Part shown: positions 1-49,657 of the stretch, piece by piece | How positions within the stretch are numbered: position 1 is the stretch's first letter | Layout: each line of letters starts with the position of its first letter | Source of the DNA: Bacteroidaceae bacterium | Lineage (GTDB): Bacteria > Bacteroidota > Bacteroidia > Bacteroidales > Bacteroidaceae | Reading direction: 5' to 3' | DNA length: 49,657 nucleotides | NCBI GenBank assembly: GCA_024682035.1 | Contig: JAIKZS010000012.1 | Coordinates: 1 to 49,657 of the forward strand | Translations under genes and position numbers: made by a program | The notes under the pieces: generated by a model | Seen by the model: only the letters and a program-made list of their open reading frames with translations | Database searches by the model: none | What the model was told of the DNA's origin: nothing

Positions 1-1076
1 TCCACCACATCACGCGATTTGTAAATACGTTCATAAGCCACCTTGCAGCAATGTTGGTAAGCGTTGGCCGGCAAATCAGGTATGTGTTTAATCAATGAAC
101 CTGCAAATTCACCGTTCAATATTTTTTCTTCGTTGTCTAAGAATGCTTGCGTACATTCGTGTGTTAGCAGACCAATAACGTTTGAGCGCAGGTAAGCTAT
201 TTGCTCATTGTGGTCGCTCAACATGCTCAAGGTCTTTTCCATTTTGGCTTTTCTGTCGTCGGGGAAATAACCCATCAACAATTCTTTCGTTTCATCTAAT
301 GAAAGAATTTTCAGCTTGAATGAATCCTCTATGTCCATAATCTCATAGCAGATGTCATCAGCAGCTTCCACCAGATACACCAGTGGGTGGCGAGCATATA
401 GTTGGTCGCCCAATTTCTTGATACCCAATGCCTCGGCAATTAGTTCGTAGCTACCTCTTTCTGAGGTGAAAAAACCGAACTTTCCCTTTTTGTTGGCATG
501 TGATGAGGAATAAGGATATTTTACGATACTGGCCAAAGTAGCGTAGGTAAGTACGAATCCACCTTTACGGCGCCCTTCAAACTGATGTGTCAACAATCTG
601 AAGGTGTTGGCGTTGCCCTCAAAATGCGTTAGGTCATTCCATTGATCTTCTTGCAATTGGTCTTTCAATGCCAAGCCTTTGCCTTCAGAGAAGAAAGTGG
701 AGAAAGCTTTTTCGCCAAAATGACCGAAAGGAGGGTTACCCAAATCGTGCGCCAAGCAAGCGGCTGATACAATGGCACCTATCTCGGGCAGGTTGGTAGA
801 TTGCAATGCTGGTTCTCTTTCCAGTACACCCTTTGCCACATCATTTCCCAACGACCTACCCACGCATGATACTTCAATACTGTGCGTCAGTCGGTTATGT
901 ACAAACACACTTCCTGGCAACGGGAAAACTTGCGTTTTATTCTGCAATCGCCTGAAGGGAGGCGAAAAAATCAACCTGTCGAAATCACGTTGGAACTCGG
1001 TGCGGTTTTCATGCCTTTCCTCATGAAACTCCTCTAATCCGAATCTTTTGGCAGAAATCAGTTTACTCCATTCCAT
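1..1076 (-). CDS. dgt: dGTPase (deoxyguanosinetriphosphate triphosphohydrolase), partial
   Basis: HD-superfamily enzyme that hydrolyses dGTP (other dNTPs in some members) to the nucleoside and triphosphate, a cytoplasmic control on the dNTP pool. The start is the ATG read from 1076. About 358 codons are visible and the C-terminus runs off the left edge, so the usual length of roughly 450 residues cannot be checked. Metal-binding HD residues are visible: H65 in 'NRLTHS', H110-D111 in 'CLAHDLGNPPFGH', and the distal acidic pair at 240-241 in 'EAADDICYEI'. The N-terminal 'RTEFQRDFDRLIFSPPFRRL' is typical of dGTPases. It is divergent from dut across 94 bases, pairing two dNTP-cleansing enzymes. 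Family assignment is firm; substrate range is inferred. Confidence 0.93.
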   Translation of the reverse strand, partial: MEWSKLISAKRFGLEEFHEERHENRTEFQRDFDRLIFSPPFRRLQNKTQVFPLPGSVFVHNRLTHSIEVSCVGRSLGNDVAKGVLEREPALQSTNLPEIGAIVSAACLAHDLGNPPFGHFGEKAFSTFFSEGKGLALKDQLQEDQWNDLTHFEGNANTFRLLTHQFEGRRKGGFVLTYATLASIVKYPYSSSHANKKGKFGFFTSERGSYELIAEALGIKKLGDQLYARHPLVYLVEAADDICYEIMDIEDSFKLKILSLDETKELLMGYFPDDRKAKMEKTLSMLSDHNEQIAYLRSNVIGLLTHECTQAFLDNEEKILNGEFAGSLIKHIPDLPANAYQHCCKVAYERIYKSRDVV

Positions 1077-1105
1077 TTTTTCATCCTCTTAGTTTAAATT
1101 AACTA

Positions 1106-1113
1106 CAAAAGTA
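1106..1113 (-). promoter_or_regulatory. Candidate -7 box for dgt
   Basis: Read on the minus strand this is TACTTTTG, an exact match to the Bacteroidota -7 consensus TAnnTTTG, 30 bases upstream of the dgt start. No convincing -33 TTTG lies at the usual 19-21 base spacing. Confidence 0.5.
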
Positions 1114-1170
1114 CAAATTATATGGGATAAAAGCATTATTTTCGCAACTAATTAGTAAAACTTATGCATT

Positions 1171-1605
1171 ATGAAGGTACAAATTATCAACAAATCACAT
1201 CATCCGTTGCCACAATATGCTACTATCCAGTCGGCAGGTGTTGACTTAAGGGCTAATCTTGAAAAACCGATAGTATTAGCACCTATGCAGAGGACTTTGG
1301 TGCCTACTGGCTTATTTATATCATTGCCAGCTGGTTACGAGGCACAAGTACGTCCACGTAGTGGTTTGGCCATCAAGAAAGGCATCACGGTGTTGAACTC
1401 TCCTGGTACGATTGATGCTGATTATAGAGGCGAAATTTGTATTATTCTTATCAATTTGTCGCAAGAGGATTTCACGATTAACGATGGTGAACGTGTGGCG
1501 CAGATGGTCATTGCCCGTCATGAGCAAGCTGAGTGGATAGAGGTGGAAACCTTGGATGAAACGGAGCGTGGTGCTGGTGGCTTTGGTCACTCTGGCAAGA
1601 ATTGA
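1171..1605 (+). CDS. dut: dUTP diphosphatase
   Basis: Trimeric dUTPase that converts dUTP to dUMP and diphosphate, keeping uracil out of DNA and feeding dTMP synthesis. The 144 residues match the normal family length and all five dUTPase motifs are present in order: 'AGVDLRA' (motif 1, about residue 22), 'PRSGLA' (motif 2, about 62), '[11 protein letters not shown]' (motif 3, catalytic region, about 79), 'GERVAQMVI' (motif 4, about 106) and the C-terminal lid '[10 protein letters not shown]' (motif 5). Start is ATG at 1171. The TPR / DUF4292 / EnvC-like genes follow on the same strand after a 117-base spacer with a short tandem repeat, an arrangement I recall from other Bacteroidota. Confidence 0.96.
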
Positions 1606-1608
1606 TTT

Positions 1609-1686
1609 TGGTTATAGGTTATGGTTTATGGGTTATAGGTTATGGGTTATAGGTTATAGGTTATAGACTGAGGTTTATAGGTTTTG
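1609..1686 (+). repeat. Low-complexity tandem repeat of TTATRG units
   Basis: The spacer between dut and the TPR gene holds nine TTATAG or TTATGG units, mostly in the frame GGTTATAG or GGGTTATGG with 7-8 base periodicity. The array is imperfect, with one unit separated by 'ACTGAGG'. It could change length by slipped-strand pairing. No protein is encoded. Confidence 0.85.
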
Positions 1687-1722
1687 AAGGTATTGGTAAA
1701 AGTTTTGTATTAATTGTTTAGA

Positions 1723-3501
1723 ATGAAGATAATCAGACTGGTTTGTATAGTATTGACTTTGTCGTTGCTTAGCAGTGGGTGGTCAACGGTGGATGGTCAG
1801 CATCCTGAGCGAGACTCTAATTCGCTCGGTGTGGCTTTGCCGAATGACGACGAAGCTGGAAGTGATCAATCGTCAGATGATCGGAGGTACAATTATTATT
1901 TCCATGAGGCTACTCGTTTGCGCATACAGAAAAAGTATGATGCTTCTTATGATATGTTGCAACATTGTCTGGCCATTCGTCCGCATTCGCCTTCTGCTCT
2001 TTACGAACTTGCACAATATTACATTGTGCTGAAACATAATGAAAAGGGTACTGCTATCATGGCTGAGGCCGTCAAGAATGACCCCAATAACTATTGGTAT
2101 GCGCAAGGCCTGGCCAATCTTTATGTGCAGCAAAACAGACTGGATGAGGCTGCTGCGTTGCTGGAGGATATGGATCAGCGGTTCCCTCAAAAGATTGATG
2201 TGATGTATAGTTTGCTGCAGGTGTATAGTCGTCAGGCTAACTATGATAAATCTATCGTGTTGCTCAATAAACTGGAGGTGCGCATTGGTAAAAACGAGCA
2301 GATCTCCATGCAGAAATTTGCCATTTACGACCAGCAGGGCAACGATGAAAAGGCCATGGACGAATTGAAGAGTCTGGCTGCAGAATTCCCTACCGATTAT
2401 CGCTATCAGGTCATATTGGGCGATGCCTATTTGCAGAAAGAAAAATACCAACAGGCTTTTGATGTTTATCAGAAGATTCTGAAAGCGGAACCGGATAATG
2501 CCATGGCGATGTATTCGTTGGCTGCTTACTATGAACAAACCGGACAGACGGAAAAGTACGACCAGCAATTGAACTCTGTCTTGCTGAACCGTAAGGTGGA
2601 TGCTGATACCAAGGAGGATGTGATGCGTCGTTTGATTATCCGTAACGAGAATAGTAAGAAAGACAGTACGATTGTCATTGATATTTTTGACCGTATCATG
2701 GAGCAAGAGCCTGATGAGGCGCAGTTGCCTATGTTGTATGCGCAATATCTCTATTCCAAGAATATGGTAGAGAAAGCCATACCCGTACTGAAACAGGTTT
2801 TGCAGATTGAACCTACCAACAACACGGCTCGCATGACTTTATTGGGCGAGGCGGTGAAGAAAGAAGATTACGATGAGGTGATTGACATTTGTCAGACGGG
2901 AACTCAGGCCGATCCTGAAATGCTGGAGTTCTATTATTACCTGGCCATCGGATACAACCAGCAACAACGAACCGATAGCGTTATCAGCGTTTGCAAGCGA
3001 GCATTGGAACATGTGACAGATGAGGGGGAAAAGAATATTATAAGCGATTTCTACGCAATGATGGGCGATGCTTATCATACTAAGAACCTGATGAAGGAAA
3101 CTTTCGAGGCTTACGATAAATCCTTGGAGTATAACTCCAACAATATCATGGCATTGAATAATTATGCCTATTATCTTTCCTTGGAGCGTCGTGATTTGGA
3201 TAAAGCAGAGGAAATGAGCTATAAAACGGTGAAGGCTGAGCCCAACAATGCTACTTACCTGGATACTTATGCTTGGATATTGTTCGAGAAGGCCAACTAC
3301 GAACAGGCTAAGATATACATTGACCTGGCTTTGAAGAACGAAGAGCAACTGAGTGCCGAGGTGTTGGAGCATTGTGGTGATATTTATTATCATACGGGTG
3401 ATGCTGAAAAGGCGTTGGAGTTTTGGCAAAAGGCCAAAGAAAATGGCAGTAAGTCTGCTACTATTGACCAGAAGATACGACAGAAAAAATATGTGAGATG
3501 A
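1723..3501 (+). CDS. Tetratricopeptide repeat (TPR) protein, exported
   Basis: Scaffold-type protein of 592 residues built almost wholly of TPR helices from about residue 60 to the end. Recurrent TPR signatures include 'PHSPSALYELAQYYI', 'PNNYWYAQGLANLYVQQNRL', 'PDNAMAMYSLAAYYEQTGQ' and 'NNIMALNNYAYYLS'. The N-terminus 'KIIRLVCIVLTLSLLSSG' looks like a Sec signal peptide, so it probably acts in the periplasm or at a membrane. I chose ATG 1723; a TTG nine bases earlier adds three residues and is less likely. Its stop overlaps the DUF4292 start, so the two are translationally coupled. With the lipoprotein and EnvC-like protein downstream it probably belongs to an envelope assembly module. The exact role is unknown. 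Confidence 0.85.
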   Translation: MKIIRLVCIVLTLSLLSSGWSTVDGQHPERDSNSLGVALPNDDEAGSDQSSDDRRYNYYFHEATRLRIQKKYDASYDMLQHCLAIRPHSPSALYELAQYYIVLKHNEKGTAIMAEAVKNDPNNYWYAQGLANLYVQQNRLDEAAALLEDMDQRFPQKIDVMYSLLQVYSRQANYDKSIVLLNKLEVRIGKNEQISMQKFAIYDQQGNDEKAMDELKSLAAEFPTDYRYQVILGDAYLQKEKYQQAFDVYQKILKAEPDNAMAMYSLAAYYEQTGQTEKYDQQLNSVLLNRKVDADTKEDVMRRLIIRNENSKKDSTIVIDIFDRIMEQEPDEAQLPMLYAQYLYSKNMVEKAIPVLKQVLQIEPTNNTARMTLLGEAVKKEDYDEVIDICQTGTQADPEMLEFYYYLAIGYNQQQRTDSVISVCKRALEHVTDEGEKNIISDFYAMMGDAYHTKNLMKETFEAYDKSLEYNSNNIMALNNYAYYLSLERRDLDKAEEMSYKTVKAEPNNATYLDTYAWILFEKANYEQAKIYIDLALKNEEQLSAEVLEHCGDIYYHTGDAEKALEFWQKAKENGSKSATIDQKIRQKKYVR

Positions 3502-4061
3502 TGAAAGTGAAGCTACAAAATCTATTGTGGGTAACGATGCTTTTACTGCTGGTGGGTTGTAAAAGCAGCAAAAATGTAATTAAAGATAGTACTGATATCC
3601 AACAATACCTTTCTTCAAAGGTAGAGTTGACCATCCCTCATGGTGATGCAGTCTTTACCGTCAACGGTACCATGAAGATGAAACAAGGCGAATTGGTGCA
3701 AATGTCGTTGCTCATGCCTTTGTTCAGAAGTGAAGTGGCACGCATTGAAGCCACTCCTACTTATTTGTTGATGGTTGATCGCATGAATCGCAGGTTTGTC
3801 AAGGCTTCTGAAAGAGATTTAAGGGGTTATTTGCCCAGTGATAGCTATAATCGTTTGGAGAAACTCATCCTGGCTGCAGCAAAGCCGGGGGGCAAAGCCA
3901 CGATGTCGGGCGAGGATTTGGGCATCAAAAAATTGGCAAATGCGAGAATAGAATTGTACGATTTTTCTTCCTCACCTTTCTCCATCGAACCTACAACTAT
4001 CAGCACTCGCTATCGTCAGGTCACCATTGAAGAATTGCTTCAATTACTTATGAGTTTATGA
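3498..4061 (+). CDS. DUF4292 lipoprotein
   Basis: 187-residue lipoprotein of the DUF4292 family, common in Bacteroidota. The N-terminus has a clear lipobox, LLVG-C21, after a hydrophobic stretch. The body ('FTVNGTMKMKQGELVQMSL', 'RIEATPTYLLMVDRMNRRFV') fits the LolB/LolA-like beta-sheet fold proposed for this family, which suggests lipid or lipoprotein handling at the outer membrane (inference). ATG at 3498 overlaps the previous stop; a second ATG at 3501 would drop one residue. The 3' end overlaps the next gene in an ATGA arrangement, so the three genes appear to be one operon. Confidence 0.85.
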   Translation: MMKVKLQNLLWVTMLLLLVGCKSSKNVIKDSTDIQQYLSSKVELTIPHGDAVFTVNGTMKMKQGELVQMSLLMPLFRSEVARIEATPTYLLMVDRMNRRFVKASERDLRGYLPSDSYNRLEKLILAAAKPGGKATMSGEDLGIKKLANARIELYDFSSSPFSIEPTTISTRYRQVTIEELLQLLMSL

Positions 4062-5395
4062 AAAAATACTTCCTCATATTACTGCTCATTTGTGTGCCAG
4101 TGTTGCTGATGTCGCAAACCAACAAGCGCATCAAAGAACTGGAAACCAAGCGTTCTGACTTGCAGAAGCAGATAGCAGAAACTGAGGAGTTGTTGAAGAC
4201 TACCGACAAAAATGTGACGAGTCAGTACAATGGCTTGAATGCCTTGAACGGACAAATTGAGGAGCGACGCCGTTACATCGATACCATTAATAGCGATTTA
4301 TTGCAAGTAGATAGTGAATTGGTTTTCGTTGATCGTCAGTTGGATAGCTTGAAAATTAGTTTGGAGGAGAAAAAACGTCGCTATGAAGCTTCTCTGAAAT
4401 ATCTATATAAAAACCATAGTATCCAGGAAAAGCTGATGTTCATTTTCAGTGCTGAAACTCTTTCGCAAACCTACAATCGTTTGCGTTATGTGCGCGAATA
4501 TGCTACTTATCAGCGTTTGCAAGGGAAAGAGATTCTTCGCAAACAAGAGCAAATTTCTTTGAAACAAGATGAGTTGCAAAGTGTGAGGGATGAAAAGATT
4601 CGCTTACTGGCAGAGCGTGCGCAGGAAAGAAGAAAATTGGAAATTCAGGAACAAAAAGCACAGGCGGTCATCAAAAATTTGAGGTCTAAGCAAAAGGGCC
4701 TGCGAGATGAGATTTCTAAGAAACGTCGTGAAGCCAATCAATTGAACAACCAGATTGACAGACTCATTGCGATCGAAATAGAGAATGCTCGTAAACGTGC
4801 CGAAGAGGAGGCTCGCAAGGAGGCTGCGGCCAGGAAGAAGGCTGAAGATGAGGCTAAAGCTGCAGCTGGAACGAAGAAGACCGATGCTGTTGCTACCCAA
4901 CCGGCAGCACCCAAGCCAAAGACAACTACTGCACCCAAGAACGAGGTGTATGCTGTAAGCAAGGCTGATCGTGAACTCTCCACCAATTTTGTATCCAATC
5001 GGGGTAAATTACCTATGCCTATCACAACATCCTATATCATTGTGAGTCACTATGGTCAATACAATGTGGCGGGTCTTCGTAATGTTACCCTCGACAATAA
5101 AGGCATCGATATCCAGGGCAAACCTGGTGCAAAGGCACGTGCCATCTTCAATGGCAAGGTAGCAGCTGTATTCCAGCTCAATGGATTGTTCAACATCCTT
5201 GTACGCCATGGCTCCTACATTTCTGTCTATTGCAACCTTTCCAAGAGTGATGTCAAGCAAGGCGATGATGTAACGACCAAGCAAGTACTTGGCACCATCT
5301 ATAGCGATGCATCCGACAATAACCGTACTGTCCTTCACTTCCAGCTTCGCAAGGAAAAAGACAAACTCAATCCTGAGGTGTGGTTGAATAAATAA
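4058..5395 (+). CDS. EnvC-like murein hydrolase activator, coiled coil plus degenerate LytM (M23) domain
   Basis: 445 residues: a signal peptide ('KKYFLILLLICVPVLLMSQ'), long coiled coils (about 20-250), an Ala/Lys/Glu-rich linker with Pro/Thr (about 245-300) and a C-terminal LytM/peptidase M23 fold (about 320-445). In active M23 enzymes zinc is held by HxxxD and HxH, with a further His in 'YaHL'. Here the corresponding places read 'NKGIDI', 'YCNLS' and 'VLHFQL', so several zinc or catalytic histidines are missing. That matches EnvC, which activates amidases without cutting peptidoglycan itself. The likely role is therefore control of cell-wall hydrolases during division, acting in the periplasm. 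It overlaps DUF4292 by four bases. FtsX, the EnvC partner in E. coli, is encoded at 26187. Confidence 0.88.
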   Translation: MKKYFLILLLICVPVLLMSQTNKRIKELETKRSDLQKQIAETEELLKTTDKNVTSQYNGLNALNGQIEERRRYIDTINSDLLQVDSELVFVDRQLDSLKISLEEKKRRYEASLKYLYKNHSIQEKLMFIFSAETLSQTYNRLRYVREYATYQRLQGKEILRKQEQISLKQDELQSVRDEKIRLLAERAQERRKLEIQEQKAQAVIKNLRSKQKGLRDEISKKRREANQLNNQIDRLIAIEIENARKRAEEEARKEAAARKKAEDEAKAAAGTKKTDAVATQPAAPKPKTTTAPKNEVYAVSKADRELSTNFVSNRGKLPMPITTSYIIVSHYGQYNVAGLRNVTLDNKGIDIQGKPGAKARAIFNGKVAAVFQLNGLFNILVRHGSYISVYCNLSKSDVKQGDDVTTKQVLGTIYSDASDNNRTVLHFQLRKEKDKLNPEVWLNK

Positions 5396-5464
5396 CGCCA
5401 TCTTTGATAAATATCCCACTTTTGAGGTAATTTACAAAATGTCAATCGAGAAACACATTTTCCT

Positions 5465-5662
5465 TTGGTGGTACTTCTGGAAAAATAGACCACTTTAGAA
5501 GGATTGTCATGCAGGCTCTTTTCTCTTCGTAGTTTGCTCGTAGTAAAAGGGCGGTTTAGTAGTAGTAAAGAAGTGGTTTAGTCGGAGTAAACCGCCCTTT
5601 AGAACGTACCTGAACAAGCGCTGGCTGAGGTGGTAGTTTGGGTGGAAAAATAGACCACTTTA
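5465..5662. repeat. Direct repeats flanking an inverted repeat, non-coding
   Basis: Two copies of the 19-mer GGAAAAATAGACCACTTTA lie at 5479-5497 and 5644-5662, each preceded by GTGGTA, giving direct repeats of about 33 bases. A weaker third copy (12 of 14 bases of the core) is at 5409-5422. Between them is a perfect 13-base inverted repeat, AAAGGGCGGTTTA at 5546-5558 and TAAACCGCCCTTT at 5588-5600, whose loop holds a variant second copy of the arm (AAGTGGTTTAGT). No plausible gene is present; the 80-codon minus-strand frame across it is made of the repeats. It may be a dispersed intergenic repeat or an RNA hairpin downstream of the EnvC-like gene. Confidence 0.75.
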
Positions 5663-5684
5663 TTAGGTGATAGCACTTTTTTCG

Positions 5685-6007
5685 AAAAACATCCCGACAT
5701 TCCAACAAGTAGTTGTAATTAGTTGATATATTGTTTGTTAATGTGTCGGTATGTGGGAGTGCACATCCCGACAAGATACCGACATATACCGGCGTCAAAA
5801 ATCTGACTATATGCTATGCAATCGGTCGAATATCTATCATATTGGAATTAATATTTTCTTAAATCCTGTATAACGTCAAATATCGAGGTGAAAATATTGT
5901 CCCCTTCTGTCGGTATGTTGTCGGTATGTTGATGACCACATACCGACATGCTATCACGCTGTTATACAGTTAAATACATGGTCATGTCGGGATGTCGGGA
6001 TGTTTTT
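5685..6007. repeat. Mirror-symmetric array of an 11-base motif bounded by 16-base terminal inverted repeats (MITE-like)
   Basis: The ends are perfect 16-base inverted repeats, AAAAACATCCCGACAT at 5685-5700 and its complement at 5992-6007. Inside, the 11-mer TGTCGGKATGT occurs at 5744-5754, 5908-5918, 5919-5929, 5985-5995 and 5993-6003 (plus), and at 5689-5699, 5763-5773, 5774-5784 (10 of 11 bases), 5938-5948 and, degenerate, 5697-5707 (9 of 11; minus). Measured inward from each terminal copy, sites sit at identical offsets of 0, 8, 55, 74 and 85 with mirrored orientation, around a 123-base AT-rich centre without a gene. Such geometry suggests two matching protein-binding ends, as in a non-autonomous transposable element, or a multi-site regulatory structure upstream of the GH2 gene. 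Confidence 0.85.
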
Positions 6008-6089
6008 GCGAATTTTGTCTGTAATTATTTACCCTATACTTTTTTATAATTATTCTTGTCTGTTGCAGCTGTTTTCCATTAAATTTATT

Positions 6090-6097
6090 TATTTTTG
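6090..6097 (+). promoter_or_regulatory. Candidate -7 box for the GH2 lipoprotein gene
   Basis: TATTTTTG matches TAnnTTTG and lies 28 bases before the ATG, in the AT-rich stretch right of the symmetric repeat. The nearest TTG (6063-6065) is 24 bases upstream, slightly far for a -33 element. Confidence 0.45.
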
Positions 6098-6125
6098 CAC
6101 ATACGAATACTTATAATCTAAAGAT

Positions 6126-9100
6126 ATGAAAAACAATTTTTTGTATAAGGCATGGGCCGTGATGGCCTGTTCTGCTTTAGTGATGGCAGGGTGTGGAGGT
6201 GGACAACAGCCATCGCAAGAGGGTATGAACCGTAAGCCTGGTAATTATCCTGGCAATCCTGCTGAATGGTTCGCACCTACATTAGTTACCGACCTCAACT
6301 ATCGGAATGTGGCTCAACTTAAAGCTGCCTATGCTTCTTCGAGCATTGACTATAATTTAACGGCACAATTGGCTACTGATGGTATCTTGACCGATAAGAT
6401 GCCTGCTACTACCCAACTGTTTACCCAGCAAGGGGAGGTGCCACGCCACCAAAAAGAAATCATGTTTGACACCAATGATGTTACTTCATTTGCTGTGCAG
6501 GGAGGCGATATTTTCTTGCAGTTGGATATGGCCGACATGCAGGTTGATATTGATGAAATTGCCCTGCGAGGCAGGGTAACGCTGGACCCTTCTGCTACGA
6601 GAGGATATGTAGTAAAGACATTGGCATCGGTAGATGGCAATACTTGGGAGGAACTGGATGTGCAACAGGGCAATGGTTTCTTCGGCAATGAGAACCGTGG
6701 TGGTGGTTATCGTTATGAGATGAAGACGCCAACGGGGAAATCGCCCGTTAGATTCATGTATGATTACCAACCCAAACCTGCGCCTGCAGCTGCTACCCCC
6801 AATTATGGCAATGGCGGTCAAAGGATGGAAAACCGTACCATTGATTATGTCGTAAAACTTAACTCTGCTAAGGCTTATAGCCATTTCAAAATTGAAATGA
6901 AGATGCCGAGTGCCAAAAACTGGTCGTTCTCTTCTTGGAATTTTGCGAAGGCTGGTGAACCAGTGTCTGTGCTTCCATCTTATCGTTTCAACAGTGCTTG
7001 GATGAGTGCATCGGCTGGCAACGAATGGTTGATGGTGGATTTGGGTGCCGAGGCTCAATATGATAAGATGAATTTGCATTGGATCAACAAGGCTGTGAAG
7101 GGTGTGATAGAGGCATCTGACGATGCCAAGACCTGGAAGCAGGTTGCTGAATTGCCTGGAGGCGAAGCACAAAATGATGAGATTGACCTCGGCAAGACAG
7201 TGAAGAGCCGTTATGTGCGTTTGAACCTGACGGAAGCTGCAGGTGGTAAGCCTTATGTGCTGAGTGAACTGGAGGTAATGGGCAAGGGTGGTCTGACGGC
7301 TCAACCACAGGTGGCAGAGGTAACATGGACCAACCTGAATATTGATAATGATCAGGTACTGAACGGTCAGCGTTCTTTAGACGGAAGTGACTGGAAATTG
7401 CAACGTGCTTCAGAAGTGAACGCTACGGGCGAAGCAATTGCTATGTCTGGCTTTGACGATAAGACTTGGATTGCTGCTACGGTACCAGGCACCGTTTTGT
7501 CAAGCTATGTAAATATAGGTGCCGTTCCTGATCCGAATGTAGCCGACAATCAATTACAAGTGTCTGAGTCGTTCTTCTATTCAGATTTCTGGTACCGCCA
7601 TACCTTCAATGTAGATGCTTTGGCAGAACGCATGTTCTTGGATTTCAGTGGCATTAACTGGAAAGCCGAGATTTTCCTCAATGGCAAGCAAGTAGGGAAT
7701 ATCGATGGAGCTTTCATGCGTGGAAAGTTTGATGTAACAGGTGTGGTAAAGCAAGGCGAGAATGTGTTGGCCGTGAAGATCATCAAAAATGCGCATCCTG
7801 GTGTTATCAAGGAACAGACTGCTTGGTCGCCCGATTACAACGGTGGTGTGCTGGGTGCTGATAATCCAACCTTTCATGCTTCTATTGGCTGGGACTGGAT
7901 TCCTACTATCAGGGGACGTAATATTGGTATTTGGAACGATGTGTATCTTACTTATGCTGGGGCAGTTACCATAGAAAATCCGTTTGTGCAGACCGACTTG
8001 GCTTTGCCGGCTACCGATTGTGCCGATATCTTGGCCGAGGCTACCTTGAAAAACCATAGTGATAAAGCTGTTAAGGGTGTACTGAACTTTAATATGCAGG
8101 GCGATGGTTCTGGAGTAGCTGAGCAGATGGAGGTTGAGCTGGCTCCTGGCGAGGAGAAACTGGTGAAGTTGCCTTCTGCCCGTTTGGACAATCCAAAATT
8201 GTGGTGGCCTGTTGGTTATGGTGATCAGTATTTGTATGATTCTAAGTTTACTTTTACTGTTGATAATCGTGAGAGCGATGCCAAGACCTTCAAGACGGGT
8301 GTGCGTGAGCTGACCTTCGTTGATGAGCCATACGTACAAAGTGGTGGTATCTTGCGACCAAAAGAGCAGTTCAAGAATCCAGTGCGACTCACCGTATATA
8401 TAAATGGTAAGCGTGCCGTTGGCTTTGGTGGCAACTGGGGTATGGCAGAATCGAACTTGAATTATCGTGGTCGTGAATACGACGCAGCTGTGAAATATCA
8501 TGCCGATATGCACTTTACTATTATTCGCGACTGGGTGGGCATGATTGGTGATGAAGAATTTTATGAGGCATGCGATAAGTATGGTGTGCTGATTTGGCAG
8601 GACTTCTGGTTGGCTAATCCTGCCGATGGGCCTGATCCTTATTACGAAGAGATGTTCGTGGCCAATGCCCGCGATTATGTGAAACGCATTCGTAACCATG
8701 CTGCACTTGGCATCTATGTGGGTAGAAATGAGGGCAATCCACCTGCATCATTAGACGGACAGCTGCGTGGTTTGGTAGCAGAGTTGCATCCAGGTATGCG
8801 CTATATTTCTCATTCTGCCGATGGTGTGGTAAGTGGCGAGGGTCCTTATCGTGCGTTGGAGCCGATAGAGTATTTCCGTAATTATGGTCATGATCGTTTC
8901 CATAGTGAGCGAGGCATGCCAAATGTGATGACTTATGAGAGCATGAAGCAAGCCTTTGGCGAAGATCACTTAGAGCCTGTGAGCACCTTGGATACCCCTA
9001 ATCCGATGTATGGATTGCATGATTATGCCCTGGGTGGCAATAACGGTCCGTCGGCACAATCTACCCAAACATTCAATGACATGATTGCTAAAATGTTCGA

Positions 9101-9938
9101 CAAACCCAAGAATGCAGAGGAGTTTGCTGAATGGGCACAATGGGTAAATTATAACGGTTATCGTGCTATGTTTGAAGGCCGTGGCGAGCATCGTCGTGGT
9201 TTACTGTTGTGGATGAGTCACCCCGCTTGGCCGTCTATGGTTTGGCAAACCTACGATTACTACCTCAATCCTACGGGAGCCTACTTTGGTAGTAAGAAGG
9301 CTTGTGAACCTATTCATATTCAATGGAATCCTGTGCGCGATGATATTGAGGTTGTGAACTACTATGCAGGCGATTTTGCTGGTGTTACGGCAATTGCTCA
9401 GTTAATCAGTCAAGATGGTCAGGTGACTTGGGAGAAACAGACTACCTTGGATGTGGTGAACGACGAAACCGTGGCTTTGTTTGCGTTGGAAGAACCAGCA
9501 GCTTTGAGTCAAACATATTTCATTAAATTGACATTGAAGCAGGGCGACAAACTGTTATCCGACAACTTCTATGTGCGTGGCAAGGAAAGTGGCAATTACC
9601 AATCGTTGCTCGATTTGCCTTATGTTCAGTTAAGTAACGACATCAAGGTAGTGCGTGAAGGCGACGAATGGGTATTGGATGGCATGATGAAGAACGATGG
9701 CGACACCCCAGCTTTGATGATTCGCTTGACTGTGAAGGGAGACAAGACAGCTTGCATGATGACTCCTGTGATGTATAATGACAATTATTTCAGTTTGATG
9801 CCTGGCGAGAGCAAGCCAATTCATATCACCTTGAAACATGCTGATACGCAAGGTGAAAAACCAACGCTGGAAATTACGGGCTTTAATGTCACAAGTGACA
9901 AAGCGAAAGTAGGCAAGACCCGCAAGAGTCTGCGATAA
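6126..9938 (+). CDS. Glycoside hydrolase family 2 lipoprotein with discoidin-like domains
   Basis: Large (1270 residues) exported lipoprotein, lipobox VMAG-C23, probably surface or periplasmic. After the Cys come two discoidin (F5/8 type C, CBM32-like) regions at about 60-280 and 285-390, the second ending 'SRYVRLNLTEAAGGKPYVL'. A GH2 sugar-binding jelly roll (about 400-610), an immunoglobulin-like domain (about 615-740), a TIM barrel (about 750-1050) and C-terminal beta domains follow. The likely acid/base is E869 in 'GRNEGNPP' and the likely nucleophile E928 in 'FHSERGMPN'. The closest GH2 types are beta-mannosidases, exo-beta-glucosaminidases and endo-beta-mannosidases; the substrate cannot be fixed from sequence. 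It stands alone, without a visible SusCD pair or regulator beside it. A terminator follows at once. Confidence 0.88.
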   Translation: MKNNFLYKAWAVMACSALVMAGCGGGQQPSQEGMNRKPGNYPGNPAEWFAPTLVTDLNYRNVAQLKAAYASSSIDYNLTAQLATDGILTDKMPATTQLFTQQGEVPRHQKEIMFDTNDVTSFAVQGGDIFLQLDMADMQVDIDEIALRGRVTLDPSATRGYVVKTLASVDGNTWEELDVQQGNGFFGNENRGGGYRYEMKTPTGKSPVRFMYDYQPKPAPAAATPNYGNGGQRMENRTIDYVVKLNSAKAYSHFKIEMKMPSAKNWSFSSWNFAKAGEPVSVLPSYRFNSAWMSASAGNEWLMVDLGAEAQYDKMNLHWINKAVKGVIEASDDAKTWKQVAELPGGEAQNDEIDLGKTVKSRYVRLNLTEAAGGKPYVLSELEVMGKGGLTAQPQVAEVTWTNLNIDNDQVLNGQRSLDGSDWKLQRASEVNATGEAIAMSGFDDKTWIAATVPGTVLSSYVNIGAVPDPNVADNQLQVSESFFYSDFWYRHTFNVDALAERMFLDFSGINWKAEIFLNGKQVGNIDGAFMRGKFDVTGVVKQGENVLAVKIIKNAHPGVIKEQTAWSPDYNGGVLGADNPTFHASIGWDWIPTIRGRNIGIWNDVYLTYAGAVTIENPFVQTDLALPATDCADILAEATLKNHSDKAVKGVLNFNMQGDGSGVAEQMEVELAPGEEKLVKLPSARLDNPKLWWPVGYGDQYLYDSKFTFTVDNRESDAKTFKTGVRELTFVDEPYVQSGGILRPKEQFKNPVRLTVYINGKRAVGFGGNWGMAESNLNYRGREYDAAVKYHADMHFTIIRDWVGMIGDEEFYEACDKYGVLIWQDFWLANPADGPDPYYEEMFVANARDYVKRIRNHAALGIYVGRNEGNPPASLDGQLRGLVAELHPGMRYISHSADGVVSGEGPYRALEPIEYFRNYGHDRFHSERGMPNVMTYESMKQAFGEDHLEPVSTLDTPNPMYGLHDYALGGNNGPSAQSTQTFNDMIAKMFDKPKNAEEFAEWAQWVNYNGYRAMFEGRGEHRRGLLLWMSHPAWPSMVWQTYDYYLNPTGAYFGSKKACEPIHIQWNPVRDDIEVVNYYAGDFAGVTAIAQLISQDGQVTWEKQTTLDVVNDETVALFALEEPAALSQTYFIKLTLKQGDKLLSDNFYVRGKESGNYQSLLDLPYVQLSNDIKVVREGDEWVLDGMMKNDGDTPALMIRLTVKGDKTACMMTPVMYNDNYFSLMPGESKPIHITLKHADTQGEKPTLEITGFNVTSDKAKVGKTRKSLR

Positions 9939-9946
9939 CCAAAGAG

Positions 9947-9974
9947 AAGGGATAACAATTCGTTATCCCTTTTT
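9947..9974. terminator. Terminator between the GH2 gene and the CPBP protease gene
   Basis: A perfect 10-base stem, AAGGGATAAC at 9947-9956 and its complement at 9962-9971, with a five-base loop, runs into a plus-strand T-run. It follows the GH2 stop by nine bases. The right arm contains the stop codon of the convergent CPBP gene, so it may serve both strands. Confidence 0.8.
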
Positions 9975-10718
9975 CTTTAATAGTTGTATAGAAAGTATTA
10001 ATAGTAAAATGGCTACGGCCAGACAAATGAAGTAAGGAATAGGTCCCATTACATCAATCAGCGTTTCAGCATCAGGATAGATTTTCGTGAAGAAAACCGA
10101 CAGACTGTTGTTAAGGATATGAATCACTATACAAGGCACCAGACTACGTGTTTTGTAGAATAGCCACCCCAGTAATAAACCTATTAAAAAAGCATTTAAA
10201 ACCTGTGCTGGATTGATGTGGAAAATGCCAAAGATGAGGGCCGAATAAATGATGGCTTTCTTCGGACTATAACCTTTCAGCAGTTCTGTGGTAATGGCGC
10301 CTCTGAACAGCATTTCTTCTAAAACTGGCCCTACAATGGCTATGGCTAAAACACCTAGCCAAGAACCCTCCATGTTGGAGAAGGTGCTTTCCAGCCAGTT
10401 GGGCAAGAAACTGAAGATAGACGCCACGGCATCGGAGATGAAGATGGCCGACAGACCAGCTACGACTGTCCAACAAAGGAAAGATGGTGTTGTGGGGTTT
10501 ATTAATTGTTTATCAGATAGATATCCTTTGTAAAACAGGATGCCTGCCATTATAACATTGGCCAATAGCAATGCTATCACCACCGAAAGTTCTACTTCTA
10601 AGGTTGGCCATTGGGTGATGGCAAGTGATACAAGGGTGCCTGCTATGAGCTGTATCAGCAAATAAAGCAGCACTAAAAGAATAGACTTCTTCAACATTGA
10701 CTTTTGATTATTCACCAT
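9963..10718 (-). CDS. CPBP family intramembrane metalloprotease (CAAX/Abi type)
   Basis: Multi-pass membrane protein of 251 residues with the CPBP (Abi) glutamate protease motifs: 'EEMLFRG' (motif 1, EExxxxR, about residue 135) and 'FGIFHINP' (motif 2, FxxxH, about 164), plus a later 'IHILNN' (about 200) as motif 3. These residues form the intramembrane active site in Rce1-like enzymes, but the bacterial substrates are mostly unknown. Start is ATG 10718; an internal ATG at 10697 would begin directly at 'MLKKSILLVLLY' and is also plausible. It is the last gene of the ATPase-ribF-CPBP run on the minus strand, 20 bases after ribF. Confidence 0.85.
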   Translation of the reverse strand: MVNNQKSMLKKSILLVLLYLLIQLIAGTLVSLAITQWPTLEVELSVVIALLLANVIMAGILFYKGYLSDKQLINPTTPSFLCWTVVAGLSAIFISDAVASIFSFLPNWLESTFSNMEGSWLGVLAIAIVGPVLEEMLFRGAITTELLKGYSPKKAIIYSALIFGIFHINPAQVLNAFLIGLLLGWLFYKTRSLVPCIVIHILNNSLSVFFTKIYPDAETLIDVMGPIPYFICLAVAILLLILSIQLLKKKG

Positions 10719-10738
10719 TGATCTTCAAAAGTTTAATA

Positions 10739-11632
10739 TTATACAATCTTATTGTTGTCCAGGATGGCTTTGATTTCAGTAGCATCTTGTTGCAATTGTA
10801 ACGCTAATTGCTCCTTTGAAGCAAATTTTACTTCCCCTCGTGTTCGTTTTACCAACGACAATCGTAACTCCTTATTATAAATGTCTTCGTGGAAATCGAA
10901 AATATGTACCTCGATGCTACGCTCATCACCGTTAGCCATTGTTGGTCGGGTACCAATATTGAGCATGCCTTGGTAGGTGGTACCCTCTAATTCAACCAGC
11001 ACAGCATATACCCCATTATCAGGAATGAGCTTTTCTGTCGCTACTTGCAAATTAGCCGTTGGGAAACCCATGGTTTGGCCCACGTGGAAACCACTCACCA
11101 CTTTGCCTTCCAGTTGGTAATAATGCCCCAATATTTCATTGGCCGGTTCCAAATCGCCAGCAAGCAGTAATTGTCTGATTCTGGACGAACTGACAGCTGG
11201 GAACTCGGTGGCCTGTATGACCTCTATGCCCAATGTTTGTCCATAACGTACATAATCATCAAACCCTTCAGATCGATTATGCCCGAAACGATGGTCATAA
11301 CCTATAACTAATGTCACTACCTGATAGTTGGAATGAAGCAGTTGCATGAATGTATAAGCAGAAAGAGAGGCCAATTCAGGCGTGAACTCCATTACCTCGC
11401 AATGATCAATGCCTGCTTGATGTAGCAATCGAAGTTTTTCTTGGGTGGTGGTTAACAAACAGAAACGGTCGGTTTCATGACTCACCACATGACGAGGTTG
11501 TTGGGCGAAGGTGATGACCATAGCAGACAAATTATGTGTATGTGCCACCTCAAGCACCTGCTTGAGCAAATGCTGGTGCCCACGATGCACACCATCGAAA
11601 AATCCTATAGTCGCCACATATTTGTTGCCCAT
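10739..11632 (-). CDS. ribF: Bifunctional riboflavin kinase / FAD synthetase
   Basis: Makes FMN from riboflavin and ATP, then FAD from FMN and ATP. The 297 residues are close to the family norm (about 310). The N-terminal nucleotidyl-transferase half begins 'VATIGFFDGVHRGHQHLL', carrying the HxGH-type motif, and includes 'VIGYDHRFG' and 'SSSRIRQLL'. The C-terminal kinase half shows 'GFHVGQTMGFPTANL' and 'DNGVYAVLV'. Only one base separates its start from the stop of the upstream Ca2+-ATPase, so the genes are very probably co-transcribed. I see no FMN riboswitch; the gene lies inside an operon. Confidence 0.95.
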   Translation of the reverse strand: MGNKYVATIGFFDGVHRGHQHLLKQVLEVAHTHNLSAMVITFAQQPRHVVSHETDRFCLLTTTQEKLRLLHQAGIDHCEVMEFTPELASLSAYTFMQLLHSNYQVVTLVIGYDHRFGHNRSEGFDDYVRYGQTLGIEVIQATEFPAVSSSRIRQLLLAGDLEPANEILGHYYQLEGKVVSGFHVGQTMGFPTANLQVATEKLIPDNGVYAVLVELEGTTYQGMLNIGTRPTMANGDERSIEVHIFDFHEDIYNKELRLSLVKRTRGEVKFASKEQLALQLQQDATEIKAILDNNKIV

Positions 11633-11633
11633 C

Positions 11634-14315
11634 TTAACGCTTGTTCCTTTTAATTAATCTATCAATTTCACCCACCCAAAGCACACAAGATGTTGCGCCC
11701 AAAATAATGAACCACTCCGTAATGTGAAGAGGTTCCGTACGGAAAACTTCTCCACCAAACGTTACAATTAAAATCTGTCCTACCAAAATAAGTAGTGCTA
11801 CACCCATTAAACCTTGTGAATGATGTAGATTCTTAAAGGCTGATTCGTAAGAACCAAAGGTTTTTGCATTGAATAAATTCCAGAATTGTAACAATACAAA
11901 TACGGTAAAGAAGATGGTTAGACGATGCAGGTTCATACCTCCATCAGCATGATTATATACATAAAGCAATCCCATTAGCGCTACTAAAAATATGAGTCCG
12001 TAGCCAAGGATAAATGTCTTCATCGGACTTGTAATGATAAAATCGGAAGACTTGCGAGGCTTTTCATGCATCACGGCCTCGCTGGGTGGGAGAGAAGCAA
12101 GTGCCAAGGCAGCAAATGTATCCATGATAAGGTTCACCCACAGCATTTGCGTTACTGTAAGAGGCAATTCTGTTCCAAAGAAAGCACCTAAAAAAACTAT
12201 GAGCAACGCCACCAGGTTAATGGTAAGTTGGAACAAAATGAATCGCTGAATGTTGCGATAGAGCGAACGACCCCACATGACAGCAGTACCGATGCTATTG
12301 AAAGAATTGTCCAATAATGTAATGTCGGAAGCTTCTTTGGCCACAGAGGTACCATCACCCATGGAAAGTCCTACTTGTGCATGATGCAGGGCAGGAGCAT
12401 CGTTTGTACCATCACCAGTAACGGCCACTACGGCACCTTTCTGTTGCAAAAGCTGTACCAGTCGTTGTTTATCCGTTGGTCGTGCTCGTGACATAATTTT
12501 TATGTCTAGCACCCTTTCCAAGGCCTCTTCATCGCTCAAAGCAGCAAAATCAGTACCCGTAATGCGGTTACGGTCAGTATCTTCAGGTGTCCACAATCCA
12601 ATCTGGCGACCAATTTCTGTAGCCGTAGCAGGCGTATCACCTGTAACAATCTTTACTTGAATGCCTGCAGACTGGCAACGTTTGACGGCATCTGGCACAT
12701 CGGGGCGTACAGGATCGCTGATGGCAACATAACCTAAGAAGATGGCATCGTTTAATTCACCATTGAGCAAGGACGAAGTGTCGTTATTGTCTGAGCCATG
12801 GTTTATTTTATATGCAAACCCCAATGTTCGCATACCTTGATTTTGGAAGGTCAAGAGGTCTTGCTCGATGGTTTGCTGATAGTTGGATATGGGCTCTAAA
12901 CCTTTGGAACTATGCACGTGTGAGCACATCTTTGCTACAATTTCAGGTGCACCTTTTATATATAATACATCTTTACCCAACAGGGCAGAATGAACCAGGG
13001 TACCCATAAATTTACGTTCGGTCGAGAAAGCCAATTGTTCAATGACTGTAGCATCTTGTCTTAGTTTCAGGTAATCAATGCCTTGCTTATGAAGCCATAA
13101 AAGCAAGGCCACCTCGGTAGGGTTGCCAATGCCTGTAGGTTGCCCTGCATCAGCAGAAATATCTAAGAACGAAGTAGAGTTGGCACTGATGCCTTCTTTA
13201 ATCAGCACACTGATTCCATCATCTTTCAATTGCTTGTCCTTTTGCAAACCAAAGAAACAAGCTTCTTGCATCTGCATCAGGTTTTGTGTCAAGGTACCCG
13301 TTTTGTCTGTACAAATAACATTGATGGCACCCATGGTTTCACAAGCATGCATCTTGCGCACCAAGTTGTTGGTAGAAAGCATCCTGCGCATATTCAAGGC
13401 CAAACTCAATGTCACACTCATAGGGAGGCCTTCAGGCACAGCTACTACAATCAGGGTAACGGCCATCATGAATATTTGTAACGTATCTTTGATAGGATTC
13501 AGCCAATCGTCGAAAGAATGCAGGGAACCAAAGTCGTAAGCCAAGATAACATCTTTGATGAAAAAAGCCAAGAATGCCAATGCAGCAACAGTGAAGCCAA
13601 TATGGCCAATGAGCTGAGCCAGTTTGTCTAATTGCTGATTCAAAGGTGTAACCTCATGCGTTTCCTCTGAGCTGTGTTTGGCCACCTTGCCAATTTCTGT
13701 GGCATCACCCACCAATAAAACTTCCATAATGCCGTGTCCGTCAAGTACGGTGGTGCTTCGCATCACCATATTATCAGCATAGGTAGCGTCTGGGTGAAAA
13801 TGAGCAGGGTTGGTGGTTTTGGAGGCTGACGGTTCTCCCGTAAGTGACGACTCGTTTACTAATAATGAGGTGGCTTCCAATAATTTGCCATCGGCAGGAA
13901 CCTCTTCGCCCGTTTCCAGCAGTACGATATCGCCTACCACAATGTTTTTACGAGGAACTTCGCAAACATGTCCATTGCGCATCACCCTCACGGCATTGTC
14001 GTCATTAACGGTGTTGAGCAAATCAAATTTGCGGTTGGCATCGTATTCAAATAGGAAACCTACACCTGTAGCCAGTAGAATAGCAGCAATAATGCCGATG
14101 GTTTCGGCATATTCATTTTCAAATATGGATATGACCAGTGAGAGGCAAGCTGCTACGAGCAGGATGCGGATGACAGGGTCGGAGAATTTCTCCAAGTATA
14201 ACTGCCACATGGATTTACGCTTAGGAGGAGTAAGCACATTAGCACCATGCTCCTGCCTACTACGCAACACCTCAGCATCGGTCAGTCCGGTTAATATAGG
14301 TTTATCTTCTGTCAT
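11634..14315 (-). CDS. Calcium-translocating P-type ATPase (P2B/PMCA-like)
   Basis: Cytoplasmic-membrane cation pump of 893 residues. Domain order is an N-terminal cation-ATPase segment (about 8-70), the first membrane helices, an actuator domain with 'LLVNESSLTGEPS' (the TGE motif), M4 with 'VVAVPEGLPMS', the phosphorylation site 'CTDKTGTLTQN' with D337, the nucleotide domain ('YIKGAPEIV'), the hinge 'VTGDGTNDAPAL' and C-terminal helices. The PEGLP motif and overall length favour the Ca2+ P2-type group, although Mn2+ or other cations are possible. First gene of the minus-strand operon with ribF and CPBP, with a good promoter at 14346-14377. Confidence 0.9.
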   Translation of the reverse strand: MTEDKPILTGLTDAEVLRSRQEHGANVLTPPKRKSMWQLYLEKFSDPVIRILLVAACLSLVISIFENEYAETIGIIAAILLATGVGFLFEYDANRKFDLLNTVNDDNAVRVMRNGHVCEVPRKNIVVGDIVLLETGEEVPADGKLLEATSLLVNESSLTGEPSASKTTNPAHFHPDATYADNMVMRSTTVLDGHGIMEVLLVGDATEIGKVAKHSSEETHEVTPLNQQLDKLAQLIGHIGFTVAALAFLAFFIKDVILAYDFGSLHSFDDWLNPIKDTLQIFMMAVTLIVVAVPEGLPMSVTLSLALNMRRMLSTNNLVRKMHACETMGAINVICTDKTGTLTQNLMQMQEACFFGLQKDKQLKDDGISVLIKEGISANSTSFLDISADAGQPTGIGNPTEVALLLWLHKQGIDYLKLRQDATVIEQLAFSTERKFMGTLVHSALLGKDVLYIKGAPEIVAKMCSHVHSSKGLEPISNYQQTIEQDLLTFQNQGMRTLGFAYKINHGSDNNDTSSLLNGELNDAIFLGYVAISDPVRPDVPDAVKRCQSAGIQVKIVTGDTPATATEIGRQIGLWTPEDTDRNRITGTDFAALSDEEALERVLDIKIMSRARPTDKQRLVQLLQQKGAVVAVTGDGTNDAPALHHAQVGLSMGDGTSVAKEASDITLLDNSFNSIGTAVMWGRSLYRNIQRFILFQLTINLVALLIVFLGAFFGTELPLTVTQMLWVNLIMDTFAALALASLPPSEAVMHEKPRKSSDFIITSPMKTFILGYGLIFLVALMGLLYVYNHADGGMNLHRLTIFFTVFVLLQFWNLFNAKTFGSYESAFKNLHHSQGLMGVALLILVGQILIVTFGGEVFRTEPLHITEWFIILGATSCVLWVGEIDRLIKRNKR

Positions 14316-14345
14316 GTTGCATTATCAATGCGAATAATTTCGCCA

Positions 14346-14377
14346 CAAAATTACACAAATAACACTTATTTCCCAAA
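14346..14377 (-). promoter_or_regulatory. Promoter of the Ca2+-ATPase / ribF / CPBP operon
   Basis: On the minus strand TTTG (14374-14377) is followed by 20 bases and then TAATTTTG (14346-14353), a consensus Bacteroidota housekeeping promoter. The -7 box ends 30 bases before the ATPase start. Confidence 0.75.
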
Positions 14378-14480
14378 CCTTGCTTGTACAACATTTACAA
14401 CATAGTCGCCCATTTTTCACATTCATTCATCATATCCATGCAAATACTTCTCGCTCTGAGAAAGAATAATACCAAAAATA

Positions 14481-14511
14481 TTTGGTTTTAGACAGAAGTT
14501 TCCTACCTTTG
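14481..14511 (+). promoter_or_regulatory. Promoter of the rubredoxin gene
   Basis: TTTG (14481-14484), 19 bases, then TACCTTTG (14504-14511): an exact match to the Bacteroidota -33/-7 consensus. It lies 50 bases before the rubredoxin ATG and suggests a well-expressed single gene. Confidence 0.8.
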
Positions 14512-14561
14512 CAAAAAGTGATAACTATAATTGATTAGCTAACATTTAAACTATTTTTAGT

Positions 14562-14720
14562 ATGGATAAGTACATTTGTTCTGTATGTGATTATGAGTAT
14601 GATCCAGCAGTAGGCGATCCAGATAATGGCGTTGCTCCTGGCACAGCATTTGAGGATCTTCCCGAAGATTGGGTTTGCCCTATTTGTGGCGTAGGTAAAG
14701 AAGAATTCAACAAGGCTTAA
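14562..14720 (+). CDS. rd: Rubredoxin
   Basis: Small iron-sulfur electron carrier of 52 residues, the normal length for a type I rubredoxin. The four cysteines that bind one iron are in two knuckles, '[10 protein letters not shown]' (C6, C9) and 'CPICG' (C39, C42). Between them is the typical '[20 protein letters not shown]' segment. It probably serves oxygen or peroxide detoxification (a rubrerythrin or superoxide reductase partner) in an anaerobe; no partner gene is adjacent. It is a stand-alone unit with its own consensus promoter and downstream hairpins. Identification is firm despite the short length. Confidence 0.95.
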
Positions 14721-14760
14721 AATTCCTTGTGCTTTTTACTGCACATTTTTAACGTACAAA

Positions 14761-14809
14761 GTTAAGGTTTTCCTTAACGGATATAGCTCCTTTTTTTAAG
14801 GAGCTATAT
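14761..14809. terminator. Two adjacent hairpins between rubredoxin and the Fur-family gene
   Basis: A 7-base stem GTTAAGG/CCTTAAC with a four-base loop (14761-14778) is followed two bases later by a perfect 12-base stem ATATAGCTCCTT/AAGGAGCTATAT (14781-14809) with a T5 loop. The second arm reaches the first base of the convergent Fur-family stop codon. Neither strand has a strong T-run after the stem, so this may terminate both genes weakly or stabilise their 3' ends. Confidence 0.6.
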
Positions 14810-15234
14810 TATTGTTGGCATTTCTGACAAATTCCTTTTACTAAATAGTTGATGGTGGTAATGCTATAACCGTCAGGTAAAGCAACCACTGGTATTGGTA
14901 TGTCGTTCAAGCAATATGTTTGTCCGCATCGTTCACAATAAAAGTGAACATGTACGTCGTTGTCATGCTCGTCATTGTGGCAATGGCAAAGCTCATAGCG
15001 GATGGCATCTGCACCGTCTTCTAACACATGCACCATATGTTGTTCGCGGAATAGGGTCAATGTTCTGAAAATATTCGACTTGTCGATGGTATCCACTAAA
15101 TCCTCCAATTCCATCATTGTCAGGGGATATTTGGCTTCCGACAACGCTTTTATCAGGGTTATTCTGTTGGCTGTGGGCCTGATGCCGTGCTCTAACAACA
15201 TCTCTATACTTTTTGCTTCATCCATTTTCCACAT
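14809..15234 (-). CDS. Fur family transcriptional repressor
   Basis: Metal-dependent DNA-binding regulator of 141 residues. The winged-helix part ('GIRPTANRITLIKALSEAKYPLTMMELEDL', cited here as residues about 15-45; 'DKSNIFRTLTLFREQHMV') precedes a dimerisation/metal domain with a His-rich stretch ('CHCHNDEHDNDVHVHF') and two Cys pairs, 'CERCG' and 'CQKC', which probably hold structural zinc. Fur, Zur and PerR cannot be separated with confidence; the CxxC pairs and His-rich loop are shared by Fur and Zur. I chose ATG 15234 because an upstream TTG in frame at 15255 lies inside the -7 promoter box; ATG 15225 is also possible. Divergent from the nucleoside kinase. Confidence 0.85.
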   Translation of the reverse strand: MWKMDEAKSIEMLLEHGIRPTANRITLIKALSEAKYPLTMMELEDLVDTIDKSNIFRTLTLFREQHMVHVLEDGADAIRYELCHCHNDEHDNDVHVHFYCERCGQTYCLNDIPIPVVALPDGYSITTINYLVKGICQKCQQ

Positions 15235-15252
15235 TATTAATAGTTTATGCTG

Positions 15253-15260
15253 CAAAGTTA
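15253..15260 (-). promoter_or_regulatory. -7 box for the Fur-family gene
   Basis: TAACTTTG on the minus strand, an exact TAnnTTTG match, 18 bases upstream of the chosen ATG. It overlaps the apparent in-frame TTG codon at 15255, which argues against that start. Confidence 0.6.
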
Positions 15261-15348
15261 CAAAAAAATGTACTTTGTTTGTTACTATTTCAATTATTTG
15301 TCATATCTTTACGAGATAAATGCAATAAAAAACACTAACATAAACGTT

Positions 15349-17013
15349 ATGATACAGATAAGTTGTTTAAACAATGGCAAAATGTTAGAAGTCCCCGCAG
15401 GTAGCGATTTGCAGAGTATCTATACCGCTTCTGGTGTACAATTACCTTATCCAGTAATTAGTGCTAGGGTAAATAATGTGAGCGAAGGCCTTAGTTTCAA
15501 ATTATATAATAACAAGGATATTGAGTTCTTGGATGTTCGTGATCCTTCTGCCATGCGTACTTATGTTCGTTCGCTATGTTTTGTGCTGTATAAGGCTGTA
15601 AGCGAGTTGTTTCCTAACGGTGAGTTATTCCTTAAACACCCTGTTTCTAATGGCTATTATTGTTCGTTGTACATAGATAGGGCAATAACGCTCGAAGATG
15701 TGAGTGCCATTAAAGCCAAAATGAAGGAAATAATTGTTGCAGACATTCCTTTCAAACGAGTTGAATGTCAGGCAACAGAGGCTATACGCATTTTTAAGGA
15801 AAAAGGGCGTGATGATAAGGTAAAGCTGATTGAAACATCAGGCAAGCTTTACACCAATTATTATATGTTGGGCGACACGATAGACAGTTTTTATGGTAAT
15901 TTGGTACCATCAACAGGTTTCCTTAGCCTGTTTGATATCGTGAAATATTATGATGGTTTGTTGCTAAGGATACCTAGTCATGTGAATCCTGATAAGATAG
16001 ACGATATTATAAAACAGGAGAAGATGCTGGATGTGTTTCAAGAGCACTTGCGTTGGAATCATATTTTAAATATGGAAACGGTGGGCGACTTGAATGAGGC
16101 TTGTCAGCATGGCTTTGCTACGCGAATCATCAATGTGGCTGAAGCTTTGCAAGAGAAGAAGATAGCAAAAATAGCAGAACAGATTTACAATCGTACGGCT
16201 GAAGGGCGACCTGTAAAGCTGGTGCTGATTTCTGGTCCGTCATCATCAGGTAAAACTACTTTTAGCAAACGCCTTTCTGTACAATTGCTTACTAATGGCA
16301 TTATTCCTTATGCTATTTCGCTCGACAATTATTTCTTGCCTCGCGATAAAACGCCAAAAGATGAAAAAGGCGATTATGATTATGAATCAATTTATGCCCT
16401 CGATCTGCAGTTGTTTAATGAGCAGATGCAGGCTATCTTAAGAGGTGAAGAGGTAGAGTTGCCATATTACAACTTCCATACAGGGCTACGTGAATATCGT
16501 GGTGAAAAATTGAAATTGGAAGACAATATGGTGCTTGTGATGGAAGGTAATCATGGCTTGAATCCTGAACTGACACCACAGATTCCTGATGAAAGTAAGT
16601 TTAAGATTTATGTGTCGGCTTTGACAACCATAGCTCTTGACCGTCATAACTGGATACCAACTACCGATAACCGTTTGGTACGTCGCATTGTTCGCGATTT
16701 CAATTATCGTGGTTATTCTGCTCAGCAGACCATTGCTCGTTGGCAGAGTGTACGAGCTGGTGAAGACAAGTGGATATTCCCCTTCCAGGAGAATGCCGAT
16801 GTGATGTTTAACTCGGCTCTGTTGTTTGAATTTGCCGCTTTCCGCAGTCATGTGGAGCCAATACTAAACATGGTACCTCAAAATTGCCGTGAGTATGCTG
16901 AGGCTTATCGTTTATTGAAATTTATGCGTTATTTCTATGCTATACGAGATAACGAAATTCCATATACATCACTTATTCGTGAATTTATAGGTGGTAGTAG
17001 CTTTGTTTACTGA
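15349..17013 (+). CDS. Nucleoside (uridine-type) kinase with N-terminal TGS and tRNA-synthetase-like domains
   Basis: 554-residue protein of the Bacteroidota 'nucleoside kinase' family. It has a TGS-like domain (about 1-65, 'NGKMLEVPAGSDLQSIY'), a threonyl/alanyl-tRNA synthetase second-additional-domain-like part (about 70-240) and a C-terminal phosphoribulokinase/uridine kinase domain. The P-loop is 'SGPSSSGKTTF' with K302-T303, followed by 'ISLDNYFLPRDKTP' and 'LVMEGNHGLNPEL'. It likely phosphorylates uridine or cytidine, or a modified nucleoside; the RNA-binding-like N-terminus is unexplained. ATG 15349 is chosen because the 34 codons upstream contain the divergent promoter region. The next gene starts 20 bases after its stop, suggesting an operon. 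Confidence 0.87.
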   Translation: MIQISCLNNGKMLEVPAGSDLQSIYTASGVQLPYPVISARVNNVSEGLSFKLYNNKDIEFLDVRDPSAMRTYVRSLCFVLYKAVSELFPNGELFLKHPVSNGYYCSLYIDRAITLEDVSAIKAKMKEIIVADIPFKRVECQATEAIRIFKEKGRDDKVKLIETSGKLYTNYYMLGDTIDSFYGNLVPSTGFLSLFDIVKYYDGLLLRIPSHVNPDKIDDIIKQEKMLDVFQEHLRWNHILNMETVGDLNEACQHGFATRIINVAEALQEKKIAKIAEQIYNRTAEGRPVKLVLISGPSSSGKTTFSKRLSVQLLTNGIIPYAISLDNYFLPRDKTPKDEKGDYDYESIYALDLQLFNEQMQAILRGEEVELPYYNFHTGLREYRGEKLKLEDNMVLVMEGNHGLNPELTPQIPDESKFKIYVSALTTIALDRHNWIPTTDNRLVRRIVRDFNYRGYSAQQTIARWQSVRAGEDKWIFPFQENADVMFNSALLFEFAAFRSHVEPILNMVPQNCREYAEAYRLLKFMRYFYAIRDNEIPYTSLIREFIGGSSFVY

Positions 17014-17033
17014 AAATAAAAATAATCAATGAT

Positions 17034-18542
17034 ATGAATAAAAAATTTATTTTCTTATTTTTTAGCATGTTCTTTTGCTGTGTTTTGATGAATGCGCAGG
17101 AGGGGCAAAAGAGCGAATTACATCAGCGTGCTGAAGCTGAGGATGCAAGAAACAATATTGCAGCTGCGCGTTCATTGTTTATCCGTGCTTTTGAAAACTA
17201 TGCAAGCAAAGGCCAAATAAAAGAGGGTGTTGAGTGCGGAACGAGGGCTACAGCTTTATATTATAAAGAGAATTTCTTTAAAGAAGGTTTTGAATTGCTG
17301 CGTCGTGTTGATCAAGCAATTAACGAAGAGGAACAAAAAGGTGGTAGTATATTGCCTGGATTGCACTATTTGGTGACTAAGGAACGCTTGCAGATGTATA
17401 TGAAAATGAGAAATTCTGGACGTGCCTTAGAACAAATCAATACTATGGAGGGGCAGGCCAACTCGGCCAATGATGATGACCTGAAGAATGATTTGCTGTA
17501 TAACAAGGCTGTTTATTATTACTCTTTTGGACAGATTTCCAAGGGTGATACTGTCTTTAAGGAGATGGCCAGCAAAATGATAACTCAAAAAGACTATAAC
17601 AAGATTGACGAGGTGTATCAGACGCTGATTGCTAATGGAAAAAAGAGCAATAATGCCAATTTGGTGGCCCAAGTTTATAGCAATTATATAGTTTGGAAAG
17701 ATTCTGTTAATGCTATGAAATTGGCAGACGAGACAGGGGTCCTGAAGCAACAAATAGCCGAAAATGAGGCGATAATTGAAGAAAAGGATAGTTCCTTAAG
17801 CTCACGCCAAATGATAATCATCGCTCTTTGTATATTAGCTGCTGCATTGGCTGCGGCGTTGGTTATTGGCATTATTGTGCTTTTGCGTTATATAATGGTA
17901 ACTCGTAAACAAAAGAAAGCTATTAAGTTATCGGAAGATAATAATGCTTTGAAGGCTAAATTTATCAGCAATATTTCTTCGCAACTTGACCCCACTTTGG
18001 AAAAACTTGACAAAAATATACCAGAGGTGCAAGCGTTGCTCGACTTTTCGGACCATATTCAGACGCTTTCTAAATTAGAGAATATGCCAACTGCAGACTT
18101 GGAGATGGAAGATGTTTCTGTTCCACAATTCTGTGAAGAAATGATAGAAAGTATTCGCAACAAGGTACAACCTGATGTTGAAATAATGGTCAATGCCCCT
18201 AAAATGAATGCGAAGATTTATAGGGAATATTTGTCGCACATTTTGAGTCATTTGTTGGATAACGCTGCAGAATATACACCTGCACAAGGTCATATCTGGT
18301 TGGACTACAAGAAACGTGGTGCACACATGCAACAATTTATTGTGACAGATACAGGATGTGGTATCCCAGAAGAAAAAATTGAAGATGTGTTCAAGCCTTT
18401 CTTGGAGATTAAAGATCTTTGTAAGGGCGATGGTCTTGGCTTGCCTATTTGTAAAGAAATGACGAAGAAAATGAATGGTGATCTTGAGATTGATCCAAAA
18501 TATACAAAAGGAACAAGGTTTGTTATTACCTTGCATATTTAA
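17034..18542 (+). CDS. Histidine-kinase-like TPR membrane protein lacking the phosphoacceptor histidine
   Basis: 502 residues: a signal peptide (ending 'VLMNAQ'), a periplasmic TPR-like helical sensor (about 25-250), one transmembrane helix (260-288), a short dimerisation helix and a GHKL ATPase domain. The ATPase boxes are intact: N box 'LLDNAAEYT' (N410), G1 'DTGCGIP' (D439), F box 'FKPF' and G2 'GDGLGLPI'. At the H box, however, the sequence is 'FISNISSQLDP' where kinases have 'FLANMSHEIRTP', so residue 316 is Ser instead of His and the Glu, Arg and Pro are changed as well. It may bind ATP but cannot autophosphorylate on the standard site. No response regulator is adjacent. Probably co-transcribed with the nucleoside kinase. 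Confidence 0.85.
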   Translation: MNKKFIFLFFSMFFCCVLMNAQEGQKSELHQRAEAEDARNNIAAARSLFIRAFENYASKGQIKEGVECGTRATALYYKENFFKEGFELLRRVDQAINEEEQKGGSILPGLHYLVTKERLQMYMKMRNSGRALEQINTMEGQANSANDDDLKNDLLYNKAVYYYSFGQISKGDTVFKEMASKMITQKDYNKIDEVYQTLIANGKKSNNANLVAQVYSNYIVWKDSVNAMKLADETGVLKQQIAENEAIIEEKDSSLSSRQMIIIALCILAAALAAALVIGIIVLLRYIMVTRKQKKAIKLSEDNNALKAKFISNISSQLDPTLEKLDKNIPEVQALLDFSDHIQTLSKLENMPTADLEMEDVSVPQFCEEMIESIRNKVQPDVEIMVNAPKMNAKIYREYLSHILSHLLDNAAEYTPAQGHIWLDYKKRGAHMQQFIVTDTGCGIPEEKIEDVFKPFLEIKDLCKGDGLGLPICKEMTKKMNGDLEIDPKYTKGTRFVITLHI

Positions 18543-18550
18543 TAAGAGTA

Positions 18551-18585
18551 AAGGAGTTAGGCTTTAAAACCTAACTCCTTTTTTA
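18551..18585 (+). terminator. Rho-independent terminator after the kinase-like gene
   Basis: Perfect 11-base stem AAGGAGTTAGG (18551-18561) and CCTAACTCCTT (18570-18580), loop of eight bases, then a run of T. It lies eight bases after the plus-strand stop and just before the convergent aminopeptidase stop. Confidence 0.9.
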
Positions 18586-18588
18586 TAA

Positions 18589-19965
18589 TCAGTTTCTCAA
18601 TTCTTCTACTTCTTCAGGTGTCAAAGGAATTTTCTTGCCTAAACGTCGTGAACCGGTTTCGGTAATCAAATAATCTTCTTCATTGCGGATACCTCCAAAA
18701 TGACGATACTCTTCAACTTTCTCATAGTTGATAAAGTCTGTGAATTTTTTCTCCTTTTTCCATCTGTCTATTAATTCTGGAATAAAATAGATGCCAGGTT
18801 CAACTGTATGAACGAAGCCTGGTTGTAGAGGAATGGCAAGGCGTTGACTCTTACGACCGAACTGGGTACTCTTTGGCTGACCGTCATAACCTACCCAAAC
18901 TTCACCTAAGTTTTCCATGTCGTGTACATCCAAACCCATCATGTGACCTAGACCGTGAGGAAAGAACAAGGCATGGGCTCCTTCATGAACTGCGTCATCA
19001 GCATTGCCTTTCATCAGTCCCAAATCTTTCATGCCTTCTACCATGACTTTAGCCGATAAATCATATACGTCCATATAAGGAACCCCAGGACGTAAAGCTT
19101 TCACACTTTCCAGATGCATGGCATTCTGAATTACATATACGTCTTTTTGCTTTTGTGTGAATGTCTTATCGGCAGGAAGAGTTGATGACATGTCGCCACA
19201 ATAGCCACTCTCCAATTCTGCTCCAGCATCAATCAGGAATAAATCACCTGGTTTCACCAAGTTGCCGTAGTAGTGATTGTGGAGGTTTTGACCATTAATA
19301 GTAGCAATAGTAGGGAACGATAGCTCGCAATTGTTTAATGCAGCAATGTGTTCAATCTCAGCAGCTACATCGTATTCATGCATGCCGGGGCGAAGACATT
19401 TGATGGCAGCAATATGCATGTCTGCTGTAACGTTGCATGCCTTTTCTATTTCTGCTATTTCCTCTGCGGTCTTGACGTTACGTTGTTTAATGATGGCGCG
19501 TATAAAAGGTACAGAGCCTTCCTGTGCAGAGGGGGCGATGCCCAACCAATCCATGATTTTCAGCTTGTGCTCAGGACGGTAAGGAGGTAGATAGTGAATT
19601 GGTTGGCCTTTAGTTTGGGCCTTTTTCAAATAATCCACCACCTGTAGGTAAGGGCGAGTATCTGACACACCCACTTTTGCAGCACTATCTTGCAGCGTGG
19701 GTAGTGCACCTGTCCAAACAATGAAATCGAGACTTATTTCATCTCCGAAAATGATCTCTTTGTCTTCGTCAATATCTATGATAGCAGCAAGTCCTGCCTG
19801 TGAAATACCAAAAAAATATAAAAAGGAAGAGTCTTGTCGATAGCGGAAAGCGTTATCTTCATAGTTAAGTCCCATATCATCGTTGCCTAAAAAAAGCAAC
19901 ACGCCAGAGCCGATGGTTTTCTTTAGCAGGGCTCTTCGCTGCAAATAGGTATCTTTCGTAAACAT
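18589..19965 (-). CDS. pepP: Aminopeptidase P family protein (Xaa-Pro aminopeptidase, M24B)
   Basis: Cytoplasmic dinuclear metallopeptidase that removes an N-terminal residue before proline. 458 residues from ATG 19965. The N-terminal creatinase-like domain (about 1-160) is followed by the pita-bread M24 catalytic domain. Expected metal ligands are visible: 'LIDAGAELESGYCGDMSST' (two Asp), 'FFPHGLGHMMGLDVHD' (His), 'HTVEPGIYF' (Glu) and 'GGIRNEEDYLIT' (Glu). The upstream in-frame TTG at 19989 would lie within about four bases of the predicted transcription start, so ATG 19965 is preferred. It shares a compact divergent promoter region with rpoN. Confidence 0.92.
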   Translation of the reverse strand: MFTKDTYLQRRALLKKTIGSGVLLFLGNDDMGLNYEDNAFRYRQDSSFLYFFGISQAGLAAIIDIDEDKEIIFGDEISLDFIVWTGALPTLQDSAAKVGVSDTRPYLQVVDYLKKAQTKGQPIHYLPPYRPEHKLKIMDWLGIAPSAQEGSVPFIRAIIKQRNVKTAEEIAEIEKACNVTADMHIAAIKCLRPGMHEYDVAAEIEHIAALNNCELSFPTIATINGQNLHNHYYGNLVKPGDLFLIDAGAELESGYCGDMSSTLPADKTFTQKQKDVYVIQNAMHLESVKALRPGVPYMDVYDLSAKVMVEGMKDLGLMKGNADDAVHEGAHALFFPHGLGHMMGLDVHDMENLGEVWVGYDGQPKSTQFGRKSQRLAIPLQPGFVHTVEPGIYFIPELIDRWKKEKKFTDFINYEKVEEYRHFGGIRNEEDYLITETGSRRLGKKIPLTPEEVEELRN

Positions 19966-19999
19966 GTCTATAAGTTTTAAGTTTTTCAATTAATATGGA

Positions 20000-20028
20000 C
20001 AAAGATACAAGAAAAAAACGTAAATTTG
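20000..20028. promoter_or_regulatory. Divergent -7 boxes for aminopeptidase P (minus) and rpoN (plus)
   Basis: TATCTTTG on the minus strand (20000-20007) and TAAATTTG on the plus strand (20021-20028) both match TAnnTTTG exactly and point away from each other, 13 bases apart. Each must use a -33 region overlapping the other promoter. No clear TTTG is seen at either -33 position. Confidence 0.55.
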
Positions 20029-20056
20029 CGGAGAATTAAGATAAACTTGGCAAAAG

Positions 20057-21538
20057 ATGGCTCAAAAATCCAATCAGATTCAAGTGCAGTCGCAACAGCA
20101 ATTGCAGACATTGTCGCCTCTACAGATTCTTGCAGTTAAGCTATTGGAACTGCCTACTGTTGAGCTAGAGGATCGTGTGAGGTCAGAACTGCTTGATAAT
20201 CCTGCGTTGGAAGAAGGAAAGGAAGAAACACCCGAGAATGTGACTGACGAGTTATTAAATCCTGAAGATGAGGGTGATACCAGTTACAATGCTTTGGATG
20301 ATTACCGCAATGATGATGACATCCCTGATTACAAGCTTCAAGAACAAAACTACGATCGTAATGAAAGGATGGAGGAAATTCCATTCAGCGATACTACCTC
20401 ATTTTATCAAACGCTGAAAGATCAGTTAATGGAACATGACTTGGATGAACATCAGCGTGAACTGGCAGAATATTTAATTGGTTCTTTAGATGATGATGGC
20501 TTGCTGCATAAGCCTATTGCGTCTATTGTTGATGAACTGCTTATATATGCCGGAGTTGAAACCTCTGAGCAAGAGCTGGAGGGAATTTTGAAGGTAATTC
20601 AACAATTTGACCCTGCTGGTATAGGGGCTCGTAATTTGCAGGAGTGCTTGCTTATTCAGATCAGGCGTAAAGCTCAAACCATTGAGGGCAGGCAAGATCC
20701 TTTGCTGTCATTGGAGGAGAAGATTATAAGTTTATATTACAAGGAATTTTCAACGAAGCATTGGGATAAGATATGTCAACAGATGGGAGTGAGCGATGTT
20801 CAATGCCAGCAAGCAATTAAGGAAATTACTCATCTTAACCCACGACCAGGAGCTTCTCTGGGAGAAACAATAGGGAAAAACTTGCAGCAAATAACACCTG
20901 ACTTTATTGTGGATACTGACGATGATGGTCATGTGTCATTCAGTCTTAACAACCCAAATTTACCTGAGTTGCGACTAAACCCTGATTTTAGTCGCCAGCT
21001 GAAGGAACAAACTGGGAATAATGCAAAGAAAACCCGTGACCAGAAAGAGGCTGCTATGTTTTTAAAGGACAAGATTGATAAAGCTCAAGGTTTTATAGAT
21101 GCTATTCGTCAGCGTCAAACGACAATGACCAATGTGATGAAAGCTATTATAGAATTGCAATACCCCTTTTTTCAAGAAGGCGATGAATCTTTGTTGAAAC
21201 CTATGATCTTGAAGGATGTGGCAGAGCGTGCAAAACTTGATATCTCTACTGTCTCGCGCGTTTGTAATAGCAAGTATGCGCAAACGCCTTATGGCATTTT
21301 TTCTTTACGATATTTCTTTACCGATGGATTCGTTACGCAAGATGGGGAAGAAATGTCATCTCGTGAGGTAAAGAGAATACTAAAAGAAGTGATTGAAAAT
21401 GAAGATAAACATCATCCATTGACTGATGATGAATTGACTAAGAAAATGGAAGAAAAAGGTTACCACATGGCTCGGCGAACGGTGGCTAAATACCGTATCC
21501 AGCTTAACATTCCGGTAGCCAGAATGAGAAGAGAATAA
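20057..21538 (+). CDS. rpoN: RNA polymerase sigma-54 factor
   Basis: Alternative sigma factor that directs RNA polymerase to -24/-12 promoters and needs an AAA+ activator. 493 residues. Region I at the N-terminus is Gln/Leu-rich ('VQSQQQLQTLSPLQILAVKL'), region II is acidic (about 55-115, with 'NPEDEGDTSYNALDDYRNDD'), then comes the core-binding domain ('FDPAGIGARNLQECL'). The DNA-binding part has an HTH ('LDISTVSRVCNSKYAQTPYG') and the RpoN box 'ARRTVAKYR' at 472-480. All expected parts are intact. No sigma-54 activator is in this window. The PAP2 gene starts 13 bases after its stop. Confidence 0.97.
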   Translation: MAQKSNQIQVQSQQQLQTLSPLQILAVKLLELPTVELEDRVRSELLDNPALEEGKEETPENVTDELLNPEDEGDTSYNALDDYRNDDDIPDYKLQEQNYDRNERMEEIPFSDTTSFYQTLKDQLMEHDLDEHQRELAEYLIGSLDDDGLLHKPIASIVDELLIYAGVETSEQELEGILKVIQQFDPAGIGARNLQECLLIQIRRKAQTIEGRQDPLLSLEEKIISLYYKEFSTKHWDKICQQMGVSDVQCQQAIKEITHLNPRPGASLGETIGKNLQQITPDFIVDTDDDGHVSFSLNNPNLPELRLNPDFSRQLKEQTGNNAKKTRDQKEAAMFLKDKIDKAQGFIDAIRQRQTTMTNVMKAIIELQYPFFQEGDESLLKPMILKDVAERAKLDISTVSRVCNSKYAQTPYGIFSLRYFFTDGFVTQDGEEMSSREVKRILKEVIENEDKHHPLTDDELTKKMEEKGYHMARRTVAKYRIQLNIPVARMRRE

Positions 21539-21551
21539 AGAGGTAATTAAT

Positions 21552-22214
21552 ATGGCAGATCATTATAAAACAGAGGCTGCTCTCATAAGATTAGCTAGGA
21601 TAATATCGGCCTTTTTCTCGCCGTATTACATAGCTTTTGTGTCTTTTCTCATCTTGTTTATATTTTCCTATCTTCGTATCATGCCTTTACAGTACAAACT
21701 GATAGTTTTAGGGGTTGTATATGCATTTACCATTTTGATTCCTCATCTTACCATATATATATTTAGGAAGGTGAATGGCTTCAGTCACGACGACATGGCT
21801 CAACGTAAGCATAGGTATTTGCCGCTTTTGTTATATTTATTATCCTATGTATTTTGTTTGGTGATTATGCGTCGGCTCAATATTCCCTGGTATATGAAAG
21901 GCATTATTTTAACGGCTTTGATGCTGATGGTAGTATGCCTTGTGTTCAACTTACGATGGCGCATTAGTGAGCATATGGCTGGTGCTGGTGCTACCATAGG
22001 TGGATTGGTGGCTTTCAGTATGCTTTTTGGCTATAATCCAGTATGGTGGCTGTGCGCTATGATTTTGGTAGCCGGAGTGGTAGGCTCTGCTCGGATTGTA
22101 TTAGGGCACCATTCTTTGGGGGAAGTGTTGGTAGGTTTTGCTGTCGGCTTAGGCTGTTCCTTTGTGGTATTGCATCCATTCTACAACGATTTAGTGAGGT
22201 TTCTTCTCTTTTAA
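21552..22214 (+). CDS. PAP2 superfamily membrane protein
   Basis: Integral membrane protein of 220 residues with about six hydrophobic helices, of the type-2 phosphatidic acid phosphatase family; such enzymes remove phosphate from lipid phosphates or undecaprenyl diphosphate. The classical KxxxxxxRP - PSGH - SRxxxxxHxxxD motifs are present only in altered form: 'RKHRYLP', 'ISEHMAGAG' (His kept, PSG lost) and 'GSARIVLGHHSLGEV' (Arg and His kept, final Asp replaced by Glu). Activity is therefore uncertain. Follows rpoN by 13 bases and may share its transcript. Confidence 0.75.
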   Translation: MADHYKTEAALIRLARIISAFFSPYYIAFVSFLILFIFSYLRIMPLQYKLIVLGVVYAFTILIPHLTIYIFRKVNGFSHDDMAQRKHRYLPLLLYLLSYVFCLVIMRRLNIPWYMKGIILTALMLMVVCLVFNLRWRISEHMAGAGATIGGLVAFSMLFGYNPVWWLCAMILVAGVVGSARIVLGHHSLGEVLVGFAVGLGCSFVVLHPFYNDLVRFLLF

Positions 22215-22225
22215 CTGGTAAAATA

Positions 22226-22257
22226 TTTGCAAATAATTCCTTTTTGTGATATATTTG
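22226..22257 (+). promoter_or_regulatory. Promoter of the gcvH-purE-ispG group
   Basis: TTTG (22226-22229), 20 bases, TATATTTG (22250-22257): full agreement with the Bacteroidota consensus. The gcvH start is 40 bases further on. Confidence 0.8.
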
Positions 22258-22297
22258 CGAAATGCAAATTTTGTATAACCTAAAATAATCAATTGAT

Positions 22298-22678
22298 ATG
22301 AATTTTCCTGAAAACATCAAGTATACCAATGAGCATGAATGGATTCGTGTTGATGGTGATGTTGCTTATGTAGGCATAACAGACTATGCGCAGGATCAGC
22401 TGGGTGACATCGTGTTTGTAGATATTCAAACGGTAGGTGAGACTCTCAATGCTGGTGAAGTATTTGGCACTATTGAGGTAGTCAAGACTATCTCTGATAT
22501 TTTTTTGCCTGTAGGAGGTGAGGTGCTTGAACAAAATGAAGCACTTGAAGATCAACCTGAACTCGTGAATAAAGATCCTTATGGCGAAGGATGGCTGATT
22601 AAAATCAAACCAGATCCAGATGCTGACTATGATGCATTGTTGGATGCTGAAGGATACAAGAAATTAATTAACTTATAA
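22298..22678 (+). CDS. gcvH: Glycine cleavage system H protein
   Basis: Lipoyl carrier of the glycine cleavage complex; it shuttles the aminomethyl group between P, T and L proteins. 126 residues, the usual length. The lipoylated lysine is in 'GTIEVVKTIS' (about residue 63), preceded by 'VGITDYAQDQLGDIVFVD' and followed by the typical 'NEALEDQPELVNKDPYGEGW'. The other gcv genes are not in this window. First gene of a run with purE (12-base gap) and ispG. Confidence 0.96.
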   Translation: MNFPENIKYTNEHEWIRVDGDVAYVGITDYAQDQLGDIVFVDIQTVGETLNAGEVFGTIEVVKTISDIFLPVGGEVLEQNEALEDQPELVNKDPYGEGWLIKIKPDPDADYDALLDAEGYKKLINL

Positions 22679-22689
22679 TACATTTTTAT

Positions 22690-23199
22690 ATGAAAGCATT
22701 GGTAAGTATCGTGATGGGCAGCATTAGTGATCTGCCCGTAATGGAGAAAGCTGCCGATTTTCTGAACGAAATGGAGATACCTTTTGAGATGAGGACTCTT
22801 TCTGCTCATCGTACGCCTAGTGCTGTGGCAGAATTTGCTCAGCAGGCTAAAGGTCGTGGCATTCAGATTATTATTGCAGGTGCAGGTATGGCTGCAGCTC
22901 TGCCAGGTGTTATTGCAGCAAATACCACGCTACCAGTTATTGGTGTCCCAATCAATAGTGGTCCGCTGATGGGTGTAGATGCACTTTATTCTATGGTACA
23001 AATGCCTCCAGGTGTTCCTGTTGCTACAATGGCTGTTAATGGCGGTCAAAATGCTGCTTTGATGGCAGCTGAAATTATGGCATTGTCAGATGCTAAAATA
23101 GCAAGTAAGTTGGATGAGCATAAGAAAAAATCTGCTTCTAAGGTAACACAGGCCAACGATGTTTTGGCAAATGTTAAGTATGATTGTAGAGTAATTTGA
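22690..23199 (+). CDS. purE: N5-carboxyaminoimidazole ribonucleotide mutase
   Basis: Purine synthesis: converts N5-CAIR to CAIR, the class I PurE reaction. 169 residues. Active-site motifs are present: 'MGSISDLPVMEKA' (phosphate-binding loop), 'LSAHRTP' with the catalytic His, and 'AGAGMAAALPGVIAA'; 'PINSGPLMGVDALYS' completes the site. The fold is octameric in known members. The stop codon overlaps the ispG start by one base. Confidence 0.96.
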   Translation: MKALVSIVMGSISDLPVMEKAADFLNEMEIPFEMRTLSAHRTPSAVAEFAQQAKGRGIQIIIAGAGMAAALPGVIAANTTLPVIGVPINSGPLMGVDALYSMVQMPPGVPVATMAVNGGQNAALMAAEIMALSDAKIASKLDEHKKKSASKVTQANDVLANVKYDCRVI

Positions 23200-25031
23200 T
23201 GGATTTATTCAATTATCAGCGCCGCAAAACCGGCACAGTAAATATAGGAGCCACCCCTTTGGGCGGCTCCTATCCTATACGCCTACAAAGTATGACAAAT
23301 ACTTCTACCCGCGATACAATGGGTAGTGTGGCGCAAGTAAAACGCATTGTAGAAGCAGGGGGGGAGTATGTACGTCTTACAACACAAGGTGTTGCAGAGG
23401 CTGAAAATTTACGTCAGATAAATGCAGCTTTGCGCCAAGACGGATGCATGGTACCCTTGGTGGCTGATGTACATTTTAACCCAGCAGTGGCAGATGTTGC
23501 TGCTCTTTACGCTGAAAAAGTTCGTATTAATCCGGGGAATTATGTTGATCCTGCTAGAAAATTCGAACATCTTGAATATACTGATGAGGAATATGCGCAG
23601 GAATTACAACGGTTGCATGATCGTTTTGTTCAATTCCTTAATATCTGTAAGAAGCAGCATACAGCTATTCGTATTGGAGTAAATCATGGTTCGCTGTCCG
23701 ACCGCATTATGTCACGCTATGGCGATACCCCAGAAGGTATGGTGGAGTCATGTATGGAGTATCTGCGTATCTGTGTCGAAGAGCAGTTTAAGGATGTGGT
23801 CATCTCTATCAAAGCTTCCAATGCGTCAGTAATGGTGCGTACTGTTCGCCTTTTAGTCAATGTTATGGATGGAGAAGGAATGGACTTTCCTTTACATTTA
23901 GGCGTAACCGAAGCTGGTGAAGGAGAGGATGGGCGCATAAAATCGGCTCTGGGTATAGGTGCGTTATTAGCTGATGGTTATGGTGATACCATACGTGTTT
24001 CGCTTAGCGAAGCACCTGAAGCGGAAATACCTGTGGCTAAAAAACTGCGAGATTATATAGTAGCTCGCGAAATGCATATGCCTATTGAGGCTGAGGCTGC
24101 TCCTAATTTTGATTACCTGCATTGTGTACGTCGTAAAACTGTTCCCGTTCATGATATTGGTGGCGATAATGTGCCATTAGTCATTGCAGCCCGTTTTGGT
24201 GAGCAGCATGTTTTCAATCCTGATTTCATGCCGGACTATGTATATGTAGGCAGAAACTTGCCACAAACTTTGGAGGAAGATATTCGATATATCGTTGATG
24301 CTGATGTATGGAAGGGTGAACCTAATACATATCCTGCATATAAGAAGGATTTTCTTCCTTTTATCAGCATGAACCCTGTTTCGTTGAAGTTCCTTTTCAT
24401 TACATATCGTGACTTGGATGAAGAAGTCCTTGCTTGTTTGAAGTATCATCCAGAAATAGTGGTTATTTGTCAGAGTAATCATATTAACCGTGTAGGTGAG
24501 TTGCGGGCTGTGGCGCATAAGTTAATGACTCGCGAATTGAAAAATCCATTGGTGTTTATTCAGCATTATGCAGAACAAGAACTTGAGGATTTGCAGATAC
24601 GAGCAGCTGCCGATATGGGACCATTGATTTTTGATGGTTTATGTGATGGTATTATGCTTTTCAACAATGGTCGCCTAACGGATCCAATGGTTGATCAAAC
24701 AGCCTTCAGTATTTTGCAGGCAGGTCGATTGCGCATGGTCAAGACAGAATACATTTCTTGTCCTGGTTGTGGACGAACTCTTTATAATTTAGAAGAAACA
24801 ATTGCCCGTATCAAATCGGCAACAGCTCATTTAAAAGGGCTTAAGATAGGTATTATGGGTTGTATTGTCAATGGTCCTGGTGAAATGGCCGATGCCGACT
24901 ATGGTTATGTAGGGGCTGGTAGAGGCAAGGTCAGTTTATATAAACAGAAGCTTTGTATTGAGAAGAATATACCTGAAGAGGAGGCAGTAGAACGCCTCTT
25001 GCAATTTATTGAAGCTGACAGAAAGCTTTAA
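23199..25031 (+). CDS. ispG: 4-hydroxy-3-methylbut-2-en-1-yl diphosphate synthase, long (three-domain) form
   Basis: Iron-sulfur enzyme of the MEP isoprenoid pathway that turns 2-C-methylerythritol 2,4-cyclodiphosphate into HMBPP. 610 residues, longer than the E. coli type (about 370). This is the form with an inserted middle domain seen in Bacteroidota, Chlamydiae and plants. The N-terminal TIM barrel shows 'MTNTSTRDTMGSVAQV' and 'VPLVADVHFNPAVA'. The insert runs from about 270 to 500, and the C-terminal 4Fe-4S domain has Cys in 'SCPGCGRTLYNLEE' and 'GIMGCIVNGPGEM'. The start ATG at 23199 shares its A with the purE stop (TGATG). Ends before a good terminator. Confidence 0.96.
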   Translation: MDLFNYQRRKTGTVNIGATPLGGSYPIRLQSMTNTSTRDTMGSVAQVKRIVEAGGEYVRLTTQGVAEAENLRQINAALRQDGCMVPLVADVHFNPAVADVAALYAEKVRINPGNYVDPARKFEHLEYTDEEYAQELQRLHDRFVQFLNICKKQHTAIRIGVNHGSLSDRIMSRYGDTPEGMVESCMEYLRICVEEQFKDVVISIKASNASVMVRTVRLLVNVMDGEGMDFPLHLGVTEAGEGEDGRIKSALGIGALLADGYGDTIRVSLSEAPEAEIPVAKKLRDYIVAREMHMPIEAEAAPNFDYLHCVRRKTVPVHDIGGDNVPLVIAARFGEQHVFNPDFMPDYVYVGRNLPQTLEEDIRYIVDADVWKGEPNTYPAYKKDFLPFISMNPVSLKFLFITYRDLDEEVLACLKYHPEIVVICQSNHINRVGELRAVAHKLMTRELKNPLVFIQHYAEQELEDLQIRAAADMGPLIFDGLCDGIMLFNNGRLTDPMVDQTAFSILQAGRLRMVKTEYISCPGCGRTLYNLEETIARIKSATAHLKGLKIGIMGCIVNGPGEMADADYGYVGAGRGKVSLYKQKLCIEKNIPEEEAVERLLQFIEADRKL

Positions 25032-25059
25032 TTTTTATATTACATAAATAATTCTTGTA

Positions 25060-25091
25060 GGGGTGAACTATTCTGTTTACCCCACTTTTTT
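25060..25091 (+). terminator. Rho-independent terminator after ispG
   Basis: Nine-base stem GGGGTGAAC (25060-25068) and GTTTACCCC (25075-25083), with one G-U pair in RNA, then AC and six T. The remaining bases up to the next gene (25092-25246) are AT-rich and show nothing else I can support. Confidence 0.85.
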
Positions 25092-25246
25092 CGTCCTGTT
25101 TTTCAATGCTTAAATGTAAAAGTGAATTTTGTTGAAATTACTCCATTTAAAGGGCAAAGGGACTGTTTTATGTAGGGTAGATATTTTATATTATGATGTT
25201 AATATTAAAACTCCTTAAAATTTATAGTGAAATATACTTTTTTTTG

Positions 25247-25254
25247 TATTTTTG
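25247..25254 (+). promoter_or_regulatory. Candidate -7 box for the methyltransferase-led gene run
   Basis: TATTTTTG matches TAnnTTTG, 27 bases before ATG 25282. It overlaps an in-frame TTG (25252), which is therefore an unlikely start codon. No good -33 element is visible. Confidence 0.5.
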
Positions 25255-25281
25255 CAGCAATTTAAGGTAAAGTGTGCCCTT

Positions 25282-26181
25282 ATGAGTAAGATCGTTCATA
25301 CTGACTGTTGCCCAATTTGTGGTAGTAATAGTTTACAGAAGGAGTTTTCTGCCGTTGACCGTTTGGTGAGCAAGGAAACTTTTGATGTTTGGCATTGTGC
25401 CCACTGTGGATTTAAGTTTACACAAGATGCGCCCGATGAGAGCGAGATAGGCAGGTATTACGAATCAGCTGACTATGTTTCACATTCTGACGCAAAGAAA
25501 GGGCTGATGAACAAACTTTACCATGTAGCTCGTAATATGATGCTCACGGCCAAGGCTGGTCATGTGACAAGGGCAACAGGTTTGCGCCAAGGTTGGTTAC
25601 TTGATATCGGTTCTGGTACAGGTTATTTTGCTCATCGTATGACAGAATGGGGTTGGAATGTGCGTGCAATAGAGAAAAACACTAAAGCCCGTCAGTTCGC
25701 TAAAGATTATTTCGGCTTGAAGAGTGATGGAGAAGAGGCTTATGCTACTCTTCAAGATAAATCGTTTGATTGTATTACATTGTGGCATGTATTAGAGCAT
25801 TTGCAACAACTTAATATTATGGGCGATAAGTTCTACCGTTGGCTGAAAGATGATGGAGCATTGTTGATTGCCGTTCCTAATAATGGCTCCGCTGATGCAA
25901 AATATTATGCTGCCGATTGGGCCGCATGGGACGTGCCTCGCCATTTATGGCATTTTACTCCTGTTACTATGAAACTCTTTGCAGAGAAACATGGTTTTAA
26001 AGTGATCAAGACCATCCCTATGCCTCTTGACGGTTTTTACGTGAGCATGCTTACGGAACAGCGGTTGGGGCATAAGTTGAGCTTTTTGAGGGGCTTTTGG
26101 AGAGGATGCTGTGCTTGGGTGAATAGTTGGGGACACAAGGAGCGTAGTAGCTCACTGATATATGTGCTGAAGAAGGTGTAG
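25282..26181 (+). CDS. Class I SAM-dependent methyltransferase with N-terminal zinc ribbon
   Basis: 299 residues. The N-terminus carries two Cys pairs, 'CCPICGS' and 'CAHCGF' (about residues 9-45), which look like a zinc ribbon. A Methyltransf_23-like Rossmann domain follows, with the SAM-binding loop 'LLDIGSGTGYF' (about 110) and 'DCITLWHVLEHL' (about 170). 'AVPNNGSADAKYYAADWAAW' and 'DVPRHLWHFTP' are typical of methyltransferases near sugar or polysaccharide genes. The substrate is unknown. ATG 25282 is preferred over the upstream TTG that falls in a promoter box. FtsX begins five bases after the stop, so the gene probably heads a long operon. Confidence 0.82.
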   Translation: MSKIVHTDCCPICGSNSLQKEFSAVDRLVSKETFDVWHCAHCGFKFTQDAPDESEIGRYYESADYVSHSDAKKGLMNKLYHVARNMMLTAKAGHVTRATGLRQGWLLDIGSGTGYFAHRMTEWGWNVRAIEKNTKARQFAKDYFGLKSDGEEAYATLQDKSFDCITLWHVLEHLQQLNIMGDKFYRWLKDDGALLIAVPNNGSADAKYYAADWAAWDVPRHLWHFTPVTMKLFAEKHGFKVIKTIPMPLDGFYVSMLTEQRLGHKLSFLRGFWRGCCAWVNSWGHKERSSSLIYVLKKV

Positions 26182-26186
26182 GGTGT

Positions 26187-27050
26187 ATGGCAAAGACGAG
26201 ATTTTTTAATTTGCAAACGGCTACTGCTACGGTAAGTACTACCTTGGTGCTTATTGTTTTAGGTGTTGTTGTGTTCTTTGCTTTGGCAGCTAGAAGTGTA
26301 TCTGTTTATGTTAAGGAAAATGTAAATTTTTCTCTGCTCATAAGTGATGATATGCCCCAAACAGAGCTTACAAAGCTGGTAGATGACCTGAAGACTGAAC
26401 CGTTTGTGAAAAGTGTTGAATACATCTCGAAGGCACAGGCTTTAGAAGAAATGAAGACTGAGCTGAATACTGATCCAGAGGAATTTCAAGGTTACAATCC
26501 CTTTCCTGCATCAGTGAAAATAAAGTTGCATGCAGCTTATGCAAATAACGATAGCATTGCTAAAATAGAGCAACAACTTAGCACTAATATTAACATTCAG
26601 GAGGTGCTTTATCAGAAGAACTTGATTGAGAGTATGAACCGTCATGTAGGTCAGTTGGAGTTGATGCTCATGGGTTTAGCCTTGGTGCTGGGCCTTATAT
26701 CATTTGCCCTTATTAACAATACTATCCGCCTTACTGTTTATTCACAACGATTTCTTATCTATACCATGAAATTGGTAGGTGCTAGTAGGTCGTTTATTCG
26801 TCGTCCGTTTATGATAAGAAATTTCTGGATAGGCATAATGGCAAGTCTTTTGGCAAATCTTGCCTTGTGGGGTGCAGCCGCTTGGCTAGTAGTTAACGAA
26901 CCCCATCTCATTGAAGTTATTTCGCCCGATGTGTTGCTAACTGTTAGTGTGATAGTTCTGCTTACAGGACTGTGCCTTACGTTGTTGTGCGCCTTTTGGT
27001 CAGTTAATAGGTTTTTGAGAATGAAGGCAAGTAAATTGTATTACGTATAG
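26187..27050 (+). CDS. ftsX: Cell division protein FtsX (ABC-transporter-like permease)
   Basis: Membrane partner of FtsE; together they transmit ATP-driven changes to periplasmic cell-wall hydrolase activators during division. 287 residues with the FtsX layout: a first transmembrane helix (about 12-38), a periplasmic domain (about 40-155) with the signature 'VEYISKAQALEEMKTEL', then three helices (about 158-183, 215-245, 253-275). ftsE is not adjacent, as is common in Bacteroidota. The EnvC-like protein encoded at 4058 is the natural candidate partner (inference from E. coli). Followed after 12 bases by DUF3098. Confidence 0.9.
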   Translation: MAKTRFFNLQTATATVSTTLVLIVLGVVVFFALAARSVSVYVKENVNFSLLISDDMPQTELTKLVDDLKTEPFVKSVEYISKAQALEEMKTELNTDPEEFQGYNPFPASVKIKLHAAYANNDSIAKIEQQLSTNINIQEVLYQKNLIESMNRHVGQLELMLMGLALVLGLISFALINNTIRLTVYSQRFLIYTMKLVGASRSFIRRPFMIRNFWIGIMASLLANLALWGAAAWLVVNEPHLIEVISPDVLLTVSVIVLLTGLCLTLLCAFWSVNRFLRMKASKLYYV

Positions 27051-27062
27051 TTATTTTAAATT

Positions 27063-27296
27063 ATGGATAAAAAAAATTTTGCTTTTGGCAAGACTAATTT
27101 GATACTGATTGCTGTCGGAATGGTGGTAGTCATTGTAGGATTCCTGTTAATGTCAGGCCCTGGTACCACTGTTGACCATTTTGAACCGGATATTTTCAGC
27201 GTACGTCGTGTAAAAATAGCCCCACTGACGTGCCTCATAGGTTTTATACTGATGATATATGGTGTAATCAAGAAGCCAAAGGAGGGTGAGCAATGA
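27063..27296 (+). CDS. DUF3098 two-helix membrane protein
   Basis: 77-residue protein of the DUF3098 family. Two transmembrane helices (about 12-32 and 52-70) flank a short conserved loop with '[16 protein letters not shown]', the family hallmark. Function is unknown. Its fixed position between ftsX and uppP in Bacteroidota suggests an envelope role. The stop overlaps the uppP start (ATGA), so the two are translationally coupled. Confidence 0.85.
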
Positions 27297-28093
27297 GTTG
27301 GTTAGAAGCTTTTATTTTGGGCATGATTCAGGGCCTTACTGAATATCTGCCTGTAAGCAGTAGTGGCCATTTGGCCATAGGCTCAGCTTTATTTGGTATT
27401 CAGGGTGAGGATAACCTAACCTTTACCATTGTGGTGCATGTGGCAACGGTGTTAAGTACGCTGGTCATTTTATGGAAAGAAATAGGTTGGATTTTCAAAG
27501 GTCTATTTAAGTTTGAGATGAATGACGAAACGAAGTATGTCATCAATATCCTTATCTCAATGATTCCTATTGGTATTGTTGGATTGTTTTTTAAAGACCA
27601 GGTTGAAGAGATTTTTGGTTCTGGTTTGTTCATTGTGGGATTAATGTTGTTGGTGACTGCTTCTTTGTTGGCTTTTTCCTATTATGCGAAGCCCCGTGTA
27701 AAAGAGCATATCAGTATGAAAGATGCCTTTATAATAGGTTTGGCTCAGGCATGTGCCGTTTTACCAGGCTTGAGCCGAAGTGGTAGTACCATTGCTACTG
27801 GATTGTTGCTGGGTGATAAAAAGGAGAAATTGGCGCAATTCTCCTTCCTTATGGTCATACCTCCTATTTTAGGAGAGGCCCTTTTAGATGGTATGAAAAT
27901 TGTCAAGGGAGCAGCCGAGGCGAATACCGATGTGTCTTTACTGGCCTTGTTAGTGGGTTTCCTTTCTGCCTTTATATTCGGATGCTTGGCTTGTAAGTGG
28001 ATGATTGATATTGTGAAGAAAGGCAAACTAATATATTTTGCTGTTTATTGTGGTATTGTTGGACTTGTTACACTTGGCTTTAGTTTGCTCTAA
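27293..28093 (+). CDS. uppP: Undecaprenyl-diphosphatase
   Basis: Integral membrane phosphatase (BacA type) that recycles the undecaprenyl carrier lipid used in peptidoglycan and surface glycan export by turning the diphosphate into the monophosphate. 266 residues, normal length, eight or so hydrophobic helices. Both signature regions are present: '[16 protein letters not shown]' (about residues 14-29) and '[15 protein letters not shown]' (about 158-172). It overlaps DUF3098 by four bases and its stop directly abuts the truB start codon. Confidence 0.97.
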
Positions 28094-28972
28094 ATGATTT
28101 ATATCAATAGTAAGCCACAGGAGAAAGAAACATGCGCGAACACTATTGTGCATGTATCATTGGAGGATAATTCCGATGGTTACTTAAATTTTCAACAGGG
28201 CGAGATACTGCATTTTGACAAGCCTTATGGATGGACATCCTTCCGTGTAGTGAAACATGTAAGGCATTTCATCTGTGAGAGGTTAGGGGTGAAAACCCTT
28301 AAAGTGGGACATGCTGGCACTCTTGATCCTTTGGCAACAGGGGTAGTTACAATTTGTACGGGTCGTGCCACCAAGCTGATTGAACAATTGCAATATCACA
28401 CTAAGGAATATGAGGCTACCTTGTGTTTAGGCGCCACTACGCCTTCCTTTGATCAGGAACACCCGTTGGATGCAACTTTTTCCACTACACACATCACCCG
28501 TGAACTGGTGGAGCAAACCTTACAGTATTTCAAGGGTGAGATATGGCAGGTACCACCTGTTTATTCGGCATGTAATGTTGATGGTAAACGCGCTTACCTA
28601 TATGCTCGTAAGGGCCAAGAGGTGGAGTTAAAACCAAAGTTGTTGGTGATTGATGAAATAGAATTGCTCGATTTTCAACGCTTGGCCGATTATCAGCCTT
28701 CTCCTCATAGAAGGAGGGACCCTGAAGAGGACCAAAGTGATTTGTTACTAGGAGCCGAACTTTACCAGTTGAAAATCAGGGTGGTTTGTAGTAAAGGCAC
28801 TTATATTAGAGCTTTGGCAAGAGATATAGGAGAGGCTTTGCATTGTGGAGCACATCTCATGGCCTTGCGTCGTACTAGAGTAGGTGAGGTAAGGGTGGAA
28901 CGATGTCTCGATCCTGATCAATTTGAAGCGTGGCTAAAGGAGCAAAAAGTAGCTCCATTTAAGAATGACTAA
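28094..28972 (+). CDS. truB: tRNA pseudouridine(55) synthase
   Basis: Makes pseudouridine at position 55 in the T loop of tRNAs. 292 residues. The catalytic Asp is D78 in 'VGHAGTLDPLATGVV'; 'YEATLCLGATTPSFDQEHPL', 'VPPVYSACNVDGKRAY' and 'CSKGTYIRALARDIGEAL' are the other family blocks. About 35 residues precede the usual start of homologs ('FQQGEILHFDKPYGWTSF'). No better ATG is seen, so the N-terminal extension is either real or a later non-ATG start is used. The start codon directly follows the uppP stop, without spacer. Confidence 0.94.
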   Translation: MIYINSKPQEKETCANTIVHVSLEDNSDGYLNFQQGEILHFDKPYGWTSFRVVKHVRHFICERLGVKTLKVGHAGTLDPLATGVVTICTGRATKLIEQLQYHTKEYEATLCLGATTPSFDQEHPLDATFSTTHITRELVEQTLQYFKGEIWQVPPVYSACNVDGKRAYLYARKGQEVELKPKLLVIDEIELLDFQRLADYQPSPHRRRDPEEDQSDLLLGAELYQLKIRVVCSKGTYIRALARDIGEALHCGAHLMALRRTRVGEVRVERCLDPDQFEAWLKEQKVAPFKND

Positions 28973-28976
28973 TATA

Positions 28977-29002
28977 TAATGGATAATGGGTAATGGATAA
29001 TG
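28977..29002 (+). repeat. Short AT-rich repeat in the truB-queA spacer
   Basis: Three copies of a GG(A/G)TAATG-like unit ('ATGGATAATGGGTAATGG' and onward) fill part of the 70-base spacer. It resembles the low-complexity array after dut in style, though with a different unit. Confidence 0.6.
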
Positions 29003-29042
29003 TTTGATTATCAATTACAGATTGTCAATTTTCAGTAATAAT

Positions 29043-30101
29043 ATGAAGCTATCACAATTTAACTTCCGTTTGTCAGGGGACAAGATTGCTCAGTTCCCTA
29101 CAGAGTATCGCGATGAAAGTCGTTTGTTGGTGTTGCATCGTCAAACTGGTGAGATTGAGCACAAAGTGTTTAAGGATATTGTTCAGTATTTCGATGACAA
29201 AGATGTTTTTGTGTTTAACGACACCAAAGTGTTTCCTGCCCGTTTATATGGCAACAAAGAAAAGACGGGTGCGCGCATTGAGGTTTTCTTGCTGAGAGAA
29301 CTTAACGAGGAACAACGTTTGTGGGATGTACTGGTTGATCCGGCTCGTAAAATTCGCATAGGCAATAAGCTTTATTTTGGCGAAGATGAGTCGATGGTGG
29401 CCGAGGTAATCGACAACACCACATCTCGTGGTCGTACATTACGTTTCCTTTATGATGGGCCTCATGATGAGTTCAAGCGTTTGCTTTATTCTTTAGGCGA
29501 GACTCCTCTGCCACATGAAATTATTAAACGAGCTCCAGTTCCTGAAGACGTGGAACGTTTCCAGTCTATTTTTGCACGCAATGAAGGGGCCGTGACAGCT
29601 CCAACGGCTAATCTGCATTTCAGCCGAGAGGTCATGAAACGTATGGAAATAAAGGGTATAGATTTTTCTTTTATTACTTTGCATGCTGGTTTGGGCAATT
29701 TCCGTGGGGTAGATGTAGAAGACCTTACCAAGCACAAAACAGATTCTGAGCAGATGGTTATAACACAGGAAGCTGCTGATATTGTAAATAAAGCCAAAGA
29801 TAATCGTCGCCAGATTTGTGCCGTAGGCACTACTACTATGCGTGCCATTGAAAGCAGTGTGAGTACCGATAATCATCTAAAGCCATTTGTTGGCTGGACC
29901 AATAAATTTATTTTCCCACCCTATGAGTTTTCTGTGGCTAATGCTATGGTGTCTAATTTCCACTTGCCATTATCTACCTTGTTGATGGTAGTAGCTGCAT
30001 TTGGTGGTTACGAGCAGGTAATGGATGCCTATCATGTAGCACTGAAAGAGGGTTACCGTTTTGGCACATATGGTGATGCTATGCTCATAATCGACAAGTA
30101 A
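29043..30101 (+). CDS. queA: S-adenosylmethionine:tRNA ribosyltransferase-isomerase
   Basis: Queuosine pathway enzyme: adds the ribosyl part of SAM to 7-aminomethyl-7-deazaguanine in tRNA, forming epoxyqueuosine. 352 residues from ATG 29043; the 13 codons before it come from non-coding spacer. Family blocks are intact: '[13 protein letters not shown]', 'GETPLPHEI', '[13 protein letters not shown]', '[14 protein letters not shown]', '[12 protein letters not shown]' and '[18 protein letters not shown]'. Its last base is the first base of the folK start codon (TAATG overlap), so the two are coupled. Confidence 0.96.
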
Positions 30102-30562
30102 TGTTGTATTTGGGATTGGGTTCAAATTTGGGCAATCGGCATGCTAATTTGATGCAGGCCGTTGCCTTAATAGAAGAAAAGTTGGGCAGGGTAGTCTGTT
30201 TGTCTAACTTCTATGAAACCCAACCATGGGGCTATGTTTCTGCTTTTTCTTTTCTGAATGCAGCTTTAGCTGTAGAAACATCGCTTTCTCCCTATGAAGT
30301 GCTTAATATCACTCAATCTATTGAGCGAGAGTTGGGGAGGTATTCTAAATCAAGCCATGGTACTTACACAGATCGTCCTATTGACATTGATTTGTTATTG
30401 ATGGATGATCAGATATGTTGCACTGAAACGCTGACTCTACCGCATCCTCTTATGCATGAACGTCTTTTTGTGATGGAACCATTGGTTGAAATAGCTCCCA
30501 CTTTGAAACATCCAGCTTTGGGGAAAACAATACTTGAAATCTATAATACATTAAAAGCATGA
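30101..30562 (+). CDS. folK: 2-amino-4-hydroxy-6-hydroxymethyldihydropteridine diphosphokinase
   Basis: Folate synthesis: transfers diphosphate from ATP to 6-hydroxymethyl-7,8-dihydropterin. 153 residues. Typical blocks are 'LGLGSNLGNRHANLMQAV', 'FYETQPWGYVSAFSFLNAAL' and the signature with the Mg-binding Asp pair 'DRPIDIDLLLMD' (about residue 94). 'LPHPLMHERLFVMEPLVEIAP' closes the domain. It overlaps queA by one base and the following phosphatase gene by four (ATGA). Confidence 0.96.
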   Translation: MLYLGLGSNLGNRHANLMQAVALIEEKLGRVVCLSNFYETQPWGYVSAFSFLNAALAVETSLSPYEVLNITQSIERELGRYSKSSHGTYTDRPIDIDLLLMDDQICCTETLTLPHPLMHERLFVMEPLVEIAPTLKHPALGKTILEIYNTLKA

Positions 30563-31833
30563 TCAATAAGATATTTCTGACATTAACTGTTTTTTTCCTT
30601 TGCCTTAATTCTTACGCCCAATCGTCTTTGGAAGAAATTACTGCCAATCCAGAAAAGGCTGGGGGCGTTTATCTAACCTATCCTACTCAGTTTGATCCCC
30701 TGACGAAGGCACCAAAGGGCTATAAACCATTTTATGTTAGTCATTATGGGCGTCATGGTTCTCGCTATCTTATTTCTAACGATGATTATACTCGCGCTTT
30801 GAATCTCTTTAGAGAAGCTCATGAGCAAAAGGCCCTTACCGACTTGGGTGAAGATGTCTATAAGCGCCTTGAGAAAGTGTTTGTTGAAGCCGAAGGGCAT
30901 GGCGGCGATCTCACCACATTGGGAGTGCACCAACATAGGGGTATAGCCGAGCGCATGTATCAAAATTTTCCTGAAGTTTTCAAAAACAATGCCTATATTT
31001 CAGCTCGTTCTACCGTAGTCTTACGTTGTACCATGAGTATGGTGGCATTTTGTGACCGGCTGAAGGAGTTGAACCCTAGTTTGCATATTTCTTATGAGGC
31101 CAGTCAGAAGTATATGTCTTACCTGAACTACCAAACTCCGGAAGCCAATAAGTTTACCGATTCACGTAACGGTCCTTGGGTAGAGCAGTTCCGTAAGTTC
31201 CAGGAATCAATGATACATCCTGATCGGTTGATTACAACGCTGTTTTCTAATAGTGACTTTGTCTTGAAGAAAGTTAATCCCTCTACAGTGATGCTCGACC
31301 TTTATCAGATTACTATCGGTATGCAGAACATTGAAACAAAAGTATCATTCTACGACTTGTGGCTGCCTCAGGAGTTGTTCGACTTGTGGCAGATTGGTAA
31401 TTTCAGCTTTTATGTGGGTACAGCTAATCATGCTGATAGTCATGGTATTGTGGCTGCCAATGCGAAACATTTATTGCAAAATATTGTCGAGAGTGCTGAC
31501 CGTGCCATTGCTACTGGCGATGAGGCTGCTACCTTACGTTTTGGTCACGATGGCAATGTCATTAACCTCTGTGCCTTGATGCAAATTGAGAACTTTGCTG
31601 CTGCTGTGAGTGACCCTCGTGAGCTCTATAAGGTATGGGCCAACTACAAGGTTGCACCAATGGCAGCAAATGTGCAGCTGGTCTTCTTTCGAAACGACAA
31701 GCAACCTGATGATATTCTTGTAAAAGTACTGCATTGCGAAAATGAGGTTCATATCCCCGTACCAACCGATAGTTTCCCGTATTACAAGTGGAGTGATGTT
31801 AGAACCTATTTCCAACAATTGCTTGATAAGTAA
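30559..31833 (+). CDS. Histidine acid phosphatase family protein, exported
   Basis: Clade-2 histidine phosphatase of 424 residues with a signal peptide ('IFLTLTVFFLCLNSYAQ'), so periplasmic or secreted. The catalytic RHG is R65-H66-G67 in 'HYGRHGSRY', and the proton-donor HD pair is H330-D331 in 'RFGHDGNVI', as in phytases and multiple inositol-polyphosphate phosphatases. The substrate could be an inositol phosphate or another phosphomonoester; sequence alone does not decide. It is translationally coupled to folK (ATGA) and its stop directly abuts the next phosphatase gene. Its presence in this tRNA-folate run is unexplained. Confidence 0.87.
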   Translation: MINKIFLTLTVFFLCLNSYAQSSLEEITANPEKAGGVYLTYPTQFDPLTKAPKGYKPFYVSHYGRHGSRYLISNDDYTRALNLFREAHEQKALTDLGEDVYKRLEKVFVEAEGHGGDLTTLGVHQHRGIAERMYQNFPEVFKNNAYISARSTVVLRCTMSMVAFCDRLKELNPSLHISYEASQKYMSYLNYQTPEANKFTDSRNGPWVEQFRKFQESMIHPDRLITTLFSNSDFVLKKVNPSTVMLDLYQITIGMQNIETKVSFYDLWLPQELFDLWQIGNFSFYVGTANHADSHGIVAANAKHLLQNIVESADRAIATGDEAATLRFGHDGNVINLCALMQIENFAAAVSDPRELYKVWANYKVAPMAANVQLVFFRNDKQPDDILVKVLHCENEVHIPVPTDSFPYYKWSDVRTYFQQLLDK

Positions 31834-32283
31834 ATGAAAAAGATTTTATTTGTTTGCCATGGAAACATCTGCCGTAGTCCTATGGCAGAGTTTGTAATGA
31901 AAGACCTCGTTCAGAAGGCAGGTCTGGAAGATCTTTTTTATATTGAGTCAGCAGCCACTTCCACCGAGGAGATAGGAAACGAAGTATATCCTCCTGCTAA
32001 ACGCAAATTGGGTGAGCATGGCATTTCATGCAAGGGGAAGACGGCTAGGCAGATGAGACGCAATGATTATCAGCGTTTCGACTTACTTGTAGGTATGGAC
32101 GATTGGAATATCCGAAACATGATACGCATAGTAGGTGGCGACCCAGAAGGGAAGATACACAAATTACTGGAGTTTACTACTCGCAAAGGAGATGTGGCTG
32201 ACCCTTGGTATACTGGTGATTTCGATGCTACTTGGCGGGATGTTATAGAGGGATGCACCGGATTAATAAAGCAACTTTCTTAG
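31834..32283 (+). CDS. Low-molecular-weight protein tyrosine phosphatase
   Basis: 149-residue cytoplasmic phosphatase. The P-loop CxxxxxRS is C8-HGNIC-R14-S15 in 'VCHGNICRSPMAEF', and the general acid Asp is D123 in 'ADPWYTGDF'. In many bacteria such enzymes dephosphorylate tyrosine kinases of capsule export, but no such kinase is present here, so the target is unknown. The start codon directly follows the stop of the histidine phosphatase. The plus-strand run ends here and the next gene converges after six bases; I see no clear terminator hairpin. Confidence 0.93.
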   Translation: MKKILFVCHGNICRSPMAEFVMKDLVQKAGLEDLFYIESAATSTEEIGNEVYPPAKRKLGEHGISCKGKTARQMRRNDYQRFDLLVGMDDWNIRNMIRIVGGDPEGKIHKLLEFTTRKGDVADPWYTGDFDATWRDVIEGCTGLIKQLS

Positions 32284-32289
32284 TAGCTT

Positions 32290-32970
32290 CTATTTAATTA
32301 GCCTAATAATTTGTTTGTCGTTTGCCTGTGGGATTATCATCTTGAAATGTGAGAAAATCTTATCGAATGATTCCTGGGGTGTTCTTGGGCATTTGCAGGC
32401 TTCTTTGCCTAACAGTAATTCTGGAATCGTTAAAAGTGACCATCCCCAACCGTATTCGTGATTGTGTTTGTCTATGGGGTATATAAAGTCTTCTGTTACT
32501 ATTCGGCAAGCCATTTGTAAGCGAGTAATATAGCCATCAAAGCGGCTACGCATATTGCTGCCATTAAAACCGCAAGCAGCACGTAGATCGCGTGTAATCA
32601 TACTACCTTTTTCATGTAGCGTTAGCAATATGGCTTCTTCTATAGAGCCTTCGTTGGGTGCAGGGTGCTGACTGCGTCTATAATTACAGAAGTCCGGCCA
32701 CCACTCTTGACTAATGAATCCTGCTTTACCTGCATAAAACTTGCCGTACACACAATCTCCGTTTGTAACAATGGGGCCTTTCCATTTCCAGAGAGGCCAA
32801 TCCCATCCTCCATCAGGAAGTACCACATAACGGCAATCATTTTCTATTAGCGCATCTGCAGAAAAACCAGTAATGCCACTGTCCATCAATGGTAAAAAGC
32901 CAACCTCTTGTATTACGTCCATGAGTTCGAAGCAAGATCCAATTTTATTATAAAGATCTATTTGTTTCAT
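32290..32970 (-). CDS. AlkZ-related / winged-helix protein, function uncertain
   Basis: 226 residues from ATG 32970; upstream codons overlap the spacer after a terminator, so that start is preferred. It resembles proteins labelled 'AlkZ-related' in Bacteroidota, distant relatives of the YcaQ/AlkZ DNA glycosylase family. A winged-helix-like part is visible ('EEAILLTLHEKGSMITRDL', 'RSRFDGYITRLQMACRIV'). Conserved-looking aromatic blocks are 'GGWDWPLWKWKGPIV' and 'GFISQEWWPDFCNYRR'. The QxQ motif of active AlkZ glycosylases is not seen. It may be a DNA-binding or DNA-repair relative; this is a tentative call from memory of the family. Convergent with the phosphatase gene to its left. Confidence 0.5.
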   Translation of the reverse strand: MKQIDLYNKIGSCFELMDVIQEVGFLPLMDSGITGFSADALIENDCRYVVLPDGGWDWPLWKWKGPIVTNGDCVYGKFYAGKAGFISQEWWPDFCNYRRSQHPAPNEGSIEEAILLTLHEKGSMITRDLRAACGFNGSNMRSRFDGYITRLQMACRIVTEDFIYPIDKHNHEYGWGWSLLTIPELLLGKEACKCPRTPQESFDKIFSHFKMIIPQANDKQIIRLIK

Positions 32971-33042
32971 AACTTTTATATATTTTTCAAACACAATATC
33001 TTTGTAGAAGGCCTTTGTCTCTTTTTTATTATCAGCTAGAAA

Positions 33043-33088
33043 AATAAGAATCAGCAACTTGAATTTTTCCAAGTTGCTGATTCTTATT
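33043..33088 (-). terminator. Strong terminator after tRNA-Met
   Basis: Perfect 19-base inverted repeat (33043-33061 and 33070-33088) around an eight-base loop, followed on the minus strand by a T-rich tract. It starts one base after the 3' end of the tRNA, so it clearly ends the tRNA transcript. Confidence 0.92.
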
Positions 33089-33089
33089 G

Positions 33090-33163
33090 TGGACCAGCCT
33101 GGGCTTGAACCAGGGACCTCCAGATTATGAGTCTGTTGCTCTAACCAACTGAGCTACAAGTCC
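33090..33163 (-). tRNA. tRNA-Met(CAT)
   Basis: 74-base cloverleaf on the minus strand. The acceptor arm is GGACTTG/CTGGTCC (one T-T mismatch and one G-T pair), the D arm starts AGCTCAGTTGGTTAGAGC, the anticodon loop is CTCATAA with anticodon CAT, and the T loop is TTCAAGC. The discriminator base is A and CCA is not encoded. It is probably elongator Met. A tRNA-Ile whose CAT is modified to lysidine cannot be excluded; an initiator is less likely because the acceptor starts with a G-C pair. Confidence 0.9.
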
Positions 33164-33191
33164 TACATTTCCATAATTCGGAAAAGCTTTG

Positions 33192-33222
33192 CAAAATTAG
33201 TTTTTTCCAAAGAAATATGCAA
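33192..33222 (-). promoter_or_regulatory. Promoter of tRNA-Met
   Basis: On the minus strand TTG (33220-33222), 20 bases, TAATTTTG (33192-33199). The tRNA 5' end is 28 bases downstream. The upstream DUF4491 gene ends only ten bases before the -33 element. Confidence 0.65.
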
Positions 33223-33231
33223 GTGTTTTCG

Positions 33232-33543
33232 TTAAAACTTATAGGTGCGTTTTGGATTCTTGGGAAACCAGCCCTTGCGCACACGCTCTTCTTGCTCGAA
33301 AATTTCATGAATACTCCAGAAGCAAGAAAAAGCAAATACCCCCAGCAACGATGATAAAAAAATGCTATCTACCCAAATGGCTGCTATCGTTCCTGTTAAA
33401 CCCAAGAAGAGAAATAGCCACCAACATCGAGTGCCCCAATAGTATTCTGCCTTGATGACAATGGGGTGGAATAATCCGATTATCAAGAATGTGCAGATAC
33501 CAATGACCAATCCTGTCAGGTGGTAGTCTGTAAGAAATTGCAT
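33232..33543 (-). CDS. DUF4491 membrane protein
   Basis: 103-residue protein with three hydrophobic segments (about 8-28, 40-58, 62-78) and a conserved charged tail 'IHEIFEQEERVRKGWFPKNP', which matches the DUF4491 family of Bacteroidota. Function is unknown. It starts 17 bases after the stop of the Lrp/AsnC-type regulator on the same strand and is probably co-transcribed with it. tRNA-Met lies downstream on the same strand with its own promoter. Confidence 0.8.
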   Translation of the reverse strand: MQFLTDYHLTGLVIGICTFLIIGLFHPIVIKAEYYWGTRCWWLFLFLGLTGTIAAIWVDSIFLSSLLGVFAFSCFWSIHEIFEQEERVRKGWFPKNPKRTYKF

Positions 33544-33560
33544 AATGTTTCGGTCTTTCC

Positions 33561-34019
33561 TTAAAGTTCTATGGGCACTTCTTTTTTAATGCTCTGATCT
33601 AGTGAGATAAGCGTTTCGGTGGCATTCACACCAGGAATCTGTTGCAATTTGTTGTTCAGTAGGTCCATTAAATGTTCATTATCACGAGCATAAACTTTGG
33701 TAAGCATGGTATAAGGACCAGTAGTGAAGTGACATTCCACCACCTCGGGTATTTTATTGAGCTCAGTTACTACAGTTTTGTACATAGAGCCTTTTTCTAA
33801 GCTAATACCTACGTAAGTGCAAGTCATGAAACCTAATGATTTGGGATTAACTTCATAGCCAGAGCCAACAATTATGCCCAAATCAATCATATGCTGTACG
33901 CGTTGGTGAATTGCTGCGCGAGAAACTCCACACTGAGCTGCTACATCTTTGAAAGGAATGCGTGCATTCTTCGAGATGATAGTTAGAATCTTTTTGTCAA
34001 GTTTATCAATCTTTTCCAT
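33561..34019 (-). CDS. Lrp/AsnC family transcriptional regulator
   Basis: 152-residue feast/famine-type regulator. The N-terminal winged HTH ('DKLDKKILTIISKNARIPFK', then 'VAAQCGVSRAAIHQRVQHM') is followed by a RAM/AsnC_trans effector domain (about 70-150) with 'YTMLTKVYARDNEHLMDLL'. Members sense amino acids or related ligands and form octamers. ATG 34019 is chosen because it begins the HTH at the usual place; the 24 codons upstream overlap the promoter. Likely target genes cannot be read from the sequence. Confidence 0.92.
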   Translation of the reverse strand: MEKIDKLDKKILTIISKNARIPFKDVAAQCGVSRAAIHQRVQHMIDLGIIVGSGYEVNPKSLGFMTCTYVGISLEKGSMYKTVVTELNKIPEVVECHFTTGPYTMLTKVYARDNEHLMDLLNNKLQQIPGVNATETLISLDQSIKKEVPIEL

Positions 34020-34061
34020 ATCCCCTATAAATAAAGTTAGAAAGTTGTTACAACTAGTGAG

Positions 34062-34069
34062 CAAATATA
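34062..34069 (-). promoter_or_regulatory. -7 box for the Lrp/AsnC-type regulator
   Basis: TATATTTG on the minus strand, 42 bases before the ATG. No clear -33 TTTG at the expected spacing. Confidence 0.5.
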
Positions 34070-34121
34070 AGACTTTTTTTGCTGTCACCAATCATTTTGA
34101 CAAAATATTTACAGATTTTAT

Positions 34122-34155
34122 GAAAAAAAGCCACTCTTAATAACTAAGAATGGCT
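34122..34155 (-). terminator. Terminator after the FKBP operon
   Basis: Eleven-base stem (34129-34139 with 34145-34155, one G-U pair in RNA), five-base loop, followed on the minus strand by seven T. It lies 21 bases after the FKBP stop. Confidence 0.9.
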
Positions 34156-34176
34156 TTTCTAAGGGCTCGAGTAGTA

Positions 34177-35043
34177 TTATTTGATAATCTCCAACAGTTC
34201 AACTTCAAAGATGAGAGCAGAGAATGGATCTATAGCATCTCCAGCGCCATTAGCACCATAACCTAGTTCTTGTGGAATATAAATTGTCCACTTTGAACCA
34301 ACAGGCATCAGCTGCAAAGCTTCAGTCCAGCCTGCAATAACTTGGCTAGCACGGAAAGTAGCAGGTTCATTGCGTGAATATGAGCTATCGAATTCAGTAC
34401 CATCAATCAGCGTACCGCGATAGTGTACTTTTACCTGGCTGTTAGCTGTAGGCTTCTCACCCTTACCCATGGTGATAACTTTGTATTGCAAGCCGCTTTC
34501 AGTAGTTACCACACCTTCCTTTGTTTTATTTTCTGCTAAGAACTTTTCACCAGCAATGCGATTCTCCCCATAGTTAGCCTCTAATACGCGTTCCTTAACC
34601 TCCTTTGATTTCTCGTTAGAATAAGCCTGTGCTTTAACAAGGTCCATCAACTCTGTTTTCTTAGCAATAGCATCTTTAAAACCTTTTACAAGGATGTCAC
34701 GATCAAGTGTCATGGTAGAGTCATTACCAAAGATGTTTTGGTTGAAACTTGGCATCCAACCATTCAGCATTTGAGCTACTTGCATACCTACGCGACGTGC
34801 ATTGAATTTCTTGTCATCTGCATTGTCCATTCCTTCGTCGAAACCTTTTAGGAAATCAACCATAAGGGTACTATCAACGCCTTGGCTCAATAGAAAGTCT
34901 GACAAACCTTCAACGCGTGCAACACCAATTGCATATGATAATGAGTCGATGTCGGACTTGATGTTTCCATATTGTCCCTGTGCTGTGCATGATGACATAA
35001 ATGCTGTGATTGCCATCGCCACGATAATTGATAATTTTTTCAT
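34177..35043 (-). CDS. FKBP-type peptidyl-prolyl isomerase, lipoprotein
   Basis: 288-residue prolyl isomerase helping envelope protein folding. It has a lipobox FMSS-C19 (so a membrane-anchored lipoprotein), an N-terminal FKBP_N dimerisation region (about 35-170, helical, '[18 protein letters not shown]') and a C-terminal FKBP domain (about 185-288). The FKBP domain has '[19 protein letters not shown]', '[18 protein letters not shown]' and '[16 protein letters not shown]'. It is the second of two tandem FKBP genes, 25 bases after the first; their FKBP domains are alike, consistent with an old duplication. Confidence 0.94.
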
Positions 35044-35068
35044 TTTCCTTCTTTTATTAGTTTTATTT

Positions 35069-35665
35069 TTATAAGATTTTCAGTAATTCTACATCGAAGA
35101 TCAAAGCGCTGTGTGGTGGAATAACCTGACCTGCACCTTGGGCGCCATAAGCCATTTCTGAAGGGATGAAAAGCGTCCACTTGGCATTTTCAGGCATCAA
35201 TTGCAAAGCTTCTGTCCAACCGGCAATTACTTGATTGACACCAAAAACAGCGGGTTCGCCACGTTGGTAAGAGCTGTCGAAGACACTACCATCGAGTAAT
35301 CTACCCTCGTAGTGACATTGTACACGATCAGTTTCTTTTGCACGTTTACCATCAACATTGCCAGGGTTCACTACATAATACTGTAACCCGCTTGGCAATT
35401 CCACCACATCAGGACGTTTCTTATTCTCTTCAAGGAACTGTTTGTTGGCTTCCTTACGCGCAGCAGTCATTTTCTTGTCTAATTCGTCAATGTACTGGCT
35501 AACAATAATCTGTGCGGTCTTGTGATCCAGCTCAGTCTTGTTGCCTTCCAAAATATCCTTTACTCCGTGAGCAAACTCATCGATATTTATATCCTTGGCA
35601 CCCATGCCAAGCAGGTTCTGGCCAATTCCCAGTCCTAAAGCGTAACTTACTTGTTTTTGATCCAT
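35069..35665 (-). CDS. FKBP-type peptidyl-prolyl isomerase, probably cytoplasmic
   Basis: 198 residues, shorter than its neighbour and without a signal peptide. A short FKBP_N part ('[17 protein letters not shown]', about 5-90) leads into an FKBP domain (about 95-198). The domain has '[19 protein letters not shown]', '[18 protein letters not shown]' and '[18 protein letters not shown]'. It differs from the downstream lipoprotein mainly in location, so the operon supplies one isomerase to each side of the inner membrane (inference). First gene of the operon; a -7 box is at 35688. Confidence 0.93.
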
Positions 35666-35687
35666 ATTTTTTTATTCTAAAAGCGTG

Positions 35688-35695
35688 CAAATTTA
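35688..35695 (-). promoter_or_regulatory. -7 box for the FKBP operon
   Basis: TAAATTTG on the minus strand, exact TAnnTTTG, 22 bases before the ATG at 35665. Confidence 0.55.
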
Positions 35696-35745
35696 CTGCT
35701 TTTTATTGAATTTTGTGATATTTATGCATTTAAATTATAATATCA

Positions 35746-35776
35746 TTGCTTTTGTTGAAGGTTTTTTATACTTTTG
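35746..35776 (+). promoter_or_regulatory. Promoter of the sirtuin gene
   Basis: TTG (35746-35748), 20 bases, TACTTTTG (35769-35776), 21 bases before the ATG. The -7 box is exact; the -33 element is the minimal TTG. Confidence 0.65.
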
Positions 35777-35797
35777 AGTGAAAAATAACGCGCAGAT

Positions 35798-36493
35798 ATG
35801 AAGAATTTGGTGTTTCTAACAGGTGCAGGTATGAGCGCAGAGAGCGGCATTAGCACATTCAGAGATTCAGGCGGACTCTGGGAGCAGTTCAAGGTTGAAG
35901 ATGTGGCCTCTATTGAAGGTTATAATCGTAATCCTAAGTTGGTGCTCGACTTTTACAACCAGCGTCGTAGTGAGTTGGGTACGGTAAAACCTAATGAAGG
36001 TCACTTCGGGGTGGCTGAGTTAGAGAAAGATTTCAATGTAATAGTAGTGACACAAAATGTTGATAACCTGCACGAAAGGGCAGGAAGTTCCCGCGTAATA
36101 CACTTACATGGCGAGCTCACTAAGGCTTGTTCTGAGCGTAACCCTAATGACCCTCGCTATATTCGCGAGCTAAAAGATGGAGAGGAGATACATTTGGGAG
36201 ACAAAGCAGGTGATGGTTCACAACTTCGCCCCTTTATTGTGTGGTTCGGTGAAGCTGTTCCAGAAATAGAAACAGCCATCAATTATGTGGAGAAAGCTGA
36301 CATATTGGTGATAATTGGTACGAGTTTGAATGTCTATCCTGCAGCTGGTTTGTTACATTATGCTCCAGAAAGTGCAGAGATATATTTGATTGATCCCAAA
36401 CCAGTAGAAACACATTCTTTTCGCAATATTCATGTAATACGCAAAGGTGCTTCTGAGGGCGTGAAAGAGTTAAAGTCTATTTTAAAAGCCTAA
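35798..36493 (+). CDS. cobB: SIR2 family NAD-dependent protein deacylase without zinc cysteines
   Basis: Removes acyl groups from lysines using NAD+, giving O-acyl-ADP-ribose and nicotinamide. 231 residues. NAD-binding motifs are intact: 'LTGAGMSAESGISTFRD', 'TQNVDNLHERAG' and the catalytic His H104 in 'HLHGEL'. After it, standard sirtuins have a CxxC...CxxC zinc ribbon. Here the segment 'TKACSERNPNDPRYIREL' up to 'GSQLRPFIVWFGE' has a single Cys, so zinc cannot be bound in the usual way. I recall similar cysteine-poor sirtuins in Bacteroides, so this is probably lineage-specific rather than damage. Its 3' end overlaps the convergent glycosyltransferase by 17 bases. Confidence 0.9.
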   Translation: MKNLVFLTGAGMSAESGISTFRDSGGLWEQFKVEDVASIEGYNRNPKLVLDFYNQRRSELGTVKPNEGHFGVAELEKDFNVIVVTQNVDNLHERAGSSRVIHLHGELTKACSERNPNDPRYIRELKDGEEIHLGDKAGDGSQLRPFIVWFGEAVPEIETAINYVEKADILVIIGTSLNVYPAAGLLHYAPESAEIYLIDPKPVETHSFRNIHVIRKGASEGVKELKSILKA

Positions 36494-37217
36494 TGACGAA
36501 CCATAGGTGCATGACAATGGTGGTGCACCAGCCATAATATTTGGCCATGATTTGAAGGCGTTCCATGAGCGATGCCTTGTGGTGACTTGTAGTCATACCT
36601 TCTTCGAGGTAATCAATAAGAGTAAGGTGGGTGTTACTTATAATACCTGCCTTTTTCATCATGCGAATACACCAGTCGAAGTCGGACGAGTATTTGTATT
36701 GAAGATTATAAGGCTCTGCCAAAGAACGTTTCAGTATAAATGCCTGATGACACACCAGCATACCTTGCTGAAAACTTTTCCAGGTAAGTACTTCGGGAGC
36801 AGAATGATGGCGCATATGGAGGAAGTGGCGTTCTGCATCTACTATGGCGGTTTGCCCATATAGGATGTCTGGCAATTCTTTTTTATCGTGTAAATCCTTG
36901 ACTATTTTTTCTAAGGTGTCGCTCTCGTGAAAAGTGTCGCCAGCATTAAGAAAGCATAGATAAGTACCCTTGGCGAGATGAATGCCCTTATTCATGGCGT
37001 CATACAGACCTTTGTCTGGCTCGCTTATAATTATGGTATTGGCGTTTTTTCCTTTCTCTAAAATATAAATGGTATTGTCTTTTGAAGCCCCATCAATGAT
37101 GATGTGCTCGATATTTTTATAGGTTTGTTGCTGTACACTTTGCAAGGTAACCCCAATGGTAGCTTCGGCATTGTAGGTCACAGTGATAATGCTGAATGTT
37201 GGTAACGACTCATTCAT
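36477..37217 (-). CDS. Glycosyltransferase family 2
   Basis: 246-residue inverting glycosyltransferase with the GT-A fold. 'FSIITVTYNAEATIGVTLQS' opens the nucleotide-sugar domain; 'IEHIIIDGASKDNT' and 'SEPDKGLYDAMNKGI' are typical, and the metal-binding acidic motif is probably replaced or shifted at 'LCFLNAGDTF'. The 'SSDFDWCIRMMKKAG' region matches WcaA/colanic-acid-like transferases. The donor sugar is unknown. ATG 37217 is inside the 3' end of the upstream GT4 gene (eight-base overlap), so both are translationally coupled. Probably surface glycan or lipopolysaccharide decoration. Confidence 0.9.
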   Translation of the reverse strand: MNESLPTFSIITVTYNAEATIGVTLQSVQQQTYKNIEHIIIDGASKDNTIYILEKGKNANTIIISEPDKGLYDAMNKGIHLAKGTYLCFLNAGDTFHESDTLEKIVKDLHDKKELPDILYGQTAIVDAERHFLHMRHHSAPEVLTWKSFQQGMLVCHQAFILKRSLAEPYNLQYKYSSDFDWCIRMMKKAGIISNTHLTLIDYLEEGMTTSHHKASLMERLQIMAKYYGWCTTIVMHLWFVIRLLK

Positions 37218-38472
37218 AAGAACCAAGCAGTTTATTGTAAACCTTGATGTATTTTTGTGCAATGACTTGGCTGGTATAGTAAGTCTGCACTTTACGGTTG
37301 GCCTCTGACGACAGACGATGATAGTCGGGATCATTCAAAATCCAGTAGATGCCATTGGTAAAGTCTTCTGTTGATTTATATTCGGCCACATAACCATTGT
37401 GTAGGTGGTCGATCATTTCTGGTATGCCTCCTACATTAAATCCCACACAGGGAACTCCACAGGCCATAGCTTCCATGATAGTATTTGGTAAGTTTTCTTC
37501 AAGTGATGGGGTCGCGTAGAGGGTTACGCTATTATAGATGTCGGCTATCTTGTTGTCATTCATGATAAATTCTTGTGGAAAAACTTTAAATGGCAATTGG
37601 TTTGTAAGGTAATCCGAACGATTGCCTAGTACCACAATACCCACTTGATTTCTGAGTTCAGGATATTCTTTTGCCAAGAGTTTGCAAGAGTCAATGAAAT
37701 AATCCACCCCCTTGCGCTTGTCGGTTATCTTTACTGACCCGAAAAGAATGAGTTTCATATCTTGTGGTAGTGAGCATCGATGGCGTGCTTCCTGTTTGTT
37801 GCAAGGGTGGTAAATGTTCGTATTGATTGGGTTGGGTATGCTCACAATGTGTTGCCCCTGTAGCAGAGAACTCTTGCAGGCTTGTTGTTCCATCCATTTA
37901 CTACATGCTACATAATTGATGTGATGGCCTGATAGTATTTTTTTCTTTTTTTGATAAACGCTGTACGATAAATCGTGTTCAGAAGGTCTTAATAAGTATT
38001 GACAGTTACCACAATCTTTCAGATAGCCTTCACAGTTACGCGCATGATGGCAAATACCTGTGCAGGGCCACATGTCATGCATGGTCCAAACTATAGGCTT
38101 GCCTGTTTTCAAGATTTTTTGAATGCCATTTAAGGAGAGCATTCCCTGATTGATCCAATGCAGATGAATAATGTCGGCCTGTTGAAATTCTGGGAATTGC
38201 GTAATATCATTACCTGTGTTGGCAATATCGACTTTAAAAAGGTTTTGTCTGCGAAAACCGTTAGCCATCCAGATACGGATGCGTTCCCATAAGAATGTCC
38301 ACAAAAGTTTCCAGCTATGGGGAAGAGATTCAACAGCTATTTCGTCGGTTTGCTTGTCGCGTACCAACATTTTAACCTTGACGCCATTTTCTCTCAAAGC
38401 TTCCATAAGGCGCCTGCAAGAGATGGCAGCACCGCCTATTCGTTCCGATGTGTTGACTAACAGTACTTTCAT
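37210..38472 (-). CDS. Glycosyltransferase family 4 with Cys-rich insert
   Basis: 420-residue retaining GT-B glycosyltransferase. N-terminal 'KVLLVNTSERIGGAAISCRR' is the acceptor-side Rossmann start. The C-terminal donor domain has 'LFGSVKITDKRKGVDYFI' and the glycosyltransferase signature 'PSLEENLPNTIMEAMACGVP' with 'GFNVGGIPEMI'. Between them, five Cys at 137, 141, 147, 154 and 157 ('CTGICHHARNC', 'CGNC') form a compact cluster seen in related surface-glycan transferases. ATG 38472 starts the Rossmann strand; an earlier in-frame ATG at 38490 adds six residues. It follows HU, whose terminator lies between them, and may depend on read-through. Confidence 0.9.
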   Translation of the reverse strand: MKVLLVNTSERIGGAAISCRRLMEALRENGVKVKMLVRDKQTDEIAVESLPHSWKLLWTFLWERIRIWMANGFRRQNLFKVDIANTGNDITQFPEFQQADIIHLHWINQGMLSLNGIQKILKTGKPIVWTMHDMWPCTGICHHARNCEGYLKDCGNCQYLLRPSEHDLSYSVYQKKKKILSGHHINYVACSKWMEQQACKSSLLQGQHIVSIPNPINTNIYHPCNKQEARHRCSLPQDMKLILFGSVKITDKRKGVDYFIDSCKLLAKEYPELRNQVGIVVLGNRSDYLTNQLPFKVFPQEFIMNDNKIADIYNSVTLYATPSLEENLPNTIMEAMACGVPCVGFNVGGIPEMIDHLHNGYVAEYKSTEDFTNGIYWILNDPDYHRLSSEANRKVQTYYTSQVIAQKYIKVYNKLLGSYE

Positions 38473-38482
38473 GAAAATGTCG

Positions 38483-38513
38483 AAAAACAAAAGGCACCAT
38501 GTCAGATGGCGCC
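38483..38513 (-). terminator. Terminator after the HU gene
   Basis: Eight-base stem (38493-38500 with 38506-38513, one G-U pair), five-base loop, then a T-rich tract on the minus strand (38483-38492). It ends ten bases before the chosen GT4 start. Confidence 0.8.
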
Positions 38514-38543
38514 TCGTGTTAAAAGAGTCTTACTGAGCAAATA

Positions 38544-38807
38544 TTACAGCTCAAGATCTGAACCAGCTTTAAATTTAACGACGCTCTTTGCAGGTATTGT
38601 AATAACCTCCTTTGTAGCAGGGTTGATGCCTTGACGAGCAGCTCTCTTTGCTACAGAAAACGTACCAAAACCAACTAAAGTAACTTTGTCTCCTTCTTTT
38701 AAAGCTTTACTAACAGCTGCAATAACAGCATCCAGCGCCTTTTTTGAGTCAGCCTTTGTCAGACCTGACTCAGCGGCAATTGCACTTACAAGTTCTGATT
38801 TGTTCAT
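38544..38807 (-). CDS. HU family DNA-binding protein
   Basis: Small nucleoid protein of 87 residues that bends and compacts DNA as a dimer. The HU/IHF signature 'GFGTFSVAKRAARQGINPAT' (about residues 46-65) includes the DNA-gripping arm. 'KSELVSAIAAESGLTKADS' forms the N-terminal helices, and 'VVKFKAGSDLEL' the end. Length is normal for HU. A separate transcription unit with its own promoter about 65 bases upstream and a terminator. Confidence 0.95.
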   Translation of the reverse strand: MNKSELVSAIAAESGLTKADSKKALDAVIAAVSKALKEGDKVTLVGFGTFSVAKRAARQGINPATKEVITIPAKSVVKFKAGSDLEL

Positions 38808-38873
38808 AATAGTTATTCAAAAAATATTCAAAAAAATAAACTTTATATGATATTCAATTCCTTTTCACGGCAA

Positions 38874-38904
38874 CAAATGTAGAATATTATTTTTAAATTT
38901 TCAA
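38874..38904 (-). promoter_or_regulatory. Promoter of the HU gene
   Basis: On the minus strand TTG (38902-38904), 20 bases, TACATTTG (38874-38881). It leaves an AT-rich leader of about 60 bases before the HU ATG. Confidence 0.7.
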
Positions 38905-38964
38905 GAAAAGATTCAAAAAAATATACTTAATATTTATAAAAAAATAGATTCTTAGCGAATTTTG

Positions 38965-38995
38965 TAGTTTTGCATAGTTTTTATTGCTAATTTTG
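38965..38995 (+). promoter_or_regulatory. Two candidate -7 boxes for the rhomboid operon
   Basis: TAGTTTTG (38965-38972) and TAATTTTG (38988-38995) both match TAnnTTTG, 23 bases apart, upstream of ATG 39017. Neither has an ideal -33 element, so I cannot tell which is used. The 209-base gap to the HU gene holds these promoters only. Confidence 0.5.
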
Positions 38996-39016
38996 CACAG
39001 TTTTTAAAAAGATATA

Positions 39017-39697
39017 ATGAATAACATACCTACAATTACCAAGAATCTGCTTATCATCAATGTACTGATGTATTTAGCTACTGTTGTGCTGCAAATGCGC
39101 TTTGGCATTGAATTGTCTGACTACCTTGGCTTGCACTTTTTTATGGCGAGCGACTTTAAGGTGTGGCAGTTGTTCACATATATGTTTATGCATGGTAGTT
39201 TTATGCATGTGTTCTTCAATATGTTTGCCGTATGGATGTTTGGACGTATTCTAGAACAGATGTGGGGCAAAGAGCGTTTCTTATTCTTCTATTTGGTATG
39301 TGGTATTGGTGCCGGATTGGTACAGGAATTAGTGCAGTTTGTTGAATATGAAATGACATTGTCACAATACCAAATGGTGGACATGGGTTATACTAAATTA
39401 AGTATGGATGATTATCTGAACTTATTGACTACTGTTGGAGCTTCAGGATCAGTTTACGGTATATTGCTGGGTTTTGGTATGACTTTCCCGGAAGAGCGTA
39501 TTTTTATTTTCCCACTTCCTATACCCATCAAGGCCAAGTACTTTGTGGTAATATATGCTATTGTTGAATTGCTGGAAGGCTTTGCTCAGTTTGATAATAT
39601 AGCCCACTTTGCCCATCTTGGTGGTATGATATTTGGTTATTTATTAATTAGGTACTGGAGAAACAGACGAAACAGTAATGGCTACTATTATCAATGA
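39017..39697 (+). CDS. Rhomboid family intramembrane serine protease (first of two)
   Basis: Six-helix membrane protease of 226 residues. The catalytic serine is S143 in 'TVGASGSVYG' (GxSG motif) and the catalytic His is H197 or H200 in 'HFAHLGG'. The 'MHGSFMHVFFNMFAVWMFG' helix (HxxxxHxxxN) carries the conserved His and Asn of the oxyanion site. So all active-site residues are intact. Substrates are unknown. The next rhomboid gene overlaps its 3' end by 20 bases. Confidence 0.93.
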   Translation: MNNIPTITKNLLIINVLMYLATVVLQMRFGIELSDYLGLHFFMASDFKVWQLFTYMFMHGSFMHVFFNMFAVWMFGRILEQMWGKERFLFFYLVCGIGAGLVQELVQFVEYEMTLSQYQMVDMGYTKLSMDDYLNLLTTVGASGSVYGILLGFGMTFPEERIFIFPLPIPIKAKYFVVIYAIVELLEGFAQFDNIAHFAHLGGMIFGYLLIRYWRNRRNSNGYYYQ

Positions 39698-40598
39698 CCT
39701 GCGAGAAACATTCCGTAGAGGCGATATACATATCAGACTAATTTTTATTAATGCAGCTGTATTCCTGACCATCACAATCACTCAGATTGTTCTACTATTG
39801 TTTAATATTAACATCAGTAGTTTGATTCAATGGCTGGAAATGCCTGCTTCTGTGACTCAATTTTTGCGCCAGCCTTGGGCAATCATTACTTATATGTTTA
39901 TGCATGCTGGGGTAATGCATTTGCTTTTCAATATGCTATGGCTATACTGGTTTGGTCAGCTGTTTCTGTATTTTTTCTCTGCTCGTCATTTAAGAGGGCT
40001 TTATCTCTTGGGAGGTCTTTGCGGTGCTTTGCTTTATTTGTTCGCTTATAGCATTTTTCCCTTTTTTACTCCCTATGCTGATTATACCTTCATGGTGGGT
40101 GCTTCAGCTGCAGTTTTAGCTATAGTGGCAGCTGTGGCTTACAGGGAGCCAGATTATCGTGTAAACCTCATATTGTTGGGCAGTATGCCGCTCAAGTATT
40201 TTGCATTGATAGTGATAGGATTGGATTTACTGTTTATTACAACTGACAATGCAGGGGGGCATATTGCTCATTTGGGTGGCGCTTTGGGAGGGTTGCTTTT
40301 TGCTTGTTGGTTAAATAAGGGAACTGATCTTACCAGTTATATCAATAATGTGATAGACTTCTTTTCTAATCCATCGTCGTTTCGAATGAAGCCACGCAAA
40401 CCTAAAATGAAGGTAAATTATGGGAAAAAGACTGCTAACGAAACCGATGCCAGTCAAACAAAACCACAGGAGTCAAAGTCGAATGTAACTACAAGACAAG
40501 AGCGCATTAGTAAGATTCGCGAAAAAATTAAGCAATCTGGCTATCAAGGTTTAACTGAGGAAGAAAAGAAAGATTTGTTTAATTCAAGCATACATTAA
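39678..40598 (+). CDS. Rhomboid family protein with C-terminal tail (second of two)
   Basis: 306 residues, with a rhomboid core (about 1-215) and a polar C-terminal tail of about 90 residues rich in Lys and Glu. The core keeps 'MHAGVMHLLFNMLWLYWFG' and the His motif 'GHIAHLGGALGG' (H195, H198). The nucleophile motif reads 'VGASAAVLA', so Ser143 is kept but the following Gly of GxSG is Ala. It may be active with altered geometry, or a pseudoprotease. It overlaps the first rhomboid by 20 bases and is followed by the EEP gene after three bases. The cytoplasmic or periplasmic tail could be a binding platform. Confidence 0.88.
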   Translation: MATIINDLRETFRRGDIHIRLIFINAAVFLTITITQIVLLLFNINISSLIQWLEMPASVTQFLRQPWAIITYMFMHAGVMHLLFNMLWLYWFGQLFLYFFSARHLRGLYLLGGLCGALLYLFAYSIFPFFTPYADYTFMVGASAAVLAIVAAVAYREPDYRVNLILLGSMPLKYFALIVIGLDLLFITTDNAGGHIAHLGGALGGLLFACWLNKGTDLTSYINNVIDFFSNPSSFRMKPRKPKMKVNYGKKTANETDASQTKPQESKSNVTTRQERISKIREKIKQSGYQGLTEEEKKDLFNSSIH

Positions 40599-40601
40599 AC
40601 A

Positions 40602-41699
40602 ATGAAAGGCCTGGGCAAATTCTTGTCGTTCATCGTATGGATGGTTACCTTGCTGATGTCATTGTTATTATTGTTTTCAGCATTTAGTCCCTCCTTTATC
40701 CAACCTGTGGAAAATCCTTTATTGTCATTGGCTGGTTTTGCTTTCCCTTTCCTTGTTACCATCAACTTTTTATTTTTTTTGATCTTCCTGTTATTCAGGA
40801 AAATCAAGTTTGCTATACTGCCATTGCTGGGTATTGTTTTATGTTATTCGCAGCTATTTGCCTATTTCCCATTTAATTTATCCAGAGCTGATAAACCCGA
40901 GAACAGCCTGAAAATTCTATCCTACAACACCATGAATTTTGGTAATATGGAGAAGAAAAAGGGTGTGAATGATATTTTGGAATACCTAAAAGAAAGTAAG
41001 GCTGACATAATTTGCCTTCAAGAGCATACAATAAGTGGCAGTAAAAAATTTGTCACCCAGGAGGATGTGGACAAGGCACTATCTGAATACCCATACAGGG
41101 CGGGGAAGACACCAAAAGGTCAACATCCCCTGAAGAGCATTGCTGTTTATTCAAAGTTGCCCTTGCTCAAGACGGAACGCGTAGCTATGCAAAATAGTAC
41201 AAATGGAGCTATGGCTTACCAATTGAAATGGGGAGAAGATACCTTGCTATTAATTAATTGTCATTTGGAATCTAATAAATTGACTTCTGCTGATAAGGAG
41301 ATGTATGAGCAAATGATTGAGAAGCACGAGAAAGAACAAGTGAAGACTGGTGCTAAAGTGCTTTTGAAAAAATTGGCTGAGGCTTCAGCTATCAGAGCTC
41401 CACAAGCAGACTCATTAGTAAATTATTTGCATCACCATCCTTTTAAATATATAATGGTGTGCGGCGATTTTAATGACACTCCTATATCTTATACGCATCA
41501 TGTCCTTACACGTTTGTTGAATGATGCATTTGCAGAGTCTGGTCGTGGATTGGGTATCTCCTATCATAAAAACAAATTTTTGTTCAGAATAGACAACATT
41601 CTTGTTAGTCCAGACTTGAATGCTAAAAACTGTACAGTTGACTCTTCAATCGATGCCTCAGACCACTATCCAATATGGGCGTATGTAGAAAAAAATTAA
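40602..41699 (+). CDS. Endonuclease/exonuclease/phosphatase (EEP) family membrane protein
   Basis: 365 residues. Three N-terminal hydrophobic helices (about 5-30, 38-62, 65-88) anchor the protein; an EEP fold follows (about 100-365). Active-site residues appear in the expected order: Asn in 'LSYNTMNFG', Glu in 'ICLQEH', His in 'LINCHLES', Asp and Asn in 'VCGDFNDTP', and the final Asp-His in 'ASDHYPIW'. The phosphodiester substrate could be nucleic acid or a phospholipid-like molecule (unknown). Third gene of the rhomboid operon, three bases after the second. Confidence 0.88.
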   Translation: MKGLGKFLSFIVWMVTLLMSLLLLFSAFSPSFIQPVENPLLSLAGFAFPFLVTINFLFFLIFLLFRKIKFAILPLLGIVLCYSQLFAYFPFNLSRADKPENSLKILSYNTMNFGNMEKKKGVNDILEYLKESKADIICLQEHTISGSKKFVTQEDVDKALSEYPYRAGKTPKGQHPLKSIAVYSKLPLLKTERVAMQNSTNGAMAYQLKWGEDTLLLINCHLESNKLTSADKEMYEQMIEKHEKEQVKTGAKVLLKKLAEASAIRAPQADSLVNYLHHHPFKYIMVCGDFNDTPISYTHHVLTRLLNDAFAESGRGLGISYHKNKFLFRIDNILVSPDLNAKNCTVDSSIDASDHYPIWAYVEKN

Positions 41700-41713
41700 A
41701 TATTTGACTTAGT

Positions 41714-41747
41714 TTTGCGGATAAATAAAAAAAAACAACTAACTTTG
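41714..41747 (+). promoter_or_regulatory. Promoter of secDF
   Basis: TTTG (41714-41717), 22 bases, TAACTTTG (41740-41747). The -7 box is exact and the spacer one base over the usual range. The ATG is 54 bases further. Confidence 0.65.
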
Positions 41748-41801
41748 CGGCTTTGTAAAGTTGTAAAGAATAAAAATATATAAAATTAACTCAAATCTAA
41801 G

Positions 41802-44786
41802 ATGCAGAACAAAGGATTTATTAAGATCATTTCCGTCTTGCTGATTTTGGTTTGCTTGTTCTATTTGTCATTTTCAGCCGTTGTACGTTACTACGACAAC
41901 AAGGCAAAGCAGATTGCTAATGGTGACGCAGCAATAGAGCAGGCTTACTTGGATTCTCTGGCTAATGAGAAGGTTTACTTCGGGAACTGGACATTGAAGG
42001 ATTGCCGCGAGATGGGTATCAGTTTGGGTCTGGACCTAAAGGGTGGTATGAACGTCATCCTTGAAGTATCAGTGCCAGACGTTATCAAGGTCCTGTCTGA
42101 CAACAAAACCGACGCTGCTTTCAATGAAGCATTGAACAACGCTGCGAAGGAAGCTGTAAACAGTCAGGATGACGTGATTACATTATTTATTAGGGAGTAT
42201 CACAATCTGGCTCCTGGTCAGTCACTTGCCCAGATCTTTGCTACCCAGCAGTTGAAAGATAAGGTGACACAGCGTTCAACAGATGAAGAAGTAGAGCGCG
42301 TGTTGCGCGAAGAGGTTAAAGCAGCTGTTGACAACTCATTCAACGTGTTGCGTACCCGTATCGACCGCTTTGGCGTGGTACAGCCCAACATTCAAACACT
42401 TACTGGTAGTTTAGGCCGTATTATGGTTGAGCTGCCTGGTATCAAGGAACCTGCCCGTGTAAGAAAGTTGTTGCAGGGTTCTGCTAATTTGGAGTTCTGG
42501 GAGACTTATGAGGCTCAAGACATCGCTCCTTATCTGCAATCTGCAGATGTGAAGCTGCACAATATTCTCACTACTTCAGCAACTACTGATGAGGCTTCTG
42601 AAGAGGTAGCTCCTGTTGAGGCTGCTCCTCTAAGCGCTTCTGATAGTTTGGCTGCTGCAATTCGTGGCAACGCTACTGAAACTGACATGGCTCAACTGAA
42701 ACGTGAGCACCCATTGTTGTCTATACTGCAGGTATTCGCGGGTCAGGGCAGCATCGTTGCATATGCCAATGCAAAGGATACTGCTGAGGTGAACCGTTAT
42801 TTGGCCATGCCTGAGATTCAGGCAGAACTGCCAAAGGATTTACGTCTGAAGTGGGGTGTGGCTCCAAGTGATTTGGATCCTAAAAAGCAAACCTACGAAC
42901 TGTATGCCATTAAGTCAACCCAGCGTAATGGTAAAGCTCCTCTTGAGGGCGATGTTGTAGTGGATGCCAGTGACAAGTATGACCAATATGGAAAGCCTGC
43001 TGTAAACATGAGCATGAACTCTGACGGTTCTCGTCGATGGGCTCAGTTGACTAAGCAGAACATTGGCCATAGCATTGCCATTGTATTGGATGATTATGTA
43101 TATTCAGCTCCACGTGTTAATAGCGAGATTACAGGCGGTAACTCAGAAATTACAGGTAATTTCACACCAGAGCAGTCTAAGGACTTAGCCAACGTGTTGA
43201 AGTCTGGTAAGATGCCAGCTCCTGCACACATTGTTCAGGAAGACATCGTAGGCCCGTCACTGGGTCAGGCATCTATCAATGCTGGTATTATTTCTTTCAT
43301 TGTGGCACTTATTCTGTTGATGATTTACATGTGCTCAATGTATGGCATTGTACCAGGTATGATTGCCAATGGTGCTTTGCTCATGAACTTGTTCTTCACA
43401 TTGGGTATCCTGTCATCATTCCAGGCTGCATTGACCATGTCAGGTATTGCAGGTATGGTATTGACGTTGGGTATGGCAGTGGATGCTAACGTGTTGATTT
43501 ATGAGCGTACAAAGGAGGAATTGCGTGCAGGTAAGGTGACTAAAGATGCTTTAGCTGCTGGTTACAAGAATGCATTCAGTGCTATCTTCGACTCAAACAT
43601 CACTTCTTTGCTGACTGGTATTATTCTGTTTAACTTCGGTACAGGTCCTATCCGTGGTTTTGCTACCACTTTGATTATTGGTATCTGTATTTCATTCTTT
43701 ACTGCAGTATTCATGACCCGTTTGGTTTATGAATATTTCATGGGTAAGGAGAAGTTGTTGAACTTAACGTTTACCACAGGCATTTCAAAGAATTTGATGA
43801 CGAATGTTCACTTCGATTTCATGGGTCCACGTAAACGTTGGCTCTCTATCGGCTTGGCATTGTTCATCATCTGCATTGGCTTTATGTCAATTCGTGGTTT
43901 AAGCCGAAGCATTGACTTCACTGGAGGTCGTAACTTCAACGTACAGTTTGAAAATCCTGTCGAGCCAGAAGAAGTTCGCGCGTTGGTGGCTAACAGTTTC
44001 GAAGAAGCTAACGTAAGTGTAATTGCAGTTGGTACAGATGGACGTACGGTTCGTATCAGTACTAATTATCGCATTAACGAAGATGGTCAGAATGTCGATT
44101 CTGAGATTGAGAGTCGTCTGTATGAGGCAGTGAAACCATTGCTTACTCAGAACATTTCTTTGGACACTTTCATTGATCGTGACAACTACACAGGTGGTAG
44201 TATCATCAGTTCTCAAAAGGTGGGTCCAAGTATCGCAGAAGATATTACTTATTCAGCTATCTGGTCAGTTATTTTGGCTTTGATTGCTATCGGTATCTAT
44301 ATCCTTATCCGTTTCTATAACATAGCTTACTCTATTGGTGCAACAGGTGCATTGATACTTGATACCTCTGTCATATTGGGTGCATACTCAATGTTCTGGG
44401 GCATCTTGCCATTCTCTTTGGAGATTGATCAGACATTTATTGGTGCTGTGTTGACCGCTATTGGTTACTCTATTAACGATAAGGTGGTAATCTTTGACCG
44501 TGTTCGTGAATTCACCAAGTTGTATCGCAAACGTGGTATGATGCAGGTATTCAATGACTCTTTGAATTCAACATTGGCACGTACCATCAACACCTCAATC
44601 AGTACGTTGATTGTGTTGTTGTGTATTTTCATCCTCGGTGGTGAATCTATCCGCAGCTTCGCTTTCGCTATGATTCTGGGTGTTATTTTCGGTACCATGT
44701 CTTCACTCTTTATTGCATCTCCTATCGCTTATCAAATTATCAAGATAAGCGATAAGAAAGGTGAGAAAGAAGAAGTAAAGGCTTAA
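41802..44786 (+). CDS. secDF: Protein translocase SecDF, fused
   Basis: Proton-driven accessory of the Sec translocon that helps pull exported proteins across the inner membrane. SecD and SecF are one chain of 994 residues. The SecD half (about 1-620) begins with a TM helix, then 'ISLGLDLKGGMNVILEV' (the family signature), a large periplasmic region with an inserted acidic/Ala segment (about 255-300), then five helices starting near 'GPSLGQASINAG'. The SecF half (about 670-994) starts near 'RSIDFTGGRNFNVQF' and ends with helices containing 'IGYSINDKVVIFDRVRE'. The conserved Asp and Arg of the proton path lie in these helices. Confidence 0.96.
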   Translation: MQNKGFIKIISVLLILVCLFYLSFSAVVRYYDNKAKQIANGDAAIEQAYLDSLANEKVYFGNWTLKDCREMGISLGLDLKGGMNVILEVSVPDVIKVLSDNKTDAAFNEALNNAAKEAVNSQDDVITLFIREYHNLAPGQSLAQIFATQQLKDKVTQRSTDEEVERVLREEVKAAVDNSFNVLRTRIDRFGVVQPNIQTLTGSLGRIMVELPGIKEPARVRKLLQGSANLEFWETYEAQDIAPYLQSADVKLHNILTTSATTDEASEEVAPVEAAPLSASDSLAAAIRGNATETDMAQLKREHPLLSILQVFAGQGSIVAYANAKDTAEVNRYLAMPEIQAELPKDLRLKWGVAPSDLDPKKQTYELYAIKSTQRNGKAPLEGDVVVDASDKYDQYGKPAVNMSMNSDGSRRWAQLTKQNIGHSIAIVLDDYVYSAPRVNSEITGGNSEITGNFTPEQSKDLANVLKSGKMPAPAHIVQEDIVGPSLGQASINAGIISFIVALILLMIYMCSMYGIVPGMIANGALLMNLFFTLGILSSFQAALTMSGIAGMVLTLGMAVDANVLIYERTKEELRAGKVTKDALAAGYKNAFSAIFDSNITSLLTGIILFNFGTGPIRGFATTLIIGICISFFTAVFMTRLVYEYFMGKEKLLNLTFTTGISKNLMTNVHFDFMGPRKRWLSIGLALFIICIGFMSIRGLSRSIDFTGGRNFNVQFENPVEPEEVRALVANSFEEANVSVIAVGTDGRTVRISTNYRINEDGQNVDSEIESRLYEAVKPLLTQNISLDTFIDRDNYTGGSIISSQKVGPSIAEDITYSAIWSVILALIAIGIYILIRFYNIAYSIGATGALILDTSVILGAYSMFWGILPFSLEIDQTFIGAVLTAIGYSINDKVVIFDRVREFTKLYRKRGMMQVFNDSLNSTLARTINTSISTLIVLLCIFILGGESIRSFAFAMILGVIFGTMSSLFIASPIAYQIIKISDKKGEKEEVKA

Positions 44787-44801
44787 AGCCTGCTATATAT
44801 T

Positions 44802-44834
44802 AATAAAGTGGGGCCTAAAAAGCCCCACTTTATT
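44802..44834 (+). terminator. Terminator-like inverted repeat after secDF
   Basis: Perfect 13-base stem (44802-44814 with 44822-44834), seven-base loop, ending four bases before the tRNA. The T-tract is short (TTTATT inside the stem), so read-through into the tRNA is possible. Confidence 0.8.
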
Positions 44835-44838
44835 TGAT

Positions 44839-44910
44839 GGTCCTGTAGTTCAATGGATAGAATGGAGGTTTCCTAAACCTTAGATCCGAGTTCGATTCTC
44901 GGCGGGACTA
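44839..44910 (+). tRNA. tRNA-Arg(CCT)
   Basis: 72-base cloverleaf. Acceptor stem GGTCCTG/CGGGACT (G-T pairs at the first and sixth positions), D arm with AGTTCAATGGATAGAAT, anticodon loop TTCCTAA giving CCT (reads AGG), T arm CCGAG/CTCGG with loop TTCGATT, discriminator A. CCA is not encoded. It sits four bases after the secDF hairpin and 28 bases before korA, without room for a promoter on either side, so it may be processed from a longer transcript. Confidence 0.93.
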
Positions 44911-44938
44911 CAAGTTTTCAACACATAATTATTTTCAT

Positions 44939-46786
44939 ATGGCTAATGAGATTGAAGTCAAAGAACTCGAACAAGTAGTGGTTCGATTCTCAGGAGACTC
45001 AGGTGACGGCATGCAGCTGGCCGGTAATATCTTTTCAACAGTATCAGCTACTGTTGGTAATGATATCAGTACTTTTCCCGACTATCCTGCCGACATTCGT
45101 GCTCCGCAAGGTTCTCTCACTGGTGTATCTGGCTTTCAGGTGCATGTGGGTGCAGAGAAAGTCTATACTCCAGGTGACCTCTGTGACGTGTTGGTGGCAA
45201 TGAATGCTGCTGCTCTAAAGACACAGTATAAGTTTGCAAAGCCTACAGCTTGTATTATTATTGATACAGATGCCTTCAAGGCTACTGATTTGCAGAAAGC
45301 TGATTTTAAAACTGACAATCCAATTGAGGAAATGGGCATCAAGCAGGATGTAATTGCAGCTCCTATTTCTAAACTTGTTCAGGAATGTTTGGCTGGTAGT
45401 GGCATGGATGCAAAATCTATGATGAAGTGCCGCAATATGTTTGCAGTTGGTCTAGTATGCTGGCTGTTTAATAGAGATCTTTCATTGGCAGAAAATTATA
45501 TTCGTGAGAAATTTGCAAAAAAACCAGCTATAGCAGAAGCCAATATCAAGGTTATACACGCTGGTTACGATTATGGACATAATACTCATTCATCTGTAGC
45601 ACACACCTATCGCATTGAGAGCAAGGTAACAGTGCCAGGTAAGTACATGGATATAACGGGAAACAAGGCTACAGCTTATGGTTTGATGGCTGCAGCCGAA
45701 AAGGTGGGTAAGAAATTGTTCCTTGGATCTTATCCTATCACACCCGCTACTGACATTCTGCATGAGTTGGCTAAGCACAAGTCAATGGGAGTTATCACCA
45801 TGCAGTGTGAAGATGAGATTTCTGGATGTGCATCAGCTGTAGGTGCTTCTTTCGCTGGAGCTTTGGCAGTTACTTCTACTTCTGGTCCCGGTGTTTGCTT
45901 GAAATCAGAGGCTATGAACTTGGCTGTTATCACAGAGTTGCCATTAGTATTGGTGGATGTACAGCGTGGTGGTCCTTCTACAGGTCTGCCTACTAAGTCT
46001 GAACAAGCAGATTTGTTGCTGGCTTTGTTTGGCAGAAGTGGGGAAAGCCCATTGCCAGTGATAGCAGCTACTTCTCCAACCGACTGTTTCGATAAGGCCT
46101 ATATGGCTTGCAAGATTGCATTGGAACACATGACTCCTGTCATCCTTTTGACTGATGGCTTCATTGCCAATGGCTCATCAGCTTGGAAGTTACCTAAACT
46201 GGCCGACTATCCAGCAATCAATCCTCCATACGTTACTCCCGAGATGAAAGATAACTATGCGCCTTATTTCCGTAATCCTGAAACGGGTGTCCGCTATTGG
46301 GCAACTCCAGGTCAGGAAGGTTATACGCATATCGTGGGTGGTTTGGAGAAAGACAGTAAGACAGGTGCTATCTCAACGAACCCAGAGAACCACGACCTGA
46401 TGGTCCGTTTGCGTGCTGAGAAGATTGCTAAAATTGAAGTACCTGATGTAAAAGTGGAGGGATGTGCAGATGACGCCGATTTGCTGATTGTTGGCTTCGG
46501 TAGTACCTATGGTCATCTTTATTCTGCCATGAAGGAACTCAATCAAAAGGGCAATAAGGTGGCAATGGCACAATTTAGCTATATCAATCCGTTACCTAAA
46601 AACACGGAAGAAGTGCTGAAGCGTTATAAGAAAGTGGTAGTGGCTGAGCAGAACCTTGGACAGTTCGCTGGCTACCTGCGCATGAAGATTGACAACTTTG
46701 CACCTTATCAATATAATGAGGTGAAGGGTCAGCCTTTCACTGTAAGTGCATTGGTAGATGCTTTCCAAGCAATTATCAACAAGTAA
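44939..46786 (+). CDS. korA: 2-oxoacid:ferredoxin oxidoreductase, alpha subunit (gamma-alpha fused)
   Basis: Subunit of a thiamine-diphosphate iron-sulfur enzyme that oxidises or makes 2-oxoacids, probably 2-oxoglutarate. 615 residues. The N-terminal gamma-type domain has 'VVRFSGDSGDGMQLAGNIFS' (about 12-31). The alpha part begins near residue 235 ('GNKATAYGLMAAAEKVGKKL', 'YPITPATDILHELAKHK', 'CEDEISGCASAVGASFAGAL') and ends with a transketolase-C-like domain ('LLIVGFGSTYGHLYSAMKEL'). Together with the following beta subunit it is the two-gene Kor type typical of anaerobic Bacteroidota, linking a reductive or split TCA cycle to ferredoxin. tRNA-Arg is 28 bases upstream. Confidence 0.92.
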   Translation: MANEIEVKELEQVVVRFSGDSGDGMQLAGNIFSTVSATVGNDISTFPDYPADIRAPQGSLTGVSGFQVHVGAEKVYTPGDLCDVLVAMNAAALKTQYKFAKPTACIIIDTDAFKATDLQKADFKTDNPIEEMGIKQDVIAAPISKLVQECLAGSGMDAKSMMKCRNMFAVGLVCWLFNRDLSLAENYIREKFAKKPAIAEANIKVIHAGYDYGHNTHSSVAHTYRIESKVTVPGKYMDITGNKATAYGLMAAAEKVGKKLFLGSYPITPATDILHELAKHKSMGVITMQCEDEISGCASAVGASFAGALAVTSTSGPGVCLKSEAMNLAVITELPLVLVDVQRGGPSTGLPTKSEQADLLLALFGRSGESPLPVIAATSPTDCFDKAYMACKIALEHMTPVILLTDGFIANGSSAWKLPKLADYPAINPPYVTPEMKDNYAPYFRNPETGVRYWATPGQEGYTHIVGGLEKDSKTGAISTNPENHDLMVRLRAEKIAKIEVPDVKVEGCADDADLLIVGFGSTYGHLYSAMKELNQKGNKVAMAQFSYINPLPKNTEEVLKRYKKVVVAEQNLGQFAGYLRMKIDNFAPYQYNEVKGQPFTVSALVDAFQAIINK

Positions 46787-46807
46787 CCCATTAAAGAAGA
46801 AAAAGAC

Positions 46808-47812
46808 ATGAGTGAATATACAGCAAAAGACTATAAAAAAGGACAACCCCGCTGGTGTCCGGGTTGCGGTGACCATTTCTTCCTGGCTTCTTTGCATAAG
46901 GCAATGGCAGAATTGGGCGTTGAACCTTGGAATATTGCAGTAATCTCAGGCATTGGCTGTTCAAGCCGTCTGCCTTACTATATGAATACCTATGCCATGC
47001 AGACCATCCATGGACGTGCAGCTGCTATTGCTTCCGGTGCTAAGGTAACTAATCCCGAACTGACCGTATGGCAGGTGTCAGGTGATGGCGATGGTCTGGC
47101 CATTGGTGGTAATCATTTCATCCACGCTATCCGTCGTAATGTGGATTTGAATATGATTCTGTTGAACAACCGTATCTATGGTTTGACAAAGGGTCAATAT
47201 TCTCCAACATCACCTCGCGGCTTCGTTAGTAAATCATCACCTTATGGCACAGTGGAAGATCCATTCCATCCTGCAGAATTGTGCTTTGGTGCACGAGGTC
47301 GTTTCTTTGCTCGCGCTGCTGCTGCTGATGCAGCAGGCACAGTAGAGATACTGAAGGCTGCTGCTCAGCATAAAGGTGCTGCTGTTTGTGAAATTCTGCA
47401 GAACTGCATGATCTTCAACAATGGTGCTTATGATGCTTTGGCTAAGAAAGAAGACCGTGCCAAGAATGCTATCTATCTGCAGCATGGTAAGCCTATGCTC
47501 TTTGGTGAGAGCAATGAGTATGGTCTGATGCAGGAAGGCTTTGGCTTGAAGGTGGTGAAGTTGGGTGAAAACGGCATCACTGAAAAGGATATCCTTGTTC
47601 ACGATGCTCACTGCGAGGACAACACCGTTCAACTGAAGCTGGCATTGATGGAAGGTCCTGACTTCCCAGTGGCTTTGGGTGTTATCCGTGATGTTGATGC
47701 TCCAACCTACAATGATGCAGTAAATGCGCAGGTAGAGGAGATCAAGGCAAAGAAAAACTATCACAACTTTGAGGAACTGTTGCTGACCAACGACACTTGG
47801 GAAGTGAAGTAA
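46808..47812 (+). CDS. korB: 2-oxoacid:ferredoxin oxidoreductase, beta subunit (TPP-binding)
   Basis: Thiamine-diphosphate and iron-sulfur subunit of the 2-oxoacid oxidoreductase. 334 residues. 'RWCPGCGDHFFLASLHKAM' at the N-terminus has the CxxC of the 4Fe-4S ligand set; 'SGIGCSSRLPYYMNTYAMQT' and 'TIHGRAAAIASGAKV' form the TPP pocket. The TPP/Mg motif is 'SGDGDGLAIGGNH' with 'ILLNNRIYGLTKGQYSPTS' after it, a sequence typical of Kor-type beta subunits. A third Cys is in 'EILQNCMIF'. It follows korA by 21 bases and ends before a good terminator. Confidence 0.94.
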   Translation: MSEYTAKDYKKGQPRWCPGCGDHFFLASLHKAMAELGVEPWNIAVISGIGCSSRLPYYMNTYAMQTIHGRAAAIASGAKVTNPELTVWQVSGDGDGLAIGGNHFIHAIRRNVDLNMILLNNRIYGLTKGQYSPTSPRGFVSKSSPYGTVEDPFHPAELCFGARGRFFARAAAADAAGTVEILKAAAQHKGAAVCEILQNCMIFNNGAYDALAKKEDRAKNAIYLQHGKPMLFGESNEYGLMQEGFGLKVVKLGENGITEKDILVHDAHCEDNTVQLKLALMEGPDFPVALGVIRDVDAPTYNDAVNAQVEEIKAKKNYHNFEELLLTNDTWEVK

Positions 47813-47830
47813 TTTTTGATTAGATAATAA

Positions 47831-47872
47831 AAATAAACGGCAGACCTTTTCCCAAAGGCCTGCCGTTTATTT
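47831..47872. terminator. Bidirectional terminator between korB and the outer membrane barrel gene
   Basis: Nineteen-position stem (47831-47849 with 47854-47872, one mismatch), four-base loop, flanked by A-rich and T-rich sequence. It is 18 bases after the korB stop and 27 before the convergent stop. Confidence 0.88.
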
Positions 47873-47899
47873 GTTCAAGAAAGTAACCTTAAAAACTAT

Positions 47900-49657
47900 T
47901 TATTGTATTCTGTTACGCTCTTCGTTAGCAGCACCCGTTCCCTTATATTTACTCTTTGCTGCATTGAAGTTATAGCGGAAAGTTAGTTCTATGGCGCGCG
48001 TATCGTTTATCTTGTGCATGAATATCTTGCGAACATCACTATAGAGCCAAGCCTTGCTGCGACTCGTGTTGAATACATCTTCGCAAGAGAGTTTCAAACT
48101 CCATTTATCGTGAGCAAATGCCTTATAGATACTCAAATCAAACTTCCACATCCCTTTCATGTAAAGGTTTTCCGTATTGCCATTTGTACGATAAGCAAAG
48201 TCAGCATTAATCCATGTGTCAGCTGGCAACTGAATAGCATTGTTGAAGCGGATTATACCTAATGGGTGGTTCATATTTTTCTTTTTGCCACAAAATGTCA
48301 AGTTGAATTGTTGTGCCATCATGGCTGTCATCAATGTAGGATGCCAGATCCCGAAAGACGGGGAGATAGATACCATTGCCTGCAACTGGTCCAAACTTTT
48401 GGCATTCTGCTTTTGCAAGAGAGCAATGCTAGGATTGTCGCCATATTGTGTATAAGCAGTGATGATGTAATCCGATGTGTGGCTGTACTCGAGCATCATA
48501 TTCAGCCATTTGTAGCCTATTGCCAAAGAGATATTATCGCGATAGAATGGACGCAGGAATGGATTTCCACTCTGGTAAGTATAACGATTAATGTATTCCA
48601 CGTTACTGCTCAGCTGACTATAGGCAGGGCGTTCCACTTTTCGGTTATAACTCAATCTCACTCTTGTGTTTTTGATTGGAAACATCAGCATAGCCGATGG
48701 AAACAAGTTGTCATATATTCGGCTTTGTTCCTGCATCTTCACATCGTGATCATAATAACGACTATCTATGTGTTCGTAACGTAATCCAGCACTTAGCATC
48801 ACTTTGCCTATATTTTGTATTACTTCGACAAACAAAGCACCGTTTGACTCTTCGATACGTGTTTTGCTGTCATTAATAAGATGTTCCAAGTTGCTGTAAT
48901 TATCAGTGCGATGGGTATGACTGAACTCTCCGCCGAATGAGAAACTGCCCTTGCCAAGCTGCCTTGTTGCAACTGCTTTACCTGCATACATACGGCTCTT
49001 GGCATCACTCTCTGTTGTTACAATCCTATCATCTGCCTGGGTGGATGTTTCTTTCAATAGCTGGTCGGTATTGGCCCTGTTCCACAAGGCATCTACGTTT
49101 ATATCCATAGTCCATTTCCCGAAACTGCCATTGTAATATCCACTCAATAAATGATTGGTATTGTTTATATCAGCATGACTGTTATTTGAGGTCTCATTGT
49201 CCAGCACTCCATCAATCGTCATTGTAGCAAACGATTCATTGTCCTGTTTCGTAGGACGGTATGCAGGTTGATAGATGGCACCAATGGAATGATGCTCATT
49301 AAAGACATAGTTAAATCCAATCTTGCTGGCAAATGTCTGGTTCTTATTGTAACGTTTGGCAATACCATCTTGCAGCAAGCGAGGTGAGAGGAATGTTTCT
49401 TGTGAAGTAATATTTGTTACGCGGTCTTTTATATTGCTGTATTCCAACATACCGAAGATGTCAAATCCTCCCTTTCGATAGTTGAAGTTGAATTCATCTA
49501 GTCCGTAGAAATAATGCCTGATGCCTGCTACCGCCCTATTGTCAAAACTCCATCCTTCACCTATAGGCTTGATGGTGGTGATACGGATGACGGCATTGAC
49601 GGTGGCATCATACCTTGCTCCAGGATTGGTTACTACTTCCACATTTTTCACTTGTGA
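47900..49657 (-). CDS. Outer membrane beta-barrel protein, TonB-dependent-receptor-like, partial
   Basis: C-terminal 585 or so residues of an outer membrane barrel of the OMP_b-brl_3 / TonB-dependent receptor type. The visible start 'NVEVVTNPGARYDATVNAVI' is the end of a plug domain and is in frame to the right edge, so the signal peptide, any carboxypeptidase-like N-terminus and the plug start lie outside the window. The rest is alternating aromatic/polar strands with repeated 'GFNYVFNEHHSIGAIY' and 'SYNRKVERPAYSQLS', the latter typical of this family ('NRKINRPNYQ.L'). It probably binds or imports a ligand; none can be named. No SusD gene is present. Confidence 0.88.
   Translation of the reverse strand, partial: SQVKNVEVVTNPGARYDATVNAVIRITTIKPIGEGWSFDNRAVAGIRHYFYGLDEFNFNYRKGGFDIFGMLEYSNIKDRVTNITSQETFLSPRLLQDGIAKRYNKNQTFASKIGFNYVFNEHHSIGAIYQPAYRPTKQDNESFATMTIDGVLDNETSNNSHADINNTNHLLSGYYNGSFGKWTMDINVDALWNRANTDQLLKETSTQADDRIVTTESDAKSRMYAGKAVATRQLGKGSFSFGGEFSHTHRTDNYSNLEHLINDSKTRIEESNGALFVEVIQNIGKVMLSAGLRYEHIDSRYYDHDVKMQEQSRIYDNLFPSAMLMFPIKNTRVRLSYNRKVERPAYSQLSSNVEYINRYTYQSGNPFLRPFYRDNISLAIGYKWLNMMLEYSHTSDYIITAYTQYGDNPSIALLQKQNAKSLDQLQAMVSISPSFGIWHPTLMTAMMAQQFNLTFCGKKKNMNHPLGIIRFNNAIQLPADTWINADFAYRTNGNTENLYMKGMWKFDLSIYKAFAHDKWSLKLSCEDVFNTSRSKAWLYSDVRKIFMHKINDTRAIELTFRYNFNAAKSKYKGTGAANEERNRIQ

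Follow-up and report, generated by a model that had tools for sequence, protein, structure and literature searches.

A mirrored, gene-less iteron array in a Bacteroidaceae genome, probably an origin-like partner of a VapE-type helicase encoded on another contig

REP and REPIN elements are short, intergenic, dispersed inverted repeats, and some MITEs and insertion sequences, Tn7 and Mu being examples, have ends composed of several sites. Fillol-Salom et al. (PMC6092414) describe the replication origins of phage-inducible islands (PICIs) as sets of iterons around an AT-rich region, together with a Rep-like helicase. In phage P4, according to PMC4234260, a winged helix of the alpha protein binds the origin repeats. 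The array described here lies in a stretch of 49,657 nucleotides (the window), part of contig C17 of a Bacteroidaceae genome of 2.0 Mb (174 contigs, 74% complete). Since this array type and the VapE gene found beside it elsewhere together have the parts of a PICI origin and of the P4 alpha system, the window feature is probably a gene-less, dispersed, replication-origin-like iteron array of the VapE (SaPI-Rep-like) helicase encoded on contig C69. No published description of such arrays was found in open-access literature listings, which is no proof of absence.

The word TGTCGGKATGT occurs ten times in a 323-nt element of the window, eight times exactly, once at 10 and once at 9 of 11 positions (Table 1). 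The offsets are 0, 8, 55, 74 and 85 from either end, identical on both sides, and the site listing and a shuffle control thus bore out the ten copies in exact mirror reported in a preliminary description of this DNA: dinucleotide shuffles of the element (n=300) gave a mean of 0.03 sites and a maximum of one, against nine observed. In the whole window 11 sites deviate from the motif at no more than one position, and nine of them fall inside the element. The centre contains no gene, as had been stated; its AT-richness is only mild, at 66.7% against 61.9% in the element and 58.2% in the window. An Rfam search of window positions 5300-6300 returned no known RNA.

Table 1. Features of the mirrored array, in window coordinates
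Feature	Position	Strand	Basis
Left outer A-rich box	5674..5688		Outer consensus across arrays; just outside terminal site
Left terminal overlapping pair, A 5689-5699 (exact) and B 5697-5707 (9/11)	5689..5707	-	Motif listing; same pair in other arrays
IHF-like site TAATTAGTTG (YAANNNNYTG), left gap	5716..5725	+	Read from sequence; pattern position enriched in other-motif halves; the pattern scan of halves gave another, earlier exact match for this half
Site C, left half (exact)	5744..5754	+	Motif listing
Site D, left half (exact)	5763..5773	-	Motif listing; inverted to C, 8-bp spacer
Site E, left half (10/11)	5774..5784	-	Motif listing; tandem with D, 11-bp period
Mildly AT-rich centre, 123 bp, no gene; candidate melting region	5785..5907		AT content; putative role by analogy with PICI origins
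Site E, right half (exact)	5908..5918	+	Motif listing
Site D, right half (exact)	5919..5929	+	Motif listing
Site C, right half (exact)	5938..5948	-	Motif listing
IHF-like site, right gap, one mismatch to YAANNNNYTG	5967..5976	-	Pattern scan
Right terminal overlapping pair, B 5985-5995 and A 5993-6003 (both exact)	5985..6003	+	Motif listing
Right outer A/T-rich box TTTTGCGAATTTTGT	6004..6018		Sequence; outer boxes compared across arrays

The exact motif was found 35 times in the host genome: eight times in the window array, six on C18, nine each on C69 and C92, twice on C104 (terminal sites) and once, isolated, on C119. The preliminary description had proposed looking for the spaced pattern elsewhere in the genome and named dispersed copies as one sign of a mobile element; the layout is repeated at C69 and C92, and like arrays at C18, C69 and C92, with the many solo arrays of a second genome (G092, see below), make dispersal a fact. 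The C18 array lacks one clear site per half and measures 65 bp to the tandem pair, and the C104 array follows the common layout with the terminal site kept but the inner positions occupied by AGTGGAGTGT-like sites. The overlapping terminal pair was found in further arrays too. The window array and the inverted C69 array are 64.5% identical over 355 bp. A pattern search of 158 genomes of the genus detected the terminal pair in four, the window's own included; two of seven matches in genome contigs (Erysipelotrichia, Paenibacillus) were single-ended and were taken as chance.

Arrays of another type were also seen in this genome. These are TGTAATGT/TGTTATGT-like repeats every 7-8 bp, forming a pair of inverted blocks with a long AT palindrome between them (L018 ~2709-3000, L019 ~2632-2930 and L020 ~818-1021, on contigs C24, C105 and C136), with a short CGCTAC-repeat array near the TGTTATGT array of L020 (~1255-1290). 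No VapE gene was recognised near them by eye among frames of at least 120 aa in the fetched stretches.

The C69 array lies ~200 bp upstream of a gene encoding a VapE-type helicase of 397 aa, and arrays at C104 and in the genomes G027 and G092 likewise lie ~200 bp upstream of a single gene of ~395 aa. The genes beside these four arrays belong to PF05272 (VapE-like), and to PF12990 (DUF3874) in the three that were scanned; a Rep/VapE-type helicase adjoining the array, as at PICI origins, is present at each gene-linked array of this group. Four such VapE genes were found in the 74%-complete host genome, none on the window contig, and the window copy is thus solo. The only PDB sequence match of VapE at E <0.01 was 7pds (titled PriRep1 with dsDNA and named after vapE), also the best fold match, and 1ka8 (P4 alpha) was a further fold match. 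PHROGs assigned VapE to helicase or primase families and, weakly, to a clamp loader; domain and PHROGs searches named no nuclease or transposase domain. VapE relatives are present in 121 of the 158 genomes of the genus, as a short form of ~395 aa, a 402-aa class and a ~700-aa form, one of the long proteins (L099) matching a PrimPol model.

Two other readings were considered and set aside. A defence-system reading of the VapE units was rejected after PADLOC gave no convincing model for two short VapEs, with AriA appearing only at E 7e-4 to 8e-4. A phage or plasmid origin was rejected on the relatives of the L089 VapE in 294 phage and 45 plasmid records, all below 60% identity, and on the window array, which had no match in phage and plasmid sequences. 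Searches of IMG/VR with exact peptide patterns of the L089 VapE, and with the terminal pattern of the window array, gave no match. The few kb around the C69 and C104 units, where flanks are short, appear by eye to hold household-like genes.

At least one half-array of common geometry occurs beside 24 of the 27 short-class VapE genes fetched, a set that leaves out three partial class matches (G134 C47, G134 C42 and G023 C64). The halves were located by a scan for geometry alone (two inverted copies, a further copy in tandem 10-12 bp away and an outer one at 45-50 bp), which gave no hit when the 642 kb of loci were locally shuffled twice. The three genes missed were L058, with sites visible by eye, L063 and L066; none of the five 402-aa loci and none of the 16 distinct long-form loci was picked up either, and these, where read by eye, have other repeat layouts or none. 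A protein that reads a set spacing of sites at two matching ends, as suggested earlier, is likely.

The words upstream of short VapE genes are TGTCGGTATGT, CACTCCAC, CACTTCAC, CTCTTCAC, GTCTTCAC, CCCTACAC, CCCTTCAC, ACCTTCAC, TCTTTCAC and ACCTACCT. Within one genome they mostly differ, with four in G000 and three each in G092, G027, G029 and G122 among the genes read; in G023, ACCTTCAC is common to two of three VapE genes. Nine genes (L060, L061, L064, L065, L087-L091) are flanked by two inverted half-arrays, in units of 1,409-1,451 bp, and these are longer relatives carrying a gene between the same ends, as had been anticipated for a mobile element. Ten genes (L002, L004, L024, L031, L056-L059, L084, L085) have both halves upstream, as at C69 and C104, and L083 has one half found by the scan. 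Repeats of other kinds were noted at the longer forms: in L052 and L092-L095 (402-aa class), small arrays of TTACAACC, CCTTCACC and CCTACACT precede the VapE start by 300-530 bp and are mirrored in some cases at least, and some of the 700-aa loci (L098-L101) have different repeat arrays upstream, including a direct repeat of 22-23-bp period at L101. None was evident at L100, and at L098 an HU-like frame (by eye) lies between the repeats and the VapE gene.

The array motif tracks the C-terminal domain of VapE. In pairs with at least 85% ATPase identity this domain is 75-91% identical if the motif is the same and 43-59% if it is different, the pairs not being independent since the proteins are related. 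Of the 27 genes, 23 entered the comparison, L031, L063, L066 and L068 being excluded because they were near-duplicate and truncated, lacked upstream sequence or had no assigned motif, and 18 remained after five more were dropped at 90% or higher identity to a kept gene; motif labels were assigned by hand from upstream sequences.

For the sites themselves, 44 non-redundant half-arrays were aligned in register, eight of 52 having been dropped as near-duplicate or cut. In eight halves of the TGTCGG motif family the sites are 93% identical, the 36-bp gap 49% and the 8-bp loop 30%. Either the sites function where they lie, or new copies arise only from ones whose sites are intact. The intervening sequence had been called not conserved, and this mostly stood, except that the gaps often hold an IHF-like site at a fixed position. 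The pattern YAANNNNYTG, half of the IHF consensus, is present exactly in the gap of 24 of 45 halves (shuffle mean 2.4, maximum 7), and 21 of these 24 matches start within three neighbouring positions. It was picked after the halves had been viewed; among 37 halves with other motifs, a set that excludes the TGTCGG family but contains two halves (C104) already viewed, it falls at positions 16-18 in 15 cases, whereas shuffles gave 0.12 on average and never more than 2.

Arrays without a gene are frequent in some genomes. The terminal pattern of the L089 VapE has 19 ends in G092, which belong to a single unit with a gene and to 11 solo arrays measuring 153-307 bp, a lower bound since a looser pattern shows further ends (e.g. 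C3:95537-95754). In G027 the same pattern has three ends, contributed by two solo arrays, and none of that genome's three VapE matches has the motif. G122 holds a single CCCTACAC unit with a gene, along with four or more further places, both ends being present in two of them. In G029 the solo array that precedes metK aligns with the array linked to VapE over 431 bp at 87.7%, with different flanks. In 11 of the 30 longest paralogous-array alignments one edge falls 14-15 bp outside the terminal sites, other pairs extending into shared flanks. Paralogous copies diverge by ~12% or more, and no recent movement is therefore seen. The M23 and L180 loci have arrays in G092 and none in G027, the spacer DNA being too diverged for base-by-base alignment or an exact empty site. 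In the outer 16 bp of L179-L191, 12 of 13 solo arrays pair one GAAAATTGCAAAAAAG-like (a-type) with one ATGCTCAAAAAAAG-like (b-type) box (post hoc, p 0.005), so that the mirror is polar at its ends.

Several individual loci were also recorded. metK is preceded by an array both in G029 (L126) and in the window genome (L003, C92), but the two motifs are not the same, and each agrees with that of a VapE encoded in the genome concerned; in G092 and G027 the 560 bases upstream of metK contain no array. Downstream of an M23 gene in G101 (L110), GGTTACA repeats form inverted blocks at a locus where the window genome has a TGTCGGKATGT array (by eye). L181 (G092) and L190 (G027), at one locus, have nearly the same left halves, right halves differing mostly in spacers and right flanks 99% identical, perhaps as a result of half-array conversion or of an assembly chimera. 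Palindromes of the CCTMGTTAGG / CCTCACGAGG kind and short repeats of the TTTACTACCGCTAAACC type are found next to many of the arrays (flanks of L004, L056, L085, L126, L105 and L065).

Compared with the Pri-Rep-ori modules of SaPI and Gram-negative PICIs, the present units likewise have a Rep-like helicase, by best sequence and fold match, and an initiator adjacent to its origin. The PICI arrangement of iterons around an AT-rich region corresponds to two mirrored five-site sets around a centre of mild AT enrichment. In contrast, the present units are single-gene or gene-less arrays dispersed in chromosomes, with no primase gene seen; the array surrounds the gene or precedes it, whereas in PICIs it lies 3', and its halves are mirrored, with five fixed sites, an IHF-like site and a word that mostly changes from gene to gene. 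The P4 alpha protein (1ka8 being a fold match) is, according to PMC4234260, a helicase whose C-terminal winged helix binds origin repeats, as that of VapE may do. P4 alpha carries a primase fused to it and is part of a phage-plasmid, whereas the present units have no primase, no adjacent phage genes seen and many gene-less copies.

Mirrored ends with terminal inverted repeats, gene-bearing and gene-less forms and dispersed copies are also features of MITEs and of insertion sequences with multi-site ends. The window array could accordingly be a MITE-like non-autonomous element and the 1.4-kb VapE unit its autonomous form, with VapE, perhaps aided by a host nuclease or recombinase, moving the mirrored ends. 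The nine genes between half-arrays agree with this, as do the contrast between G092, with its gene-bearing unit, and its relative G027, with solos alone for that motif, the recurrent alignment edge and the unlike outer boxes. It is nevertheless an unlikely explanation. Target-site duplication was absent from 23 arrays (longest flank repeat mean 5.7 versus 5.3 permuted, permuted maximum 6.3), and a separate test of 15 arrays gave no excess. The sole gene of the full-length member is a PF05272/PF12990 VapE and not a transposase, VapE has no named nuclease or transposase domain, ten genes lie outside the ends, and the divergence of the copies shows no recent movement. The multi-site transposase first envisaged thus lost ground to a VapE/SaPI-Rep-like helicase, and a transposase was rejected on the absent duplications, the empty-site comparison with the relative being blocked by unalignable intergenic DNA.

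Control of transcription, with VapE or another protein acting on the neighbouring GH2 gene or a regulon, is very improbable, even though 122 bp separate the end of the window array from the start codon of GH2, many VapE genes themselves have arrays upstream and metK has one in two species. Around 21 solo arrays the neighbours are varied and, by a crude ORF caller, tandem in nine cases, convergent in seven, divergent in four and unknown in one, so that seven of 20 classifiable arrays lie between convergent genes; what was taken as the right neighbour of C18 could be a false frame, and the count omits further solo places from the G092 and G122 searches, the G013 half-array and the L110 array. 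The lack of arrays at the M23 and L180 loci of G027 also argues against regulation, and the idea of a regulatory array for the GH2 gene was not upheld. The inverted C/D pair with its 8-nt loop and the long-range inversion would suit a hairpin or cruciform acting as single-stranded DNA or RNA, and the arrays resemble REP/REPIN elements in being short, intergenic, dispersed and inverted. Base pairing of the arms is not kept, however, the K position of the C/D pair being unpaired in four of eight halves; loops and gaps are fixed in length and vary freely in sequence, no Rfam match exists, the fixed geometry is larger than that of REP/REPIN and the partner is a helicase. Such a hairpin role is hardly plausible.

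Among the readings listed in the preliminary description, a replication structure is the best fit, in view of the VapE/SaPI-Rep-like helicase linked to the arrays, and origin activity is suggested by analogy. Under this origin-like reading, the C-terminal winged helix of VapE would bind the 11-base sites, and the 36-bp gap may be bent by an IHF/HU-type protein, bringing the terminal pair to the inner C/D/E sites. One helicase ring would be loaded per half, the two halves being oppositely oriented, and the AT-richer centre would be melted, as suggested for phage-inducible island origins. Copies appear to have spread with no sign of an ordinary target-duplicating transposase, the sites being kept as the spacers drift. 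Their spread or retention might involve VapE acting in a transposition-like manner, replication with subsequent recombination, or a decoy or defensive use.

A broader and more tentative proposal, possible but doubtful at present, is that these arrays represent a new class of interspersed elements, "helicase-origin" repeats. A full member would be one SaPI-Rep-like helicase gene with a mirrored origin half on each side, and the short members would be gene-less origins. They would spread by replicating from the array, with no transposase involved, and the iteron word and the winged-helix domain would change together, so that lineages ignore each other.

The arrays offer a partner and a testable DNA word for the widespread VapE/DUF3874 family, whose role outside phages and islands seems unassigned. 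The relation between motif and C-terminal domain would constitute a natural recognition code readable from sequence alone. These genomes may also be a case of chromosomes peppered with orphan replication origins, selfish or defensive in nature.
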